A stretch of DNA of 64,000 bases. Source: Gammaproteobacteria bacterium. GTDB taxonomy: Bacteria > Pseudomonadota > Gammaproteobacteria > S012-40. The notes under the pieces were generated by a model that saw nothing but the letters and a program-made list of their open reading frames with translations, was not told where the DNA came from and ran no database searches. Positions 1 to 64,000 of the stretch are shown in pieces; position 1 is the first letter of the stretch, and each line of letters starts with the position of its first letter. The position numbers and the translations under genes are program-made. The stretch spans positions 372,001 through 436,000 of the forward strand of contig JAOUMY010000001.1 in NCBI GenBank assembly GCA_029881255.1, in the 5' to 3' direction.

Positions 1-381
1 TACAGTGCGCTGGAACTGGCGCGTGTTGGATTGAACGAGGACCAGGCTGAAGACGCCGGGCATGAACCGGCTGTTGGATTCGCGTCTTTCGAGCATTCCC
101 CTCTCGCGCTAGGCAAAGACCAAACCCAAGGCTTTGTCCGTATTATTGGTGATATGGACAGTGGTCAATTTCTCGGAGGTGAAATCGTCGGCGACGATGC
201 GGGAGAATTGATTCAATTATTGGATTCTCCTTCTGGCGATAGCCAATTTTTACGCCACCTGCTTGCACGCTCAGTCAACCATCCCAGCCGCGCGGAGGAA
301 CTGGTCAACGCCGTAGAGACCATGGCGAGCAAATGGGGCATGGGTGAACTACTGAATCGCGGTCCCAGCACTAAAGAATAG
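1..381 (+). CDS. Dihydrolipoamide dehydrogenase-type flavoprotein disulfide reductase, C-terminal part
   Basis: Only the last 126 residues are present; the 5' end lies left of the window. The fragment is the C-terminal dimerisation domain of the pyridine nucleotide-disulfide oxidoreductase family. It opens with the ARVGLNEDQA stretch that precedes this domain in Lpd-like enzymes. It continues with GFVRIIGDMDSGQFLGGEIVG, the usual strand pair, and carries the His-Pro-x-x-x-Glu signature (NHPSRAEE) of the catalytic His-Glu dyad near the end. The substrate cannot be fixed without the missing redox-active CxxxxC half: lipoamide dehydrogenase, a mercuric-reductase-like enzyme or a soluble transhydrogenase remain open. 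The domain assignment is firm, the specific enzyme is not. Confidence 0.75.
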   Translation, partial: YSALELARVGLNEDQAEDAGHEPAVGFASFEHSPLALGKDQTQGFVRIIGDMDSGQFLGGEIVGDDAGELIQLLDSPSGDSQFLRHLLARSVNHPSRAEELVNAVETMASKWGMGELLNRGPSTKE

Positions 382-553
382 CGACAACAAATAGCTAATC
401 GACGCTTAATCAATTAACGCTATCTTGCAATTCAAATAACCTACCCGAACGTATTATTGCCTTTTGTTTTTGTCAGTGGCATGGTGCCGAGCTGGAGAGG
501 GTGTTTGCAGTCACAGGCCCTATGGCTATACTGATAAGCAGGAGGTGGTTTCG

Positions 554-1075
554 ATGGAATCCGGATGGATTAACCCCAAACGTGGTCTCACTGATCTCTT
601 TCAACTCCCCCACAATATTGACGGGCTGGTGAGCAGCCTGAATAAAGATCTCTATATCAGCCCGGAAAAAATCCAGGGTATTTCCCGCCTTGTGGGCAAT
701 AGCGCGCTGAAGAGAGATTTTACTGGTCCGCGCCTGTTTATTCGAGCCGAATACTCAGAGTGTCTGCAGCAGGACCGAAACGGTTGGCTGGATGCGCTCA
801 ACATTCTTGGGCTGAATGAAGAAACACGCATCTTCAGCAAAATGGATATTACAAATTATACCGAAGAAGTTATCACTCACTGCGCCACATTTTTGTCCGA
901 GTTTGGCAAGGTTCACAACATTTACGCCCTGGCCTTACCGAAAAACGAGAGCATCATGGGCATCGTACGCGCCTCCAAACTAGCCGACATTAATCCCTTG
1001 CTCGCGCGCTGTAGTGAGCGGATATATTTCCCTATCATCCATCCCGACTGGGTAACCGAATATCCACAGTATTAA
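554..1075 (+). CDS. Hypothetical protein of 173 residues
   Basis: I do not recognise this protein. The start at 554 is chosen because a perfect AGGAGGT lies 8 bases upstream. The frame is open from 464, but the extra 30 residues are Cys- and Arg-rich and look non-coding. No signal peptide or membrane segment is visible. The protein looks soluble and globular, with no cysteine cluster and no repeated motif. A strong hairpin terminator follows 5 bases after the stop, so the gene is probably a monocistronic unit or the last gene of a transcript from the left. The strong ribosome binding site and tight terminator argue for a real gene. Confidence 0.7.
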   Translation: MESGWINPKRGLTDLFQLPHNIDGLVSSLNKDLYISPEKIQGISRLVGNSALKRDFTGPRLFIRAEYSECLQQDRNGWLDALNILGLNEETRIFSKMDITNYTEEVITHCATFLSEFGKVHNIYALALPKNESIMGIVRASKLADINPLLARCSERIYFPIIHPDWVTEYPQY

Positions 1076-1080
1076 ATATA

Positions 1081-1108
1081 AAAAAAGGCTCCTTGCGGAG
1101 CCTTTTTT
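1081..1108. terminator. Bidirectional intrinsic terminator
   Basis: A 6-bp GC-rich stem (GGCTCC/GGAGCC) with a TTGC loop is flanked by six A on the left and six T on the right. It can stop transcription from both sides, serving the unknown gene on the plus strand and the converging petABC operon on the minus strand. Confidence 0.9.
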
Positions 1109-1122
1109 CTGATGCGTTTTTG

Positions 1123-1785
1123 TTAATCCAATTTAGCCCAAACTTTCTTCTTCCATATCCACAATAGCAAAGTAAGTAGCACTAAATAGGCAATGACCCA
1201 TACCCCCAGGCTTTTACGGGCATCCGCATTCGGATCAGATGTCCATACGAGGAATGCCACGACATCCTTGATACGTTGCTCCTGGTAAGCGCGTCGATTT
1301 TCATCGACTTCAACCGACCAATCAAAGATATCCGGCATGCGTATCCCCGGAAACAATTTGTTGTCGTATTGATTCTCTGCCGTCTCATGGTATGAAGTGA
1401 GCAAGGTGTAGATATACTTGTCACCTTTTTTGCGCGCCTTGGCCATCAGAGACAAATCTGGTGGCACCATGCCAAAGGCCTTGTTCGCCACCGATGGCTT
1501 CATCGACGCCGACAATACCTCGTCCATCGCTTTGTCCCCGCGAAAACCATTGATTTCCTCTTCACTAAAACCAATATCGAGAAGATTGCGATAACGGATA
1601 TATTTCAGCTCGTGGCAAAGGTTACACACATTCATAACCACTTTTGCGCCGCGTTGATATGCCTCCTGACTCAACTCGATATCGACGTCGGCAAGCGGAT
1701 GCTCCGATGAGGAAGCGATGGCCTGAGCCGTAAACAAACCGCTACCGATAAAAAACATCGCTGAAACAAGGAAAGATTTTTTCAT
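1123..1785 (-). CDS. petC: Cytochrome c1 of the bc1 complex
   Basis: This is the membrane-anchored c1 subunit that passes electrons from the Rieske protein to soluble cytochrome c. A cleavable signal peptide (about residues 1-24, ending AQAIAS) is followed by the heme attachment site CNLCH near residue 53, and a Met-Val-Pro-Pro-Asp-Leu stretch carries the expected heme Met ligand. A single C-terminal helix (WVIAYLVLLTLLLWIW) anchors the protein, with a basic cytoplasmic tail. At 220 residues it is a compact proteobacterial form. The start codon shares one base with the petB stop (TAATG), and a GGAG lies 8 bases upstream, so the two are translationally coupled. It is the last gene of the operon, before the shared terminator. 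Confidence 0.95.
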   Translation of the reverse strand: MKKSFLVSAMFFIGSGLFTAQAIASSSEHPLADVDIELSQEAYQRGAKVVMNVCNLCHELKYIRYRNLLDIGFSEEEINGFRGDKAMDEVLSASMKPSVANKAFGMVPPDLSLMAKARKKGDKYIYTLLTSYHETAENQYDNKLFPGIRMPDIFDWSVEVDENRRAYQEQRIKDVVAFLVWTSDPNADARKSLGVWVIAYLVLLTLLLWIWKKKVWAKLD

Positions 1786-3041
1786 TATTTTTTTCTCCTT
1801 GCCATTTTTTCGGCTGCGCGCTGTTTGCGCTGCATGACTTCCGCATCGACAAGTTCCTGCACTTTTGGCGGCAGACCTCGCTTGAGCAACCAGGCCTCTT
1901 CCTTACGTGAAATAACTGGCAACAGAGCAAATAATCCGAAGTACATAAATGTTGCAAACTGGCCAATCGGAATCAGCATGCCTTCTGGCGGTTTGGCGCC
2001 GACATAGGCTAACACCACCACATCAATGGAAAAGACGATAAAGAGTATGCGATAGAACGGCCTGTATCTCGCCCCGCCGGGAATTGATGATCGATCCAGA
2101 TAAGGCATTGCAGCAAATATCAACAAGGACAATGCCATCGCCACAACTCCACCAAGAAGATCGGGCACCGCACGCAAGATCGCATAGAATGGTAAGAAGT
2201 ACCATTCGGGAACAATATGCGCCGGCGTCTTCAGTGGATCGGCCGGAATGTAGTTATCTGCTTCGATAAAGGTATTGGGCGCATAAAACATAAAGTAGGC
2301 AAAGATAATCAGGAAAATGCCTATGCTAAATGCATCCTTAACCGTGAAGTACGGATGGAATGGAATATTGTCCTTGGCACCCAGATTCAGGCCGGAAGGA
2401 TTACTACTCTTCACCATATGCAAGGCCACCACGTGTATGGTCACCATCGCAAAGATCAGGAACGGAAACAGATAGTGCAGCGCAAAAAATCGCGAGACCG
2501 TTGGATCACCAACAGAGAAGTCACCGCGTAACCACACCACCAACTCGTCACCAATAAATGGTGTAGCGCGGAACAAATTAGTGATTACCTGTGCACCCCA
2601 ATACGACATCTGCCCCCATGGCAGTAAATAGCCCATGAACGCCGTCGCCATCAACATGATGAGTAATATCTGTCCGGTCCACCACATCAATTCACGCGGC
2701 TGACGATAAGAGCCGTAGTACAGCGTTCTCGCCATGTGAATATAGATAACGATAAAGAATGCAGATGCGCCGGTAGAGTGCATATAACGGATCAACCAAC
2801 CGTAGTTGACGTTACGCATAATATGCTCAACCGAATCGAAGGCCATGCCTGCATCGGCCTTGAAGTGCATTGCCAGGAAAATACCACTGACTAGCTGTAT
2901 GACCAGTACCAGCCCAGCAAGGAACCCAAAATTCCACCAGTAGCTGAGATTGCGCGGTACCGGGTACTCCGTCAATTCGTGTTTGATAAACGCAGTAAGT
3001 GGAAAACGTTCGTCTATCCATGCAATTAATTTGTTGCTCAT
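1785..3041 (-). CDS. petB: Cytochrome b of the bc1 complex
   Basis: This is the quinol-oxidising, proton-translocating core subunit, with eight predicted membrane helices. Two histidine pairs that bind hemes bL and bH are visible: RYMHST and IYIHMA in helix B, ALHYLF and TIHVVALH in helix D. The Qo-site motif PEWY is present (IVPEWYFLPF). After the last helix there is a hydrophilic, strongly basic tail of about 40 residues ending in KMARRKK. At 418 residues it is of ordinary length for a bacterial cytochrome b. It lies 12 bases downstream of petA and overlaps petC by one base. Confidence 0.97.
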   Translation of the reverse strand: MSNKLIAWIDERFPLTAFIKHELTEYPVPRNLSYWWNFGFLAGLVLVIQLVSGIFLAMHFKADAGMAFDSVEHIMRNVNYGWLIRYMHSTGASAFFIVIYIHMARTLYYGSYRQPRELMWWTGQILLIMLMATAFMGYLLPWGQMSYWGAQVITNLFRATPFIGDELVVWLRGDFSVGDPTVSRFFALHYLFPFLIFAMVTIHVVALHMVKSSNPSGLNLGAKDNIPFHPYFTVKDAFSIGIFLIIFAYFMFYAPNTFIEADNYIPADPLKTPAHIVPEWYFLPFYAILRAVPDLLGGVVAMALSLLIFAAMPYLDRSSIPGGARYRPFYRILFIVFSIDVVVLAYVGAKPPEGMLIPIGQFATFMYFGLFALLPVISRKEEAWLLKRGLPPKVQELVDAEVMQRKQRAAEKMARRKK

Positions 3042-3053
3042 GACTCGCCCTCC

Positions 3054-3575
3054 CTATGCCTTTTTGCCAATGAGAATCTTATCCGCCGCTAAAAACTCAT
3101 ACGGAGGCAACTCCAGATTACGTGGCGCCGGCCCTCTCAAGATTCGGCCGCTGTTATCATAGGAGCTACCATGACATGGGCAGAACCAGCCATCTTTTTT
3201 GCGATTGGGCACGCAACCCAGGTGGGTGCATAAACCTATAACCACCAACCATTCTGGATTCTTGGCTCTGGCTTCATCAGGCTCGGGATCCTTACCTTCG
3301 CCCTCACCTTTCATTTGCTCAATTTCTTCCACGGTCCGACGCATAATAAAGACAGGTTTCCCCTGCCATGAAACCGTTTTGGACTCACCGGGCTGAATAT
3401 CCTTGATATCCACCTCAGTCGTCGCCTTGGAAAGGACATCTCGCGACGGATTCATGCTTTGGATAAAAGGCCATGTGGCTGCAGCCATACCGCCAACCGC
3501 CACTACACCGGTTATAGATTCTATAAAGTCCCTACGCCCCTCATCTTCGGGGCCTTCATGTACCTTGTCAGTCAT
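3054..3575 (-). CDS. petA: Rieske iron-sulfur subunit of the bc1 complex
   Basis: This protein carries the high-potential 2Fe-2S cluster. The cluster-binding loops are intact: CTHLGC (with the typical VPNRKKDG spacer) and CPCHGSSYD, followed by GRILRGPAPRNLELPPYEF. A twin-arginine signal-anchor near residues 14-40 (RRDFIESITGVVAVGG) fits export of a folded protein by Tat that stays membrane-anchored. Between anchor and cluster domain lies a charged segment with EGEGKDPEPDEAR. At 173 residues the length is normal. It follows the small cytochrome c gene at 3636-3956 and precedes petB by 12 bases. Confidence 0.96.
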   Translation of the reverse strand: MTDKVHEGPEDEGRRDFIESITGVVAVGGMAAATWPFIQSMNPSRDVLSKATTEVDIKDIQPGESKTVSWQGKPVFIMRRTVEEIEQMKGEGEGKDPEPDEARAKNPEWLVVIGLCTHLGCVPNRKKDGWFCPCHGSSYDNSGRILRGPAPRNLELPPYEFLAADKILIGKKA

Positions 3576-3635
3576 TGTTTCACCTTCGACACAAGCTGTA
3601 ATTGCTGGATCTGGTTCGAGTTCATTGGCAGCGAT

Positions 3636-3956
3636 TTATTTTAAGCTGGAAAAGTAGGCTGCCAGATCGGCGATATCTGTTTCGCTCAGGCCACCCACCA
3701 TCGCGCTCATCATTGGGTTCTTGCGCGCACCCGATTTGTAGTCTCCAATAGCCTTGGCCAGATAAACCTCCTTCTGACCTTTTAGATTAGGAATCTCCGG
3801 TGAAAAGCTGATGCCATCCGGGCCATGACACCCACCACACACTCCTGACTTTTCCTGACCGGCTTTTACATCGCCAGCCACAGCAGTGTGCGTAAGCACC
3901 ATGCCTAGTATGAAACCGTATGTAGCGACTGCGCATATGCGTTTGATTTTGAACAT
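3636..3956 (-). CDS. Small periplasmic cytochrome c, c553 type
   Basis: This is a class I monoheme cytochrome c of 106 residues, with a signal peptide (about residues 1-27, ending HTAVAG) and a mature domain of about 80 residues. The heme site is CGGCHG. The Met ligand is probably in the MMSAMVGGLSE stretch, and the C-terminal helix ends AAYFSSLK. Lying 60 bases upstream of petA on the same strand, it is probably co-transcribed with the bc1 operon and could accept electrons from cytochrome c1. That role is inferred from position. No ATPase, oxidase or dehydrogenase gene is adjacent. Confidence 0.9.
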   Translation of the reverse strand: MFKIKRICAVATYGFILGMVLTHTAVAGDVKAGQEKSGVCGGCHGPDGISFSPEIPNLKGQKEVYLAKAIGDYKSGARKNPMMSAMVGGLSETDIADLAAYFSSLK

Positions 3957-4095
3957 TCTGGTGGGTCTCCTGATTAAATATAGGCCTAAAGGCAGTTTAG
4001 ACCCAATAGTAGGATTAAGTTAATTATAATATTTTAATATAGACATTAATTCGGATGATATTCAAAAACTTAGGAAAAAAGTAAAGTAATATTTC

Positions 4096-4272
4096 TTAAA
4101 CGTTTTCTCGCTTACGTGCGAGTACTGATGGAATATACTTGGCAAACTCCCAGACGCCGAGAATAAGTAAAAAGGCAAAAGTAGCGGTGAGCGGATTATC
4201 CAGCACTGATACAAATCCACCAGTAACTAGAGCAAAAACAATAACTACGACATCAATTACAGCCTTATTCAT
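4096..4272 (-). CDS. Small two-helix membrane protein
   Basis: This is a 58-residue protein of unknown function. Two hydrophobic segments (AVIDVVVIVFALVTGGFV and ATFAFLLILGVWEFAKYI) are separated by a short DNPL loop, and the tail is basic (ARKRENV). I chose the start at 4272 because GGGGAAG precedes it by about 8 bases; the upstream in-frame ATG at 4308 has no ribosome binding site. It stands alone between the bc1 operon and the TonB receptor. Nothing in the sequence indicates a function. Confidence 0.55.
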   Translation of the reverse strand: MNKAVIDVVVIVFALVTGGFVSVLDNPLTATFAFLLILGVWEFAKYIPSVLARKRENV

Positions 4273-4575
4273 AGTACATACTTCCCCAATTAATCCAAAT
4301 TTCGACATTGGCTATCGTCTCGAACTGATGCTTACTAAAGAGTGATTTATCTCGTTGTTACAATGGTTCACAGAATTTCACTCATTTTACCAAGACCCAT
4401 ATAAGCAAAAGATAAACCAGATAAATCGTACAGCGCAGTGATCACCGTGCAGCTCGAAATAAAATATAGAAGAATATTTATATAAATCACATCCACCAAA
4501 ACAGTCTACTTGGCAGCTGAACAATATTTGTTTTCAGGAATAGTGAAGAGGGAAAAATCGGTCTGGAAGCGGTGG
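4273..4575. other. AT-rich intergenic stretch without a recognised gene
   Basis: About 300 bases upstream of the small membrane protein and downstream of the TonB receptor gene. It is AT-rich and has no open frame with a ribosome binding site. The only structured element I see is the 8-bp palindrome GTGATCAC near 4439. There is no T-rich hairpin that would clearly end the receptor transcript. Confidence 0.5.
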
Positions 4576-6756
4576 TTAGAAAGATAAGGACATATCAAGA
4601 TAGGCGCGAGTTTTAAATTCATTTGTGCTGCGAAACTCCCGATAGGAATCGGTAATATTCAGAAGTTTAGCATTGACCTCGCCGCGTACGCTGGCAAAAC
4701 GGAATCCGCGATTCAAAACCATATCCCAACGGTTATATCCCGATACACGGCTTCCATCGCCTATCCAGCGCATGTCGCTAAGATGATACAGCGCCGAGCT
4801 CAGACGAAATTTCCAAGGAAGATGCATACTGGCAAGCATGCTAAGCGTGTGCTCAGGTACAGCTGAACTGACATTCTCGTAATTCATCCCCTCCGGAAAC
4901 TCGGGACTATCGATAAATCGGAGATGCTGTCCATCCATCTTTGCGTATCCATAGGTAAATGCCAATGAAGCAAAAGTCGAAACATTCGATTTTATCTGCG
5001 CTTCAAATCCATATATTGTTGCGTTTGTGCCGTTATGGGTCAGGAAGGGCGCACGTATATCCTCCTGGCCTGCGGTAGCAATCGCGGCGGCAATTGTAGT
5101 CGGCTGCTCGAAGCCATAATCATTCGCGGTATATATCAGGTCTTCGTACTTCTCATGAAAAATCTTTACATCAAGCATGGTATTGACCTTGGGCAACTCC
5201 ATGAGATATCCCAGTTCGGCTGACGTCAGTTTTTCAGACCTTAAGTCGTCTGAATGAATTCGTATCACCACGATATCTGTTCCATCGATTAACTGCGCCG
5301 AATGATAGACATTTGCTTCGAGTAAAGAAGGCGTACGTACTCCACGAGTCAACCCAAATCGTAAAGCCTGATGCTGACCAAGACGCAAAGTGGCGCCCAG
5401 TCTTGGTGAAACATACGAACCAACTATTTCATTGTGTTCGAGCATCGCGCCCAGATGCAAAGACAGAGGCTCTACTATGCTCCAGTTTATGCTGCCAAAA
5501 GCGCGCTCGCTCAAATCCGAAACATATCCCTCTTCGCGTATCAGCCAGCGACTTTTGAATCTATCAAGACGCATCCCCAAGCCCGACACAAAATTTATGC
5601 GAAATGGCTTAGAAGCCTGAATTTGATACTCCAATTCCATATCGAAGCGTTCTGCAGCGTTGTCATTGACGGCATACTGCACCATCAAATCTTCGATCTC
5701 AAACATGGCTGTCACATCGGCTGAGGTCAAGGAAATCCCTCCACCAGACATAGCTTCTGAAACTTTTCCAATATTGTATTGATCGTGCTGCTCATAATAA
5801 TTGTGATATGCGCGCAAGGAAACTTCCTGGTGACTGGAAAGACCATGCGACCAACCTACACTTTGATAGTGCGATAATACGTCCCGCGGTCGTTCGAAGG
5901 TAAAGCCCACGCCGCCATCTGCGACGCCACTGCCCATTCCGCCGCCGCTCATACCAAACTGCATATCCAGCCGATCAAATGGCGTTGGAGTGTAAATCGT
6001 GCGCAGAAAACCAGAGACGATTTCCTGTGTGTCATGCATGCGATCAAACCCGGAGTCAGTCTTGTAGTTCAAGCTTGATACGTATTCCCATTTCCCCTGG
6101 ATTCCGGCATATCTGGCTAAAATGCTACTCGCATTGATACCGTCAACAGAACGTCCCATCTCGCCGTTCAGGACATCGCCTGCAACGCTTCTCGCATCCA
6201 ACAAACCGGTGCTCAATTTGACAAAGCCACCCTGCATATCAATGGGAATTCGGGTAATGATATTGATAACGCCAATAAATGCATTTGACCCGTATACCGG
6301 CGCGTTCGAGCCACGGATGACTTCGATGCGTTCAACTTCGTCCAGGGTAATGACCTGATTTGTCCAATCCACGGACGAAAACAGCGGCAGATAAATTGAT
6401 CTGCCGTCAATTTGCACCTGCAAGCGACGGGACCATTCATCGCTTAAGCCGTGGTAAGTCACCAGTGGAAAAGCGCCGTTCACATATGTCATCTGCATAC
6501 CCGGCACCAGACGAAAAACCTCCGCCAAAGTAGTGGCACCAGAGGCTTCAATCATATTTCTATCGATGGTCGTAACCGACATCGGTACTTCAGTGGCGGG
6601 CTGTTCGATGCGGCTGGGAGTTAACGTAACAGGAATATCAGAAAAGAAAATATCCTCGGTAACAAGACGATCACTGCTATCTTCAAGCGCAACTGCAGCG
6701 CCTGACATCAGGCAAAAAAGCAGCGTACTAAGATGCGTAAAACTTCTTATTTTCAA
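4576..6756 (-). CDS. TonB-dependent outer membrane receptor
   Basis: This is an outer membrane active transporter of 726 residues. The signal peptide spans about residues 1-23 (ends AVALED). The plug domain (about 45-170) has the usual signatures: VTTIDRNMIEASGATTLAEVFRLVPG, then DGRSIY, and VERIEVIRGSNAPVYGSNAFIGVINIIT. The remainder is a 22-strand-type barrel with alternating aromatic and polar residues, ending in a terminal Phe (DMSLSF) as required for barrel assembly. No TonB/ExbBD, permease or siderophore gene is nearby, so the substrate (iron chelate, cobalamin or other) cannot be told. It lies about 140 bases downstream of tRNA-Phe in the same direction. No cobalamin riboswitch or clear Fur box is visible. 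Confidence 0.92.
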   Translation of the reverse strand: MKIRSFTHLSTLLFCLMSGAAVALEDSSDRLVTEDIFFSDIPVTLTPSRIEQPATEVPMSVTTIDRNMIEASGATTLAEVFRLVPGMQMTYVNGAFPLVTYHGLSDEWSRRLQVQIDGRSIYLPLFSSVDWTNQVITLDEVERIEVIRGSNAPVYGSNAFIGVINIITRIPIDMQGGFVKLSTGLLDARSVAGDVLNGEMGRSVDGINASSILARYAGIQGKWEYVSSLNYKTDSGFDRMHDTQEIVSGFLRTIYTPTPFDRLDMQFGMSGGGMGSGVADGGVGFTFERPRDVLSHYQSVGWSHGLSSHQEVSLRAYHNYYEQHDQYNIGKVSEAMSGGGISLTSADVTAMFEIEDLMVQYAVNDNAAERFDMELEYQIQASKPFRINFVSGLGMRLDRFKSRWLIREEGYVSDLSERAFGSINWSIVEPLSLHLGAMLEHNEIVGSYVSPRLGATLRLGQHQALRFGLTRGVRTPSLLEANVYHSAQLIDGTDIVVIRIHSDDLRSEKLTSAELGYLMELPKVNTMLDVKIFHEKYEDLIYTANDYGFEQPTTIAAAIATAGQEDIRAPFLTHNGTNATIYGFEAQIKSNVSTFASLAFTYGYAKMDGQHLRFIDSPEFPEGMNYENVSSAVPEHTLSMLASMHLPWKFRLSSALYHLSDMRWIGDGSRVSGYNRWDMVLNRGFRFASVRGEVNAKLLNITDSYREFRSTNEFKTRAYLDMSLSF

Positions 6757-6893
6757 GGGTAATTCCAGTATTAATCACTGTGGCGGCACTGTACCCGATA
6801 GAATAGTACAAAGGCAATAAGGAGCTAGTCTAAAAGTGCTAGACAACCGTTCGGATTGGGCAATTGGAATTTTCCAAAAAGGAAGAGTAAGAA

Positions 6894-6969
6894 TGGTGCC
6901 CAGGGGCGGAATCGAACCACCGACACGGGGATTTTCAGTCCCCTGCTCTACCGACTGAGCTACCTGGGC
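6894..6969 (-). tRNA. tRNA-Phe (GAA)
   Basis: On the minus strand the 76-base gene starts GCCCAGG and ends CCTGGGC followed by ACCA, so the CCA tail is encoded. The anticodon arm GGGGA-CTGAAAA-TCCCC gives anticodon GAA, phenylalanine. The T arm has GGTTCGATTCC and the D arm AGCTCAGTCGGTAGAGC. The sequence is very close to the enterobacterial tRNA-Phe. A canonical promoter lies immediately upstream. Confidence 0.98.
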
Positions 6970-7006
6970 AACAATGTTTACCGTGAGCCGGCAAACGAAG
7001 GTGCGT

Positions 7007-7035
7007 ATTAAAGCTGTTGAAGCCTCACTAGTCAA
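7007..7035 (-). promoter_or_regulatory. Sigma-70 promoter of tRNA-Phe
   Basis: Read on the minus strand: TTGACT (-35), a 17-base spacer, then TTTAAT (-10), each matching five of six consensus bases. The following ACGCACC is GC-rich, like the discriminator of stringently controlled stable-RNA promoters. The tRNA begins about 38 bases beyond the -10 element. Confidence 0.75.
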
Positions 7036-7071
7036 GCTGGATTTCTAGTGGGCGAGAATTTCTCTAATATC

Positions 7072-7344
7072 TTATTGAGTTGGCGGGACAAAACCTTCAG
7101 GCGTCGCTCCGCCGTCACCAAAAAAGAATTTCTCCATTTGCTCTTCAAGGAATTTACGCGCCTTGGGATCGATAGGACTGAGACGGTATTCGTTCAACAA
7201 CATGGTTTGCTGTTTTATCCACATTTGCCAGCCTTCCTTGGAAACATTTTCGAAGATTCGCTTACCCAGGTCTCCCGGATAGGTAGGACGGTCCAGACCT
7301 TCGGCTTCTGTTCCAAGTTTTACACAGTTAACCATACGTGACAT
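7072..7344 (-). CDS. yggX: Fe(2+)-trafficking / oxidative damage protection protein YggX
   Basis: A 90-residue member of the YggX family, linked to iron handling and protection of Fe-S clusters from oxidative damage. The family hallmarks are all present: MVNCVKLG with the conserved single cysteine, PYPGxLGxRI-like [10 protein letters not shown], and [20 protein letters not shown]. The start codon shares one base with the mutY stop (TGATG), so it is translationally coupled. The mutY-yggX pair is a classic gammaproteobacterial arrangement and joins DNA repair with repair of the MutY-type Fe-S cluster environment. M4 is an alternative start. Confidence 0.96.
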
Positions 7345-8402
7345 CAGAGTAATTCCTCATTTTCCTGCATCAAAGCATCTAATAATTTTCGTACCGGGGC
7401 TGCAAGACCCACGGTTTCTGCTGAGACGCTGTTATACCAGACCGTGGCTGTTGGTTCCATAACACCGGGCGTAGGGTTATCCACATAAGCGATCAATGGC
7501 TGTATATCTAAATGAAAATGACTAAAGGTGTGTCGCATCGTTGCCCAATGCCTAAGACCGGCTATCTCAAGCCCAAGCTCAGTGCGACACCACTCTACAG
7601 TATCTACATCTTGCGCAGGCTCAGGAAATGACCACAATCCTCCCCAGATACCACTGGGTGGGCGGCGTTGAAGCATTATTTCTCCTTGCGCATTTTTCAG
7701 TAAAAGCATACGGGTTTCGCGCACCGGGATACGCTTTTTCGGCTTCTTGCGCGGAAACGCTTGCGCATCACCGACCAACAAGCCCTGGCATTCACTGGCA
7801 AGAGGACATCTTTGACAGGCGGGACGACTACGTGTGCAAATCATTGCACCCAAATCCATCATCGCCTGATTGTATTCAGAAACACGTTCGGCAGGCGTTG
7901 TCTCTCGGGCCAACTCCCATAGGAAACGATGTACGTCGGGCTTTCCGGGCCACTCATCCACTCGGTAGAAACGGCATAGTACGCGTTTAACATTACCGTC
8001 CAGTATGGCGTGGTGCTGTTGCAAAGCAAGCGAAAGAATCGCACCCGCAGTTGATTCCCCTACCCCGGGTAGCGCCAAGGCCTGCTCAAATTCACCAGGA
8101 AATTCACCTGCATGTTTGTCACGAACTATTTGCGCCGATTTGTGCAGATTACGCGCGCGTGCGTAATAGCCCAGGCCAGACCAATAATGAAGAACGTCGT
8201 CAATGGGTGAGTTTGCCAGGGCGAGCACATCCGGAAATCGAGCCATAAAGCGCTCAAAATACGGGATCACCGTCGCAACCTGTGTCTGTTGCAACATAAT
8301 TTCGGATACCCAAACCTTGTACGCAGACTTCTGGATTTGCCACGGCAGTGACTTACGACCAAACTCATCGTACCAGGCAAGCACAGCTTGAGAAAAACGC
8401 AT
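7344..8402 (-). CDS. mutY: A/G-specific adenine DNA glycosylase MutY
   Basis: It removes adenine mispaired with 8-oxoguanine. The N-terminal HhH-GPD domain shows [23 protein letters not shown] (helix-hairpin-helix plus GPD region) and the 4Fe-4S ligands [17 protein letters not shown]. The C-terminal NUDIX-like domain, which reads 8-oxoG, follows from about residue 230 ([18 protein letters not shown]). At 352 residues it matches the family. The start codon ATG at 8402 is followed directly by conserved sequence ([20 protein letters not shown]). It is the first gene of the mutY-yggX operon, divergent from the zinc-ribbon protein gene at 8480. Confidence 0.97.
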
Positions 8403-8479
8403 ATTTTTACCCCAATTTGGTCTGACGCAAAAGTCGTGGTAGGCTACCGGAACTTTTTTAAATTTCCAAATTTTGGGTT

Positions 8480-8860
8480 ATGGCGAGTCAGCAAACACGC
8501 AATCTGACGATTAAGAATGACAGCGGTAAGCAGTGCTCCGGGCAGATGCACTATACGGCTTTCACATCTGCCGATCGCACAAAACGCGCAGTGCTTTCGC
8601 TCCTTGCATGCTGGCTGATTGCCGGTGTTACCTTGTTTATTCCTATTGCCCACTTTTTTCTGGTACCGGCCTTTTTAATCGCCGGCCCGGTTTTATTTTT
8701 TCTGCGAATCAAACAAGACGACGCCAAGGAAAAAGCCGAGGGTACGTGCCCAAACTGTGATCAGGCTATTACCGTCGCACTAGAAAATACCGACAAACTT
8801 CCTAAGCGGACATACTGTCCATCTTGCGATAAAGCCATAGAGATAGTCGCGTCTGACTGA
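8480..8860 (+). CDS. Membrane protein with C-terminal zinc ribbon, unknown function
   Basis: A 126-residue protein. A soluble N terminus of about 35 residues is followed by two hydrophobic helices (AVLSLLACWLIAGVTLFIP and FFLVPAFLIAGPVLFFLRI). A cytoplasmic-type zinc ribbon follows, made of two Cys-x-x-Cys knuckles (CPNC near residue 91 and CPSC near 113). The start ATG at 8480 has no strong ribosome binding site. It is divergent from mutY (77 bases apart). The arrangement, membrane hairpin plus rubredoxin-like knuckle, occurs in several uncharacterised bacterial families and gives no specific function. Confidence 0.65.
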   Translation: MASQQTRNLTIKNDSGKQCSGQMHYTAFTSADRTKRAVLSLLACWLIAGVTLFIPIAHFFLVPAFLIAGPVLFFLRIKQDDAKEKAEGTCPNCDQAITVALENTDKLPKRTYCPSCDKAIEIVASD

Positions 8861-8874
8861 TCGATGAGACCAAT

Positions 8875-8976
8875 ATGCGATTAATTATGGGATTTACCAT
8901 TCTGGGAATTTTTATTGTGTCGGCACTCATCAGTATCGGCCTTTTCCTATTTCAGATTGGCGTCTTTAACCAATAA
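8875..8976 (+). CDS. Possible 33-residue single-helix membrane peptide
   Basis: An ATG at 8875 opens a 33-codon frame. It has a short basic N terminus (MRL) and one continuous hydrophobic helix (GFTILGIFIVSALISIGLFLF), and ends in QIGVFNQ. It begins 14 bases after the stop of the zinc-ribbon membrane gene, with GATGAG as a weak ribosome binding site, so the two could be an operon. Its last 30 bases are antisense to the 3' end of the TlpA-like gene. The clean transmembrane pattern favours a real small protein, but chance cannot be excluded at this length. Confidence 0.4.
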   Translation: MRLIMGFTILGIFIVSALISIGLFLFQIGVFNQ

Positions 8977-9477
8977 TCTTTCCAATTCCCGTTCTAATTC
9001 CCCTTGGGTAATAGCGCGATTAAAACGAACCGCCAGTCTGCCTTCACGATCAATGATAAAAGTCGTAGGTACGACGCCAATTCCGCCTATTCGGCGCGCC
9101 TGCAACGCCGGTAAAAATCCTGAACGCAACAATATATTACGGCTATGCAGATAGTCATTCACCCGAGTTCTGGCAGTTACCTCTTCATTGGCAAGCACCA
9201 CCTGAACACCTCTTCGTTCCCAGGCTTGCCCGACTGATTGCAACATAGGCAATTCGGCACGACAAGGGGCGCACCAGGTGGCCCAGACATTCAAAACAAC
9301 GATTTGGTCTGCCGGAAATTCAAGCGTTTTGCCCGTAACATCTTCCAGTTCCAGAGCGGGAAATTCATCGCCGACAGACATTCCCTGACCGCCCAATTCC
9401 TGCAAAGCAGGCCATGCCATGAAGACAAAAAATGCTATTACAAGCAACCAGATAAACAAGGTTCCAGAAACTTTCAT
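8947..9477 (-). CDS. TlpA/ResA-family membrane-anchored thioredoxin-like protein
   Basis: A thiol-disulfide oxidoreductase of 176 residues tethered to the periplasmic side by an N-terminal helix (LFIWLLVIAFFVFMAWPAL). The thioredoxin fold starts near residue 35 (GDEFPALELEDVTGK) and carries the active site WCAPC in the context NVWATWCAPCRAELP. The cis-proline loop appears as GVVPTTFIID. Proteins of this type reduce apocytochrome c cysteines or copper-site cysteines. Several c-type cytochromes and a Sco protein are encoded in the same window, but a direct link is inference. The 3' end overlaps a small frame on the other strand. Confidence 0.92.
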   Translation of the reverse strand: MKVSGTLFIWLLVIAFFVFMAWPALQELGGQGMSVGDEFPALELEDVTGKTLEFPADQIVVLNVWATWCAPCRAELPMLQSVGQAWERRGVQVVLANEEVTARTRVNDYLHSRNILLRSGFLPALQARRIGGIGVVPTTFIIDREGRLAVRFNRAITQGELERELERLLVKDANLK

Positions 9478-9607
9478 ACATACACCAAGAACGTCACTTT
9501 AGCACTCTATAAATATATAGTTTGCTGCAATGTAACCGATAAAGTCAGAGTCGGAAAGAAATTCAAAATATTAATCAGGACTTTGTCTACATATAGCGCT
9601 CATTGTT

Positions 9608-11626
9608 ATGGATAAGACATCATCGGAAAACAGACACCGTTGGTATCACGCCCTTCCGGTAGACAGAGGCATTATTCTCGCGCTGCTTATCGTCGCCATT
9701 ATTCCCGTGTCCCTACTCGGTATCAGGTTGTTTCAGGTAGCATGGGATAACGCATGGGAAGAAACCAAGGAAAAGCAACAACTCTTAGCGCAGAATTTAA
9801 CCGTCCCGGTAAAACAATACACCCACAATCACATAGCCATGCTGCAAGTTCTCGCTCATGCAATTGCCGAGGGGATTGAAGGCATGATGCCTGCTGGACT
9901 GGTGGTGCATCGCATGCAGGACTATCTCGACTTTACGCCAGGCTTCACCGCTGTTACCTGGGTCGACACCGACGGCAAAGTTATCGAACACGTTTTCAAA
10001 CACACTCACCATAACGAACCAAAAAGAATTATAAATAAATTTTTACACCAAGTCATAACGACAGGTGAGTGGGCAATCTCGCCACTGCAGAAAAATTTCT
10101 ATAACACCGAACCTGTCGTTATTGTTGCGGTACCGATTGAAGACTCCGCTGACAAGATTCATGGCGCGGTGTTTGCCGAACTTGACCTGACTAATCTCGA
10201 AGCTTTTCGCAAAAATACAGAATTCGGTGAAAACGGGTTCGCTTTTTTTGTTGATGCAAAAATGCAAATTTTGTCACATCCAAACAAAATTCTAATCAAT
10301 ACCGTATCGCAACTTGCTGCTGCTACTCGCGTAGTAAAAGGTAACAAAGGTCTCAATGTAATCAGAGATTCATCGACAAACGAGGAATTAGTTGTCAGCT
10401 TTGCACCGGTAGAAGATCTGGGCTGGGGGGTAATAATACAACAACCCAAACAAGAAATTTACGCGCAGTTTGTCGAATTCATCTGGACACAACTGAGTTG
10501 GGCCTTAGTAGGTCTATTGCTATCCCTTGTCATCGGCATACGCATATCGCGCTGGGTGACACTACCGATCAACCGTTTGATGGCTGCCAGTGCCGACTTG
10601 ATCAAAAATGATTTGAATGGCACCTTGCCTGATACCAATCCGCTTTCTCCGCTAGAAATTCAAAATCTGTCGCAGACCATTGGAGAGCTCACTAATGGTT
10701 TTCGAAAGTCGCAAAACGACGTTTATGATCTCAATGCTTCATTACAAGAAAGAATCGATCTCGCCACGAGAAGACTGCGAGAAACCAACGCACATCTCGA
10801 GATTGCTCTGGCTCAAGCCGAACAGGCAAGTCGCGCAAAGGGAAACTTTCTTGCCAACATGAGTCATGAATTGCGCACACCTATGAATGCAATAATTGGA
10901 TATAGCGAGATTCTAGAAGAAATCGCAGACGAGCGTAAACTCGAAGACTTGTTACCGGATATTCGAAAGATTTTATTCTCAGGACGACATTTGTTGGCCT
11001 TGATCAGCGATATCCTTGATCTGTCAAAAATTGAGGCGGGAAAAATGCAACTCCACCTCGACATCTTTAATATCAAAGACACGTTCGACGAAGTGTTAGC
11101 TTCAGTACAACCGCTGGTGGAAAAGAACTGCAATACCCTGGAATTGCAGTTCACCAACATACGTACTGAAATGTTCGCCGACGCCACCAAGGTACGCCAA
11201 GTGTTGCTCAACATACTAAGCAATGCTGTAAAGTTTACGCAAAACGGAAAGATTGAAGTCACGATCAAAGATGCCGCCGAAGCGAGAGACCCGTTTATCG
11301 AAGTAGTTATTCGTGATAACGGAATTGGCATATCCAAAAAGCAGATGAAAAACCTGTTTCAGGATTTTTCACAGGCGGACTCTTCCACTACCAAGAAGTT
11401 TGGCGGGACCGGCCTGGGCCTTGCGATTAGTCGTCGATTTTGTCGCATGATGGGTGGCGATATCACCGTTGAAAGCGAGCTAAGCAAAGGATCGAGTTTC
11501 AAGGTGTCTCTGCCCGTTTATGTCAGCGACCCTATGAGTAATCACGAAAACAGTCCAAGTCTAGAGCCTTCGGCATCCAGCTCACACGCTGAAATTGAAC
11601 ATCAGCAAGCAGCCAAAAGAAAGTAA
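9608..11626 (+). CDS. Orphan sensor histidine kinase (Cache-HAMP-HisKA-HATPase)
   Basis: A membrane histidine kinase of 672 residues. A first helix (about 20-42) is followed by a periplasmic Cache-type sensor (about 45-285, with YLDFTPGFTAVTWVDTDGKV and GENGFAFFVDAKMQILSHP), then a second helix (WALVGLLLSLVIGIRI). A HAMP segment with PINRLMAA and a coiled-coil linker (about 375-415) come next. The phosphoacceptor is His-420 in MSHELRTPMNAIIGYSE. The ATP-binding lobe shows NILSNAVKFT, DNGIGI, FGGTGLGLAI. There is no receiver domain and no adjacent response regulator. The last 35 residues are a polar, low-complexity tail. Two-component ligands of Cache domains are typically small metabolites, but none can be named here. 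Confidence 0.93.
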   Translation: MDKTSSENRHRWYHALPVDRGIILALLIVAIIPVSLLGIRLFQVAWDNAWEETKEKQQLLAQNLTVPVKQYTHNHIAMLQVLAHAIAEGIEGMMPAGLVVHRMQDYLDFTPGFTAVTWVDTDGKVIEHVFKHTHHNEPKRIINKFLHQVITTGEWAISPLQKNFYNTEPVVIVAVPIEDSADKIHGAVFAELDLTNLEAFRKNTEFGENGFAFFVDAKMQILSHPNKILINTVSQLAAATRVVKGNKGLNVIRDSSTNEELVVSFAPVEDLGWGVIIQQPKQEIYAQFVEFIWTQLSWALVGLLLSLVIGIRISRWVTLPINRLMAASADLIKNDLNGTLPDTNPLSPLEIQNLSQTIGELTNGFRKSQNDVYDLNASLQERIDLATRRLRETNAHLEIALAQAEQASRAKGNFLANMSHELRTPMNAIIGYSEILEEIADERKLEDLLPDIRKILFSGRHLLALISDILDLSKIEAGKMQLHLDIFNIKDTFDEVLASVQPLVEKNCNTLELQFTNIRTEMFADATKVRQVLLNILSNAVKFTQNGKIEVTIKDAAEARDPFIEVVIRDNGIGISKKQMKNLFQDFSQADSSTTKKFGGTGLGLAISRRFCRMMGGDITVESELSKGSSFKVSLPVYVSDPMSNHENSPSLEPSASSSHAEIEHQQAAKRK

Positions 11627-11636
11627 ACCTCATCAT

Positions 11637-13004
11637 TTAGCCCGAAAGCTTTCGGCTAAAGCGCAATATAAATTTCGCCCCACCTAACTCGCTACTTTGT
11701 GCTTCCATTTGTCCGTCATAGGCTGAAACAATATCACTCACTATCGCGAGCCCTATTCCCGTACCGCCACCTTGCCCATCTGACCGAACGCCTCTATCCA
11801 TAATGCGCGCCGCAAGCATTGGGTCTATACCTGGCCCGTCATCTTCGACAATAAAACTCAGCAATTCAACTCCTGCGTCAGTCTCTCCATATAGGCTTAC
11901 TTTGACATGGCTATGCGCCCACTTGTAGGCGTTATCAAGCAAATTTCCTGTTATTTCCATAAAGTCGGATTTATCGCCATAGAAGATGACATCATCACCA
12001 AGATCCAGTTCTACTCGTATATTTTTATCGACGTATACTTTATCCAGGGACTTGACCAATTTGCGCACGTATTCCGTTACATGTTCTGGTCTGATCAACG
12101 GTGCTTGCCCTGTCGTCGCGGCCCGTTGTAGTTGATAACTGACAATCTGATTCAGGCGATCTACCTGTTCGATAACCACTTCGCTGAGTTTTCCATCATC
12201 TTCCTTGGCTTCCGCGGCACCCTGCAACAATGCTAACGGTGTTTTAATACTGTGTGCCAGATCTGCAGAGGAATTGCGATAACGCTCGAGTCGAACGCGA
12301 TTACTTTGAATCAAAGCATTTATATTATCTGTTAAGCCTAATAGTTCTTCTGGATATTCGCCTTCTAGCGTCGTTTTATCTCCCATTTCAATCTGCTTTA
12401 TTTCAGATGCAGCAAGGCGCAAAGGGGCCAAACTCCAGCGCAAAAGAACGGTTAGCGCGATTAATAATATGACGGCAATCGCCAGCAAGAAGAAAGTCAG
12501 TTCCCCGCGAAAGCGTTTTATGTTGCGCTTATAGTCATCAAGGGATTCAATAATACTGATAGTATAATGTTCCTGATAACGATCCTGGTCCCAGGACACA
12601 CCAAAGTCATAAACGAACAAACCCCTGCCACGATTATCTTCAACCTGTTTAAATCGTGACATGGTTTCCGGCACCTGCGTTTGTGGAGGTAGTGATAGAC
12701 TACGAAACGAAACCGATTGCCAAGCCACAGTACCGTTTTCATGCACTATCCTGGCATAGAGGCCATCATCAGTCTGAAAATAGCGTGCTACCGGCATAAC
12801 CTGTGGAATATAGATTCCGCCTTCACTGTCGAACTCAGCTACGGCAATCAATGTGAACACATTGTTTTGTAGACGCTCTTCAATTGCTTTCATCACAGTG
12901 GTGCGATAAGCCTTATCCAGTGCGTAAAAGGTCAACCCAAGAAAGATAACAAGAAGAATAGCCGTAGTGGTAATTAGACGTAGTGTGAGAGAGCGAAGAT
13001 GCAT
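11637..13004 (-). CDS. PhoQ-like sensor histidine kinase
   Basis: A 455-residue kinase with an N-terminal helix (TTTAILLVIFLGLTFYAL), a periplasmic sensor of about 130 residues and a second helix (FFLLAIAVILLIALTVLL). A HAMP domain follows, then the H-box DLAHSIKTPLALLQG, which closely resembles that of PhoQ. The nucleotide-binding lobe has NLLDNAYKWA, EDDGPGID and GGGTGIGLAIV. PhoQ of enteric bacteria responds to Mg2+, acid and cationic peptides; whether this sensor does so is unknown, and its periplasmic part is not obviously acidic. The gene follows the response regulator by 3 bases, so they form one operon. The plus-strand kinase gene ends 10 bases away, tail to tail. Confidence 0.93.
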   Translation of the reverse strand: MHLRSLTLRLITTTAILLVIFLGLTFYALDKAYRTTVMKAIEERLQNNVFTLIAVAEFDSEGGIYIPQVMPVARYFQTDDGLYARIVHENGTVAWQSVSFRSLSLPPQTQVPETMSRFKQVEDNRGRGLFVYDFGVSWDQDRYQEHYTISIIESLDDYKRNIKRFRGELTFFLLAIAVILLIALTVLLRWSLAPLRLAASEIKQIEMGDKTTLEGEYPEELLGLTDNINALIQSNRVRLERYRNSSADLAHSIKTPLALLQGAAEAKEDDGKLSEVVIEQVDRLNQIVSYQLQRAATTGQAPLIRPEHVTEYVRKLVKSLDKVYVDKNIRVELDLGDDVIFYGDKSDFMEITGNLLDNAYKWAHSHVKVSLYGETDAGVELLSFIVEDDGPGIDPMLAARIMDRGVRSDGQGGGTGIGLAIVSDIVSAYDGQMEAQSSELGGAKFILRFSRKLSG

Positions 13005-13007
13005 GAC

Positions 13008-13685
13008 TTATTCATTACACAGAACGAAACGATAACCTCTACCGCGCAAAGTTTCGATAGGTTTAAATTTATCCTGTGGATCGATTTTTTTGCGTAATCG
13101 TCCTACGAAGACCTCGATCACATTGCTGTCTCTATCGAAGTCCTGCGCATAAATATGTTCAGTCAATTCTGTCTTGGAAACGACTTTTCCCTGATTGAGC
13201 ATTAGATATTCAAGCACCTTGTACTCGAACGCTGTCAGATCAATACTGCTGCCATCTACGCGTACGTCTTGCTTATTGGTATCCAGCTCAACTGGCCCAC
13301 ACACAATAACCGCCGATGACTTACCAGAGGCACGACGCACTAAGGCTCTGACTCTCGCCAGTAATTCTTCTATATGAAATGGCTTGACCACATAGTCATC
13401 AGCACCAGCTTCTAGCCCTTCTACCTTGTCTTGCCATCTGCCGCGCGCGGTGAGAATAAGAATTGGATAGCTCTTTTCTTCTTTACGCCACTGGGCAATC
13501 ACTTCCAGGCCAGAGATACCGGGCAATCCAACGTCGACAACTGCGACATCATAGGGATACTCACGCCCCATATACAGACCTTCCTCGCCAGTGGCGCAGG
13601 AATCTACTGCATAAGATTCGGCTTCCAGACGACGAACCAGTTGCTCCCTCAAGGTAGCTTCGTCTTCAATGACCAGAACTCGCAT
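13008..13685 (-). CDS. PhoP-like OmpR-family response regulator
   Basis: A receiver plus winged-helix DNA-binding protein of 225 residues. The receiver (1-120) has the acidic pocket ED, phosphoacceptor Asp in VVDVGLPGISG, TAR and the PhoP-like WQDKVEGLEAGADDYVVKPFHIEE stretch (Lys in VKPFH). The effector domain (about 128-222) ends with GRLRKKIDP and ETLRGRGYRF. Its resemblance to PhoP is stronger than to most OmpR-family members and fits the PhoQ-like kinase directly downstream. It probably controls envelope or metal genes. The operon start is separated from the cytochrome c-551-like gene upstream by an intrinsic terminator. Confidence 0.95.
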   Translation of the reverse strand: MRVLVIEDEATLREQLVRRLEAESYAVDSCATGEEGLYMGREYPYDVAVVDVGLPGISGLEVIAQWRKEEKSYPILILTARGRWQDKVEGLEAGADDYVVKPFHIEELLARVRALVRRASGKSSAVIVCGPVELDTNKQDVRVDGSSIDLTAFEYKVLEYLMLNQGKVVSKTELTEHIYAQDFDRDSNVIEVFVGRLRKKIDPQDKFKPIETLRGRGYRFVLCNE

Positions 13686-13770
13686 TGTGCTTTACTCTCG
13701 ATGTAATCAAACAGGATTATAGCGTGCAAAAACTTAATATTTCGATAAAAAGGCCGTGGACAAGACATAT

Positions 13771-13799
13771 AAAAAATTGGCCCGTTGTGACACGGGCCA
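13771..13799 (-). terminator. Intrinsic terminator of the cytochrome c-551-like gene
   Basis: On the minus strand an 8-bp stem (TGGCCCGT/ACGGGCCA) with a six-base loop is followed by AATTTTTT. It ends the upstream cytochrome transcript and isolates the phoP/phoQ-like operon. Confidence 0.85.
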
Positions 13800-13858
13800 G
13801 ATAGAGGGAGGGGAAGACACAAGTCCGGGAGGAGGACTCTAGCAAACATAGAAACAAA

Positions 13859-14179
13859 TTAGAGACCGAGAATGAAATCAACCAGCGTGGCGATATCTTC
13901 GTCTTTCACGCGTGGTGAGTAAGGAGGCATGGGTACGCCTTTCGTTACATCCGTCCAGTTACCTTTGCCGCCAGTTTTAACCTTCTTGATCAACTGGTCA
14001 CGCGCCGCAGCATCACCTTTATAACGCCCCGCCACATCTTTCCAGGCAGGACCAACAACTTTTTTCCCAATCGCATGACAGGCAAAGCAACCGCTTTTCT
14101 TAGCCAGGGCTTCATCAGCCATTGCGTTACCTGACAGCAACGCCAGAAGGCTAACAGCAATTATCAGAACATTTTTCAT
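13859..14179 (-). CDS. Cytochrome c-551-like monoheme protein
   Basis: A class I cytochrome c of 106 residues with a signal peptide (about 1-21, ending NAMADEA). The heme site is CFACH at about residue 31, followed by KKVVGPAWKDVAGRY, the family's Val-Gly-Pro turn. The Met ligand is in GVPMPPYSPRV, and the C-terminal helix is IATLVDFILGL. Proteins of this type carry electrons between the bc1 complex and terminal oxidases or nitrite reductase. Its own terminator downstream and a 250-base gap upstream suggest a single-gene, possibly well-expressed unit. The gene is divergent from zapE. Confidence 0.94.
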   Translation of the reverse strand: MKNVLIIAVSLLALLSGNAMADEALAKKSGCFACHAIGKKVVGPAWKDVAGRYKGDAAARDQLIKKVKTGGKGNWTDVTKGVPMPPYSPRVKDEDIATLVDFILGL

Positions 14180-14430
14180 AGGGATTAGCGCCTCTATAAT
14201 TAATTTAACTGAGCTCCTGGTCTATTGGCGCAACCATCGCCAACAGACGTTAGAGAAAATATAGACTTTCCTGAATGAATAGCGTCTGAATACCGTCACC
14301 ACCCTGATTCCAGAGAAAATACAGCCCTCGGCAATAAATTACTTATTGAAATGATAAGAAATTTTTCGCTACCGGCCTGTGCTTTGCTAATCTAGTCACA
14401 ACTGGATAATTGCTGAATATTGATTCAGAT

Positions 14431-15522
14431 ATGGCCATACGCCCACAAACACCGCTAGAAAAGTATCAGACCGATCTCGCTCATCAGCTTATCAGTGCAG
14501 ATCCTGCGCAGCAGAAAGCGGTCGTTCATACCCAGCGTTTATACGAAGACTTACTCAACTCTAGCCAAGCCCGACCCAATCTTTTTGGCAAACTGCTGAG
14601 GAAAAAGCCTCAAATCGTCAAAGGCCTGTACTTCTGGGGCGGGGTAGGCCGCGGCAAGACCTATATTTTGGATAGCTTTTACGAATGCCTACCGTTCTCG
14701 GCCAAACGCCGCGAGCATTTCAGTACTTTTTTCGGCGGCATCCACAACCTACTCTCCACTCTGCCTCGATCACCTGACCCCCTTAAGGTCATCGCTAAAC
14801 GTATTGCCGACGAAACGCGGATACTTTGTATCGATGAATTTCATGTCGACGACATCACCGACGCGATGATTATTGCCGGACTGCTTGAGGCTTTGTTTGC
14901 AAGAGGTGTTGTGCTGGTAACTTCATCCAATATAGAAGTGACGCAACTATATAAGAACGGTTTGCAGCGAGATCGTTTTCTTCCTGCGATAACGCTCTTA
15001 CAACAGTACACCGAGATCGTGCACCTGGAAGGTGAAACAGACTACCGAAAACTTTTACTGGAAAAACATGGCACTTATCATATCAATGCGCCGGAACAAC
15101 AACTCGAAATTGAATTCAAATCACTGGCACCTGAAAACATACGCTGGCGCTTCGAGCTTATCCTCAACCGCCGTCCAATCTCGGCCATCGCGCAGTCTGC
15201 AGACATCGCCTGGTTTGACTTTGATCAGCTGTGTAACACCCCTCGCTCATCCAGTGACTACATCGCGCTGGCAAAAACCTACCACACAGTCATGCTCAGC
15301 AACGTCCCTGTGATGGGCGAAGGCAATAACGATATTGCTCAACGCTTCATACAGCTAATCGATGCTCTTTACGACCACAAGGTCAAACTTATAGTCGCGG
15401 CTACTCATTCCCCTGAAAACCTTTATAGGGGCAACACACTGGCATTCCCATTTCAGAGAACCGCTAGTCGTTTGCATGAAATGCGTAGCCAGGAATACCT
15501 CGCCAGCGCTCATCGGGGATAA
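14431..15522 (+). CDS. zapE: Cell division protein ZapE (AFG1-like ATPase)
   Basis: A P-loop ATPase of 363 residues, related to mitochondrial AFG1 and to ZapE, which acts at the division ring. The N terminus has TPLEKYQTDLAHQLISAD. Walker A is GGVGRGKTYILD in the diagnostic family context KGLYFWGGVGRGKT, Walker B is LCIDEFHVDDITDAM. The conserved arginine-rich HFSTFFGGIHN region corresponds to the family HFHRFM stretch but differs in wording. An in-frame TTG at 14410 is possible, but the ATG at 14431 fits the family length. A short perfect dyad lies 2 bases before this ATG. It stands alone between the cytochrome gene and thiS. Confidence 0.93.
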   Translation: MAIRPQTPLEKYQTDLAHQLISADPAQQKAVVHTQRLYEDLLNSSQARPNLFGKLLRKKPQIVKGLYFWGGVGRGKTYILDSFYECLPFSAKRREHFSTFFGGIHNLLSTLPRSPDPLKVIAKRIADETRILCIDEFHVDDITDAMIIAGLLEALFARGVVLVTSSNIEVTQLYKNGLQRDRFLPAITLLQQYTEIVHLEGETDYRKLLLEKHGTYHINAPEQQLEIEFKSLAPENIRWRFELILNRRPISAIAQSADIAWFDFDQLCNTPRSSSDYIALAKTYHTVMLSNVPVMGEGNNDIAQRFIQLIDALYDHKVKLIVAATHSPENLYRGNTLAFPFQRTASRLHEMRSQEYLASAHRG

Positions 15523-15614
15523 GCACTTTTAGGGTTTACCGGAAAAAATGCTAAGATAGGGCCAATCACACAGACGCCAATTAAACAATTAATCATTCTG
15601 AAGAGCACCCCACG

Positions 15615-15827
15615 ATGGAAATAATCATCAACGGCCAGACACGCGCTGTTCCCGAAGGCTGTACTGCACAGCAACTGGTTGAAATTCTGGAAATAAGCGG
15701 CGGCCGCATCGCGATGGAAGTCAACCGTGAAATCGTACCCCGCAGCACCTACACCGAGCACAAACTACGCGCGGGCGATGCTATCGAGATCGTACACGCC
15801 GTTGGCGGCGGCCAGCCCACACAATAG
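15615..15827 (+). CDS. thiS: Sulfur carrier protein ThiS with a C-terminal extension
   Basis: A ubiquitin-fold sulfur carrier for thiazole synthesis in thiamine biosynthesis, 70 residues long. The fold is recognisable ([12 protein letters not shown], then [15 protein letters not shown] and [14 protein letters not shown]). The family normally ends at the Gly-Gly that is adenylated and turned into thiocarboxylate. Here four more residues (QPTQ) follow GGG before the stop, checked codon by codon (ggc ggc ggc cag ccc aca caa tag). Either the tail is removed or the protein works differently. thiG follows 11 bases downstream, which supports the identification. No TPP riboswitch core (CTGAGA) is visible in the 90-base leader. 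Confidence 0.92.
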
Positions 15828-15838
15828 AGAGCCATACC

Positions 15839-16624
15839 ATGTTAGAAAACGATACCTTTATTATTGCCGGTAAAACCTATTCCTCCCGACTTTTGGTCGG
15901 CAGTGGAAAATACAAAGACCTTGAGGAAACACGTCTCGCCACCGAAGTCAGTGGCGCGGAAATCATGACTGTTGCTGTTCGTCGCACCAACATCGGACAA
16001 ATGCCGGGAGAACCCAATCTACTCGACGTCCTGCCACCGGACAAAATCACGTATTTGCCAAATACGGCGATGTGTTATACCGCAGAAGACGCCGTTCGTA
16101 CTTGCCGCCTTGCACGTGAACTTCTTAACGGACATTCACTGGTAAAACTCGAAGTGTTAGGGGACGAAAAAACCCTGTATCCCGACGTAGAACAGACCAA
16201 GATCGCCGCGGCACAATTAATCAAAGACGGTTTCGACGTCATGGTTTACACCAATGATGACCCCATCGTCGCCAAACAGCTCGAAGAAATGGGCTGTGTG
16301 GCGGTTATGCCACTGGCCGCACCAATAGGCTCAGGCCTTGGAATACGCAATCCGTACAATATCCGCACTATCGTAGAGAACGCCAAAGTTCCCATTTTGG
16401 TAGACGCCGGTGTGGGAACCGCATCGGACGCTGCGATTGCGATGGAACTCGGTTGCGATGGCGTATTAATGAACACTGCTATTGCTGGCGCACGTAATCC
16501 CGTATTAATGGCCTCGGCCATGAAAAAAGCGATACAGGCCGGTCGTGAAGCCTATCTAGCCGGACGTATACCAAAAAGAGCCTATGCAAGCGCTTCCTCG
16601 CCGGTAGATGGCCTGTTCTTCTGA
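15839..16624 (+). CDS. thiG: Thiazole synthase ThiG
   Basis: It condenses 1-deoxy-D-xylulose 5-phosphate, the ThiS thiocarboxylate and dehydroglycine into thiazole phosphate. The protein has 261 residues and is a TIM barrel. Signatures are [11 protein letters not shown] near the N terminus, VRRTN, the Schiff-base lysine region [22 protein letters not shown], and the phosphate-binding [30 protein letters not shown]. It follows thiS closely in one transcript. thiF, thiH or thiO are not in the window, so the source of dehydroglycine is not visible here. Confidence 0.97.
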
Positions 16625-16633
16625 CGCGATACT

Positions 16634-17332
16634 GTGAACGAAGAAACCAAACGCATGCGCACCGTGCGCAGCTTCGTCCGGCGTGAAGGTCGAGTTACTG
16701 TCGGCCAACAAAGGGCTCTGGAAAACCATTGGCAGGAATATGGACTCGACTACCGAGCATCCCCTCTGGATTTAACTACCGAATTTGGGCGAGAGGCGCC
16801 GCGGTGTCTGGAAATCGGCTTCGGTAGCGGTGACGCCATAATCTCCATGGCCACCAACCATCCTGAAGAAGATTTCCTCGGCATAGAAGTTTTTCGCGCG
16901 GGGGCGGGGCAAGTTATCGCACACGCGACAGAACACGGTTTGCACAATATCCGCGTTATGCTCATTGATGCTATAGATGTTTTAAAAAACATGATTGCGG
17001 ATGAAACCCTCGATCGGGTCTACGTATTTTTTCCGGATCCCTGGCACAAGAAGAAACACCACAAGCGCCGCCTGATTAATTCCGAAAACGCGGCATTGAT
17101 CGCAAGCAAGCTAAAACCTGGTGGTGACTTCTTTCTGGCTACCGATTGGGAAAACTACGCCCAACAAATGCTTCAAGTATTAGATGAATGCCCTGCTCTG
17201 GAAAATACCGCCGATGGCTTTGCCCCTCGCAACGAGAGAAGACCACTCACTCGTTTTGAAAAACGCGGCCAACGACTGGGACATGGCGTTTGGGATCTTC
17301 ACTTTCGCAAGAGATTGGCGCGACATTTTTAA
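16634..17332 (+). CDS. trmB: tRNA (guanine-N7)-methyltransferase TrmB
   Basis: It methylates G46 of tRNA using S-adenosylmethionine. The 232-residue protein has the family motifs CLEIGFGSGDAI (SAM binding), NHPEEDFLGIEVFRAGAGQVI, and VYVFFPDPWHKKKHHKRRLI (catalytic Asp). The C terminus has TRFEKRGQRLGHGVWDLHF. The first start is GTG at 16634, 9 bases after thiG; ATG at 16655 is a possible shorter start. Its proximity to thiG suggests transcription from the thiS promoter, an arrangement common in gammaproteobacteria. Confidence 0.96.
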   Translation: MNEETKRMRTVRSFVRREGRVTVGQQRALENHWQEYGLDYRASPLDLTTEFGREAPRCLEIGFGSGDAIISMATNHPEEDFLGIEVFRAGAGQVIAHATEHGLHNIRVMLIDAIDVLKNMIADETLDRVYVFFPDPWHKKKHHKRRLINSENAALIASKLKPGGDFFLATDWENYAQQMLQVLDECPALENTADGFAPRNERRPLTRFEKRGQRLGHGVWDLHFRKRLARHF

Positions 17333-17337
17333 CCGCT

Positions 17338-18183
17338 TTACGGTTTATTCAGCCCTAAAAGCGATAGAAGTCCATCAAGTCCACCAAGATTAATCATGCA
17401 CCCCGCTTCTTGCTGCACTTTAGGCTTTGCGTGGTACGCGACTCCGAGGCCCGCAACTGACATCATCTTCAAATCGTTTGCGCCGTCTCCTACAGCCATA
17501 GCTTGTCGCGTAGAGATACCCAGCTCCGCACAAAGGGTTTCGAGATATTGCTGCTTAACGGCGGCATCGACAATCTGTCCATTAACCGAACCACATAAAT
17601 GACCTTCTTCAATTTTTAGCTCATTGGCACGCGAATAATCGAGACGATATTTTTCCATAAGCTTACTAGTGAAATAGGTGAAACCTCCGGAAACCAGCGC
17701 AAACTTAATATCGTGATTTTTCAAACCGGCTAACATCACTTCCGCACCAGAGTTAAGTCGGAGCCTTTCCGCGAACACGGTATTCAACACATCCACTGAC
17801 AACCCTTTGAGTAAAGCCACGCGCTGAGTCAATGACTGCGCGAAATCCAACTCACCTCGCATAGCTGCCTCAGTGACAGCTGAAACTTGTGCTTTTTTTC
17901 CTGCGAAATCTGCTATCTCGTCAATACACTCGATGTTAATAAAGGTCGAATCCATGTCTGAAATCACCAGCTTTACCTCAGCGGGATCAAATTCCTCTGG
18001 CAGATAATTGAAGTCAGCACCAACTTCCCTGGATAAACTCATCAATTCGTGGTGGTCTAGCAAGTTTTCACCATCGAATTCACAAAAACTGTTGTGCGTT
18101 GAGATATGCAATGCGCGTATTCGAGAATCGATGAGTTCTATTTTGTCTTCTCCGGGACGCGCATCAAGAATATATTTATACAT
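17338..18183 (-). CDS. serB: Phosphoserine phosphatase SerB
   Basis: The last step of serine synthesis. The HAD-fold catalytic domain starts near residue 70 with the nucleophile motif DMDST (residues about 77-81), then SGGFTYF (motif II) and GDGANDLKM (motif III/IV). The N-terminal 65 residues are a shortened regulatory region. The start at 18183 has AAGG 9 bases upstream. At 281 residues it is a little shorter than SerB of E. coli (322). It converges on trmB with only a 5-base gap. Confidence 0.95.
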   Translation of the reverse strand: MYKYILDARPGEDKIELIDSRIRALHISTHNSFCEFDGENLLDHHELMSLSREVGADFNYLPEEFDPAEVKLVISDMDSTFINIECIDEIADFAGKKAQVSAVTEAAMRGELDFAQSLTQRVALLKGLSVDVLNTVFAERLRLNSGAEVMLAGLKNHDIKFALVSGGFTYFTSKLMEKYRLDYSRANELKIEEGHLCGSVNGQIVDAAVKQQYLETLCAELGISTRQAMAVGDGANDLKMMSVAGLGVAYHAKPKVQQEAGCMINLGGLDGLLSLLGLNKP

Positions 18184-18260
18184 TAATTAAACCTTTTGAA
18201 TAAGCAACCACTAATATGCCTGTTTTTCACCTAATTTTGGGGGTTTTAACGCCTGTAAGG

Positions 18261-18289
18261 TTGCCCTTATCTGATAACAATGTTATTAA
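18261..18289 (+). promoter_or_regulatory. Candidate promoter and operator dyad of the binding-protein gene
   Basis: TTGCCC (-35) and TATTAA (-10, 18284-18289) are separated by 17 bases, upstream of the solute-binding protein start at 18398. A perfect 13-base dyad, ATAACA-A-TGTTAT (18274-18286), overlaps the spacer and the -10 element, where a repressor could act. Both matches are moderate; the dyad is exact. Confidence 0.35.
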
Positions 18290-18397
18290 TCTTGTTCGAT
18301 ATGCGAGGGGAGAAGCTTAGCATATCCGGAATACCTAAATAATAATCATGGACCGAATTCAAATAGAACGCTATCAAAACCTAAAGAGGGAAACACT

Positions 18398-19366
18398 ATG
18401 AAATTCGTGAACACTGTCGCCTTGACTGCGGTTGCTGTCGGCCTCGCAATGGGTAGTGCCTTTGCATCTGACAAAAAAGACGATGCAGGTCATGGTCATG
18501 ACTATCGTACCTTCCACGTTGATGGCAAGATCGAGTATGGTGACATTGCAGACTCCTATAGTTCAGATCTGGTCATGTATCTTGCTGGAAATCAGTTCAT
18601 GGTTATGGAAGATCTGATCAAGGATTTTCAGAAAAAGAATCCTGATATCAAAACTGTTTACGTGGAGACCATTCCACCGGGACAAATCCTGAAAGGTCAA
18701 ATCCTCAAGCAGGGTGAGATCAATGGTCAAAAGACTTCTATGACACCTGACCTATATGCAAGTGTTCGAGATGCTCATCTGAAGAAACTAAATGAAAAGA
18801 ACAAAATGGATGGCAAGTATATTATCTACACGCACAACAAGCTTGAGCTGATGGTTGCCAAAGGTAATCCTAAGAAGATCATGGGACCAAAAGATCTTGG
18901 CCGCGATGACATCGTTCAGTCTCACCCTAACCCACTTACCGAAGGCATCTTCAAATTCTACGGATCAGAAATGCTGAAAGACCTGGATCTTCACGCCAAG
19001 GTTACCGGTGGAAAGGAATGTAAAGGCTGTTGGGCGGTTGAAGGTAAAACCTGGTTTACTTCACGTCACCACCGTGAAACACCACACCGCATTGAAAATG
19101 GTGAAGCAGATGTTGGTATTGTATGGACAACGGAAATCAAAGAAGCTGTTGACGCTGGCCGCCCGATCGAAGGCGTAGCGATTCCTGCTCCATACAACAA
19201 AGAAGACAAAGTCGGTTATGCCATCGGCATCCTGAAGGAAGCGAAAAACAAAAAGAATGCGCAAACTTTCGTTGACTATCTGAAAACTGATGATGCGCAA
19301 AACATTTATGCCAAGTACGGCTTTATCAAGGCATCCAAGGCTGACCTGACAGAGCGCAACCTCTAA
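18398..19366 (+). CDS. Orphan periplasmic solute-binding protein, ModA-like
   Basis: A 322-residue periplasmic binding protein with a clear signal peptide (about 1-24, ending SAFASD). The two-lobed fold resembles the molybdate/sulfate-type family: an early GNQFMVMEDLIKDFQKKNPD lobe, then a YTHNKLELMVAKGNP hinge and ENGEADVGIVWTTE before a C-terminal AQTFVDYLKTDDAQNIYAKYGF. The mature N terminus is His-rich (HGHDYRTFH). A CKGC pair with nearby SRHHRETPH could bind metal or heme. There is no permease or ATPase gene beside it. It is framed by its own promoter region and a very strong terminator, suggesting high, separate expression. The ligand is unknown. Confidence 0.85.
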   Translation: MKFVNTVALTAVAVGLAMGSAFASDKKDDAGHGHDYRTFHVDGKIEYGDIADSYSSDLVMYLAGNQFMVMEDLIKDFQKKNPDIKTVYVETIPPGQILKGQILKQGEINGQKTSMTPDLYASVRDAHLKKLNEKNKMDGKYIIYTHNKLELMVAKGNPKKIMGPKDLGRDDIVQSHPNPLTEGIFKFYGSEMLKDLDLHAKVTGGKECKGCWAVEGKTWFTSRHHRETPHRIENGEADVGIVWTTEIKEAVDAGRPIEGVAIPAPYNKEDKVGYAIGILKEAKNKKNAQTFVDYLKTDDAQNIYAKYGFIKASKADLTERNL

Positions 19367-19390
19367 ATATAGCCAAGTCATTCTCACTAA

Positions 19391-19420
19391 AAGGCGGGCT
19401 CTTAAGAGCCCGCCTTTTTT
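19391..19420 (+). terminator. Strong intrinsic terminator of the binding-protein gene
   Basis: A fully self-complementary 22-base stem (GGCGGGCTCTT/AAGAGCCCGCC, 19393-19414) preceded by A and followed by six T. It closes the monocistronic unit. Confidence 0.92.
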
Positions 19421-19488
19421 ATACACGCTTGTTTAAGCATGAGTGTATCCCTATAATTTGCCGAACAGATCTTCAATTTATCGTTAAA

Positions 19489-20295
19489 ATGATCAGTTCA
19501 ATAAAAAACCTAACCGAATCAAGAATTTTTCAGAATTTCATCGTTGTAGTAATACTATTTAACGCTGCCATTATCGGTATGGAAACCTATCCGGGAGTAC
19601 GCCAACAATGGGGGATGGTATTACACTGGTCAGATGCACTATGTCTTAGCATCTTTGTCATAGAGATTATTCTCAAGCTACTTGCATGCGGTTCACGTCC
19701 TCAGGACTATTTTCGAAATGGCTGGAATCTCTTTGACTTCATAATCGTCGCCGCCGCCTTTGTACCGGGCCTGCAAAGCCAGACGACCATACTTCGTCTT
19801 ATTCGTTTATTACGTGTCCTTCGACTACTCTCAGCAATGCCGAGTTTACAAATCATGGTAACCGCCTTGTTGCATAGCATTCCCCGCATTGCGCAAATGG
19901 CCCTGTTATCCAGTCTTTTGTTTTATGTCTATGCAGTAGTAGGAAACACCTTGTTTGCCGAGCATGATCCTAAACATTGGGGCACGCTACACATATCGCT
20001 ATTAAGCCTGTTCAGAACTCTAACGCTTGAGGACTGGACCGACCTGATGTATACAGGAATGGAACTATACTCCTGGTCCTGGATCTATTTTGTCAGCTTT
20101 GTATTGCTGGCAACATTCGTTATATTCAACATGCTCATCGGCATAATTCTAGGCAGCATGGAAGAAGCGCGTGCCGTAGTTGAAGCGGAAAATAAGACAG
20201 AAGAAGAAAGAAACATCGACAATAAGCTCAACGCCATACGCGAAGCCCTTGATGGCATTGAGGATCATCTGAAAAAAATAGAAAACCGAAAGTGA
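19489..20295 (+). CDS. Voltage-gated ion channel of the bacterial NaChBac type
   Basis: A single-repeat (six-helix) tetrameric cation channel of 268 residues, start at the ATG 19489 because an upstream in-frame start (19429) would put charged residues before S1. S4 carries four arginines three residues apart (R103, R106, R109, R112 in LRLIRLLRVLRLL). The pore helix and filter read TLEDWTD (169-175), then S6 (FVLLATFVIFNMLIGIIL) and a C-terminal coiled coil. NaChBac and NavAb sodium channels have TLESW; engineered calcium-selective NavAb variants have aspartates at the fourth and seventh filter positions, as here. The stop overlaps the start of the next gene (GTGA). Confidence 0.93.
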   Translation: MISSIKNLTESRIFQNFIVVVILFNAAIIGMETYPGVRQQWGMVLHWSDALCLSIFVIEIILKLLACGSRPQDYFRNGWNLFDFIIVAAAFVPGLQSQTTILRLIRLLRVLRLLSAMPSLQIMVTALLHSIPRIAQMALLSSLLFYVYAVVGNTLFAEHDPKHWGTLHISLLSLFRTLTLEDWTDLMYTGMELYSWSWIYFVSFVLLATFVIFNMLIGIILGSMEEARAVVEAENKTEEERNIDNKLNAIREALDGIEDHLKKIENRK

Positions 20296-21152
20296 ATGCC
20301 AAACCCCACTTCTATCTTTCGAAGCTCTTCAAGATAATAACGCTTGTTGCCTTGTGCACCAATTCTGCCCTAGCGTATGCCGAAACCAAAAAGCATATCC
20401 AACACATAGAGCCTCTTAGCTGGAAGGATATGGAAAACGTGTTCTTTTTGGAAAGCCGCGGCAACATGATAGACATAATACGCAACCTACCAAAAGACTT
20501 TCCTAAAATACGAAATGCCAACAAGCGAAAAAAACTCTTCATACTTGGCCTGCTACCAATTGTCGAACAGGAAAATCTTCGAATCCGCGAGCAGCGTAAT
20601 TTGATCAAACTTTTTCTCAAAGACGATCACTGGCCACAAGTCGGCGACAGAAAACAATGGCTAAACCATGCAGTTAAACGTTACCGAATAAACACCGCTA
20701 TTCCAGCAAAAATCAAACAACAGCTACTCCTAAAAGTAGATGAAATTCCAGCACCGCTTGTCATTGCACAAGCAGCCTTAGAAAGCGGCTGGGGCACATC
20801 TCGCTTCGCGCTGGAAGGTAATAGCTTGTTTGGCCAATGGACGTTTGCTGAATCAACGGGTTTAGTTCCAGAAGAGCGAGAAGACGGCGAAACTCATCGC
20901 GTCAAGGCATTTAACAACATTAGCGAATCTGTGCGTGCGTATATGCAGAATATTAACACCCATCATGCATATAGGGAGCTACGCAATATGCGCCAGAATA
21001 TGCGTAAACAATTTTCTCCACTGGATTCATACAAACTTGCGTCAGGACTTAATCGCTATTCCCAAATGGGGGACCGTTACGTACGTGAGTTGCGCAGCAT
21101 CATGAATAGCGATGTTATGATGCGCATCCTTACTCAGGATACTGAGGATTGA
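20292..21152 (+). CDS. Bax-like glucosaminidase-domain protein
   Basis: A secreted or membrane-anchored putative peptidoglycan hydrolase, 286 residues, start GTG at 20292 overlapping the channel stop by four bases. An N-terminal signal (IITLVALCTNSALAYA) is followed by a helical region and, from about residue 145, the glucosaminidase-type domain: PAPLVIAQAALESGWGTSRFALEGNSLFGQWTF with the catalytic Glu in ALESGWG, and RVKAFNNISESVRAYMQNINTH. This is the pattern of Bax of E. coli. Its 3' end overlaps the converging deacetylase gene by 23 bases. The coupling to an ion channel is unusual. Confidence 0.9.
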   Translation: MNAKPHFYLSKLFKIITLVALCTNSALAYAETKKHIQHIEPLSWKDMENVFFLESRGNMIDIIRNLPKDFPKIRNANKRKKLFILGLLPIVEQENLRIREQRNLIKLFLKDDHWPQVGDRKQWLNHAVKRYRINTAIPAKIKQQLLLKVDEIPAPLVIAQAALESGWGTSRFALEGNSLFGQWTFAESTGLVPEEREDGETHRVKAFNNISESVRAYMQNINTHHAYRELRNMRQNMRKQFSPLDSYKLASGLNRYSQMGDRYVRELRSIMNSDVMMRILTQDTED

Positions 21153-22206
21153 TCCAAAGATGGCTATACCAGTAATAACGCAGATTTTCTGGCGATGGCA
21201 TAGTGCAGTTATAACGAAATCTGCGCGAACGAAAAGTGTGAGTCGCGCTAATACTTATAGAAAATTTTTCGCTACTTTTCTTAACATCTACATCAATTTC
21301 ACCCGCGCCGCTGGCAAAACAACGGAGTCTCTCACTGGCAAAATTTGTCGCAGGAAGAGAGAAATTCATTGTAGGCGGCTTATCCTGTGTCCACAAAGTA
21401 TCTGACGGAAACATCTCTCTCGGATTAAACGCCATACTCAAGGCCTTCTCTTTAAACGCTTTCACATCAGAAAAATATTCAGATACTGGAAACCTTGGTA
21501 GAAAACCAAAATCACTTTCGCGATTAAACGCTCCTGAATGCTGTCCAAAACCTGTATATCCCAATTCTGTCACCAATACGGCAAGTGCCGGAGAAAATTC
21601 ACCATAGGGATATGCAAACAGCGTCGGGCGTACACCAAGTTTTTCTTCAATACGAGATTGCGCCCGCTCAATATCATCGGTTACGCGTCTACGCCATGCA
21701 GACTGTTCTTCTTTCCAGGGTATCAAATGATTATGGGAAGCCGAGTGATTCCCCACACGCATCCCAGCTGCAACCATTTCAGCAATCTGCTCCCAACGCA
21801 TATAATTCCTATACGCTTTATCAACATGATCAGTGGAAACAAACAAAGTAAACGGTATATTTCTTTTCTTAAGTTCTGGCCATGCATGGGTGTATACGGA
21901 CAAGTATGCATCATCCACTGTAATCGCGACGGTTCTATCCGGAATTGGTTTCCCGGCTTTCATATACGAAACAATCTGTTCAAGTGAAAAGAACGTGAAT
22001 TTTTCTTTTTCCAATAAATCGAGCTGTGCGATAAAGTCCTGCATTCGCGTATTGGTGCTTGGCAACGTGGTTTCACCAAATCGATGATAGATGAATACTA
22101 CCGCACTATTGTCAGGATGACTGGCAATCTCAGCCTTAGCGCTTATTCCACACGCACTCAACATAAAAATAATAATTAGCCGAGTTAACAACGCTAATCT
22201 TCCCAT
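21130..22206 (-). CDS. Polysaccharide deacetylase family lipoprotein
   Basis: A NodB-homology carbohydrate esterase, 358 residues from the ATG at 22206. That start gives a textbook lipoprotein signal (MGRLALLTRLIIIFMLSAC) with an AGG 7 bases upstream; ATG at 22230 is an alternative. The catalytic motifs are AVFIYHRFGE, ITVDDAY (metal-binding Asp pair) and HSASHNHL (His ligands), then FAYPYGEFS. Beyond residue 260 lies a C-terminal domain of about 90 residues with no recognised signature. It could deacetylate a cell-surface or exopolysaccharide. It overlaps the Bax-like gene tail to tail. Confidence 0.9.
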   Translation of the reverse strand: MGRLALLTRLIIIFMLSACGISAKAEIASHPDNSAVVFIYHRFGETTLPSTNTRMQDFIAQLDLLEKEKFTFFSLEQIVSYMKAGKPIPDRTVAITVDDAYLSVYTHAWPELKKRNIPFTLFVSTDHVDKAYRNYMRWEQIAEMVAAGMRVGNHSASHNHLIPWKEEQSAWRRRVTDDIERAQSRIEEKLGVRPTLFAYPYGEFSPALAVLVTELGYTGFGQHSGAFNRESDFGFLPRFPVSEYFSDVKAFKEKALSMAFNPREMFPSDTLWTQDKPPTMNFSLPATNFASERLRCFASGAGEIDVDVKKSSEKFSISISATHTFRSRRFRYNCTMPSPENLRYYWYSHLWINPQYPE

Positions 22207-22299
22207 TAAACAACCTGCGAAGCCATACATGGTATTTTTTTGTCCTTTCGTCGTATAGACTAACACAACCGAATCCAAATCATTTCATGAGGCTAGCCC

Positions 22300-22704
22300 G
22301 TGTTCACTGTAGAAACTGTTGTCGTTAGCGCACTACTATATGTATTGATGTTAGTTGCGTTTCGCTTTCCTCATATAAGACTATTCCACATCGGCACAAT
22401 GTCTAGCGTAATGTTGTTTGACTTACTCATGCCTTTTTATCTCTACTTAAACCGTGACTGGAAGGAACGTCTCATCGACGGAGGGGAGATATTTTCGTTT
22501 CTGATCTGGATGCATTTTGGCGTAGTGCTAACCTTGTATGCCTTATACATCATGCAGATCATAGAAGGGCGCAAGATCCTGCGCGGAAAAAACAAGGTAC
22601 GAGAGTCACACCGCAATCTCGGCAAAGGAATATTATTGGTAAGGTTTATAGTCGTATTCAGTGGCGCCTTACTTTATGAACCGGAACAAACACCACAGGT
22701 ATAA
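22300..22704 (+). CDS. Small multi-helix membrane protein, possibly DUF420-like
   Basis: A 134-residue membrane protein with about four hydrophobic segments (VVSALLYVLMLVAF, SSVMLFDLLMPFYLYL, IWMHFGVVLTLYALYIMQI, GILLVRFIVVFSGALL). The start is GTG at 22300 with GAGG 7 bases upstream. Histidines near helix ends and the closing pattern HRNLGKGILLVRFIVVFSGALLY recall DUF420/CtaM-like proteins, but this resemblance is loose. It starts close to the deacetylase gene, divergently, and ends in a bidirectional terminator shared with prkB. Function unknown. Confidence 0.65.
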   Translation: MFTVETVVVSALLYVLMLVAFRFPHIRLFHIGTMSSVMLFDLLMPFYLYLNRDWKERLIDGGEIFSFLIWMHFGVVLTLYALYIMQIIEGRKILRGKNKVRESHRNLGKGILLVRFIVVFSGALLYEPEQTPQV

Positions 22705-22731
22705 AAAAAGCCCGCTTTCGCGGGCTTTTTT
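22703..22731. terminator. Bidirectional intrinsic terminator
   Basis: Stem AGCCCGC/GCGGGCT with loop TTTC, flanked by seven A on the left and six T on the right, between the converging membrane-protein gene and the phosphoribulokinase gene. It overlaps the stop codon of the former by two bases. Confidence 0.9.
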
Positions 22732-22732
22732 G

Positions 22733-23611
22733 TCACGCCTTGCGCTTCTTCTCGATCAAATCGTGAATCATAGGCGTCAAAATCAACTCCATTGCGAATC
22801 CCATCTTTCCACCTGGAACCACGATAGTATTGGGACGTGACATAAATGAACCATCTATCATGTTCAACAAATAGGGAAAATCTACTCGTTGTGGTTGACG
22901 GAAACGAATCACAATAAAACTTTCATCAGGCGTAGGAATATCACGCGCGATGAAAGGATTCGATGTATCCACCGTCGGTACACGCTGGAAATTAACATGC
23001 GTACGTGAAAATTGCGGAGTAACGTAACTGATGTAATCAGGCATACGACGCAGAATGGTGTCAACAATTGCCTCTGCTGAATAACCGCGTTGCGCATTGT
23101 CGCGGTGAATTTTCTGTATCCACTCCAGGTTGACGATAGGCACTACGCCGACCAGAAGATCGACGTGTTTGGCCACGTCCACGTCACCTGCAACCACACC
23201 ACCGTGTAAGCCTTCATAGAACAACAAATCAGTACCAGAAGGAATGTCTTCCCATGGCGTAAATTCACCTGGGCTCAGATTCAGACTCTTATAGGGAACG
23301 GCTTCCTCTTCACTATGCAGATACTTACGAGTCTGCCCACCACCTGTCTTACCGTAATGCTTAAACAGCTCTTCCAGTTTGTCGAACACATTACCTTCTG
23401 GACCAAAGTGGCTCAGAATCTTGCCTTCGTTCTGGAACTTGGCAATTGCCTCTTTCATTTCCGCACGGTTGTAACGATGGAAACTATCACCTTCCACAAC
23501 CACAGGGTTTATACCTTCGCGACGAAAAATGTGCTCAAAGGCATTTTTAACAGTCGTTGTGCCTGCGCCGGATGAGCCCGTGACGGCAACAACAGGATGT
23601 TTAACTGACAT
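22733..23611 (-). CDS. prkB: Phosphoribulokinase, class I
   Basis: It phosphorylates ribulose 5-phosphate to ribulose 1,5-bisphosphate, the acceptor of CO2 in the Calvin cycle. The 292-residue protein has the proteobacterial form: P-loop GSSGAGTTT (residues 12-20), VEGDSFHRY, GPEGNVFDKLEELF, the Walker B-like LLFYEGLHGG, and HRDNAQRGYS. The short class I length, without the extra regulatory cysteine pair of plants, fits chemoautotrophs. No other Calvin gene is nearby except rpiA, which starts at 63.7 kb and is not linked. The gene is alone, with a 200-base leader. Confidence 0.95.
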   Translation of the reverse strand: MSVKHPVVAVTGSSGAGTTTVKNAFEHIFRREGINPVVVEGDSFHRYNRAEMKEAIAKFQNEGKILSHFGPEGNVFDKLEELFKHYGKTGGGQTRKYLHSEEEAVPYKSLNLSPGEFTPWEDIPSGTDLLFYEGLHGGVVAGDVDVAKHVDLLVGVVPIVNLEWIQKIHRDNAQRGYSAEAIVDTILRRMPDYISYVTPQFSRTHVNFQRVPTVDTSNPFIARDIPTPDESFIVIRFRQPQRVDFPYLLNMIDGSFMSRPNTIVVPGGKMGFAMELILTPMIHDLIEKKRKA

Positions 23612-23812
23612 ATTTCACTCCTCAGTTCTAAAAACCGACTCAAAACGAGGCCTTCCCCGCGCAGGGAATACCTCAAATATTCAACTGGAACGCAGTCATA
23701 CCCCTTTGTTTTTCATAATAATTAACCCTGTTCTGGCGGGAATACAGGGTCTATGAGGGGCAAAAACGGATAAATGCGGCCCGCAAAAAGGGCTAAATTA
23801 TACCCTAAGATT

Positions 23813-25081
23813 TTAATTTGAAGCCAGAATCGAGCTTAGTTGCGCCAAAAGCGCCTGGCTAGCACCTCGGTGCTGCGCCACAATTTCCTTTCCACGCTCC
23901 CCCATTTGCTCTGCTTCTTCGGCGTTATTCAAAAGCCTGACCACCGCTTCTGACAGAGTGACACTGTCACTAACCTCTCGCAACGCCTTTTTTTCCTTAA
24001 ACAACTTGGCCACATCGGCAAGATTACGGGTATAGGGTCCGGTGATAATCGGCTTTGCCCACAATGCAGCCTCGATGATGTTATGTCCACCTACCGGTAC
24101 CAGGCTACCACCTACAAATACGACGTCTGCCACACCGTAAAACCAGGATAGCTCACCTATCGAATCTAGCAGAAAGACCTGTACATCCTTGCCACAACTC
24201 AGTTGTTCACTTCGCCTTTGAACTTTATAACCTCCCTCTTTGAGTAATTCGCTTACTTCGTCAAAGCGCTCAGGGTGACGCGGTGCAATAACAAGTAAAA
24301 CATCTTCATTGTGTTGGCGCACCAATTCCAACGCTTTTAAAACAATAAGCTCTTCCTGTTCGCGTGTGCTGGCTGCCAACCAGATCTTTCGTTCATGACC
24401 AAAATTGTTACTCGCCTCTCCGGCTAATTTCTGCGCGCCATCATCCAGGGCGACGTCAAACTTGAGATTGCCGCACACTTCTAACTTGTCCGGTTCAACA
24501 CCGATACCGAGAAAGCGTTGATAATCGGTATCGCTTTGACAGCAGATCCGCTGGACCTTATTTAGTGCTGGTAAAAACAGCGGTGCAAATCGACGGTAAC
24601 GCACTGTGCTGCGATCCGATAAACGGGCATTGGCGAGAAGAATGGGGATTCCGTTTTGCGAACAGCGCTGGTAAAAATTTGGCCAAATTTCGGTTTCCAT
24701 AAAGACCGCAATATGCGGTTGAAAGGTCGCGCAGAAACGTGCCGCGGCTCCCGGCAAGTCGATAGGCAAGAGCACGCTATCCACATCCTCACCCATCACT
24801 TCACGCACTCTAGCCCTGCCAGTAGGACTGGTATTACTTATCAGCAAACGATAATCCGGAAACGCCTTCATCAAATCACGGATAAATGGTAACGCTGCCT
24901 GAAACTCACCAACCGAAGCCGCGTGCAGCCAAATACGTTTTTGCGCAATTGGCGTGCGAAAACCTCCCAGGTAGGCAGCCCAGTTTGATCGATAGAGCGG
25001 ATTTTTAACTCCTCGCCACAGAATATGCACAAAAAGAACAGGAAGTAGCATTCGCATCAGAAAGGAATAGAGATGACGCAC
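23813..25081 (-). CDS. waaA: 3-deoxy-D-manno-octulosonic acid (Kdo) transferase
   Basis: It transfers Kdo from CMP-Kdo to lipid IVA in lipid A-core synthesis at the inner membrane. The protein (422 residues) shows the N-terminal anchor helix (LPVLFVHILWRG), WLHAASVGEFQAALPFI, ISNTSPTGRARV, FMETEIWPNFY with the catalytic Glu, then AASTREQEELIVLKA and VGGSLVPVGGHNIIEAA. Start GTG 25081 is chosen because AAGG lies 7 bases upstream and the alignment with the E. coli N terminus fits; a TTG at 25087 overlaps the upstream gene. It follows the PAP2 gene directly. Confidence 0.96.
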   Translation of the reverse strand: MRHLYSFLMRMLLPVLFVHILWRGVKNPLYRSNWAAYLGGFRTPIAQKRIWLHAASVGEFQAALPFIRDLMKAFPDYRLLISNTSPTGRARVREVMGEDVDSVLLPIDLPGAAARFCATFQPHIAVFMETEIWPNFYQRCSQNGIPILLANARLSDRSTVRYRRFAPLFLPALNKVQRICCQSDTDYQRFLGIGVEPDKLEVCGNLKFDVALDDGAQKLAGEASNNFGHERKIWLAASTREQEELIVLKALELVRQHNEDVLLVIAPRHPERFDEVSELLKEGGYKVQRRSEQLSCGKDVQVFLLDSIGELSWFYGVADVVFVGGSLVPVGGHNIIEAALWAKPIITGPYTRNLADVAKLFKEKKALREVSDSVTLSEAVVRLLNNAEEAEQMGERGKEIVAQHRGASQALLAQLSSILASN

Positions 25082-25083
25082 CC

Positions 25084-25680
25084 TCAAACCTTGACTCGAT
25101 TTTTCCTGGCGCTACCCAGGAGATTTTTGATAGGCCTTATTTGGTGCACTATTGTCGCAAGACACCAACCCATTACTACGCCAAGTGCAGCACCTGCCAA
25201 CACCTGTGTCGGAAAATGCAAGCCAAGATAAATTCGGGAAATGCCAACGCTGGAAGCCAGCACTGCAAATACGAGAAACCAGCGCCAGGACTGAAGAAGC
25301 ACACCCAGAAAAGTCGCCAATAGAAAAAAGTTCAGTGCGTGATTTGAAGGCATCCCATTCGGGCTACCACTACAGGCATGGTGAAAAGGCGATTCCACAG
25401 TATGTACGTTGAGTTCAACCATTTGACAAGGACGCGGTTTCTGCAACTGGTGTTTGAGAAAGTTACCTGTTGCGTCGCCTATACCAATAGAAACTAACAA
25501 AAGCGACCACAACACAAGTGAATATGGCCCGAATCTCTGAAACAAAAGCAATAGAATCACTAAGAGTAAAGGCGCAGCAAACCAGATTTTGTGCGAAACC
25601 CAGCCCATGATTGCATCCAGAAACGGATTAGCAAGCGTATGGTTAAAAAAGAGGAGTAATGTTTCATCCATGGCGTTCAT
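25084..25680 (-). CDS. PAP2-family membrane phosphatase
   Basis: A type 2 phosphatidic acid phosphatase-like enzyme of 198 residues with about five membrane helices. The three active-site motifs are present: KHQLQKPRP, PSNH (in GMPSNHALN) and SRIYLGLHFPTQVLAG. The family dephosphorylates undecaprenyl diphosphate, phosphatidylglycerol phosphate or lipid A (LpxE/LpxF type). Its position directly before waaA, in one transcript, hints at lipid A or undecaprenyl phosphate metabolism. The C terminus is basic (SARKNRVKV). An alternative start ATG lies three codons downstream. Confidence 0.9.
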   Translation of the reverse strand: MNAMDETLLLFFNHTLANPFLDAIMGWVSHKIWFAAPLLLVILLLLFQRFGPYSLVLWSLLLVSIGIGDATGNFLKHQLQKPRPCQMVELNVHTVESPFHHACSGSPNGMPSNHALNFFLLATFLGVLLQSWRWFLVFAVLASSVGISRIYLGLHFPTQVLAGAALGVVMGWCLATIVHQIRPIKNLLGSARKNRVKV

Positions 25681-25748
25681 TCTACCGTAATCAATTAACG
25701 ATTTTCCGTTAAAATAGCGCCATCTATAGCACTGCGAATGTCACCAAA

Positions 25749-26798
25749 ATGCCAGAGCGTCAAACCATCAATTCCATTTGTATCATGCGCATGTCTGCGA
25801 TCGGTGACGCTGTGCTGACCATACCTCTCGTTCAGAGTCTTCAATATAGCTTTCCTCAGGCGCGTATATATTGGATTACCAGCCCCATAATCTATTCGCT
25901 ATTAAAGGATCTCGAAGGCGTAGAATTTATCGTCGCCGACAAACCTTCTTCATTGAAAGACTATCTTGCCCTGCGACGACAGCTACGAAAATATCGCTTT
26001 GATATTCTCCTGGCCATACAGGTCAGCCTACGCATAAACCTGATATACCCCTTTATACGTGCCGAACGTAAAATCGGCTATGATCGCAAACGGGCCCGCG
26101 ATGGTCAGTGGCTGTTTACCAATGAGCGAATTGCGCATCGTATATGTCATACCCTTGAGAGTTTTCTGGATTTCGCGGACTTTGTCGGCGCAGACACCAG
26201 GCATTGGCCATGGGGCTTACCCATTGATCAGGCCACCCAGACGTGGGCGCGCGAACAATTGGCGGCTGGCGCAGGGAAACATATCGTTGTCGTCAATCCC
26301 GCGGCCAGTTCCGTTGAACGCACATGGCCCGAGGAAAGTTATGTCGCGCTAATCGACGAACTTCATGCACACGGCGAAGTATTTGTAGTCTTGACCGGAG
26401 GACCATCTCCTGATGAATTATCACTTGGCCAGCGGATCTCTCAAGCCTGCATGCAAGCACCACTAAATCTCGTAGGCAAAACGAAATTATTACAACTTGC
26501 CGCCGTGTTGCAACAAGCCAACTGCGTAGTAGCGCCAGATACCGGTCCGGCGCATATTGCCAGCGCCGTTAACACACCTGTTGTGGGATTGTATGCGGTT
26601 GCCTCGCCAACACTATGGGGACCGTATCGCTCCATGCATCTCAGCATCGATCATCACGCAGAGGCGATACGCACCATCTTAAACAAAGACCCGGATAGTG
26701 TCTCGCCAATGACACGGGTACATGACAGACGTGCAATGGATCTAATCACTGTTGAAGAGGTATTGGATAAAGTCCGACAGGCTCTTAGTGTGACTTGA
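25749..26798 (+). CDS. Family 9 glycosyltransferase, heptosyltransferase-like
   Basis: A GT-B enzyme of 349 residues in the family of WaaC/WaaF/WaaQ. The N terminus has ICIMRMSAIGDAVLTIPLVQSLQYSFPQARI. The C-terminal nucleotide-sugar site shows VVNPAASSVERTWPEESYVAL, the GGPSPDE turn and VAPDTGPAHIASAVNTPVVGLYA. ADP-heptose is the usual donor, in keeping with the neighbouring hldE gene. Which heptose (I, II or III) it adds is not clear from sequence. It converges on hldE, the genes overlapping by 14 bases. Confidence 0.92.
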   Translation: MPERQTINSICIMRMSAIGDAVLTIPLVQSLQYSFPQARIYWITSPIIYSLLKDLEGVEFIVADKPSSLKDYLALRRQLRKYRFDILLAIQVSLRINLIYPFIRAERKIGYDRKRARDGQWLFTNERIAHRICHTLESFLDFADFVGADTRHWPWGLPIDQATQTWAREQLAAGAGKHIVVVNPAASSVERTWPEESYVALIDELHAHGEVFVVLTGGPSPDELSLGQRISQACMQAPLNLVGKTKLLQLAAVLQQANCVVAPDTGPAHIASAVNTPVVGLYAVASPTLWGPYRSMHLSIDHHAEAIRTILNKDPDSVSPMTRVHDRRAMDLITVEEVLDKVRQALSVT

Positions 26799-28209
26799 TC
26801 GCGTCAATGATACGTGAAGTGGACACGCCTTCGACAAAAGACAATACGCGTACTTCTCCTCCGGCGTCACGTACGCATCGGTTTCCGGCGATTTGTTCTG
26901 GTCGGTAGTCGCCGCCTTTGACCAAGACATCGGGCAAAACACGACAGATCAATCGCTCAGGCGTTTCTTCCGAGAATGGTACTACCCAGTCCACGGCGGA
27001 AAGTCCCGACAACACCGCCATGCGTTGCTCCAGACTGTTGACCGGTCGACTCGGGCCTTTGAGTTTTTTAACCGAATCATCATCGTTTACCGCGACGATC
27101 AATCTATCACCCAGTTGGCGTGCCTGTTCCAGATAGCTGACATGACCAGCGTGTAAAATATCGAAGCATCCGTTAGTCATGACTATGCGCTCACCTTTCC
27201 TGCGCGACTCATTTACCATCACAAGCAACAGTTCTTCGTCAGCGATTCCTTGCTGATGCCCGTAGCCACTCTTTAACATCATGCGGATTTCGGCTTCACT
27301 GGCAGTAGCCGCGCCCAGTTTGCCGACAGTAACACCGGCTGCGATGTTCGACAGCGCCATGGCATCTTCCAGAGACGCGCCGGCAGCAAATGCGGTCGCC
27401 AGGGTTGCGATAACAGTATCCCCGGCACCGGTCACGTCGAACACTTCGCGCGCCTGCGTAGGCAGGTGAACTGGGACTTGCCCTTTACGGAACAAAGACA
27501 TTCCGCGCTCGCCTCGCGTCACCAGTAAGGCTTCCAACTCCAGCTTCTGCACCAACGCCTCTGCCTTTCGCTGCATTTCCTGTTCGGATGCGCAATGACC
27601 AACAACGGCTTCGAACTCCGGCATATTGGGCGTAATCAAACTCGCTCCGCGATATTTTTCAAAATCGCTGCCTTTGGGATCCACAAAAACGGGAATCTTG
27701 CGCTGACGCGCAGCAGCAATCATTTTCTCCACCCCAGCCATAGTGCCTTTAGCATAATCGGACAATAGCAATAGGCCACAATGGGAGAGCTGCCCTTCTA
27801 TTCGTTGCTGAAACAGCTGCTGGTCAAACACAAGTGGCGTACTTTCGAAATCGAGGCGTATGAGTTGCTGTTGCTGACTGATGACGCGCAACTTGGTAAT
27901 GGTTTCGATGCCTGGAGATCGTAGAATATCGCTGACTGCACCGGCTTCCACCAGACTCTGTTCGATTTGTCTGGCCCCTTCGTCATCACCCGCCACACCA
28001 CAAAGTACCGACTGACCGCGTAGCGCGGCTATGTTCAAGGCCACGTTGGCAGCGCCGCCGGCACGCGCCTGCTGGTTATTGACCCGCACAACGGGTACTG
28101 GCGCCTCCGGCGATATGCGTGATGTGCCACCATACCAATAGCTGTCGAGCATGATGTCGCCGACGACAAGAATTTTAGCTTGGGAGAAATCAGGGATGTG
28201 TAGATTCAT
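26785..28209 (-). CDS. hldE: Bifunctional heptose 7-phosphate kinase / heptose 1-phosphate adenylyltransferase HldE
   Basis: It makes ADP-D-glycero-D-manno-heptose in two steps for LPS inner core. The first domain (about 1-315) is a ribokinase-fold kinase: VVGDIMLDSYWYG, RAGGAANVALNIA, and the DVTGAGDTVIATLA catalytic motif. The second (about 335-474) is a cytidylyltransferase-type nucleotidyltransferase: MTNGCFDILHAGHVSYLEQARQLGD, and EGVSTSRIIDAI with the STS motif. ATG 28209 is preferred over an upstream GTG at 28215, which has no better ribosome binding site. The length is standard. Confidence 0.97.
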   Translation of the reverse strand: MNLHIPDFSQAKILVVGDIMLDSYWYGGTSRISPEAPVPVVRVNNQQARAGGAANVALNIAALRGQSVLCGVAGDDEGARQIEQSLVEAGAVSDILRSPGIETITKLRVISQQQQLIRLDFESTPLVFDQQLFQQRIEGQLSHCGLLLLSDYAKGTMAGVEKMIAAARQRKIPVFVDPKGSDFEKYRGASLITPNMPEFEAVVGHCASEQEMQRKAEALVQKLELEALLVTRGERGMSLFRKGQVPVHLPTQAREVFDVTGAGDTVIATLATAFAAGASLEDAMALSNIAAGVTVGKLGAATASEAEIRMMLKSGYGHQQGIADEELLLVMVNESRRKGERIVMTNGCFDILHAGHVSYLEQARQLGDRLIVAVNDDDSVKKLKGPSRPVNSLEQRMAVLSGLSAVDWVVPFSEETPERLICRVLPDVLVKGGDYRPEQIAGNRCVRDAGGEVRVLSFVEGVSTSRIIDAIKSH

Positions 28210-28575
28210 ATGCACCGGTTGAGGTTGTCAGGGCTCAAATAATAACATTTTTAGCGTGTTGCATCGTTGGATTAACGACCTTGTTGACCAGAATGATTAA
28301 CCAGACTGCCGCGGTCTATCTCTGTTAAAACCAACCATCATTTTTTCGCCAACACCCCTAGGTCTTGAATCCCCTCCTTCGGGCGGACGGTTGTGGCGTA
28401 GATGAAATGGTATAACGAAACGTTGTCATACACGCTATTTTCCTCATCTTCAGTACAAGTCAATATCACTTAGCGACACTCTCCTGTACCTGTCTGTGAC
28501 AAACAATACAACACTATCAACGGAAATACTTTGTTGACCCAAGGTTCACCTTACTAGCCTAACCATGATCTAACT
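28210..28575. other. Unassigned intergenic region with a small open or decayed frame
   Basis: A stretch of about 430 bases (to 28637) between hldE and a GT2 gene. On the minus strand a GTG at 28469 opens 43 codons to a TGA at 28338-28340. The same frame continues after that TGA for 21 codons to a TAA at 28272-28274, so 66 codons hold one internal stop. The peptide has coding-like composition (ATTVRPKEGIQDLGVLAKK). There is no clear ribosome binding site, terminator or known RNA motif. It may be a small gene, a gene relic or a non-coding RNA. Confidence 0.4.
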
Positions 28576-28603
28576 TTGTACCTGCTGCGGGTTTTGCTAT
28601 CAT
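28576..28603 (+). promoter_or_regulatory. Candidate promoter of the GT2 gene
   Basis: TTGTAC and TATCAT are separated by 16 bases, ending 34 bases before the ATG at 28638. The two elements match four and five of six consensus bases. Confidence 0.35.
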
Positions 28604-28637
28604 TTTGCCTCATGTAACTTCTGACAAAGATACCCAG

Positions 28638-29588
28638 ATGAAGATTAGCGGTTTTACCTTTATCAAAAACGCCGAATCCCTGTATTTTCCTGCCAAACAA
28701 GCAATCGAGTCGATATTGCCTATTTGCGACGAATTCGTTATCGCACTGGGCGAGAGCGACCCAGGAGATAAAACGCTGGAGCTCATACAGTCGATAGGCT
28801 CCGATAAGATTAAGATTGTCAACACCACATGGGATACCGCGACCTACCGACGCAACACCATTTATGCGCAACAAACCGATGTTGCCAAATCCGCATGTAG
28901 CGGTGACTGGCTATTCTACATCCAGGGCGATGAAGCCGTTCATGAAGACGATCTGGACGAGGTGCTCAAAGCTTGTCGAGATAACCTGGATAATGATCAG
29001 GTTGAGGGCTTTCTTTTTAACTATATGCACTTCTGGGGGGACTACTGGCATTACCATCGTTGTCACTGCTGGTATAGAAGAGAAATACGCCTAATCCGCA
29101 ATCTTCCTAACATCCATTCATGGCGAGATGCGCAGTCCTTTCGAAAATTTGATGTTTGGAACGACACATTCGAGGATTATGTTAAGAAAGAAAGCAGTCA
29201 TAAACTAAAGGTGAAACAACTCAATGCCAGAGTTTTTCATTACGGCTACGTCAGACCCCCTCGCACCCTATCGAAGAAAACCTCATCGGCCAGTGCACGA
29301 TACAGCGACAAAGACCCAGCCGAGCAGGAACAGCAGACCGTGAAAACGTTTTATTATGGCCCCCTGCAAAATCTGAACATCTTTACTGGTAGCCATCCCG
29401 CTGCGATGAAGGAATGGATTGATCAATTCAATTGGAAAGATGATCTTCAGTATTATGGCGAACGTGATATGAGCAAACCACTCTACAAACACGAAAGACT
29501 CAAGTATCGAATACTCTCATACATAGAGGATCGATTTCTTGGTGAGCGGGAAATCGGCGGTTTCAAGAACTACCAACTCCTTCGCTAA
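28638..29588 (+). CDS. GT2-like glycosyltransferase
   Basis: A 316-residue GT-A-fold enzyme. The start at 28638 is chosen because MKISGFTFIKNAE is the family opening; an earlier in-frame start (28605) would add unrelated residues. The acceptor/donor site reads WLFYIQGDEAVHEDD, where QGDE stands at the place of the usual DxD. Further conserved-looking elements are GFLFNYMHFWGDYWHYHRCHCWYRREIRLIRN (a Cys- and Trp-rich patch) and RVFHYGYVRPP. It precedes UDP-glucuronate decarboxylase and a GT4 gene, so it probably builds a surface polysaccharide. The sugar transferred is unknown. Confidence 0.85.
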   Translation: MKISGFTFIKNAESLYFPAKQAIESILPICDEFVIALGESDPGDKTLELIQSIGSDKIKIVNTTWDTATYRRNTIYAQQTDVAKSACSGDWLFYIQGDEAVHEDDLDEVLKACRDNLDNDQVEGFLFNYMHFWGDYWHYHRCHCWYRREIRLIRNLPNIHSWRDAQSFRKFDVWNDTFEDYVKKESSHKLKVKQLNARVFHYGYVRPPRTLSKKTSSASARYSDKDPAEQEQQTVKTFYYGPLQNLNIFTGSHPAAMKEWIDQFNWKDDLQYYGERDMSKPLYKHERLKYRILSYIEDRFLGEREIGGFKNYQLLR

Positions 29589-29714
29589 AATTCAATACAC
29601 CATAACAATCGTGGACTCTGGCGTGCATCATACATTTAAACTGTTTTTGCTTTGTTGATGGGGTATTATTGAAAGTCACGATAGGCTAATGAAAAATAAC
29701 TTCCTGGAAATTGT

Positions 29715-30671
29715 ATGACGAAAAGAGTGTTGGTTACCGGCGGTGCGGGCTTTCTCGGAAGCCATCTTTGTGAACAAATTCTGTCCCAAGGTAATGAAGT
29801 GATTTGCCTGGATAATTTTTTCACGGGCAGCAAACGCAACATTGCGCATCTACTCAACCACCCCTATTTTGAATTGCTACGCCACGATGTTACTTTTCCG
29901 TTATATGTCGAAATTGACGAAATCTATAATCTCGCGTGCCCTGCCAGCCCCGTTCACTATCAGTTTGATCCGGTTCAGACAACCAAAACCAGCGTACATG
30001 GCGCAATAAACATGCTTGGCCTGGCCAAACGTACGAAAGCTAAAATTTTGCAGGCTTCCACTTCGGAAGTCTATGGAGACCCGGAGATTCACCCACAGAC
30101 TGAAGACTATTGGGGGCACGTTAACCCCATTGGTATACGCTCTTGTTATGACGAGGGAAAACGCTGTGCGGAGACGCTGTTTTTTGACTACTTCCGACAA
30201 CACAAACTAAGAATCAAAGTCATTCGCATTTTTAACACCTATGGACCACGCATGCAGCCCAATGATGGCCGAGTGGTGTCAAATTTTATTCTTCAAGCCT
30301 TGCGTAACCAGGACATTACTGTTTATGGAGAAGGGACGCAGACTCGTAGTTTTTGCTACGTCGACGAGTTGATTGACGGTATGGTAAAAATGATGAACTC
30401 ACGCGATGACTTTACCGGCCCGGTTAATTTGGGGAATCCCAACGAATTTACCATGCTTGAGTTAGCGCAGGCGGTTATCGACTTAACTGGCAGCCGTTCT
30501 AAAATCACACACAAACCTTTACCTCAGGATGACCCGACACAACGCCAGCCAGATATTACTCTGGCTAAAAAGGAACTCGACTGGGAGCCTAAAATTCGTC
30601 TGGAAGAAGGATTGAAAAAGACGATCAATTATTTTGACGAGTTAATATCAAAGGAACTGGTTCAATCTTAA
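29715..30671 (+). CDS. UDP-glucuronic acid decarboxylase (UDP-xylose synthase)
   Basis: It converts UDP-glucuronate to UDP-xylose through a NAD-bound 4-keto intermediate. The 318-residue extended short-chain dehydrogenase has the NAD motif [10 protein letters not shown], the family-specific [25 protein letters not shown], the catalytic pair in SCYDEGKR and [10 protein letters not shown]. It ends with [17 protein letters not shown]. These features separate it from UDP-glucose epimerases. UDP-xylose may feed the neighbouring GT2 and GT4 enzymes. No UDP-glucose dehydrogenase lies in the window. Confidence 0.95.
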
Positions 30672-30683
30672 ATATATTACATC

Positions 30684-30710
30684 GTGAGAAACTCGCCTTG
30701 GGTTTCTCAC
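30684..30710. repeat. Stem-loop between convergent genes
   Basis: A perfect 9-bp inverted repeat (GTGAGAAAC/GTTTCTCAC) with a nine-base loop, midway between the decarboxylase and GT4 stops. There is no T run on either side, so it is not a standard terminator but may protect 3' ends or end transcription weakly. Confidence 0.5.
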
Positions 30711-30737
30711 TGGATTCGTAATCGAACTCAGATATTG

Positions 30738-31871
30738 TTACAGCAGACCTTGGTAGACAGACATCATATTTTCTGCACACACCTTCGGTTGGAATTTTCT
30801 GGTATGCACCTTACCTTGATCAATCATTTCCTGCGCCAAGTCCGCATTATTGACAATTTCCGTTATTGATCTCGCAAGCGTATCGACATCACTACAATCC
30901 ACCAAGGCCGCCGCATCACCGCCGGTTTCAGTAAAACAAGAACCCGTCGATGCAATCACCGGCGTACCCATGCACATAGATTCAATAATTGGTATCCCGA
31001 AACCTTCATATAAAGATGGATACACAAACAATTTCGCCGCCTTGTATAGTTGCGGCAAATCCTCGTTCGGAATATATCCGGGGAAAAAGACCTTTTCCGA
31101 TAAACCGAGTTTTGCGGCGCTCGCCTGCAAGCTTTTTTTGTATGAACCGTTACCGGCAAGCACCAGCGAGCAATCAGTTCTTGAAGCAAAACTGGCATAG
31201 GCCTGCAGCAGGCTGTCGAGATTCTTGCTCTCGGTCAGTGCGCCTACATAAAAAATGAAATTCTGCGGCAAACCAAATTTCGAATACACATCCTGACTAT
31301 CGACAACAAGGCTATCGTCGAAAAATTTCTGGTCACAACTTTGATAAACCACCGAAATTTTCTCCGGTGCAATGCTCAAATATTCCTGTAAATCTCGCTT
31401 AGTCTGCTCGCTTACCGCGACAATTTTGTCTGCGGCCTGACATGCATAGCGTAACTTACGCATATAAATTTTACGATCTACCCATTTATGGAACTCGGGA
31501 TGCTTTAAAAACAATAGATCATGGACAGTCACAACAGAACGGATCTGAGTTCGCTTGTGAATACCATATGGCAACTCATGACTCAAACCGTGAAAGATAT
31601 CAATTTTGTCTTTGCTTGCCGCAGATGCAAGCCCGTACATCCGCCATACCGCGGATAATTTCTTCCCTAAAACCGATGATGGTAGACGAGTCTGAACTTT
31701 ACCCAGTTGCGACAACCAAGCTTTACGCTCATCACCCGCGGGTTTGGCAGAATAAAGTAAATATTCGTATTGAGGAAAATAAAGGGAAAGGTCACGGATC
31801 AGGGTACGACTATAGTTACCCAGACCTCGATTATTAAAAAAAGCCCGCTTGGCGTCGAAGCCGATGCGCAT
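30738..31871 (-). CDS. Family 4 (GT1-superfamily) glycosyltransferase
   Basis: A retaining GT-B enzyme of 377 residues. N-terminal features are MRIGFDAKRAFFNNRGLGNYSRTL and VVTVHDLLFLKHPEF. The C-terminal donor site shows FYVGALTESKNLDSLL, VFFPGYIPNEDLPQLYKAAKLFVYPSLYEGFGIPIIESMCMGTPV with the EGFGIPxxE motif. Proteins of this type include mannosyltransferases. It faces the UDP-glucuronate decarboxylase gene and is probably part of the same surface-sugar pathway. The start at 31871 directly precedes conserved sequence. Confidence 0.92.
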   Translation of the reverse strand: MRIGFDAKRAFFNNRGLGNYSRTLIRDLSLYFPQYEYLLYSAKPAGDERKAWLSQLGKVQTRLPSSVLGKKLSAVWRMYGLASAASKDKIDIFHGLSHELPYGIHKRTQIRSVVTVHDLLFLKHPEFHKWVDRKIYMRKLRYACQAADKIVAVSEQTKRDLQEYLSIAPEKISVVYQSCDQKFFDDSLVVDSQDVYSKFGLPQNFIFYVGALTESKNLDSLLQAYASFASRTDCSLVLAGNGSYKKSLQASAAKLGLSEKVFFPGYIPNEDLPQLYKAAKLFVYPSLYEGFGIPIIESMCMGTPVIASTGSCFTETGGDAAALVDCSDVDTLARSITEIVNNADLAQEMIDQGKVHTRKFQPKVCAENMMSVYQGLL

Positions 31872-31886
31872 TCGGTTGGGAAAACG

Positions 31887-32078
31887 CTATTTGGATTTTA
31901 AAACGTATTCAGCTCCGCAGTAAGGGCACTTGGCCTCACCAGTCTTTTCAATTGGAAGATAAACCCGTGGATGCATATTCCACAGTGCCGTACCTTCCAT
32001 TGGACAATGTAACGGTAAAGCGGAACGCGTTACTTCAAATCGGCTGCGGGTGTTGGATTGACTCTGATTAGCAGACAT
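31887..32078 (-). CDS. CHCC zinc-finger protein
   Basis: A 63-residue protein of the CHCC zinc-finger family (related to a subunit of mitochondrial complex I), with LPLHCPMEG, HPRVYLPI and CPYCGAEYVL supplying one Cys, one His and two Cys. The start at 32078 is preferred because AGGTG lies 8 bases upstream; upstream ATGs at 32102 and 32105 overlap the ilvE stop. It follows ilvE in one operon, an arrangement common in beta- and gammaproteobacteria. The function is not established; zinc binding is inferred from the motif. Confidence 0.85.
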   Translation of the reverse strand: MSANQSQSNTRSRFEVTRSALPLHCPMEGTALWNMHPRVYLPIEKTGEAKCPYCGAEYVLKSK

Positions 32079-32101
32079 AGCTTCTTCACCTGTTGTATTC
32101 A

Positions 32102-33022
32102 TCATACGTAGCTCAACCAGTGTTCATATTCGGAAAGTCGTCCGTGAACGATATCGAAATATTTGCTTTGCAGTTTTTCTGTGATCGGACCGCGGCGCCC
32201 CTCACCGATCACGCGATTATCAACCTCGCGTATCGGTGTTACCTCCGCCGCGGTACCGGTAAAAAATGCCTCATCCGCGACATAAACTTCGTCACGCGTG
32301 ATGCGTTTTTCTTTTACTTCCAGGCCCATCTCTTTTGCCAGACTGACTATCGTGGCTCGGGTAATTCCGTCCAGCGCAGATGTTAGATCAGGCGTATAGA
32401 TAACGCCATCGCGGACAATAAAAATATTCTCGCCACTACCTTCAGCAACATAACCTTCGTTATCCAGCAGCATCGCCTCATCGTAGCCGCAATCAAGGGC
32501 TTCACGTAGCGCCAACATGGAGTTCATGTAGTTGCCATTGGCTTTGGCCTTGCACATAGTAATGTTGACGTGATGACGCGTAAATGATGAGGTACGGATG
32601 CGAATTCCTTTTTCCAGCCCTTCTGCACCCAAATAACTACCCCACGACCAGGCAGCGACCATCACATGAGTTTGAAGGTTGTCGGCACGCAAGCCCATCC
32701 CTTCCGAACCATAAAAACACATCGGGCGGATATAGGCAGAATCCAGTTTATTCTCCCGCACAGCGGCAATCGTCGCCTGATTGACCTCGTCTTTGGAATA
32801 TGGCATCGGCATTTGCAGAATCTTGGCGGAACGGAAAAGCCGGTCAGTATGTTCCTTCAATCGGAAAATAGCAGCACCCTTAGCGGTCTTATATGCGCGC
32901 ACACCTTCGAACACACCCATGCCGTAGTGCAGGGTATGTGTTAATACATGGGTCTTGGCTTCGCGCCAGGGGACAAGCTCACCATCGAGCCAGATGACGC
33001 CATCGCGATCATCCATTGTCAT
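32102..33022 (-). CDS. ilvE: Branched-chain amino acid aminotransferase IlvE
   Basis: A pyridoxal-phosphate fold-type IV transaminase for leucine, isoleucine and valine, 306 residues. Conserved elements are THTLHYGMGVFEGVRAY at the N terminus, RPMCFYGSEGMGL, the PLP lysine in MCKAKANGNYMNSMLA, EGSGENIFIV, and DEVYVADEAFFTGTAAEVTPIREVD. The ATG at 33022 has AGGAG 9 bases upstream. It is the first gene of the pair with the zinc-finger protein. The substrate-loop pattern supports IlvE rather than a D-amino acid transaminase. Confidence 0.96.
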   Translation of the reverse strand: MTMDDRDGVIWLDGELVPWREAKTHVLTHTLHYGMGVFEGVRAYKTAKGAAIFRLKEHTDRLFRSAKILQMPMPYSKDEVNQATIAAVRENKLDSAYIRPMCFYGSEGMGLRADNLQTHVMVAAWSWGSYLGAEGLEKGIRIRTSSFTRHHVNITMCKAKANGNYMNSMLALREALDCGYDEAMLLDNEGYVAEGSGENIFIVRDGVIYTPDLTSALDGITRATIVSLAKEMGLEVKEKRITRDEVYVADEAFFTGTAAEVTPIREVDNRVIGEGRRGPITEKLQSKYFDIVHGRLSEYEHWLSYV

Positions 33023-33101
33023 AAACTACTACTCCTAAAATCTGATTCGGCAATTCACAAGACCGCGTATTCTACCCGAGCCGAACGCTAAGAGATAGGT
33101 T

Positions 33102-36008
33102 TCAACCGGATTCGAGCACAGAATTCCAGATCCGCGTCACGGCATCCCGGCTTTCCTGGAAATTTGACTCCTGGGTGACCGACTTGGATGCCCGGCTCAA
33201 GGTCAGCTCATGCACCGCGTGACGATAAGACAAATAGGTGTTACTCAGCAAAGCAGCGTCTTCCGACGAAAGCTTACCGATCCGCTCAAGCGTCTCGATT
33301 ATGCGCAAATTATCCTGCCAATCAACAAGTTCTGGGTATTCATGGGCCCAGCGCAACACCAGAAACTGGATAATAAACTCAATATCTGTGATGCCACCCG
33401 CGTCCTGCTTAATATCAAACACACCTGAATTCTTGCTACCCAGGGCGTCCCGCATCCGCGTCCGCATCTCTTGAACCTCAGTAGCTAACTTGTGGTGCTC
33501 ACGTTGCTGGCAGAGTATTTTGCGCCGTATTTCATTAAATGCCTCACCTATACTGGCGCTGCCGGCAACCCAGCGAGCGCGTATCAACGCCTGGTGTTCC
33601 CAGGTCCATGCCTGCTTCTGCTGATATTCGAGGAAGGCATTCAGGCTACTCACCAACAGGCCCGACTGACCACTGGGTCGCAAACGCGTATCCACTTCAT
33701 ATAACACGCCGTTAGAGGTTTGCGTATTCAACATATGAATGATTTTCTGTCCAAGGCGGGCAAAGTACACACTATTGTCGAGACACTTTTGTCCATCTGT
33801 GTACTGCTCTTCCCCCCGGCTATCGTGCAAAAAAACCACGTCGAGATCCGAGCCAAAGCCTAACTCCCATCCCCCCATTTTGCCGTAGGCAATAATTGCG
33901 AAACCCGCTTCCCTTTCCTCAGCATCCACCACATATTTAGGACGACCATGGCGCTGCTGCAGTTGAGCTTGAGATAAATTCAGCACTTCTTTGATAACCA
34001 CTTCAGCGATAAATGTCAGGTGATCACTTACCTTCGCCAGAGGCATCGCATCGGTTAGCTGCGATGCCGCGACGCGTAACACATTGGCGTGACGAAATTG
34101 GCGTAACACATCCATCTGCGCCTCGAGATCGCCCTCGTCAACCGAAGCCATACGCAAACTGAGTTCCTGCGCCAGTTCCTCTTTTTTCATGGGCTCATAC
34201 AGGCGACGCGGATCTAATAATTCATCCATCAATACGGGATTGCGCGTAATTTGTTCCGCAACCCAGGGACTCATAGACACCAGCCGAACCAATTGCGATA
34301 AGGCCATTGGATGTTCGATCAATAAGGCGACATATACCGAACGTCTTGCAATCTTCTCGAGCAAATTTACGATTAATGCTAGTGTGTTTTGTGCGTTTGA
34401 TGCCTTGGAAATGGCGGACAACACTAAAGGCATCAAGCGGTCCAGGCGGGTACGCGCACGCTGAGAAAGTGCCTTCAGGGCATGACTGTTGTGCAAAGCC
34501 TTGATAAAAACAAACGCCTGCGCCCCGTCTTCAAAACCCAGTTCTTGCAACAATTGCGCGGCGTCTGCATCTGACATCCGCCCATACCACATTGCCTTTA
34601 ATGCCGCGCCTTGCTGATCATCGCTTTCCGACTGCTCTTCCGCCTGGGGTGCACTGAAAATTTGCTCAAAATGTTCGTGCACGACTTGGCGGTGATCGGC
34701 CAGTTTCCGGTAGTAGCTTTCCCAATCGGCAAATCCCATTGAAAAGGCCAATCGTATCTTTCCATCTACGTCCTGCGGCAACAGATGGGTTTGCTTGTCT
34801 GCATAGGCCTGAATGCGATTTTCGCTCAGGCGAAGAAATTCATACGCCGCACACAATTGCTGCACAACATACTCGGGCAACATCCCCATTTGCCCCAGCA
34901 TATCGAGTATGTACAGAATCGATCGCTTTTGCAGACGTTGTTCGCGTCCGCCACGTATCAGCTGGAAGGCCTGTCCGATAAATTCAATTTCGCGAATTCC
35001 ACCACTACCAATTTTTATATTATCTTCCAGCCCTTTGCGTTTAACCTCATTGACTATCAACTGCTTCATTTCACGCAGGGATTCAAAGGCGCTGAAATCG
35101 ATATATCGTCGATAGACAAAGGGCTTGAGTCGCTTCATTAGTTGCACGCCATGATCCACGTTGCCGGAAATCACCCGCGCCTTAATCATGGCGTAGCGCT
35201 CCCATTCGCGGCCATGTTGCTCGTAATAGGTTTCCATTGCATCGAAGCTCAGCGCAAGTTGCCCGCTATTGCCAAAAGGCCGCAGACGCGTATCAACGCG
35301 GAACACAAAACCATCCACGGTATTTTCGTCCAACAACCGCGTAAGGCGCTGACCGAGTTTGATAAAAAATTCGCTATTGCTAAGCGGTCGTCTTTCACCG
35401 CCCGAGGTTTCACCCTCTTCAACAAAGGTATAGATTAGATCGATATCCGAGGAGTAATTGAGTTCGTATGCGCCTAGCTTGCCCATACCCAACACAACCA
35501 GATCAAGTGCCTCACCATCCTGGGATTTTGGTGCTCCATGCAAGCGTTCCAGTTCAATTTGAGCGAAACGGCTGGCAACTTGAACACAGGCCTCAGCCAG
35601 CAGGGAAAGTTCGCGAAGCGTTGTTTCTAGGGGCGCCAGTTTCGCGATATCGCGCCAGGCCAGCCTGACCATTTCCCGCTGGCGAAAACGACGGATTTTT
35701 TGTGCAAACGCAGCTTCTTCGGTTTCGCTTTCAGTGGCGGAACGAAGCTGGTTCACATACTGAAACTCAGGATAATCCTTGTCCAGATCGCCGCTGCCGA
35801 TCAGCTCTAAGAGCATCTCGGGTCGAACAATACATACTCTGGCTATAAACTCACTACATGCCCAGACCGCTGGCAGGGAATTCCAATGTTTGCTTTCAGG
35901 TAAAGCGGTATCCACACCATCGGCGAACAAATCGGCCACACGCCGTTCCACACCTGGGCGGAGCCCTTCCGGCACTCCGGTAAAATCCAATTTATTTCGT
36001 AAATTCAA
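33102..36008 (-). CDS. glnE: Glutamine synthetase adenylyltransferase / deadenylyltransferase GlnE
   Basis: It adds or removes AMP on glutamine synthetase in response to nitrogen status. At 968 residues it is full length, with two nucleotidyltransferase domains: the N-terminal with LDLVVLGMGKLGAYELNYSSDIDLIYTF and the C-terminal with FAIIAYGKMGGWELGFGSDLDVVFLHD. Each carries the GxGSDxDxxF-like metal-binding aspartates. LRPFGNSGQL and LRPSGQSGLL follow each one. The frame can start only at TTG 36008, since an upstream TAG closes the frame with no ATG or GTG between. GGAAA precedes that TTG. It is divergent from pilU. Confidence 0.97.
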   Translation of the reverse strand: MNLRNKLDFTGVPEGLRPGVERRVADLFADGVDTALPESKHWNSLPAVWACSEFIARVCIVRPEMLLELIGSGDLDKDYPEFQYVNQLRSATESETEEAAFAQKIRRFRQREMVRLAWRDIAKLAPLETTLRELSLLAEACVQVASRFAQIELERLHGAPKSQDGEALDLVVLGMGKLGAYELNYSSDIDLIYTFVEEGETSGGERRPLSNSEFFIKLGQRLTRLLDENTVDGFVFRVDTRLRPFGNSGQLALSFDAMETYYEQHGREWERYAMIKARVISGNVDHGVQLMKRLKPFVYRRYIDFSAFESLREMKQLIVNEVKRKGLEDNIKIGSGGIREIEFIGQAFQLIRGGREQRLQKRSILYILDMLGQMGMLPEYVVQQLCAAYEFLRLSENRIQAYADKQTHLLPQDVDGKIRLAFSMGFADWESYYRKLADHRQVVHEHFEQIFSAPQAEEQSESDDQQGAALKAMWYGRMSDADAAQLLQELGFEDGAQAFVFIKALHNSHALKALSQRARTRLDRLMPLVLSAISKASNAQNTLALIVNLLEKIARRSVYVALLIEHPMALSQLVRLVSMSPWVAEQITRNPVLMDELLDPRRLYEPMKKEELAQELSLRMASVDEGDLEAQMDVLRQFRHANVLRVAASQLTDAMPLAKVSDHLTFIAEVVIKEVLNLSQAQLQQRHGRPKYVVDAEEREAGFAIIAYGKMGGWELGFGSDLDVVFLHDSRGEEQYTDGQKCLDNSVYFARLGQKIIHMLNTQTSNGVLYEVDTRLRPSGQSGLLVSSLNAFLEYQQKQAWTWEHQALIRARWVAGSASIGEAFNEIRRKILCQQREHHKLATEVQEMRTRMRDALGSKNSGVFDIKQDAGGITDIEFIIQFLVLRWAHEYPELVDWQDNLRIIETLERIGKLSSEDAALLSNTYLSYRHAVHELTLSRASKSVTQESNFQESRDAVTRIWNSVLESG

Positions 36009-36128
36009 GATACTGTTTCCATGTCTCTGTACATGTCGGTTCTACATACTTTGTCCGGGCTTCATAAACAATTCAAGCGTTTTTAACGTCTGTCGATAAT
36101 AGATAGGATATAAACAGGGCGGAATTTC

Positions 36129-37256
36129 ATGGAGTTAAGTGATTATTTAAAGTTGATGGTTCAGTACGAGGCGTCAGACCTTTATTTGACCACTGGCGCG
36201 CCCCCCAGCATCAAAATTCATGGTGCGATCAAAGCCTTAGAGAGAACCACCTTACCACCAAACCGCGTAAAAGATATCGCGTATAGCATCATGGACCCTG
36301 ATCAACTGGCTGAGTTTGAACAACGGCCAGAACTCAATCTTGCCGTTTCGCAGGTAGGACTTGGACGCTTTCGCGCCAACATCTTCAAGCAACGCAGCCA
36401 GGTGGCCATGGTAATACGCCACATTAAAACCGATATACCCAATGTCGACCAACTGTTGCTACCGGAAATCCTGAAAGACGTCATCATGGAAAAACGCGGA
36501 CTCGTGCTGTTTGTTGGCGGAACGGGTTCGGGTAAATCGACCTCCTGCGCCGCACTCCTCGACTATCGGAACGCCAATGCCAGTGGACACATTATTACCA
36601 TTGAGGATCCGATTGAATTTATTCATCAGCACAAGCGCTCCATTATCAATCAACGGGAAGTCGGAATTGACACCGACTCCTATGAAGACGCATTAAAAAA
36701 CACCTTACGACAGGCCCCGGATGTCATTCAAATAGGCGAGATACGCGATCGTGACACCATGGAGCACGCTATAGCCTTTGCAGAAACAGGCCATCTGTGC
36801 GTTTCAACCTTGCACGCCAATAACGCCAATCAGGCCCTTGATCGTATAATCAACTTTTTCCCCGACGACAGACGCGCACAAGTCTTGATGGAGCTATCCA
36901 TGAACATGCGCGCGATTGTTTCACAACGGCTGATACTCTGCTCGACAGGGAAGCGCGCGGTTGCCGTGGAAATTCTTTTAAATACGCCGTTGGTATCTGA
37001 TTTAGTGTTAAAAGGGGACGTACAGAAGATCAAGGAAGTCATGGAAAAATCTGAAAACCTGGGCATGCAGACATTCGACAATGCACTGTTCAAGATGGTA
37101 CAGGAAGGCAGAATTACCGCCGAAGAAGCACTGAAAAACGCAGACTCGCCCAATAATCTGCGTATTAAAATTAACTTCAAGGGCAATTCGCCAGATGAGT
37201 CTGAGCCGTCCAATCTGTCTCTAGCACCAAGCGACAACAACAACCCTTTCTTATAG
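36129..37256 (+). CDS. pilU: Type IV pilus retraction ATPase PilU
   Basis: A hexameric ATPase that aids PilT in pilus retraction for twitching motility. The 375-residue protein has the PilT/PilU N-terminal domain (LMVQYEASDLYLTTGAPP) and Walker A VGGTGSGKST. The Asp and His boxes follow (HIITIEDPIEFIHQHKRS and INQREVGIDTDSYEDALKNTLRQAPDVIQIGEIRD), then STLHANNANQALDRIINFFP. The C-terminal extension is Ser/Asn/Pro-rich, as in PilU. No pilT is adjacent; it may lie elsewhere. It stands alone between glnE and a hypothetical gene. Confidence 0.95.
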   Translation: MELSDYLKLMVQYEASDLYLTTGAPPSIKIHGAIKALERTTLPPNRVKDIAYSIMDPDQLAEFEQRPELNLAVSQVGLGRFRANIFKQRSQVAMVIRHIKTDIPNVDQLLLPEILKDVIMEKRGLVLFVGGTGSGKSTSCAALLDYRNANASGHIITIEDPIEFIHQHKRSIINQREVGIDTDSYEDALKNTLRQAPDVIQIGEIRDRDTMEHAIAFAETGHLCVSTLHANNANQALDRIINFFPDDRRAQVLMELSMNMRAIVSQRLILCSTGKRAVAVEILLNTPLVSDLVLKGDVQKIKEVMEKSENLGMQTFDNALFKMVQEGRITAEEALKNADSPNNLRIKINFKGNSPDESEPSNLSLAPSDNNNPFL

Positions 37257-37291
37257 ACACCTGGAACTCTTCTTTCGCAAGGACTTCGCTA

Positions 37292-37900
37292 TCACACGCG
37301 CTTTTCAAGTGCCTGACGACGCTGGTGGATCAATGCCTGTCTCTGCTCGTGAGTCATATTGGTACGATTGACCTCGTTTGAGTAGTTCGGGTCTTTCTGG
37401 GTACAACTTCTGATTACTCGCACGTTTCCTAAAATCGAGACCGGAATAAAATCCTCATCAGGATGTATGACGCAAAAACTATCCTTGGTGGAAGGCATCA
37501 TACTTTCTCGCAATTCAATCAAACGCCCCTTCCAGGCATAGTTGTGTCGAATGGCGTCATAAGTGAGGGTGTCATCTGCCAGCTCAAGCTCAGGGGCAAG
37601 AAGTATGGCTTGAGCTGCGACGAGTTTTTTGCTTTTTGCGCTATTTGAATAATTGTCGATCGCAATGGTATCGCCGATTTTTACTGACAGCTTCATCCCT
37701 AACTTCGCTTCCCAGTAATGTCTTGATACGACCAGATCATCCAACAACACTTGTATGACGTCGGTGATTGATCCATGTATAGGAAAATTTGGCAACCTGG
37801 AGGCAACATCAAGAATCGCCTTTGCCATGCTGAGATTCTTGGAACCCGCCTCCATTTTGAGATCGGTTAATGAAAATGTTTTTAACGCGGCTCTTGCCAT
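37292..37900 (-). CDS. Hypothetical protein of 202 residues
   Basis: I do not recognise this protein. The start ATG at 37900 is chosen because GGGAGG precedes it by 8 bases; the frame is open to 37939 but that adds residues without a site. It appears soluble, with an N-terminal helical part and a central region that reads IGDTIAIDNYSNS and LAPELELADDTLTYDAIRHNYAWKGRL. The C-terminal tail is strongly basic and polar (MTHEQRQALIHQRRQALEKRV). Tail to tail with pilU. The good ribosome binding site favours expression. Confidence 0.65.
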   Translation of the reverse strand: MARAALKTFSLTDLKMEAGSKNLSMAKAILDVASRLPNFPIHGSITDVIQVLLDDLVVSRHYWEAKLGMKLSVKIGDTIAIDNYSNSAKSKKLVAAQAILLAPELELADDTLTYDAIRHNYAWKGRLIELRESMMPSTKDSFCVIHPDEDFIPVSILGNVRVIRSCTQKDPNYSNEVNRTNMTHEQRQALIHQRRQALEKRV

Positions 37901-38008
37901 GTCTGCTCCCTCCCTGTTTAAAAGGCATCTTACATACATGGAAACGCGTCAACGTGTGAACTGCTTCACACCCTGAATTGCAAAATGTTTTGGAATATTC
38001 GCCAGGAA

Positions 38009-38599
38009 TTAGCGTTGAGGTTTCTGCCCTATAAAGGCGGCTACATTACGCAAGCCTAGTGTAATTTCGCCTACTGTACCTTCCTCACGATAAGCCAGCA
38101 CTCTCAACCCGGAAAACAGTTGTAGCATTTCGTTTGGTGCCAATCGAAAATCAGGATTACCTGGACCGCTATAGTCAGGCGTTACGTCGCGCACAAAGGT
38201 TTGATAACAAAGCAAGCCGCCGGGCTTAAGCGCCTCGCAAATTTTCGACGCCAAGGCCCGTTCCAGATAGTGCGCCACAACAATGACATCGTATTGATTT
38301 TCACCCAACTCGGGAGATGTAAAATCGTGAACACTGGCATTGAGTGGTAGATTATTTTCTTTGGCATAGGCATTTAGCTTATCTACAACCACGTCTGAGA
38401 TATCCCAGGCATCGACCTGTAGACCACGCTTCGCCAGAAAAATCCCATTTGCCGCCAAACCACACGCCAGATCCAGTGCTTTGCCATCATGCGGCAACAA
38501 ATGAGCATATTCAGTTATCACCCAAACCGCATCTACGACACCCGTTTGTGCCTGCAGATAAATATTGTTCCACTTGTTTCGCGATGCTGTGTCATTCAT
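38009..38599 (-). CDS. Class I SAM-dependent methyltransferase
   Basis: A 196-residue methyltransferase of the type related to TehB. SAM motif I reads ALDLACGLAANGIFLAKRG, then VDAWDISDVVVDKL (motif II), HDFTSPELGENQYDVIVVAHYLERAL (motif III) and ALKPGGLLCYQTFV. The start at 38599 (MNDTASRNKW) has AGGT 9 bases upstream; longer starts at 38605 and 38623 overlap trkH. The substrate is unknown; small thiols, tellurite or metals are typical of related proteins. It follows trkH directly and is probably on the trkA-trkH transcript. Confidence 0.88.
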   Translation of the reverse strand: MNDTASRNKWNNIYLQAQTGVVDAVWVITEYAHLLPHDGKALDLACGLAANGIFLAKRGLQVDAWDISDVVVDKLNAYAKENNLPLNASVHDFTSPELGENQYDVIVVAHYLERALASKICEALKPGGLLCYQTFVRDVTPDYSGPGNPDFRLAPNEMLQLFSGLRVLAYREEGTVGEITLGLRNVAAFIGQKPQR

Positions 38600-38610
38600 G
38601 ATCATCGTAC

Positions 38611-40062
38611 CTAACGTCGCCAAAAAGCTGGTGACAATAAAACAAGTAACGTAAAAATCTCAAGTCGCCCGAGTAACATGGCAAAACAAAGCACCCACTT
38701 AGCCAGGTCGTTAATCTCGCCATAGTGTGCCGCAACCTCACCCAAGCCCGGACCCAGATTATTCATGCACGCTGCAACTGCCGAGAATGCTGTAACCAAA
38801 TCAATACCAGTACCGGAAAGTATCATCGACATCACAATGAAACTAAGTACGTATAAAGAGAAGAAACCCCACACCGAGTCAATAACTCTTTCATCTAGTG
38901 GGTTGCCACCAATCTTTACTGTTACCTGCGCGGAAGGGTGTATCAGACGAACAACTTCGCGCGTCCCCTGCTTCATCAGCAACAAAACACGCATTACCTT
39001 CATACCACCGCCAGTAGAGCCTGCGCACCCGCCTATAAAGCTAATTGCGATGAGCAACGCTGGCAGCAAACCAGGCCACAGCGAGAAATTCGTGGTCGTA
39101 AATCCTGTGGTTGTTGCGGCAGACACGACTTGAAATAGTCCGTAGCGTATCGCCGACTGGGAATCTTCAAACTGATGCGTGAAATAGAGATAGGCTATGG
39201 TGATACCCGCGACTGCAAAGATACCCTTCGCATAGGTTCGAAATTCTTCATCGAGGAGATAGGGGCGCACCGTCATATTACGCCACGCCAGAAAGTGTAG
39301 CGAAAAATTCACACCCGCCAGTATCATAAACAGAATGGCGACGCTTTCGATAATCTGACTTTCGAAAAAGCCGATACTCGCATCATGAGTAGAAAAACCA
39401 CCAATGGCGACAGTGGCAAAACTGTGGGTTAAGGCATCAAAAAACGTCATACCTGCGACCCAATATGCAAGCGTACAGGCCACCGTCATGCCCAGATAGA
39501 TATACCAAAGCGCCTTTGCGGTTTCGGTGATTCTCGGCGTTAACTTGTTATCCTTCATCGGCCCAGGTGTTTCCGCGCGATAAAGCTGCATGCCCCCGAT
39601 ACCTAGCATCGGCAACACGGCGACAGCAAGTACGATAATACCCATGCCGCCCAACCATTGAAGTTGCTGACGATAAAACAGAATAGACTTGGGTAAATCA
39701 TCAAGACCGGTAATCACCGTCGCGCCCGTCGTGGTTAAACCCGATATGGATTCGAACACTGCGTCGGTAAACGACAGCACTGGCTCGTCAGCAATGATTA
39801 GCGGAACAGAACCAGACGTACCAAGTACCAGCCAAAACATGGCGACGACGATAAATCCATCACGTAAACGGAGCTCACGATGATAGTTTCGTACTGGTAA
39901 CCACATCACCAGGCCGAAACCCATAATCATCATAAACGCGTCAATAAAGGAAAAAATCACGCCATCGTCATAGATTAGCGAAACCAGCGCCGGAGGAAAC
40001 ATGGACAGGCTGAATATCATCAACAGCATGCCCAATATTTTTTGAATGGCTGCGAGTTGCAT
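38611..40062 (-). CDS. trkH: Trk potassium uptake protein TrkH
   Basis: The membrane channel subunit of the Trk K+ transporter, 483 residues. The selectivity loops carry one Gly each: LTTTGATVITGLD, SFATVAIGGFSTHDASIG, SAATTTGFTTTNF, and AACMNNLGPGLGEV. Predicted transmembrane helices run the whole length. It lies 18 bases downstream of trkA. K+ uptake requires TrkA. The start at 40062 directly precedes a hydrophobic helix (LAAIQKILGMLLMIFS). Confidence 0.96.
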   Translation of the reverse strand: MQLAAIQKILGMLLMIFSLSMFPPALVSLIYDDGVIFSFIDAFMMIMGFGLVMWLPVRNYHRELRLRDGFIVVAMFWLVLGTSGSVPLIIADEPVLSFTDAVFESISGLTTTGATVITGLDDLPKSILFYRQQLQWLGGMGIIVLAVAVLPMLGIGGMQLYRAETPGPMKDNKLTPRITETAKALWYIYLGMTVACTLAYWVAGMTFFDALTHSFATVAIGGFSTHDASIGFFESQIIESVAILFMILAGVNFSLHFLAWRNMTVRPYLLDEEFRTYAKGIFAVAGITIAYLYFTHQFEDSQSAIRYGLFQVVSAATTTGFTTTNFSLWPGLLPALLIAISFIGGCAGSTGGGMKVMRVLLLMKQGTREVVRLIHPSAQVTVKIGGNPLDERVIDSVWGFFSLYVLSFIVMSMILSGTGIDLVTAFSAVAACMNNLGPGLGEVAAHYGEINDLAKWVLCFAMLLGRLEIFTLLVLLSPAFWRR

Positions 40063-40080
40063 TAAGCGATAGCCTTCATA

Positions 40081-41454
40081 TTACAAGAACGTCACGCCAA
40101 CCTGGAACAGGCGTTCGACTTCAACGATGCGACGTTTATCAACCACGAACAGTATGACATGGTCCTCCGCTTCGATAACCAACTTGCTGTGCGCTACCAG
40201 AACCTCATCGTTACGCACTACCGCGCCTATCGTCGTACCAGGCGGAAGCTTGATCTCGTCGATCCCGCGCCCTACAACTTTAGATGAACGCTGATCGCCA
40301 TGAGCAATGGCCTCAATCGCTTCGGCAGCGCCGCGACGCAATGAATGCACAACGGCAACATCTCCACGACGTACATGGGCAAGCAAGCTGCCTATCGTAA
40401 CCTGCTGTGGTGAGATGGCGATATCAATGATATCGCTCTGAACCAGATCGACATACTCAGCACGGTTGATAACTGCCATAACTTTACGCGCGCCCAATCG
40501 CTTAGCTAGCATGGACGACAAAATGTTCGCTTCATCGTCATTCGTCGCCGCGCAAAAAACATCGGTATTTTCGATGTTTTCCTCAAGTAACAGCCCCGAA
40601 TCAGCGGCATCTCCATGCAGAACGATAGTCTTTTCCAGCATGGCCGAGATTTCTCTCGAGTGCGCCAAATTGTGATCAATTATCTTCACCTGGTACTGAT
40701 GCTCCAGAGCCTTAGCCAAACGCCGGCCAATATTGCCACCACCGGCGATGATGATACGCTTTACCGGCTTTTCCAGTCGTCGCAGTTCTGCCATTACGGC
40801 GCGAATATTTTTCCGTGCCGCGACAAAGAACACTTCGTCGTTTTCTTCAACGATGGTGTCGCCCTGAGGCATTATTGCTTTGCCCTTACGAAAGATTGCC
40901 GCAACACGTGCCTGAATTCCTGGCATATGATCCTTCAGATCTTTCAGCTCATGGCCCACAAGAGGACCACCATGTATGGCCTTGACGGCGACCAGACGCA
41001 CTTTTCCATTGGCGAAATCCAGGACTTGTAAAGCGCCAGGGAATTCGATCAATCGTTGAATATACTCAGTAACAACCTGTTCCGGACTAATTAGTACGTC
41101 GATCGGCAAGGCTTCCTGAGCAAAGAGCTGGGGATGGTTGAGATATTCTTTGGCGCGGACTCGTGCAATCTTGGTCGGTGTGTGGAAAAGGGTATAGGCG
41201 ATCTGGCAGGCAATCATATTGGTTTCGTCACTATTGGTAACAGCCAATATCATGTCAGCATCTTCAGCACCGGCCTGAACCAGCACATCAGGATGAGAAC
41301 CCATGCCCTGGACGACGCGCACGTCGAGACGATCCTGAAGTGAGCGAATTCGATCTACGTTAGTGTCTACTATAGTAATATCGTTGGCTTCGCTTGCCAG
41401 CGTTGCTGCGACACTGGAACCTACCTGACCAGCGCCGAGAATTATTATCTTCAT
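40081..41454 (-). CDS. trkA: Trk potassium uptake regulator TrkA
   Basis: The cytoplasmic NAD(H)/ATP-binding regulator of TrkH, 457 residues in two RCK repeats. Each repeat has a Rossmann glycine motif: [13 protein letters not shown] at the N terminus and [13 protein letters not shown] at about residue 235, followed by the acidic stretch that binds the ribose. Each repeat ends with a TrkA-C domain ([15 protein letters not shown] and [24 protein letters not shown]). It follows rsmB by 21 bases and heads the trkA-trkH pair. Confidence 0.96.
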
Positions 41455-41475
41455 AGTCGCTTATGACTTTCGTCG

Positions 41476-42774
41476 TTAACTGGTTTTTTCCAATAAAGCG
41501 TAGAAAAAACCGTCCATATTATTCTCACCGGGCAGGATCTGACGCCCCACTGACACGGGACTTCCCCAATCGCTGGCGATGGGACGCTCTCTTGCATCGG
41601 CATGTTGCTGAAGAAACGCCTGCAATTGTTTGTCGTTCTCGTCGCGAATAATAGAACATGTAGCGTATAAAAGCACACCCCCTGGTTTCAACACGCGCCA
41701 GGCGGACTCAAGTATCTGTGCCTGTGTCTTTACCAACTCGTCGATATCACTTTTTTGACGATGATATTTCACATCAGGATTGCGCCGTATCACGCCGGTT
41801 GCAGAGCACGGAACATCGAGCAATAACTTATCGACACTATTGGCTTGCAAGTGCTTGTCCAGTTCACGCGCGTCCATCGCCTGACAATCGGCGTGCAAGC
41901 CCAGGCGCGACAGTGTCTGTTCCACCTGTTCCAATCGTTCAGGTTTAAGATCAAGCGCGACAATTCTCAAGTCGTCGCTCTGCTCCAGCAAGGCCGCAGT
42001 CTTTCCGCCCGGCGCAGCACAGGTGTCGACAATATAGTCTCCGGTTGCAGGTTTCAGTATCGTCGCCGCCATTTGCGCCGCTTCATCTTGTACGGATACG
42101 CAGCCCTGAGTAAAACCGGGCAACACCGCAACATCCATGGCAGATTCCAGCACTACGCCAAAAGGCGCGAAACGACAGGGATGAGCGGCAATACCTTGTT
42201 GAGATAACTGCTGTAGATACTCTTCGCGCGTTTGCTTGCGTCGATTGACGCGCAAACTCATGGGCGCTTGGGTATTGTTCGCCTCGACAATGGACTGCCA
42301 CTGTTCTCCCCAATCTCTCTGCAGATATTCAATCAGCCATTGCGGGTGCGCACTCGCGGCCTCTACATCCAGGCGCAGTTTTTCTTCCAGCTTTGTTTGC
42401 TGACGCAGATATTCGCGCAACACACCGTTGAGCAGACCGCGCGCCCAGGATTTTTTGCGCGGTACCAGTTTGACGGTTTCATTAATCGCGGCATAGCTGG
42501 GGGTGCGCATTTCGCGCAATTGATACAGGCCGAGTAATAACAAGATCTCGATATCTGCATCCTTGGATTTCAGGGGTTTTTGCATTAGCTGGCACTGCAG
42601 GTAGTCGAGCGCCAGCAACTGTCTCATCACGCCAAAAATCATGGCTTGCGCAAAAGACTTGTCCTTGGCGTTTTCGATTGCAGACAGTTGTGCCGGTATC
42701 AAAGACGAGAGTGAACGGCCATCGATAAGAATTTGTCGTAGAAGTGAGGCCGCTGCCGCGCGTGGGTTTTGCAC
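41476..42774 (-). CDS. rsmB: 16S rRNA (cytosine 967-C5)-methyltransferase RsmB
   Basis: A 432-residue rRNA methyltransferase with an N-terminal NusB-like domain (about 1-140) and a catalytic domain. The SAM region reads GDYIVDTCAAPGGKTAAL. The two catalytic cysteines lie in LLDVPCSATGVIRRNPD and LLYATCSIIRDEND. PUA-like sequence is absent. It sits 7 bases downstream of fmt. The order def-fmt-rsmB-trkA is one of the best conserved gammaproteobacterial gene strings. Confidence 0.96.
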   Translation of the reverse strand: MQNPRAAAASLLRQILIDGRSLSSLIPAQLSAIENAKDKSFAQAMIFGVMRQLLALDYLQCQLMQKPLKSKDADIEILLLLGLYQLREMRTPSYAAINETVKLVPRKKSWARGLLNGVLREYLRQQTKLEEKLRLDVEAASAHPQWLIEYLQRDWGEQWQSIVEANNTQAPMSLRVNRRKQTREEYLQQLSQQGIAAHPCRFAPFGVVLESAMDVAVLPGFTQGCVSVQDEAAQMAATILKPATGDYIVDTCAAPGGKTAALLEQSDDLRIVALDLKPERLEQVEQTLSRLGLHADCQAMDARELDKHLQANSVDKLLLDVPCSATGVIRRNPDVKYHRQKSDIDELVKTQAQILESAWRVLKPGGVLLYATCSIIRDENDKQLQAFLQQHADARERPIASDWGSPVSVGRQILPGENNMDGFFYALLEKTS

Positions 42775-42781
42775 GCCAGGC

Positions 42782-43720
42782 CTACGTTAAGACTTTGCCG
42801 CTAACGTCGTTAGCGTTCAGAAAGCTCGCCACATCAACCGGTTTTTTACCCGGCATTTGAATCTGTAATAACTGCAACACGCCATCGCCCGTGGCGACGT
42901 CAAACTGTTTTTTCGATGAAGCCAGAATAGTTCCCGGTGTAGCAGTCGACGCTGACGATACCGCCTTCGCCTGCCAGATACGCATAATCTTTTCGTCCAG
43001 ATTTGTTTGAGCAACCGGCCAGGGGTTGAAGGCGCGGATCAGTCGCTCTATCTCAACTGCAGGCTTTTGCCAATCGATAGTCGCCTCAGCCTTGTCCAGT
43101 TTTTTCGCATAATTGGCCAGCGCGTCATCCTGACGTTCGCCACTCACGCCACCCAGAACTAATCGATCGAGTGCAGACACAATTGCCGAGGCACCGATAG
43201 ACGCCAATCTATCGTGCAGAGTCTGTGCATTATCATCCGCTTCAATCGTGCATTTAACCTTGAACAACATATCACCGGTATCGAGCCCGACATCCATTTG
43301 CATGATGGTGATACCGGTTTCCCTGTCGCCGGCCAATATCGCTCTTTGAATGGGTGCAGCTCCCCTCCAGCGTGGCAACAATGATGCGTGAATATTCAGA
43401 CAACCCAGTCGCGGCGTTTCTAACACGGCTTTGGGCAATAACAATCCATATGCGGCAACCACCATCACATCGGCATTTAATGCAGCGAGTTCCTGCTGCG
43501 CCTGCTCGTCTTTTAAACTCACGGGTTGATAGACGGGGATGCCGACATCCAGCGCAACCTGCTTGACCGCGCTTGGCGTGAGTTTGCGTCCGCGCCCGGC
43601 GGGTCGATCGGGTTGGGTATAAACCGCAATGACTTCATGCCTGGAACCCAGTATTGCCTTTAGCGCTTCGGCAGCAAATTCGGGGGTCCCGGCAAATATG
43701 ACTTTCAGGCTTTCCTGCAT
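42782..43720 (-). CDS. fmt: Methionyl-tRNA formyltransferase Fmt
   Basis: It formylates initiator Met-tRNA using 10-formyltetrahydrofolate. The 312-residue protein has the Rossmann formyltransferase domain: [42 protein letters not shown] and the catalytic [22 protein letters not shown] with [16 protein letters not shown]. The C-terminal OB-like domain starts near residue 205. It is 3 bases from def, whose product acts after Fmt in translation. Confidence 0.97.
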
Positions 43721-43723
43721 GGT

Positions 43724-44227
43724 TTACATCGTGCGGCGACGCAGTTTTTCCATCTTCTTCTTGATGCGAATCTGCTTAATGGTGGAAAGATAATCAACAA
43801 AGACCTTGCCTTCGAGGTGATCCATTTCGTGTTGAATACATACGGCGAGCAGGTCATCGGCTTCCAACTCAAAAGGTTTCCCGTCACGATTCAATGCGCG
43901 CACCTTTATTTTTTTAAACCTATCTACATTTTCGTAAATATTGGGCACCGAAAGACAACCTTCTTCAGCGGTAGCCGTGCCTTCGTGTTCGACAAGTTCT
44001 GGATTGATAAAACACATTGGATTGCTCTTGTCCTCGGTAACATCGAGAACCAACACCCGCTTATGTACATTCACCTGAGTTGCCGCCAAACCAATACCCG
44101 GGGCGTCATACATGGTCTCCAGCATGTCATCCACCAACTGCCGAATATTGTCATCGACCTCAGCCACCGGCTCGGCGCGTGTACGCAAACGTGGGTCTGG
44201 AAAGTGCAAGATATTAAGAATCGCCAT
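43724..44227 (-). CDS. def: Peptide deformylase
   Basis: It removes the formyl group from nascent peptides. The 167-residue type I enzyme has all three metal and substrate motifs: [17 protein letters not shown] with the Cys ligand, and QHEMDHLEG (HExxH metal site). The basic C terminus ([14 protein letters not shown]) is usual for ribosome association. It heads the def-fmt-rsmB-trkA-trkH operon. A second deformylase is encoded at 52046-52546. Divergent from the LysM gene. Confidence 0.97.
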
Positions 44228-44429
44228 TATTTATCCGCTAACTAATAAAGTAAGCCCGAAGGGAATCCTTTGCCAGAAGAGCGACTTTCAAACACTTGGT
44301 TAGTTTCCCTCGAAAGTGTAAGTGAAACGCGAGAACAAAGTTTACCATATGGGCCGTTTTTCAATCGCGCGATAGTATACACTTTTAGCAACAAGACTCG
44401 TGCCGGATTTGGATCACAGAGATAACACC

Positions 44430-45494
44430 ATGAAACTAATACGTTTAATCCTGTTTATTGGATTGTGCCTGAGCATCGTTAGTTCCGTCCACGGGGCGGA
44501 CGAGATTGTACTCAAAGATAAGCATCCTAGCAGCTATCAGGTGAAACGTGGCGACACACTGTGGGAAATCGCCTCACGTTTTTTACGTGATCCATGGCGC
44601 TGGCCCGACATCTGGTATGTAAACCCGCAAATACACAATCCCCATGTCATCTACCCCGGTGACGAAGTGGTTCTCACCTATAAAGACGGAAAACCACGCC
44701 TGGAATTGCGACGCGGCGCCAGCCACAACGGTCTGCGCATCATTAAACTAACACCTGAAATCCGCAAGCAGGAGTTATCGCGCCCCATTCCGACCATACC
44801 CATCGACGCCATACAACAGTTTCTATCTCGTCCAAGAATCATTACCAGGGATGAGGCCAAACACCTGCCTTATGTAGTCTCCAGTCAGGACGCCCATCTG
44901 GTTGCGGGGAGTGGGGACAAAGTCTATGCCTCCGGCATCTTACCCAGTGAAAATAACCGCTACACCATCATTCGTTCGGGCCAGACATTTCGCGATTCTG
45001 ACCGAGGAAAGAACCGAGTTTTAGGGCACGAGGCGATTTATGTCGGAGAGGCATTGGTAACCCAGTATGGAGATCCGTCCACTCTTGAAGTAACTCAGTC
45101 CGAACGCGAAATCTTACGTGGCGACTTGCTGATTCCTGCCACAGCACAACAATTGGATTATAATTTCGTACCGAACGCGCCCATTGACCAGGTTCGCGGT
45201 CAAATCATTGCCGTAGTTGACGGAGTTTCAAGAATCGGCCAGTATCAGGTGGTCGTGATAAACCGGGGCACAAGCCATGGTATGGACAAAGGCCATGTAC
45301 TGGCTGTCTACCAAACTGGCACTACCGTTCGTGACACAGTGCGTGAGGGAATATTCGGTAGCGGCGATGTCACCTTGCCTGACGAAAGAATTGGGTATTT
45401 GATGGTATTCCGCCCATTTGAAAAACTCAGTTATGCATTGGTGATGAAGGCGACTCGCGACATGCAAATTTACGATATGGTCGTTAACCCATAG
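44430..45494 (+). CDS. LysM-domain secreted protein
   Basis: A 354-residue protein with a signal peptide (LIRLILFIGLCLSIVSSVHGA) and one LysM peptidoglycan-binding domain near residues 40-90 (SYQVKRGDTLWEIASRFLRDPWRWPDIWYVNPQ and VIYPGDEVVLTY). The rest is predicted beta-rich and without known catalytic motif. It is the usual partner gene upstream of dprA and divergent from def in gammaproteobacteria. The start at 44430 is chosen because it gives the signal peptide; an in-frame upstream codon at 44400 does not. Its function is not established. Confidence 0.9.
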   Translation: MKLIRLILFIGLCLSIVSSVHGADEIVLKDKHPSSYQVKRGDTLWEIASRFLRDPWRWPDIWYVNPQIHNPHVIYPGDEVVLTYKDGKPRLELRRGASHNGLRIIKLTPEIRKQELSRPIPTIPIDAIQQFLSRPRIITRDEAKHLPYVVSSQDAHLVAGSGDKVYASGILPSENNRYTIIRSGQTFRDSDRGKNRVLGHEAIYVGEALVTQYGDPSTLEVTQSEREILRGDLLIPATAQQLDYNFVPNAPIDQVRGQIIAVVDGVSRIGQYQVVVINRGTSHGMDKGHVLAVYQTGTTVRDTVREGIFGSGDVTLPDERIGYLMVFRPFEKLSYALVMKATRDMQIYDMVVNP

Positions 45495-45543
45495 GCATCC
45501 TGTAGTAAATACATCCTACAAGATGAATTAGGCCGGGATGCCT
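45493..45543 (+). promoter_or_regulatory. Two alternative hairpins before dprA
   Basis: AGGCATCC (45493-45500) pairs perfectly with GGATGCCT (45536-45543). CATCCTGTAG (45496-45505) can instead pair with CTACAAGATG (45516-45525), nine of ten positions. Both use CATCC, so they exclude each other. The element lies 36 bases before the dprA start and begins inside the LysM stop codon. No T run follows. Confidence 0.4.
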
Positions 45544-45578
45544 GATTAAAAAAACAAACGAAAAAGAAGAAGAAAACA

Positions 45579-46688
45579 ATGGAACTGAAATTCTCTCTCG
45601 CGCTGCTGCGCGTTTCTGGTATTGGCCCTGTTACCTTCAACCAGTTGGTGGAAAAAGCAGGTTCAGCTGAAGCGGTATATGAAATGGCCGCAACCACCGA
45701 TAATCCTCTGCAGCTCAGCCCAGCGATATTATCGTCATTGAATGAACCAGACTTCTCTGACCTCGAACCCGTTCTGGAATGGTCAGAGCAGGAAGAAAAT
45801 CACATTCTCACTCAGCAACACCCGGACTTTCCCTATCTCCTGCGACAACTTCCAGATGCCCCGCCCCTTCTTTATATAAAGGGCAGAAATGACATCCTAC
45901 GAAGAAATCAATTAGCCATCGTTGGCAGTCGGAACCCGACACATGCTGGACGTCAAGCAGCATTCGAGTTTGCAGAACAGTTGGCCCGTTGTGAACTAAC
46001 CATCACCAGCGGATTGGCCCTGGGAATCGACACCGCCGCCCATGAAGGTGCACTAGCGGCACAAGGACATACTATCGCGGTCATGGGTACTGGCCTCAAA
46101 CGCATCTACCCAGCGAGCAATCGCCAATTGGCTCACCGCATAGCCAGCGAAGGTGGCGTATTGATATCCGAATTCCCATTGGATGCGGGACCGGCACGAG
46201 AGCATTTTCCACGTCGCAATCGCATCATCAGCGGCATGAGCCTTGGCACACTCGTAGTTGAAGCAGCGCGTCAAAGTGGCTCACTCATAACCGCCCGCCT
46301 GGCTGCGGAACAAGGTCGAGAAGTATTCGCTATGCCGGGCTCCATACACAATCCGCTCGCCCGCGGCTGCCATGCCTTAATCCGAGAGGGCGCGAAACTG
46401 GTTGAGACCGCCCCAGACATATTGGAAGAAATTTGCGGGAAAATTGGGATAACCCCGGCATCTAATCAACATGACCTTCTAATGGAAGGGGAAAATAATC
46501 CCCCATCTACTCTTGATAAACAGTACCATTCTGTTTTAACTTGCGTCGGTTTCGAACCAACGGCTGTCGACACGGTCGTAATCCGTAGTGGATTGCCTGC
46601 ACCCCAGATCTCCTCGATGCTTTTGGTCCTTGAATTGCAGGGTTTTATCCAGGCCCAAACTGGCGGACTCTACTCCCGCATCAAATGA
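45579..46688 (+). CDS. dprA: DNA-protecting protein DprA
   Basis: It loads RecA on incoming single-stranded DNA in natural transformation. The 369-residue protein has the Rossmann-fold domain: LAIVGSRNPTHAGRQAAFEFA, TITSGLALGIDTAAHEGAL, GTGLKRIYPASN, GGVLISEFPLDAGPAREHFPRRNRIISGMSLGTLVVEA and GREVFAMPGSIHNPLARGCHALIREGA. A C-terminal winged-helix region follows (about 310-365). It has A-rich sequence but no strong ribosome binding site upstream. DprA proteins are widespread and alone do not prove natural competence. Confidence 0.96.
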   Translation: MELKFSLALLRVSGIGPVTFNQLVEKAGSAEAVYEMAATTDNPLQLSPAILSSLNEPDFSDLEPVLEWSEQEENHILTQQHPDFPYLLRQLPDAPPLLYIKGRNDILRRNQLAIVGSRNPTHAGRQAAFEFAEQLARCELTITSGLALGIDTAAHEGALAAQGHTIAVMGTGLKRIYPASNRQLAHRIASEGGVLISEFPLDAGPAREHFPRRNRIISGMSLGTLVVEAARQSGSLITARLAAEQGREVFAMPGSIHNPLARGCHALIREGAKLVETAPDILEEICGKIGITPASNQHDLLMEGENNPPSTLDKQYHSVLTCVGFEPTAVDTVVIRSGLPAPQISSMLLVLELQGFIQAQTGGLYSRIK

Positions 46689-46700
46689 AAGGCTAAAAAA

Positions 46701-47180
46701 ATGAAAGAAAGTGTTCTCGATGTACTGATGTATTTGTTTGAGAACTACCTTGATGACGATGAAGAAATCACAGCAGATCGCGACATTTTGAATACCGAAT
46801 TAAAACAAGCCGGCTTCGGCGAGATGGAAGTGGAAAAAGCGCTTTCCTGGCTCGAAGATCTGGCCAGCTTGAAAGAGTCAGGCTTTAAGTCCAATTTGCG
46901 GGATATACACGCGTTTCGCGTATTTACCGAACAGGAAGTAAAAAAACTAGACCGCGAATGCATCGGCTTTTTGATGTTTCTCGAACAGATCGGTGTGCTA
47001 ACCCATGCCACCCGTGAGATGGTCATAGACCGCGTGATGGCGCTCGATAGCGGCGAAATCGACCTCGATCAACTGAAGTGGGTCATCCTGATGGTGCTGT
47101 TCAATCAGCCCGGAGAAGAGGAGGCCTTGGCATGGATGGAAGACCTGGTGTTTGACGAACAGGTAGGTAATCTGCATTAA
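46701..47180 (+). CDS. smg: Smg protein (DUF494)
   Basis: A 159-residue acidic protein of the Smg/DUF494 family. Recognisable parts are VLDVLMYLFENYLDDDEEI at the N terminus, and EQIGVLTHATREMVIDRVMALDSGEIDLDQLKWVILMVLFNQPGEEEALAWMEDLV. It lies 12 bases after dprA and 67 bases before topA. The dprA-smg-topA order is typical of gammaproteobacteria. The role is not known. Confidence 0.94.
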   Translation: MKESVLDVLMYLFENYLDDDEEITADRDILNTELKQAGFGEMEVEKALSWLEDLASLKESGFKSNLRDIHAFRVFTEQEVKKLDRECIGFLMFLEQIGVLTHATREMVIDRVMALDSGEIDLDQLKWVILMVLFNQPGEEEALAWMEDLVFDEQVGNLH

Positions 47181-47247
47181 TGTCACCTTGCCATTATTTT
47201 CCAAACCACTGAAACGATAAGTTAATTAACGAGTTAATCGACAATAC

Positions 47248-49548
47248 ATGGGAAACAGTCTCGTCATAGTTGAGTCACCGGCCAAGGCCAAGACCATCAA
47301 AAAGTACCTTGGAAAAGGTTTTGAGGTGATGGCTTCCTATGGCCACGTGCGCGATCTCTTGCCGAAGGAAGGTGCCGTGGATGTCGATCACGACTTCCAG
47401 ATGACTTATGAGCTAGTCGAAAAAAATAAAAAACACGTCGATGCCATCACGAAGGCGATGAAGAAAGCCGACACCCTTTACCTCGCAACTGACCCTGATC
47501 GCGAAGGAGAGGCCATATCCTGGCATCTGCATGAAATTCTGAAGGGCAAAAAGGCGCTCAAGGATAAAGAGGTGCATCGCGTCGTCTTCCACGAAATTAC
47601 AAAACGTGCGATCAAAGACGCAATTGAGCACCCGCGCGAATTGTCTACCGAATTAATCAATGCCCAGCAGGCGCGTCGCGCACTCGACTATCTGGTGGGT
47701 TTCAATCTTTCACCGCTGCTGTGGAAAAAGATCCGTCGCGGCCTGTCCGCCGGGCGCGTACAAAGCCCGGCATTGCGCATGATTGTCGAAAGAGAACTGG
47801 AGATTGAAAAATTTATCGCCCAGGAATATTGGACGATAGAGGCAGACCTGAACACGCAAAAACAGGATTTTTCGGCCAAGCTCTTCCAGTATGGCGAAGA
47901 AAAGATTCAGCAGTTTAGCGTCACCAATGAGAAAGACGCGAAGAAGATCGAAAAAGACGTTATAAAGAAGGCCGGCGGAAAAATGCTGGTCACCAAGGTC
48001 GAGAAAAAGCAGCGCAAACGCAACCCGGCCGCGCCTTTCACGACATCTACGCTACAACAGGAAGCTTCCCGCAAACTGGGGTTCAGTGCACAGCGCACTA
48101 TGCGCACCGCCCAACAACTCTATGAAGGTGTGGATATCGGTGAAGGCGAGATCGGTCTGATCACCTACATGCGTACTGACTCAGTCAATCTTTCCCAGGA
48201 TGCTGTGGCTGAGATTCGCCAATATATCAGCAAAAAGTTTGGCGCAGACAATGTGCCTGAGGAAATACGCGCATACAAAACCAAATCGAAAAACGCCCAG
48301 GAAGCCCACGAGGCGATTCGTCCGACCTCAGTAGATATCGAACCAGAGGCCATCAAAAAGCATTTATCACCAGACCAGTTCAAACTGTATAGCCTGATAT
48401 GGAAACGAACCGTTGCCTGTCAGATGATACATGCCACACTAAATACGGTCAGCGTGGATCTTACGGCTGGCGATGCCATCTTTCGTGCAAATGGTTCTGT
48501 GATCGCTATTCCTGGATTTATGGCGGTTTACCAGGAAGATGTAGACGATGCCAAAAAAGACGATGACGAAGGGCGAATATTGCCGCCAATGGAAGAAGGC
48601 GACACCGTCGACCTAAAGCAGATTCGCCCTGAACAGCATTTCACCGAGCCTCCACCGCGTTACACGGAAGCGAGCCTGGTAAAATCACTTGAAGAGCACG
48701 GCATTGGTAGACCTTCAACCTATGCATCCATCATCTCGACCTTGCAACAGCGTGAATATGTCGAAATGGACAAAAAGCGCTTCATCCCTACCGATGTGGG
48801 GCGCATCGTCAATAAATTTTTGACCGAACATTTTACCAATTACGTCGACTACGACTTTACCGCCCGCCTGGAAGACGAGCTTGACGCTATATCCCGTGGT
48901 GAAAAAGAATGGGTGCCATTGATGAAGGGTTTCTGGCAACCCTTCAAGCATCTCGTCGACGATAAAACCGAAAGCGTCGATCGCAAAGACGTTACCCAGG
49001 AAATGATCGACGAGAAGTGTCCCAAATGTAATGAGCAATTATCCATACGTCTTGGTCGCCGCGGTCGATTTATCGGTTGTACCGCCTTCCCCGAATGCGA
49101 CTACACCCGCAATCTCAGCGACGATGCAGAAACAGCGGAACCCGAGATTGTCGAGGGTCGAAAATGTCCTGAATGCCAGTCTGATTTGATTATTCGCCAG
49201 GGACGGTACGGGAAATTCATCGGTTGTAGCGGTTACCCCAATTGCAAGCACATCGAGCCTCTCGAGAAACCCAAGGAGACCGGCGTCGAATGCCCGGAAT
49301 GTCACAAGGGTGAAATGCTTCAACGCCGCTCTCGCTACGGCAAAGTCTTTTATTCTTGCTCGAGATATCCAGATTGCGAATATGCCGTATGGAACGAACC
49401 TATCAACGAACCCTGCCCCGAGTGTCAGTGGCCTATGCTCACTATCAAGACCACGAAACGCAAGGGAATGGAGAAAGTCTGTCCTCAAAAGGACTGCGGC
49501 TATGCTGAACCCCATGAAGATACTGAGGAATCTGAGGCTGACGGCTAA
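47248..49548 (+). CDS. topA: DNA topoisomerase I
   Basis: It relaxes negatively supercoiled DNA. The 766-residue type IA enzyme has the TOPRIM domain (VIVESPAKAKTIKKYLG and DPDREGEAISWH) and a catalytic Tyr-307 in GLITYMRTDS. It also shows the ARRALDYLVGF and SAGRVQSPALRMI stretches. The C terminus has four zinc-ribbon-type repeats (from about residue 590: CPKCNEQ, CPECQSD, CPECHKG, CPECQWP). Four such ribbons is a normal number for proteobacterial TopA. Its frame continues cleanly to a conserved acidic tail. Confidence 0.97.
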   Translation: MGNSLVIVESPAKAKTIKKYLGKGFEVMASYGHVRDLLPKEGAVDVDHDFQMTYELVEKNKKHVDAITKAMKKADTLYLATDPDREGEAISWHLHEILKGKKALKDKEVHRVVFHEITKRAIKDAIEHPRELSTELINAQQARRALDYLVGFNLSPLLWKKIRRGLSAGRVQSPALRMIVERELEIEKFIAQEYWTIEADLNTQKQDFSAKLFQYGEEKIQQFSVTNEKDAKKIEKDVIKKAGGKMLVTKVEKKQRKRNPAAPFTTSTLQQEASRKLGFSAQRTMRTAQQLYEGVDIGEGEIGLITYMRTDSVNLSQDAVAEIRQYISKKFGADNVPEEIRAYKTKSKNAQEAHEAIRPTSVDIEPEAIKKHLSPDQFKLYSLIWKRTVACQMIHATLNTVSVDLTAGDAIFRANGSVIAIPGFMAVYQEDVDDAKKDDDEGRILPPMEEGDTVDLKQIRPEQHFTEPPPRYTEASLVKSLEEHGIGRPSTYASIISTLQQREYVEMDKKRFIPTDVGRIVNKFLTEHFTNYVDYDFTARLEDELDAISRGEKEWVPLMKGFWQPFKHLVDDKTESVDRKDVTQEMIDEKCPKCNEQLSIRLGRRGRFIGCTAFPECDYTRNLSDDAETAEPEIVEGRKCPECQSDLIIRQGRYGKFIGCSGYPNCKHIEPLEKPKETGVECPECHKGEMLQRRSRYGKVFYSCSRYPDCEYAVWNEPINEPCPECQWPMLTIKTTKRKGMEKVCPQKDCGYAEPHEDTEESEADG

Positions 49549-49625
49549 TAATTTGCAATCCCGCTAGCTCTGTAATCCCGAAATCTGTACAATTCGCCGC
49601 CACATTCACCCAGGCTCTACCGTCA

Positions 49626-51449
49626 ATGGACAAAATCGAAAATCTTAGAAATATCGCCATCATCGCACACGTCGACCATGGCAAGACAACCCTTGTAGAT
49701 CAGATGCTTAAGCAGTCTCAGACCTTGGATGCACGCACCCAGCTCGAAGAAAGGGCGATGGATTCCAATGATCAGGAGAGGGAACGTGGTATCACAATAT
49801 TGGCAAAACCCACTGCCATACGCTGGAACCAGTACCGCATTAATATCGTTGATACTCCTGGACACGCGGATTTTGGTGGCGAAGTAGAACGTGTTTTGTC
49901 GATGGTGGATTCGGTTCTGCTTCTGGTCGATTCAGTTGACGGCCCCATGCCGCAAACTCGCTTCGTAACCGAGAAAGCCTTAAGAAGAGGGCTACACCCG
50001 ATCGTTGTTATTAACAAGATTGACCGCCCCAGCGCCCGCCCGGAATGGGTACTAGACCAAACTTTCGATTTATTCGACCGCCTTGGCGCCACCAACGAGC
50101 AACTTGATTTTCCAGTCGTGTACGCATCAGGTCTGAACGGTTTTGCTGGGTTAGACAGTAGCATTCGTTCCGGAAATCTTGATCCTTTGTTCCAGACCAT
50201 TATTGACAAGGTTCATCCACCGCAAGTCGAAATTGAAGATCCTTTTCAGTTACAGGTTTCCCAGCTCGACTACAACAGCTACGTGGGCGTTATCGGTATA
50301 GGCCGAATTGCTCGCGGACGCATTAAACGCAATACACCTGTGGTAGTCGTGGACAAAAAAGGTAACCGCCGCAAAGAACGTGTACTACAAATTCTTGGAT
50401 TTCTCGGTCTGCAAAGAATTGAGGTAGACGAGGCACAGGCGGGTGATATCGTCTGCTTTACCGGGATTGCGGATCTAAATATATCGGATACTTTGTGCGA
50501 CCCGGATGCCGTAGAGGCATTGGCCCCGCTTTCAGTAGATGAACCTACTGTCAGCATGACTTTCCAGGTAAATAATTCTCCCTTTGCGGGCAAAGACGGC
50601 AAATTCGTCACTTCACGCCAGATCCGGGAACGACTCGAACAGGAATTAATTCATAACGTCGCTCTGCGCGTTGACGATACCGGTGACCCAGACAAGTTTC
50701 GCGTCTCAGGTCGCGGGGAATTACACCTGTCGGTATTGATCGAAAACATGCGCAGAGAAGGTTATGAATTAGGCGTTTCCCGCCCGGAAGTAATTACCCG
50801 CATGGTTGACGGCGAAAAACACGAACCGTTTGAGCAATTGACGGTTGATGTCGAAGATCACCACCAGGGCACCATTATGGAACGCCTTGGCGAGCGCGGC
50901 GCAATGATGCAGAACATGCAACCCGACGGAAAGGGTCGCGTACGCCTCGATTTCATTATTCCATCACGCGGACTGATCGGTTTTCGCACCGAATTCCTGA
51001 CTGCTACTCAAGGTACAGGACTTATGTTCAGCGTGTTTGACCACTACGGCCCGGCGAAAGTCGGCAACTTTGGTCAGCGCAAGAATGGGGTACTGATCTG
51101 TAACGCCCCAGGAAAGGCGCTTACCAACGCCCTGTTTAATCTACAGGAGCGTGGCCGTATGTTTTTGAGTCACGGTGATGAAGTGTACGAAGGCATGCTT
51201 GCCGGCATACATTCCCGCGATAATGATCTGGTGGTCAATGTCCTTAAGGCCAAGCAACTGACCAACGTGCGCGCGGCGGGTACAGACGAGGCTCAGATTC
51301 TGACACCGCCTATCAAGCACACACTGGAACAGGCGCTTGAATTTATCGACGACGACGAATTAGTAGAAGTAACACCAAATCACATTCGCCTGCGCAAGAA
51401 AATTCTTAGCGAATCTGATCGTAAACGCGCCTCGCGCAGCAAGGAATAA
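49626..51449 (+). CDS. typA: Translational GTPase TypA/BipA
   Basis: A ribosome-associated GTPase of 607 residues. The G domain has [16 protein letters not shown] (G1), RGITI (G2), [13 protein letters not shown] (G3) and NKIDRP (G4). EF-G-like domains III and V follow, then the BipA-specific C-terminal domain from about residue 480 ([33 protein letters not shown]). BipA is involved in ribosome assembly and stress or cold response. The gene stands 78 bases downstream of topA. Confidence 0.97.
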
Positions 51450-51517
51450 GACCTGTCGGCTGCCAACTCCGGTCATAAATGGTAGAGTAACATCCACGAT
51501 TGACTCAGGAGATTTTG

Positions 51518-52039
51518 ATGGCAGCCTGGTTTATGATCACCCTGGTTGGCGAAGACCAGCCTAATATTGTTGCCTCGGTGACACGTGCCTTATTTGAGGC
51601 ACAGTGTCATTTAGGCGAGACCTCAATGATACGCCTCGGGGGTAATTTCACTATCATGATGATGGTGAAATACAACGGCGAGGAAGACGGTTTGTCACAA
51701 CTACTGCAACCGTTATCCGATAAGCTACACCTTCGTCTCCACGTTGATCCCATCACCGGACATTTACACCAGCACAGACAGCCGGACGTGCGTATCTCTG
51801 TTTTCAGCGCAGACCGTCCAGGCATCGTCGCCAAGGCAACCGGTAGTCTTGCCGATGCTGGACTGGATATAACTGATCTAGAGTCAGACGTAGGCGGCTC
51901 CGAAACAAAACCTATCTATATCATGCATATCGAAGGCGTGGCTAAAAACGGAATCGACGCACTAGAATCAGCGGTTGCTGACATCCGTCAAAACGGTATA
52001 GATGTCACCCTTACGCCTATTGAGTTGATGATCGGGTAG
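51518..52039 (+). CDS. ACT-domain protein, GcvR-like
   Basis: A 173-residue protein of two ACT domains, the first at about 2-80 (FMITLVGEDQPNIVASVTRALFEAQCHLGETSMIRLGGNFTIMM) and the second at about 90-170 (RISVFSADRPGIVAKATGSLADAGLDITDLESDVG). This is the architecture of GcvR, which restrains GcvA activation of glycine cleavage genes. Start ATG 51518 is decided by AGGAG 6 bases upstream. It is the first gene of an apparent operon with a second deformylase and a YchJ-like protein. The ligand is inferred to be an amino acid such as glycine. Confidence 0.9.
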   Translation: MAAWFMITLVGEDQPNIVASVTRALFEAQCHLGETSMIRLGGNFTIMMMVKYNGEEDGLSQLLQPLSDKLHLRLHVDPITGHLHQHRQPDVRISVFSADRPGIVAKATGSLADAGLDITDLESDVGGSETKPIYIMHIEGVAKNGIDALESAVADIRQNGIDVTLTPIELMIG

Positions 52040-52045
52040 CAATAG

Positions 52046-52546
52046 ATGGCTGTAAAGGAGATTCTGACCTACCCCGACGAACGCCTGAAAAGACTCGCGG
52101 AAAAAGTCGAACGTTTTGATAGCGAGCTACGCGATTTGATCGCTGACCTTGAGCAAACGCGGCAGGCAGGTCCAGCGGCTGTTGGAATTGCAGCGCCGCA
52201 AATTGGTTATAACAAACGTATTGTCATCGTTGATGTGTCCGGTCGGAAAAAAACGCACAACCATGGATATCTCGTTCTCGTTAACCCGGAAATTACCGAA
52301 TGGGAAGGCTTCGAGGTAGGACGGGAGGGCTGTCTATCAGTGCCTGACTACACCGGCAACGTCATCCGTGCCGAGAAAATCTCTCTGCAGGCCTATGATC
52401 CCCAGGGAAACACCATCAAAATAGAAACGCATGGCTTTGAGGCAAGGGCCATACAACATGAACTCGACCATCTTGATGGTTTACTGTTCTTAGATCGCCT
52501 GGTGAGTCGACGCAATGACCTTTTCGAACGGAAAAATTACAAATGA
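52046..52546 (+). CDS. Second peptide deformylase
   Basis: A 166-residue deformylase-family protein. Motif 1 reads [16 protein letters not shown], where the first Gly of the usual GxGxAAxQ is Ala. Motif 2 is [14 protein letters not shown], with the Cys ligand, and motif 3 is [12 protein letters not shown] (HExxH). All metal ligands are therefore present. It overlaps the next gene by four bases (ATGA). The second copy may replace the fmt-linked enzyme under some conditions or act on other N-formyl substrates; that is inference. Confidence 0.92.
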
Positions 52547-53043
52547 GTGAGGAAAAAAATCAGGCTGAACTCTGTCCTTGTGGCAGCAAAAAGCCCTACG
52601 ACAAATGCTGCGGCCTTTATCACACTGGCGAGCAGCACCCGGCAACAGCTGAGCACCTTATGCGTTCTCGTTACTCGGCATTCGCCAAGAACGACTTCGA
52701 CTATCTGAACAGATCCACCCATGAAAGCGCCGAACAATATGACACCCCGCATAACCGACAGCTATATAGCCAGTTTGAATGGGTAGGATTAGAGATACTG
52801 TCGACCGAAAAAGGCACCATTGATGATAACGAGGGTTATGTAGACTTCGTCGCTAGCTATCGCGTTGGCGGCGGCGATCACACGATTAGGGAAAAAAGCT
52901 ACTTTCGTAAACAAGGTGGGCGCTGGTTATATTTCAGCGGCAAATCACTTCAAGCCCCTAAAAAGAAGGATGAACGTGTTGGGCGTAACGATCCATGCCC
53001 CTGTGGAAGCGGTAAAAAATATAAAAAGTGTTGCATGAACTAA
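52543..53043 (+). CDS. YchJ-like protein with two SEC-C zinc motifs
   Basis: A 166-residue protein of the UPF0225/YchJ family. It has an N-terminal SEC-C motif ([14 protein letters not shown]), the central NTF2-like fold region ([25 protein letters not shown]), and a C-terminal SEC-C motif ([17 protein letters not shown]). The SEC-C motif binds zinc and resembles the SecB-binding tail of SecA. It starts with an ATGA overlap on the second deformylase, so the two are coupled. Function not established; protein targeting is possible. Confidence 0.92.
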
Positions 53044-53161
53044 ACAGGGCTTAAATTCTTATCTATACTTCATATTGGCTCAACGAAGGCCAAATATACT
53101 CGGCTAACACTAATAAGAAGCTATAAAAACAATAATATAAGATTTACATGGAGGGAAGACC

Positions 53162-54634
53162 ATGAAAACAGGCCTATCAGGCACGGTTCTGCTGTGGCTC
53201 ATTTTCCTTGTCGCCTGTGGCGGCGCATCCCCAAATTTTGGTGACAAAACAGGCGATGCCAAACAGATAGCATTAATCGCCAGCTCCTATCCTCTAAACG
53301 GCGACCAAAATGTACCTGTTAGAACGACACAGATAACAGTGAGCTTTGCTATTGATATAGCCCCCGAGACCGTCAGCCAGGAAAACATTCACTTGATGCC
53401 GGGCGAAGGGTCAAACATGCATATCTTGACGTCCACGGGCGAAGAGATCAGCTCAGAATTCTATGACAGAAAAGACATGATTAGCGGACATGTGTTTTAT
53501 AGCCCAGCCGATCGTACGCTGACGTTTAGGCCTGCATCCCCACTAGAACACGGCACCACGTACCATATTCATATCCAGAATCTAAAGCAGCTTGATGGAT
53601 CGCCACTGGCCACAGGCGCCGACACAGTACAGTTTTCTTTCACCACCGAACACAGAATGTTGGAGCGCGTCAACTTTTACACGAAAGACGACAACGATGC
53701 TGATATCATCAACGCGTGGCGTGAATTCAGCTACCGTGGTGACAAGTCTCTGGAAAAAGAAACCATCATAAAAGCCAGCGGCAAAATCAACACTGTCACC
53801 GTGTATTCGCAGCTCATGCCCGGCGGTGCGTTCGCAAAAGCTATCGTCTATGAGGGGAACCAGGAATCTATCGCGCATTACACGATGGAAGTGAAAGATG
53901 AATTCGGTAATGTTGTAGGCGAAGGGCGCATAGTAGACCCCGGCCCTGATGGCGTCTGGGGAAACAGTGATGATTTACTCAATAGATACACTCGTTACAC
54001 ACATCATCACAATTCTCATACCGAAGTTAGCGTTTTCCGCGTTGCGGATCGCTTACAACAGATAGGCATCACGTCAGCGCCCTGGAGCCAAAGAGAAACC
54101 AGTTTTGAAATCACGATAAGTTACCTGATTGAACAGAATGGTCCTCTGTTTGAGCACCGCACAATTTTCTATAGCGATTTAGGCATCGAAAACAAAATCG
54201 ACCTGGACAAAAACGGTAACCCTGCACCTGTTGACGACGTTGTGACTGGGTGGCGAAAAAGGGATTTCAATAACGATAGTGGATTGCGTACACATCTTTG
54301 GACACTACAAGGCAACTTTGACAGCGAGCTCAAACGCAAAACCCCCGAGCTTTCGGAAGCTTTATTCACAGAAAACAATAAAGTAATGCACATGACAAAC
54401 TATGAATACATTCCTTTATCCATCAACCCGTCGCAATCATTGTTAATAAAAAGCTCAAACTTCGATGGACCTGGTGACGACAAAGACTGGTTAACTTACC
54501 AGGACAACCATGTAATCAGTTATGAGGAGTATGAATATGATGTAAACGGGTATTTACAAAAACAAAAGGTATATCATGTTAGCGATGAGGGCGTTGCCAA
54601 CCTGAAACAGGAATATATCTACAAAGTCTACTAA
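53162..54634 (+). CDS. Large lipoprotein with an Ig-like domain
   Basis: A 490-residue lipoprotein. The signal ends in the lipobox LVAC (near residue 20), followed by GGASPNFGD. Residues about 35-170 form a Big_5-type Ig-like domain: YPLNGDQNVPVRTTQITVSF and SPADRTLTFRPASPLEHGTTYHIHIQNLKQLDG, which ends QFSFTTEHR. From about 175 the protein is rich in YxxxY and Asp/Asn-rich turns (DPGPDGVWGNSDD, DLDKNGNPAPVDDV), somewhat like YD-repeat sheets. It ends EYIYKVY. The gene has an AT-rich leader with GGAGG. It converges on the PCu(A)C gene. Function unknown. Confidence 0.85.
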   Translation: MKTGLSGTVLLWLIFLVACGGASPNFGDKTGDAKQIALIASSYPLNGDQNVPVRTTQITVSFAIDIAPETVSQENIHLMPGEGSNMHILTSTGEEISSEFYDRKDMISGHVFYSPADRTLTFRPASPLEHGTTYHIHIQNLKQLDGSPLATGADTVQFSFTTEHRMLERVNFYTKDDNDADIINAWREFSYRGDKSLEKETIIKASGKINTVTVYSQLMPGGAFAKAIVYEGNQESIAHYTMEVKDEFGNVVGEGRIVDPGPDGVWGNSDDLLNRYTRYTHHHNSHTEVSVFRVADRLQQIGITSAPWSQRETSFEITISYLIEQNGPLFEHRTIFYSDLGIENKIDLDKNGNPAPVDDVVTGWRKRDFNNDSGLRTHLWTLQGNFDSELKRKTPELSEALFTENNKVMHMTNYEYIPLSINPSQSLLIKSSNFDGPGDDKDWLTYQDNHVISYEEYEYDVNGYLQKQKVYHVSDEGVANLKQEYIYKVY

Positions 54635-55056
54635 CGACGAACCTGCATTTCAAACATCAGTGTTCCGCCGTCTACATCTGTGATACTAAGCTGCACACTG
54701 TCACCATCGCGCAAGTGTTTGCGCGGCTTTTTCAACATCAAATGTTTGCCACCCGGTTCAAACTCGATCACTTCTCCCGGTGCCAGTTCAATCTTTTCCA
54801 GATGCTTCATGCGCATCATACCACCTTCTAAAACCGTCGCATGAAATTCCACTTGTTCAAACGAACGACTGCTGATTTGACTCAACACAAGCGATCTATC
54901 AGAAACATTTTTTAGTTTTACATAACCGGCCAGTGCTTTTGCATTTGGTGGTGCTTCGCGAACCCAGGCGTTTGTGACTTCAAGAGCCAAAGACCGGGCG
55001 CTTGCAACACTGCATAAAACACCGAATAGAATTAGCACACTGATAATGCTACGCAT
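54631..55056 (-). CDS. PCu(A)C periplasmic copper chaperone
   Basis: It delivers Cu(I) to the CuA site of cytochrome c oxidase. The 141-residue protein has a signal peptide (ISVLILFGVLCSVASA) and the copper-binding pattern HATVLEGGMMRMKHLE, with further M and H in GGKHLMLKKP, i.e. the H(M)x10Mx21HxM motif of the family. It sits 4 bases downstream of the Sco gene, which fits cooperation in CuA assembly. The oxidase itself is not in this window. Confidence 0.94.
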   Translation of the reverse strand: MRSIISVLILFGVLCSVASARSLALEVTNAWVREAPPNAKALAGYVKLKNVSDRSLVLSQISSRSFEQVEFHATVLEGGMMRMKHLEKIELAPGEVIEFEPGGKHLMLKKPRKHLRDGDSVQLSITDVDGGTLMFEMQVRR

Positions 55057-55060
55057 AATA

Positions 55061-55693
55061 TTAGCGATAATAGTCCGTAACCAGACGAAACGCGCGCGTC
55101 ACTCGTTCAACATCATGGGGAGGCAACACATATGCGCGTTCACGCCCGAGAGGATCGATGAAATAAACGGAAGCTCCATGATTGACAATGTAGTCCCCGG
55201 TACTCATATCGCCTTCGTAGTCGTAGATGACCCCCAGAAGCTGAGTCAGCTTGTCGATTTCAGCTTTTTCGCCAGTAATGCCGATGATGTTCTCATTAAA
55301 ATAATAGACAAAATCATTCATAACATTAACGGTATCGCGCAACGGATCAACCGTCATAAAAACAAATTGAGTTCCCTCTGGCAGACCTTCTTGCTTATAC
55401 ATTTGATCCATGACGCGCATGCTATTTGGGCATACGTCAGGACAATTGGTATATCCTGGAAACAACACTGTCCATTTGCCTAACAGATTTTTCCTCGAAA
55501 ATATTTCGTCTTTATGAGTCGAGAGCGCGAATTCGCCGATGTCCGCTGGAGGGGAGTCGATAATTACCCCTTTTAAATCCTCTGGCAGCGCCAACTTCGG
55601 AGGTTCAGATTGGATTGCCGAAAAGCCGAAATAAATCAATCCAAACCCGGCGATCATCAATACAAGCGCGATCTTAATATTTGTCTTGATCAT
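55061..55693 (-). CDS. SCO1/SenC copper chaperone
   Basis: A thioredoxin-fold membrane-anchored protein, 210 residues, with an N-terminal anchor (IALVLMIAGFGLIYFGF). The copper-binding pair is in FPGYTNCPDVCPNSM (CxxxC) and the His ligand lies in DYIVNHGASVYFIDPLG. It assists CuA insertion into cytochrome oxidase. It is followed by the PCu(A)C gene and preceded by a small lipoprotein gene. Together they form a cytochrome-oxidase maturation unit. Confidence 0.95.
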   Translation of the reverse strand: MIKTNIKIALVLMIAGFGLIYFGFSAIQSEPPKLALPEDLKGVIIDSPPADIGEFALSTHKDEIFSRKNLLGKWTVLFPGYTNCPDVCPNSMRVMDQMYKQEGLPEGTQFVFMTVDPLRDTVNVMNDFVYYFNENIIGITGEKAEIDKLTQLLGVIYDYEGDMSTGDYIVNHGASVYFIDPLGRERAYVLPPHDVERVTRAFRLVTDYYR

Positions 55694-55704
55694 AATGAGG
55701 TGAC

Positions 55705-56151
55705 CTAGCGTGTTTGGTGCAACTTTGCCAGCTTACTGGAATCCATCTTATAGCTGAAAATACGCAATGGCTCATTACCGGTGTTTATTTTATGAATTAT
55801 CGTAATCATTTCCTTGCCCAGCCCATTTTCATACTTCGTGACATATTCATACATATAAAACTGTCCACTAAAGCGCATATCATTGAGCTTATTTTTCAGG
55901 CGAAACGATTCCATTTTCCCCATAATTCCACTGACATCTTGAAAATATTTGTCCCACTCAGAACGGCCTTTTACTGAAAAGAATTCATCATTTACCAGGG
56001 AATACAGGGTTTCGTAGTCTTGGGCCTGCAAGGCCTGCATGAAGTCCTTGGCCAGTTTGTCGGCGACGGCGTCTTCCGGTGGCGGAGTGTTATTACAAGC
56101 GCCCAGAACCAGCACCAATACAAACATCAAAAACAACTGAACCGCTTTCAT
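55705..56151 (-). CDS. Small lipoprotein of unknown function
   Basis: A 148-residue lipoprotein. The signal and lipobox read VLVLVLGACNN, followed by PPPEDAVADKLAKDFMQALQAQDYETLYSLVNDEFFSV, a pattern seen in small NTF2-like or DUF4864-type periplasmic proteins. The remainder is charged (KNKLNDMRFSGQFYMYEYVTKYENG). It lies 11 bases upstream of the Sco gene and may share its transcript. Function unknown; a periplasmic role in oxidase assembly is suggested only by position. Confidence 0.8.
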   Translation of the reverse strand: MKAVQLFLMFVLVLVLGACNNTPPPEDAVADKLAKDFMQALQAQDYETLYSLVNDEFFSVKGRSEWDKYFQDVSGIMGKMESFRLKNKLNDMRFSGQFYMYEYVTKYENGLGKEMITIIHKINTGNEPLRIFSYKMDSSKLAKLHQTR

Positions 56152-56153
56152 AT

Positions 56154-56717
56154 CTATCCCCTTACTTTGAGTAACAAGGTCTCAATATCGTTGTCGATCA
56201 AAAGATCACGAGTACTATTCAATTGGGCCAGATCATCGAAAGGACCAATTTGTACTCGGTGCCAGATTTGATCTCCGTCAATTTTTGCAGAGACGATTCT
56301 GGAAACAACGCCCAATAACGCCAACGTCGCTTTCCGTTTATCCGCATCAGCCATATTTTTAAATGAACCCGCCTGCAACACGTACACCCCAGGCGTTGCA
56401 ATTGGCTTTGCGGTTGTTTTCTTATCTTGTTCCTTGCCTGATTCTTCAGGGACAACGACTTCAAGCTTGGGCAACAATTTGTAAAAATCGTAATCAAAAG
56501 CACGCTGTTGTTGATCTTCCTTTTGCTCGAGTTTGAGCTGATCTTTAAGCGTCGAACTCGTGCCGCTCGTCGACTGACCTCGCAAAAACACAAGAAAAGC
56601 GATAAACAGACCTATGAGCAAACCTGTCGCCAGCCATAACCAGCCAGGAACCGTTTTTCGTTTCGTCATTTTTGGTGTTGCACCACGCTTGCGCGTGTTC
56701 TTTGTGCTCGATGCCAT
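56154..56717 (-). CDS. SPOR-domain protein, FtsN-like
   Basis: A bitopic membrane protein of 187 residues. A basic cytoplasmic segment (about 1-25) is followed by one helix (WLWLATGLLIGLFIAFLVFLRG), a Gln/Lys-rich periplasmic linker and a C-terminal SPOR domain (about 110-185, VYVLQAGSFKNMADADKRKATLALLGV and WHRVQIGPFDDLAQLNSTRDLLIDND). SPOR domains bind glycan strands stripped of peptide at the division septum. It lies 3 bases downstream of argS, the usual place of FtsN in gammaproteobacteria, but is shorter than E. coli FtsN. Confidence 0.9.
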   Translation of the reverse strand: MASSTKNTRKRGATPKMTKRKTVPGWLWLATGLLIGLFIAFLVFLRGQSTSGTSSTLKDQLKLEQKEDQQQRAFDYDFYKLLPKLEVVVPEESGKEQDKKTTAKPIATPGVYVLQAGSFKNMADADKRKATLALLGVVSRIVSAKIDGDQIWHRVQIGPFDDLAQLNSTRDLLIDNDIETLLLKVRG

Positions 56718-56720
56718 GTC

Positions 56721-58484
56721 TTACATAGCCTCAGGTGCCGACACTCCAATCAATGCTAAACCGTTGTGCAAGACTTGTCTGACAGCAGTTACCAGACAGA
56801 GTCGAGCGTTGCGTAATGACTCATCTTCAACGATGAATTTATGTGCGTTGTAATAGGTATGCAAACCATTGGCAAGTTCGCGCAAGAAATGAGGAATCTG
56901 ATGCGGCTCATAATTCAATGCGGCCGCCTCAACCACTTCCGGATATTTACCTAATAGCGTAAATAAATCCTGCTCATGGGATTCTGTCAGCGAAGAGATC
57001 GCAGATTGCCCTGCTACGCTGTCATAGCGAATACTTTTTTCATCAAGTTCACGAAACACGCTGCAGATACGCGCATGCGCATACTGTATGTAGTAGACAG
57101 GATTATCGGAGGATTGCGATTTGGCGAGATCCAGATCAAAATCCAGATGCTGTTCACATTTACGCATAATGTAGAAAAATCTCGCCGCGTCGTTGCCAAC
57201 CTCGTCCCGCAATTCGCGCAAGGTAACAAATTCGCCGCTGCGCGTGGACATCTGCACTTTTTCACCACCTCGATACAGAATAGCAAACTGCACCAGCAAC
57301 ACTTCCAGATCATCCGGATTTCTATCAAATGCCTGAAGCGCGGCTTTTACGCGCGCGACATATCCGTGGTGATCCGCACCCCAAACATCGATGACCTTAT
57401 CAAAACCGCGTTCCAGCTTATTCAAATGGTAGGCGATATCGGAAGCAAAATAGGTTGTCTGTCCATTGTCGCGCATAACGACGCGATCTTTTTCATCACC
57501 CAACGCGCTTGAACCAAACCATAGCGCACCATCTTTTTCATAGACGTGACCGCTATTTTTGAGTTTTTCCATGGCGCGACTTACCGCGTCGGAGTCCATC
57601 AAGGAGCGCTCGGAAAACCATTCGTCATAGGTTACGCCGAATTCAGCAAGATCTTCGCGAATGTCAGTCAGGATATTGTTTAATGCAGCGCCGAAAAACA
57701 CATTGTAACCACTATTCCCAAGCAGTGCTTTTGCTCGTAAGATCAGTCCGTCGATATGCTCTTCCTTGTCACCGCCCGGCTGACCTTCGTCGGGATGAAC
57801 ACCTTCGATAATCTCATCAAAGGAAAAGCGGTATTCCTCACCATGTTTTTCGTAAACCTGGCGCGAAATATCACGAATATAGTCACCCTTGTATCCGTTA
57901 GAAGGGAATACCAACTTATCACCGCACAATTCCAGATAACGTAGCCAGACCGAAGTACCCAGTATATCCATCTGTCGACCGGCATCATTTACGTAATATT
58001 CCTTGTGTACGTTGTAGCCCACAGCTTTAAGAAGATTCGCGACCACCGCACCATATGCCGCACCGCGTCCATGCCCAACATGTAGGGGACCGGTAGGATT
58101 TGCCGAAACAAACTCAACCTGCACCTTTTTACCGGCGCCGACAGAGCTCTTGCCATACTCACTGCCCGCCTTGAGAATTTGTGCTATCAGATGACTATGC
58201 GCGTCGGGATTCTGGAAAAAATTGATAAATCCTGGTCCCGCAATTTCAACTTTAACCACCATGGATGAAGTAGGAAGCGCGCCAATAATCAGCTGTGCAA
58301 TGTCGCGCGGTTTCTTCGCTGCCTGTTTGGCAAGCTTCATCGCGATATTGCAGGCGAAGTCCCCATGGCTCTTGTCCCGGGTACGTTCTATGGTAATTTC
58401 CGGTATAGCATCAATATTTAGATCGCCCGATTGTTTGAGCGAATTCAGGGCCTGAGTGACCAGATCAACAATTTGCGTTTTCAA
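56721..58484 (-). CDS. argS: Arginyl-tRNA synthetase
   Basis: A class I aminoacyl-tRNA synthetase of 587 residues. The N-terminal extension is followed by [23 protein letters not shown], containing the HVGH form of the HIGH motif, then [14 protein letters not shown]-like [14 protein letters not shown]. The C-terminal anticodon-binding DALR domain is recognised by YAHARICSV. The KMSKS site is degenerate, as is common in Arg[16 protein letters not shown]. The start at 58484 fits the E. coli N terminus. Confidence 0.97.
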
Positions 58485-58603
58485 GCGTGCTCGTACTCGC
58501 GAGTTTGGAAAAAAGGGCTGAAATTTTACCGTCTGGCGAAGGAAAAAACGAGGACAAAGCCCAAATCACATGAAATTTAGACTCTCCTGCGGGAGGGACA
58601 GGG

Positions 58604-59203
58604 TCAGCTTTCCTTGTTTCCCGCAATCCGGCCTTCCTTGCCAGAAACCAGATTCTGGATATTTGAACGGTGACGCCAGATAAGCAAAATAGTGATAAAG
58701 ATGTTCATCCACAGGTATTCGGGCACATCGACAAAATACCACATATATACCGGTGTCAAAGCTGAGGCCACCAGGGCCGAAAGTGACGAAATACGGAACA
58801 CTACGGCCATAACTACCCAGGTGACCAGCGCTGCCACACCAACAGGCCAGCTCAATGCTAACAACACACCCAGGGCCGTAGCCACGCCTTTACCGCCTTT
58901 GAAGCCGAAGAAAATGGGATACAAATGCCCCAAAAACGCTGCCACTCCCACTAAGGCCATGCTGGCATCAGAAACAATAAAAGGCTTGGCCAGTAAAACA
59001 GGAATCACGCCTTTGACCGAATCACCTAACAAGGTAAGCGCTGCCGCCTTTTTTCCACCATAGCGCAATACATTGGTTGCGCCTGGATTTTTCGATCCAA
59101 CGTTACGCGGATCAGTCAACCCCATAGCACGGGCCACAATAATGGCAGTTGAGATTGAGCCTATTAAATAGGCACCTGTAATAAATGCGATATCTAGCAG
59201 CAT
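58604..59203 (-). CDS. plsY: Glycerol-3-phosphate acyltransferase PlsY
   Basis: It transfers the acyl group of acyl-phosphate to glycerol 3-phosphate in membrane lipid synthesis. The 199-residue protein has about five helices and the three PlsY motifs: GSISTAIIVAR, GSKNPGATNVLRYGGKKA and GHLYPIFFGFKGGKGVATALG. It is divergent from folB by 69 bases; in many gammaproteobacteria plsY instead faces tsaD, so this arrangement is a variant. It has AGCC-rich 5' context but no clear promoter. Confidence 0.96.
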   Translation of the reverse strand: MLLDIAFITGAYLIGSISTAIIVARAMGLTDPRNVGSKNPGATNVLRYGGKKAAALTLLGDSVKGVIPVLLAKPFIVSDASMALVGVAAFLGHLYPIFFGFKGGKGVATALGVLLALSWPVGVAALVTWVVMAVVFRISSLSALVASALTPVYMWYFVDVPEYLWMNIFITILLIWRHRSNIQNLVSGKEGRIAGNKES

Positions 59204-59272
59204 TGGGGATTCGGCTTTCGTTGAAACAGGATTCGGATTATAGTGCCACTTTTGTCACAAGTCGCGAACACA

Positions 59273-59629
59273 ATGGATATTATCTTCATAACAGAGCTAA
59301 AAATCCAAACCATCATTGGAATATATGACTGGGAAAGAGAAATAAAGCAAACCATCAGCATAGACCTTGAGATGGGCACAGACATAAGAAAATCCGCGCA
59401 AAGTGACGCGATAGAGGACACGCTCAACTACAAGAAGGTGGCTAAGCGCATTATCAGTTATGTCGAAGGCACCAGTTTTGAATTGGTAGAAACGCTGGCG
59501 GAGAACATCTCCGATCTGGTTCGCGAAGAATTCAAAGTGCCGTGGCTGCGCCTAAGGCTCGCTAAACCAGGTGCCGTACGTGGTTCAAAAGAAGTTGGTG
59601 TTCTGATTGAGCGTGGGGAACGATCCTAA
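59273..59629 (+). CDS. folB: Dihydroneopterin aldolase FolB
   Basis: It cleaves 7,8-dihydroneopterin in folate biosynthesis. The 118-residue protein starts at the ATG 59273 (MDIIFITELKIQTIIGIYDWER); an earlier in-frame start at 59243 adds ten non-family residues. It has EDTLNYKKVAKRI and SFELVETLAENI (catalytic Glu region) and ends in KPGAVRGSKEVGVLIER. Its stop shares one base with the folK start (TAATG). Confidence 0.94.
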   Translation: MDIIFITELKIQTIIGIYDWEREIKQTISIDLEMGTDIRKSAQSDAIEDTLNYKKVAKRIISYVEGTSFELVETLAENISDLVREEFKVPWLRLRLAKPGAVRGSKEVGVLIERGERS

Positions 59630-60123
59630 TGGCCGATGTTTTCGTCAGTATCGGCAGCAATATCAATCGCGATCACAATATTCGCGGCGGATTAAACGCT
59701 TTGCGCGAACATTTTGGCGAGATAACCCTATCTCCCGTGTATGAAAGCCTGTCCGTCGGTTTTGATGGCGAAAATTTCTATAATCTCGCGGCTAGTTTCC
59801 AAACAAATTTGACCATCGATGAACTCGGCGAACTTTTCGACCAAATTGAAGATGCGTATGGTCGTGATCGTAATAGTCCTCGATTCAGCGCTCGAACGCT
59901 GGACATCGACTTACTGCTTTACGACAGAGTCGTAAGCAAAAACCACTGCATCCTTCCTCGTCCAGAAATCTATGAAAACGCCTTTGTGCTTAAACCGCTG
60001 GCAGATATCGCCGGAAACCTCACAGATCCACTTAAAGACAAGACCTATCAACAATTGTGGCGTGAATTCCAGGGCGGTGAAAAACAGGAATTGTGGGAAA
60101 TCAACATCGATTTAAATCCTTAG
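59629..60123 (+). CDS. folK: 2-amino-4-hydroxy-6-hydroxymethyldihydropteridine pyrophosphokinase FolK
   Basis: It activates the pterin from FolB for dihydropteroate synthesis. The 164-residue protein has VFVSIGSNINRDHNIRGGLNAL, VGFDGENFYNLAASFQT, and RNSPRFSARTLDIDLLLYD, which holds the metal-binding DxD. The IYENAFVLKPLADIAG stretch is typical. It is coupled to folB and overlaps the converging pteridine reductase gene by four bases. Confidence 0.96.
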   Translation: MADVFVSIGSNINRDHNIRGGLNALREHFGEITLSPVYESLSVGFDGENFYNLAASFQTNLTIDELGELFDQIEDAYGRDRNSPRFSARTLDIDLLLYDRVVSKNHCILPRPEIYENAFVLKPLADIAGNLTDPLKDKTYQQLWREFQGGEKQELWEINIDLNP

Positions 60124-60869
60124 TGACTCAGAGAACGCCCACCATCTACCGCCAGTATCTGACCAGTTACATATCCTGCATCACGCACCAAATACATTGC
60201 CGCCCTCGCGATATCCTCGGGATCTCCTTTTCGTTTTAAGGCGGTTCTGGAAACGATGTCTGCCTTAGCCGCTTCATCTATACCTTCAGGCCACAGGATT
60301 GCCCCCGGAGCGATAGCATTCACACGAATATCACCGCCAAGCTCTCTGGCTAACGCCTTCGTCATCATCACCAGACCGGCCTTGGCCATGCAATAAACTG
60401 GATAACCCTTTAATGGCTTGTCAGCGTGTATATCAACGATATTGATGATTACCCCATGCCCTTTGCGTAGATAAGGTGCGGCAGCCTGGGACAGAAAAAA
60501 CGGTGCTTTTAGATTGCTGGCAAACAAATCATCCCACTGCTGCACCGTGACCTTACCCAAGTCTGTTGGGTAAAACGTAGACGCATTGTTCACCAATATG
60601 TCGAGTCCACCCCAGACAGCTGCGCTCTGATCAATAATCGATGACAAAAGGCTCGTATCGTTCAGATCACCACTGACCGTTGTCGCGCTGCCCATACGCT
60701 GATTATTGAGCTCATCAGCAAGATCCTGAGCCGCCGTAGCGGAATGTCGATAATGAATGACGACACGCATGCCTGCCGCATGAAAATGCCGTGTCATCGC
60801 TGCGCCAACGCGGTGGGCAGCCCCGGTAATCAACACGACTTTGTCCTGTAGCGATCCTGTGTGAGACAT
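60120..60869 (-). CDS. Pteridine reductase / FolM-like short-chain dehydrogenase
   Basis: A short-chain dehydrogenase of 249 residues with the NADP motif TGAAHRVGAAM, LVNNASTFYPTDLG and the catalytic pair YCMAKAGL (Tyr, Lys). At the place of the usual Ser it has Asp in NIVDIHADKPLKGYPVY, the signature of pteridine reductase (PTR1 type). Its neighbours folB-folK strengthen a role in reducing dihydropterins or dihydrofolate. It overlaps folK tail to tail by four bases. Confidence 0.9.
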   Translation of the reverse strand: MSHTGSLQDKVVLITGAAHRVGAAMTRHFHAAGMRVVIHYRHSATAAQDLADELNNQRMGSATTVSGDLNDTSLLSSIIDQSAAVWGGLDILVNNASTFYPTDLGKVTVQQWDDLFASNLKAPFFLSQAAAPYLRKGHGVIINIVDIHADKPLKGYPVYCMAKAGLVMMTKALARELGGDIRVNAIAPGAILWPEGIDEAAKADIVSRTALKRKGDPEDIARAAMYLVRDAGYVTGQILAVDGGRSLSH

Positions 60870-60934
60870 AATACCTGCCTGTTTCGAGCCAAACTGATGT
60901 TAAACTAGCACAAATTTCAACCAATAGAAGTTTC

Positions 60935-62128
60935 ATGTCACTCCCGGATTTCACTCAACTGCCAGCACCAGACGCAGAAGAACTGGCCATCAATAGCAAA
61001 CTAAATCAGCAGATTCGAGACGAGATCAGCGCCAGTGGCGGCTCTATCAGCTTCGAACGCTTTATGGCCATGGCGCTATATACCCCGGGATTGGGGTATT
61101 ACGTCAATGGCCGACGCACCATAGGCGTCGGGGGAGATTTTGTTACCGCACCGGAACTGACGCCCCTGTTTTCACATTGCCTCGCCCGACAAATCCAGCA
61201 GTTGGCCAAAGAGATCGGGCCAGGTTTTACTGTGCTGGAATTTGGAGGGGGAAACGGGACACTAGCAGCCGAATCATTGGCCTGGCTGGCCGACCATGGC
61301 GGACTCCCGGACAAATACTTCATACTGGATGTTAGTCCTTACCTCAAAACGATTCAGCGCGAACGCATACAGAATAAGGTGCCGCAACTCCTGGACCGTG
61401 TCGTATGGATATCAGAAGTGCCTGACAAGTTTCGGGGATTAGTCATCGCGAATGAGGTATTGGACGCCATGCCTGTCGAACTGATCCGACTTCATCAGAA
61501 CGGCACCTATACGCAGATGAGGGTAGCAATTGAAGGAAATCAGTTTACCTGGCTCGAAGCCCCGCTGAACGATCCAACAATTACGGGTATCGCACAGGAA
61601 CTCACCTCCACATACAGAGACCGTCTGGTAGACGGCTATCTCACCGAAATTAACCGCTATGCCCAGGGCTGGCTGGAGATGCTTGCGGAAAAACTCGACC
61701 GGGGGGCCATCATTCTCATCGACTATGGCTATCCTGCGTCCGAATGGTATATCCCGGACCGCTACCAGGGCACACTGATGTGTCACTATCGCCACCGTGC
61801 CCATTCCAATCCCCTAATTTTGGCTGGATTACAAGACCTTACGTCCCACGTCGACTTTTCTGCCATCGCCGAATACGCCAGCAATGCAGGCCTGGCGGTC
61901 GCTGGATTTAGTAACCAGGCGGGTTTCCTCATTGGCTGCGGCCTGGAATCGCTACTGCAGAATATTGATGCCTCCGATACCCGCAAGTTTCTGGAGGCCA
62001 GCGCACCTGTAAAGCGCTTGATTCTCCCTAGTGAAATGGGGGAGTTATTTAAAGTTGTTTCCCTTACAAAAAATATACACATCCCATTGTTAGGTTTTCA
62101 GGCCGATAACCGTCTGGATAGACTGTAA
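60935..62128 (+). CDS. MidA/NDUFAF7-like SAM-dependent methyltransferase
   Basis: A 397-residue protein of the DUF185 family. N-terminal parts read EISASGGSISFERFMAMALYTPGLGYYV and GVGGDFVTAPELTPLFSHCLARQIQQL. The SAM motif is FTVLEFGGGNGTLAAE, followed by YFILDVSPYLKTIQRERI and LVIANEVLDAMPVELIRL. The human homologue NDUFAF7 methylates an arginine in complex I; whether this protein acts on complex I is an inference from family. It is divergent from the pteridine reductase gene. Confidence 0.93.
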   Translation: MSLPDFTQLPAPDAEELAINSKLNQQIRDEISASGGSISFERFMAMALYTPGLGYYVNGRRTIGVGGDFVTAPELTPLFSHCLARQIQQLAKEIGPGFTVLEFGGGNGTLAAESLAWLADHGGLPDKYFILDVSPYLKTIQRERIQNKVPQLLDRVVWISEVPDKFRGLVIANEVLDAMPVELIRLHQNGTYTQMRVAIEGNQFTWLEAPLNDPTITGIAQELTSTYRDRLVDGYLTEINRYAQGWLEMLAEKLDRGAIILIDYGYPASEWYIPDRYQGTLMCHYRHRAHSNPLILAGLQDLTSHVDFSAIAEYASNAGLAVAGFSNQAGFLIGCGLESLLQNIDASDTRKFLEASAPVKRLILPSEMGELFKVVSLTKNIHIPLLGFQADNRLDRL

Positions 62129-62252
62129 TTCTCAGAAATACCAAATCGATACCATTTTTTTTGTCACTTTTTGTGTAAATTTAACACAATTTTTTCGATT
62201 CACTGCCGACAAATATCTGAGAGAAATCCAGGCAAGAAACCACTAGAAAGCA

Positions 62253-63452
62253 ATGGAACCAAGCCAGTCATCAACAACAAAACTGTCTAGAACGTATCCA
62301 AAATCGGTACGTCGAAAACTGGTCATGATCTCCAAATCGGTGATCAAACCTGATCAGCCGTTGTTGTATCCATTGTTTCGCCAAGATGGCAGCCTGTTGG
62401 CAGACAAAGGCCTGATGTTGACTGAAAACCAACATGCGACCATCGTAGCCGATGATGTCTATACCCTGGATTTTGAACTGGTATCCGCCGTAGAAAACGT
62501 CAAAACGGAAATCGTGACGAGTAGTGCGGAATTGAACGAGTACAAACTCCCTTCACCATTTGAGCGTTTGCGACAGGCTGAGGGAATTTTGAAAGAAGTT
62601 TATTCCAACCCCCACTATCCAACCAATCAATCAAAGTTTCTAACCACCATCGGACGTGTTCAAGCGGTTTGTAAACAAGCGCCAGACGCGGCTATTGCCA
62701 AGATTTTTCTCGACGACAAAAAAGACTATACGGTTCAGCATGCTGTGCACACCGCAATATTGTGCGAAATCGTGGGAGACTACCTGAATTGGGGCATAGA
62801 CATAAGGAGATCATTATGTGGTGCCGCCCTGAGCATGAATTTTTCGCTGGGTTTTTTGCAGGATGAGCTTCAACACCAACCAGAACCTTTGACAGATGAA
62901 CAACGCCAATCAATTGAGAACCATCCTTTAGAAAGCGCCCGGATGCTCAACAAAAATGGTATTACCGACACCAAGTGGCTGGATTTTGTGGCCAAGCACC
63001 ATGAACAGGTAGATGGCAGCGGTTATCCGAACCGGCTCTCAGGTAAGGATGTACCTGTACAGGTGTCGCTATTACGCCTGGCGGACGTCTACTGCGCCAA
63101 AGTAACCGGTAGATCATATCGAGAGCCAATCGTACCCAATATTGCTGCGCGGGATATCTATCTGGACAAAAACGAACATGAGAAAACCACTCTCATCGAA
63201 ATCTTTGTCAAATGTATAGGCTTGTTTCCACCTGGCACCCTGGTCAAACTTGTGACCGGCGAAACCGGCATGGTGTTAAAGCGCGGTATACGCGTGGATA
63301 CGCCTTTCGTCAAAATTATCCGCAGCGCGCAGGGAAAGGCATTATCAACACCTCTATTGCGAAACACCCAAACCAAAGGTTATGAAATAGTCGATGTCAT
63401 TTCGTTTGAGAATGAACGCAAGGATCTCGATTTCGAAGCGCTTTGGAATTGA
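62253..63452 (+). CDS. Degenerate HD-GYP domain protein
   Basis: A 399-residue protein. Residues 30-90 look like a DUF3391-type N-terminal domain (LYPLFRQDGSLLADKGLML). The HD-GYP domain spans about 125-290, but where the HD pair belongs the sequence is AALSMNFSLGFL (191-202), with no His-Asp. Other elements remain: an early His (VQHAVH), ENHPLESARML, HHEQVDGSGYPN (249-260) and RLADVYCAKVTGR. The family hydrolyses cyclic di-GMP, but loss of the HD residues makes catalysis doubtful, and it may be a binding or regulatory protein. The start is not firmly set. Confidence 0.85.
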   Translation: MEPSQSSTTKLSRTYPKSVRRKLVMISKSVIKPDQPLLYPLFRQDGSLLADKGLMLTENQHATIVADDVYTLDFELVSAVENVKTEIVTSSAELNEYKLPSPFERLRQAEGILKEVYSNPHYPTNQSKFLTTIGRVQAVCKQAPDAAIAKIFLDDKKDYTVQHAVHTAILCEIVGDYLNWGIDIRRSLCGAALSMNFSLGFLQDELQHQPEPLTDEQRQSIENHPLESARMLNKNGITDTKWLDFVAKHHEQVDGSGYPNRLSGKDVPVQVSLLRLADVYCAKVTGRSYREPIVPNIAARDIYLDKNEHEKTTLIEIFVKCIGLFPPGTLVKLVTGETGMVLKRGIRVDTPFVKIIRSAQGKALSTPLLRNTQTKGYEIVDVISFENERKDLDFEALWN

Positions 63453-63468
63453 GTAGCAACCTTCACTA

Positions 63469-63669
63469 TCAACGTCGGAAAAGCCAAAACAATAGCGTCA
63501 GAATTAAACTCACGACGATAGAAGTCACCACTGGAAAATAGAAACGGACGTTTTCCTTCTCGATCGCAATATCACCGGGCAACCTGCCGAGACCGAGCTT
63601 TTGAACCAGGGGCCATAACAGCCCCAGAACGATAAAGATAAGACCAATAATGATAAGCGTTCGGGACAT
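63469..63669 (-). CDS. DUF2905 family small membrane protein
   Basis: A 66-residue protein with two helices (LIIIGLIFIVLGLLWPLV and VVTSIVVSLILTLLFWLF) separated by the family's KLGLGRLPGDIAIEKENVRFYFP loop. The DUF2905 family is small and of unknown function. It starts 21 bases after the rpiA stop on the same strand and is probably co-transcribed. Confidence 0.9.
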   Translation of the reverse strand: MSRTLIIIGLIFIVLGLLWPLVQKLGLGRLPGDIAIEKENVRFYFPVVTSIVVSLILTLLFWLFRR

Positions 63670-63690
63670 ACTCCCTCCTCACCACCGGGT

Positions 63691-64000
63691 CTAATTCAGC
63701 TGTCGAACCCCCTTCGGTCCACCCAGAATCAGCACATCCGCACCGCGATGTGCGAACAACCCGTTGGTCACTACGCCAACGATCTGGTTGATCTGAGTTT
63801 CAAGTTTTGGTGCATCAACGATCTGCATGCCATGTACATCAAGAATGATATTGCCATTGTCCGTGACAAAGCCTTCGCGATATACCGGGTTTCCACCCAA
63901 CTTAACCAATTGACGCGCTACATAGCTGCGCGCCATGGGGATGACCTCGACGGGTAACGGAAACTTCCCTAACACGCCAACCAGCTTGGATTCATCAGCG
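63691..64000 (-). CDS. rpiA: Ribose 5-phosphate isomerase A, C-terminal part
   Basis: Only the last 102 residues are in the window; the 5' end lies to the right. The sequence shows [48 protein letters not shown] and [20 protein letters not shown], all typical of RpiA, the pentose phosphate and Calvin-cycle isomerase. It precedes the DUF2905 gene. Together with phosphoribulokinase it would supply ribulose 5-phosphate, but the two genes are 40 kb apart. Confidence 0.95.

Follow-up and report, generated by a model that had tools for sequence, protein, structure and literature searches.

The selectivity filter TLEDWTD is native to NavPp of Plesiocystis pacifica, which was reported to be Na+-selective (PCa/PNa = 0.308 +/- 0.028) and whose current drops with rising Ca2+, that is, shows Ca2+ block (Shimomura, eLife 2020, PMC7041947). 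In the same report, CavMr of Meiothermus ruber, whose native filter is TLEGWVD, had a PCa/PNa of 218, with Gly at filter position 4 as the key to Ca2+ selectivity; when CavMr carried TLEDWTD, PCa/PNa fell to 13.8 and discrimination against K+ and Cs+ was lost (PK/PNa = 0.95, PCs/PNa = 0.57). It also relates that TLEDWSD in NavAb and TLEDWAD in NaChBac give Ca2+-selective channels, whereas neither filter made NavPp Ca2+-selective, that no current was seen on expressing the Halomonas elongata and Teredinibacter turnerae channels, whose filters resemble that of NavPp, and that TLEDWTD fits the reconstructed ancestral bacterial filter (PMC7041947). A single Ser-to-Asp replacement at position 4 of NavAb was reported to raise Ca2+ permeability about 100-fold (PMC10120453), and according to a later paper charged filter residues alone do not predict selectivity (PMC8002053). 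Ca2+ block has been engineered into NavAb via filter position 2, in mutants that the authors state to differ from NavPp (PMC10349818); since position 2 is Leu both in NavPp and in the channel described below, the results of that study that bear on position 2 do not explain the NavPp block. To judge from these measurements in other channels, a TLEDWTD filter may, according to the body that carries it, confer Na+ selectivity together with Ca2+ block or discriminate poorly between ions.

We analysed a stretch of 64,000 nucleotides of a Gammaproteobacteria bacterium genome (hereafter the window; contig JAOUMY010000001.1, positions 372,001 to 436,000), in which a single open frame running from ATG 19489 to the stop at 20295 encodes a channel with this filter (Table 1). 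A sequence-only reading had claimed a bacterial voltage-gated channel here, and the 268-aa frame is indeed intact and matches Pfam Ion_trans (E = 9.2e-49). TTG 19429 is a possible alternative start, but several orthologous frames begin at the ATG that corresponds to 19489. The S4 arginines, S6 and coiled-coil tail listed by that reading were recovered by sequence, heptad pattern and AlphaFold2 model, and its filter letters, with Asp at positions 4 and 7, were found as read at residues 179-185.

Table 1. Features of the channel gene, its protein and its neighbours (positions in the window)
Feature	Position	Strand	Basis
Stem-loop and T-run between upstream solute-binding-protein gene and channel	19393..19420	+	Read from sequence; perfect, GC-rich stem
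Voltage-gated cation channel gene (BacNav/AnclNav kind), 268 aa	19489..20295	+	ORF, Pfam, alignment, AlphaFold2 model
S4 voltage sensor arginines R103, R106, R109, R112	19795..19824	+	Sequence and alignments
Arg176, pore helix P1, 3 residues N-terminal of filter; aligns with NavAb Gln172	20014..20016	+	Alignment
Selectivity filter TLEDWTD, residues 179-185	20023..20043	+	Sequence; same in 5 orthologs found
Tyr188, pore helix P2; aligns with NavAb Arg185 across a one-residue gap	20050..20052	+	Alignment
S6 helix and cytoplasmic extension, residues 197-235	20077..20193	+	AlphaFold2 model
C-terminal coiled-coil heptads, residues 243-264	20215..20280	+	Heptad pattern and AlphaFold2 model
Bax-like glucosaminidase, start overlapping channel stop by 4 bases; probable operon partner	20292..21152	+	ORF and Pfam
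134-aa hydrophobic protein, no family; near channel on its strand in 5/5 ortholog loci	22300..22704	+	

All four S4 arginines were invariant in an alignment of 13 sequences (A1) and R112 nearly so in an alignment of 43 (A2); the S2 and S3 landmarks F56/E59 and D83 were invariant in both, and T1, E3 and W5 of the filter were invariant or nearly invariant among the 43. The tail (I243-L247-I250-L254-I257-L261-I264) has the 4-3 heptad spacing of a clean coiled-coil pattern. An AlphaFold2 model built with the 43 sequences (mean pLDDT 91.6, pTM 0.72) consists of the voltage-sensor helices, P1 (167-178), P2 (183-193), a long S6 and a C-terminal helix (238-267), and a Foldseek search with this model ranked NavAb, CavAb and NavMs near the top, CavAb (5klb) coming second (E = 4.7e-13). 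With its Ion_trans domain, NavAb-like S1-S6 fold, S4 arginine repeat, T-L-E-x-W P-loop and C-terminal coiled coil, the protein has the marks of the BacNav superfamily, and sequence and model alike give good support to its prediction as a voltage-gated cation channel. Five orthologs were found among the matches listed (L004-L007 and L033; 63-71% identical), all with TLEDWTD, and 4 of the 12 other searched genomes of the host's family (G001, G005, G006 and G007) have an ortholog.

The channel was placed in a tree of 74 rows (IQ-TREE quick search, SH-aLRT support only) chosen from a set of 148 distinct sequences. This set consists of frames with [T/S][L/F]E.W.. and an S4-like repeat, with duplicates and re-fetched loci excluded, so that it does not extend to distant homologs (e.g. 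L151 and L152) or to channels in which position 3 is other than Glu. The channel and its five orthologs formed a clade of 6 (SH-aLRT 100), separate from the canonical clade with TLESWSM, TFESWSM and TLESWAS filters (11 NavAb-like and 2 Bacillus-type rows, SH-aLRT 95) and from a clade of channels with a long P2-S6 loop (SH-aLRT 96), outside which the long-loop L089 also fell; CavMr is absent from this tree. A short-loop clade with mostly TLEDWTD filters, mainly from Pseudomonadota and Nitrospirota, had SH-aLRT 100, and a TFEDWTD clade had SH-aLRT 98, one TFEDWTD row (L182) standing instead in the short-loop, mostly-TLEDWTD clade. Branches between these five supported groups were weak.

The extra acidic filter residues, as in NavPp, and the placement in the tree apart from the NavAb-like and Bacillus clades assign the channel to the short-loop AnclNav-like (ancestor-like BacNav) channels. 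It has TLEDW and not the TLESW of canonical BacNavs, Asp and not the Gly of the CavMr kind at filter position 4, and Arg176/Tyr188 at the positions aligned with the Gln172/Arg185 scaffold that carries the filter aspartates in a CavAb-like pore. It represents, in intact form, a known type of bacterial channel that has been little studied, and its TLEDWTD filter was already in print in 2020.

For comparison with NavPp we used the myxobacterial channel L134, which by its numbering (filter Thr182, gate Thr232) we take to be NavPp or a near ortholog, T232 being the number used for the NavPp mutant T232A (PMC7041947). The channel of this locus shares with NavPp the TLEDWTD filter and the one-domain, six-helix voltage-gated plan, and with L134 also the P1 Arg and P2 Tyr. 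The two proteins are identical at 113/258 residues overall (44%), 46/95 in the pore (131-225) and 16/25 around the filter (168-192), whereas the P2-S6 loop of L134 is about 20 residues longer and contains cysteines. The filter and gate threonines are 50 residues apart in L134 and 30 in our channel, whose Thr209 aligns with T220 of NaChBac and T232 of NavPp. In CavMr, 57 residues separate filter Thr183 from Gly240 by the published numbering, implying a longer P2-S6 loop; this channel is likewise a one-domain AnclNav with acidic filter positions 3 and 7, and differs in the Gly at position 4 of TLEGWVD. Canonical BacNavs (NavAb, NavMs, NaChBac) have the same fold, S4 and coiled coil, and differ in their TLESWSM or TLESWAS filter, their Gln/Arg scaffold, their separate supported clade and one residue more in the P2 region of the aligned rows. 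The same genome encodes such a NavAb-like paralog with TLESWSM (L002, G000:C7:148684-149412), to which identity was 92/263 overall, 34/95 in the pore and 9/25 around the filter; for the Bacillus-type L078 the values were 101/260, 45/95 and 10/25. CavAb and CaChBac share Asp at filter positions 4 and 7 with our channel, but they are engineered from NavAb and NaChBac and not native, and the NavAb scaffold has P1 Gln and P2 Arg. The likeness to CavAb drawn by the sequence-only reading thus holds at positions 4 and 7 and fails at position 3, where CavAb also has Glu changed to Asp and Glu is kept here.

That reading had also allowed that comparable filters may exist elsewhere and proposed a search for them, and the filter turned out to be common. 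A degenerate DNA pattern for T[L/F]EDWTD was found in 53 of the 299 sampled genomes of the phylum, in 52 of them inside a channel match, and in 1/299 with the reversed control (55 EDWTD matches in total, of which two, that in G475 and one of two in G352, lay outside the listed channel matches). Since the five orthologs keep TLEDWTD, the pattern far exceeds its reversed control and the codons are spelled in many synonymous ways, the match is not due to chance; together with the 2020 report of NavPp in eLife, these counts rule out TLEDWTD as a rare or unprecedented filter. A looser pattern for the canonical TLESWSM type was found in 30/299 genomes, 29 of them inside a channel match (reversed control 1); this pattern is loose at two codons, and 29 of the 30 genomes spell TLESWSM in a channel match, G295 having TLETWSM elsewhere. 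Counted per genus the order is reversed (19/154 for EDWTD, 27/154 for the TLESWSM type), so the excess by genome partly reflects repeatedly sampled families. Both filter types occurred in channel matches of the same genome in 3/299 cases (G000, G208 and G332). Among the matches listed, 112 channel frames carried TLEDWTD (50), TFEDWTD (32), TLESWSM (25), TLESWAS (2), and TLEGWVE, TLEDWTN and TFESWSM (one each), counts in which our channel appears twice (L001 and L003) and which lean toward the EDWTD filter because one of the two contig scan seeds was EDWTD[V/L]M. TLEDWTD accounted for 78 of the 148 distinct sequences; the P2-S6 loop was short in 44 of these and long in 34.

Regarding residues outside the filter, the column that varied most closely with filter position 4 was residue 176 in P1. 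In the 148-row set, P1 was Arg in 113/113 sequences with Asp at position 4 and was not Arg in 34/35 others. With 13 hand-picked rows added (161 rows), Asp-4 went with P1 Arg and P2 Tyr in 115/117 and Ser-4 with Gln and Arg in 31/33, and mixed scaffolds were seen in 9 Gly-4, 1 Ala-4 and 1 Asn-4 rows. The added rows comprised 7 from plasmids or phages (8 of 40 listed matches were fetched, L192 giving no passing frame), 4 viral-contig loci and 2 Gly-4 channels, the latter being the 2 of 21 pattern matches that fell on known channel matches. The exceptions were L171 (Ser-4) and L188 (Asn-4) with P1 Arg, L201 (Gly-4) with P1 Lys, L184 (Ser-4) with P1 Gln and P2 Tyr kept, and two Asp-4 rows with P1 Gln, L190 (TGDDWGN) and L194 (TFDDWSG), which have a Gln/Arg or Gln/Lys scaffold and Asp also at position 3. 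When columns 170-192 were left out of tree building, position 4 offered 8 independent contrasts, in which P1 Arg changed the same way in 5, the opposite way in 0 and showed no difference in 3 (p = 0.0625). In a control over 172 variable columns (position 4 included), residue 176 tied with filter position 6 (184), ranked below only position 4 itself and position 7 (185, where canonical rows are gap-shifted), and was the best scored column outside the filter. With 5 informative contrasts and a p value that falls short of the usual bar of significance, the coupling of P1 Arg with Asp-4 is suggestive, and we do not claim a salt bridge between the two as proven.

In NavAb crystal structures, Gln172 is bonded to the main chain of Glu177 behind the filter and is fixed by Arg185 (PMC12919392), and these reported bonds, Gln172-Glu177 and Gln172-Arg185, place the P1 and P2 positions in touch with the filter. 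Tyr188 is likely the counterpart of Arg185, judging from the P2 alignment with its one-residue gap. For snail Cav3, it was reported that a turret lysine neutralising the beacon Asp shifts preference from Ca2+ to Na+ (PMC9694082); in domain II of Cav3, which bears the beacon Asp, the aligned P1 position is Gln in our alignments, which would fit an Asp that favours Ca2+ when left uncancelled. No account of the P1 Arg in AnclNavs was found in our literature search, and the main text of the eLife 2020 paper does not contain 'arginine' or 'Arg', but its Figure 1c alignment covers the region. We tentatively propose, as an idea that may well prove wrong, that ion preference in one-domain Nav/Cav channels is set by a triad of filter position 4, the P1 residue and the P2 residue: Arg/Tyr would cancel the beacon Asp in native Asp-4 channels and leave them Na+-preferring with Ca2+ block, and Ser-4 channels carry Gln/Arg. 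If true, a P1/P2 swap (R176Q + Y188R, or the reverse in an engineered Ca2+ channel) would switch selectivity with the filter untouched. Both L194 (Microvirga sp. VF16 plasmid) and L190 (Nonomuraea gerenzanensis) combine a Gln-P1 scaffold with Asp at filter positions 3 and 4; they resemble CavAb more closely than our channel does and by that logic may be the better candidates for native Ca2+ channels.

Our best explanation, with a probability of roughly 0.55, is a voltage-gated channel that prefers Na+, is blocked by Ca2+ and leaks Ca2+ to a minor extent. The protein would be a homotetrameric voltage-gated cation channel of the AnclNav kind, presumably held together by the coiled coil as in the rest of the family, in which depolarisation would move the four S4 segments and open the S6 gate. 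Its filter would pass mainly Na+, and extracellular Ca2+ would enter the acidic mouth, block the Na+ current and leak through slightly, as in NavPp. The reason may be that the P1 Arg holds or neutralises the extra acidic charge of the filter, the Arg/Tyr scaffold replacing Gln/Arg in native Asp-4 channels, in contrast to CavAb, in which the same aspartates were placed on a Gln/Arg scaffold. The NavPp-like outcome is favoured here by a body with Arg176 and Tyr188, by the Na+ selectivity of NavPp with the identical filter together with the failure of its TLEDWSD and TLEDWAD variants to become Ca2+-selective, by filter surroundings that are nearer to L134 than to the paralog L002, and by the exclusion of our channel from the canonical clade. 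Against it stand the PCa/PNa of 13.8 given by TLEDWTD on the CavMr body, whole-pore identity to a Bacillus-type channel as near as that to L134, and the silence of the Halomonas elongata and Teredinibacter turnerae channels; nor is NavPp a close stand-in, since our channel is without the long P2-S6 loop and the order of the clades is weakly supported.

The CavMr result raises the alternative that the channel selects poorly among cations and passes Na+, K+ and Ca2+, as did the CavMr body with TLEDWTD, and the backbone here is indeed unlike that of the NavPp candidate and, by loop length, unlike that of CavMr. We consider this unlikely, because the filter is the same in all five orthologs and the commonest in the collected sets, which suggests a tuned property, and because native NavPp is selective.

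Native Ca2+ selectivity of the CavAb/CaChBac type, in which three acidic rings would chelate Ca2+ and exclude Na+, is what the sequence-only reading implied by analogy. The engineered NavAb and NaChBac filters and the 100-fold effect of Asp at position 4 of NavAb speak for it, as do the P2-S6 loop, short like that of NavAb, and a pore about equally near to the Bacillus-type channel and to L134. That chemical argument is valid on the NavAb body but fails for NavPp, the one studied native channel with TLEDWTD, which is Na+-selective and Ca2+-blocked; the same filter cut the Ca2+ selectivity of CavMr, and Arg176/Tyr188 is the Asp-4 type of scaffold, not the Gln/Arg of NavAb-like and Bacillus-type rows. 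Ca2+ selectivity drawn from the filter letters alone was rejected on the NavPp measurement, and as a property of this channel it seems improbable. What stands of the proposed functional Ca2+-permeable channel is the voltage-gated cation channel predicted by sequence and model, with a weak Ca2+ permeability that would be compatible with the ratio measured for NavPp. That the protein has no voltage-gated channel function in the cell, or that the gene is decaying, as the two silent channels with similar filters might suggest, is very improbable given the intact frame, the conserved S2, S3, S4 and filter landmarks and five orthologs conserved at 63-71%.

Upstream, the stem-loop that separates the channel from the preceding gene looks like an intrinsic terminator, so that the channel probably has its own promoter; a pattern scan for promoter-like sites on the + strand between stem-loop and channel found none, and the stem-loop itself is absent from the listing of that scan. 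In 3 of the 5 ortholog loci the next gene downstream of the channel is the Bax-like one; the spacing varies with the locus and the start chosen, from a 4-base overlap to a gap of about 55 bases (L113, ATG overlapping the channel stop by 4; L115, first ATG at +6; L116, TTG at +13 and first ATG at +55), and L114 and L033 are without Bax. In L114 the gene of the 134-aa protein, whose best Pfam match is DUF4079 (E = 0.37), overlaps the channel end by 4 bases in place of Bax. The channel is probably the first gene of a small operon that also includes the gene of the 134-aa protein and, in the majority of these genomes, Bax; at the host locus and in L113 and L116, Bax is separated from the 134-aa gene by a polysaccharide-deacetylase gene of opposite strand, which disfavours one transcript there. 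A tie of the locus to cell-wall or osmotic stress is speculation. Genome content was uninformative about Na+/Ca2+ physiology, since the families of the Nqr2/RnfD homolog (1 match) and of Na_Ca_ex (4 matches, two frames) also matched the E. coli control. A mobile-element origin was set aside: 1 phage record (23% identity), 39 plasmid records (all <60%) and 4 IMG/VR contigs were met, and nothing in them points to mobility of the channel gene.

Several other channels were met among the relatives. Gly at filter position 4 occurred in L041, L144 and L217 (TLEGWVE), L186 (TLEGWAE), L140 (TLEGWVD), L150 (TLEGWNS) and L201 (TLEGWPD); L041 and L144 stand in the short-loop Asp-4 group of the tree and L140 and L150 in the long-loop group, and the filter of L140, a channel from the class of a Polyangiaceae genome, is exactly that of CavMr. 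L171 (TLESWTS, P1 Arg) and L184 (TFESWAT, P1 Gln) are Ser-4 channels within Asp-4 tree groups. Contigs filed as viral in IMG/VR encode BacNav-like channels (L185-L188) with TFEDWTD (twice), TLEGWAE and TFDNWSE, and two Streptomyces plasmid channels (L189 and L195, 38-39% identical to ours) have lost the filter Trp (TLDGIGD and TLEGLGD). Genomes of family f128 (e.g. G222 and G456) have up to four channel-like matches each, some of them weak, and multiple copies may be usual in this lineage; three f128 channels group with those of Mariprofundus and other Zetaproteobacteria in the 74-row tree.

The value of this analysis is a corrected inference and a lead to the P1/P2 scaffold. The error corrected is a natural one, as a filter that resembles an engineered Ca2+ filter need not make a Ca2+ channel. 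The family amounts to a natural experiment, in which one seven-residue filter has different selectivity on different scaffolds, and the switch between Arg/Tyr and Gln/Arg is a specific, testable pair of mutations, and the short-looped channel described here can be compared more cleanly with NavAb and NaChBac than can the long-loop L134 or CavMr.
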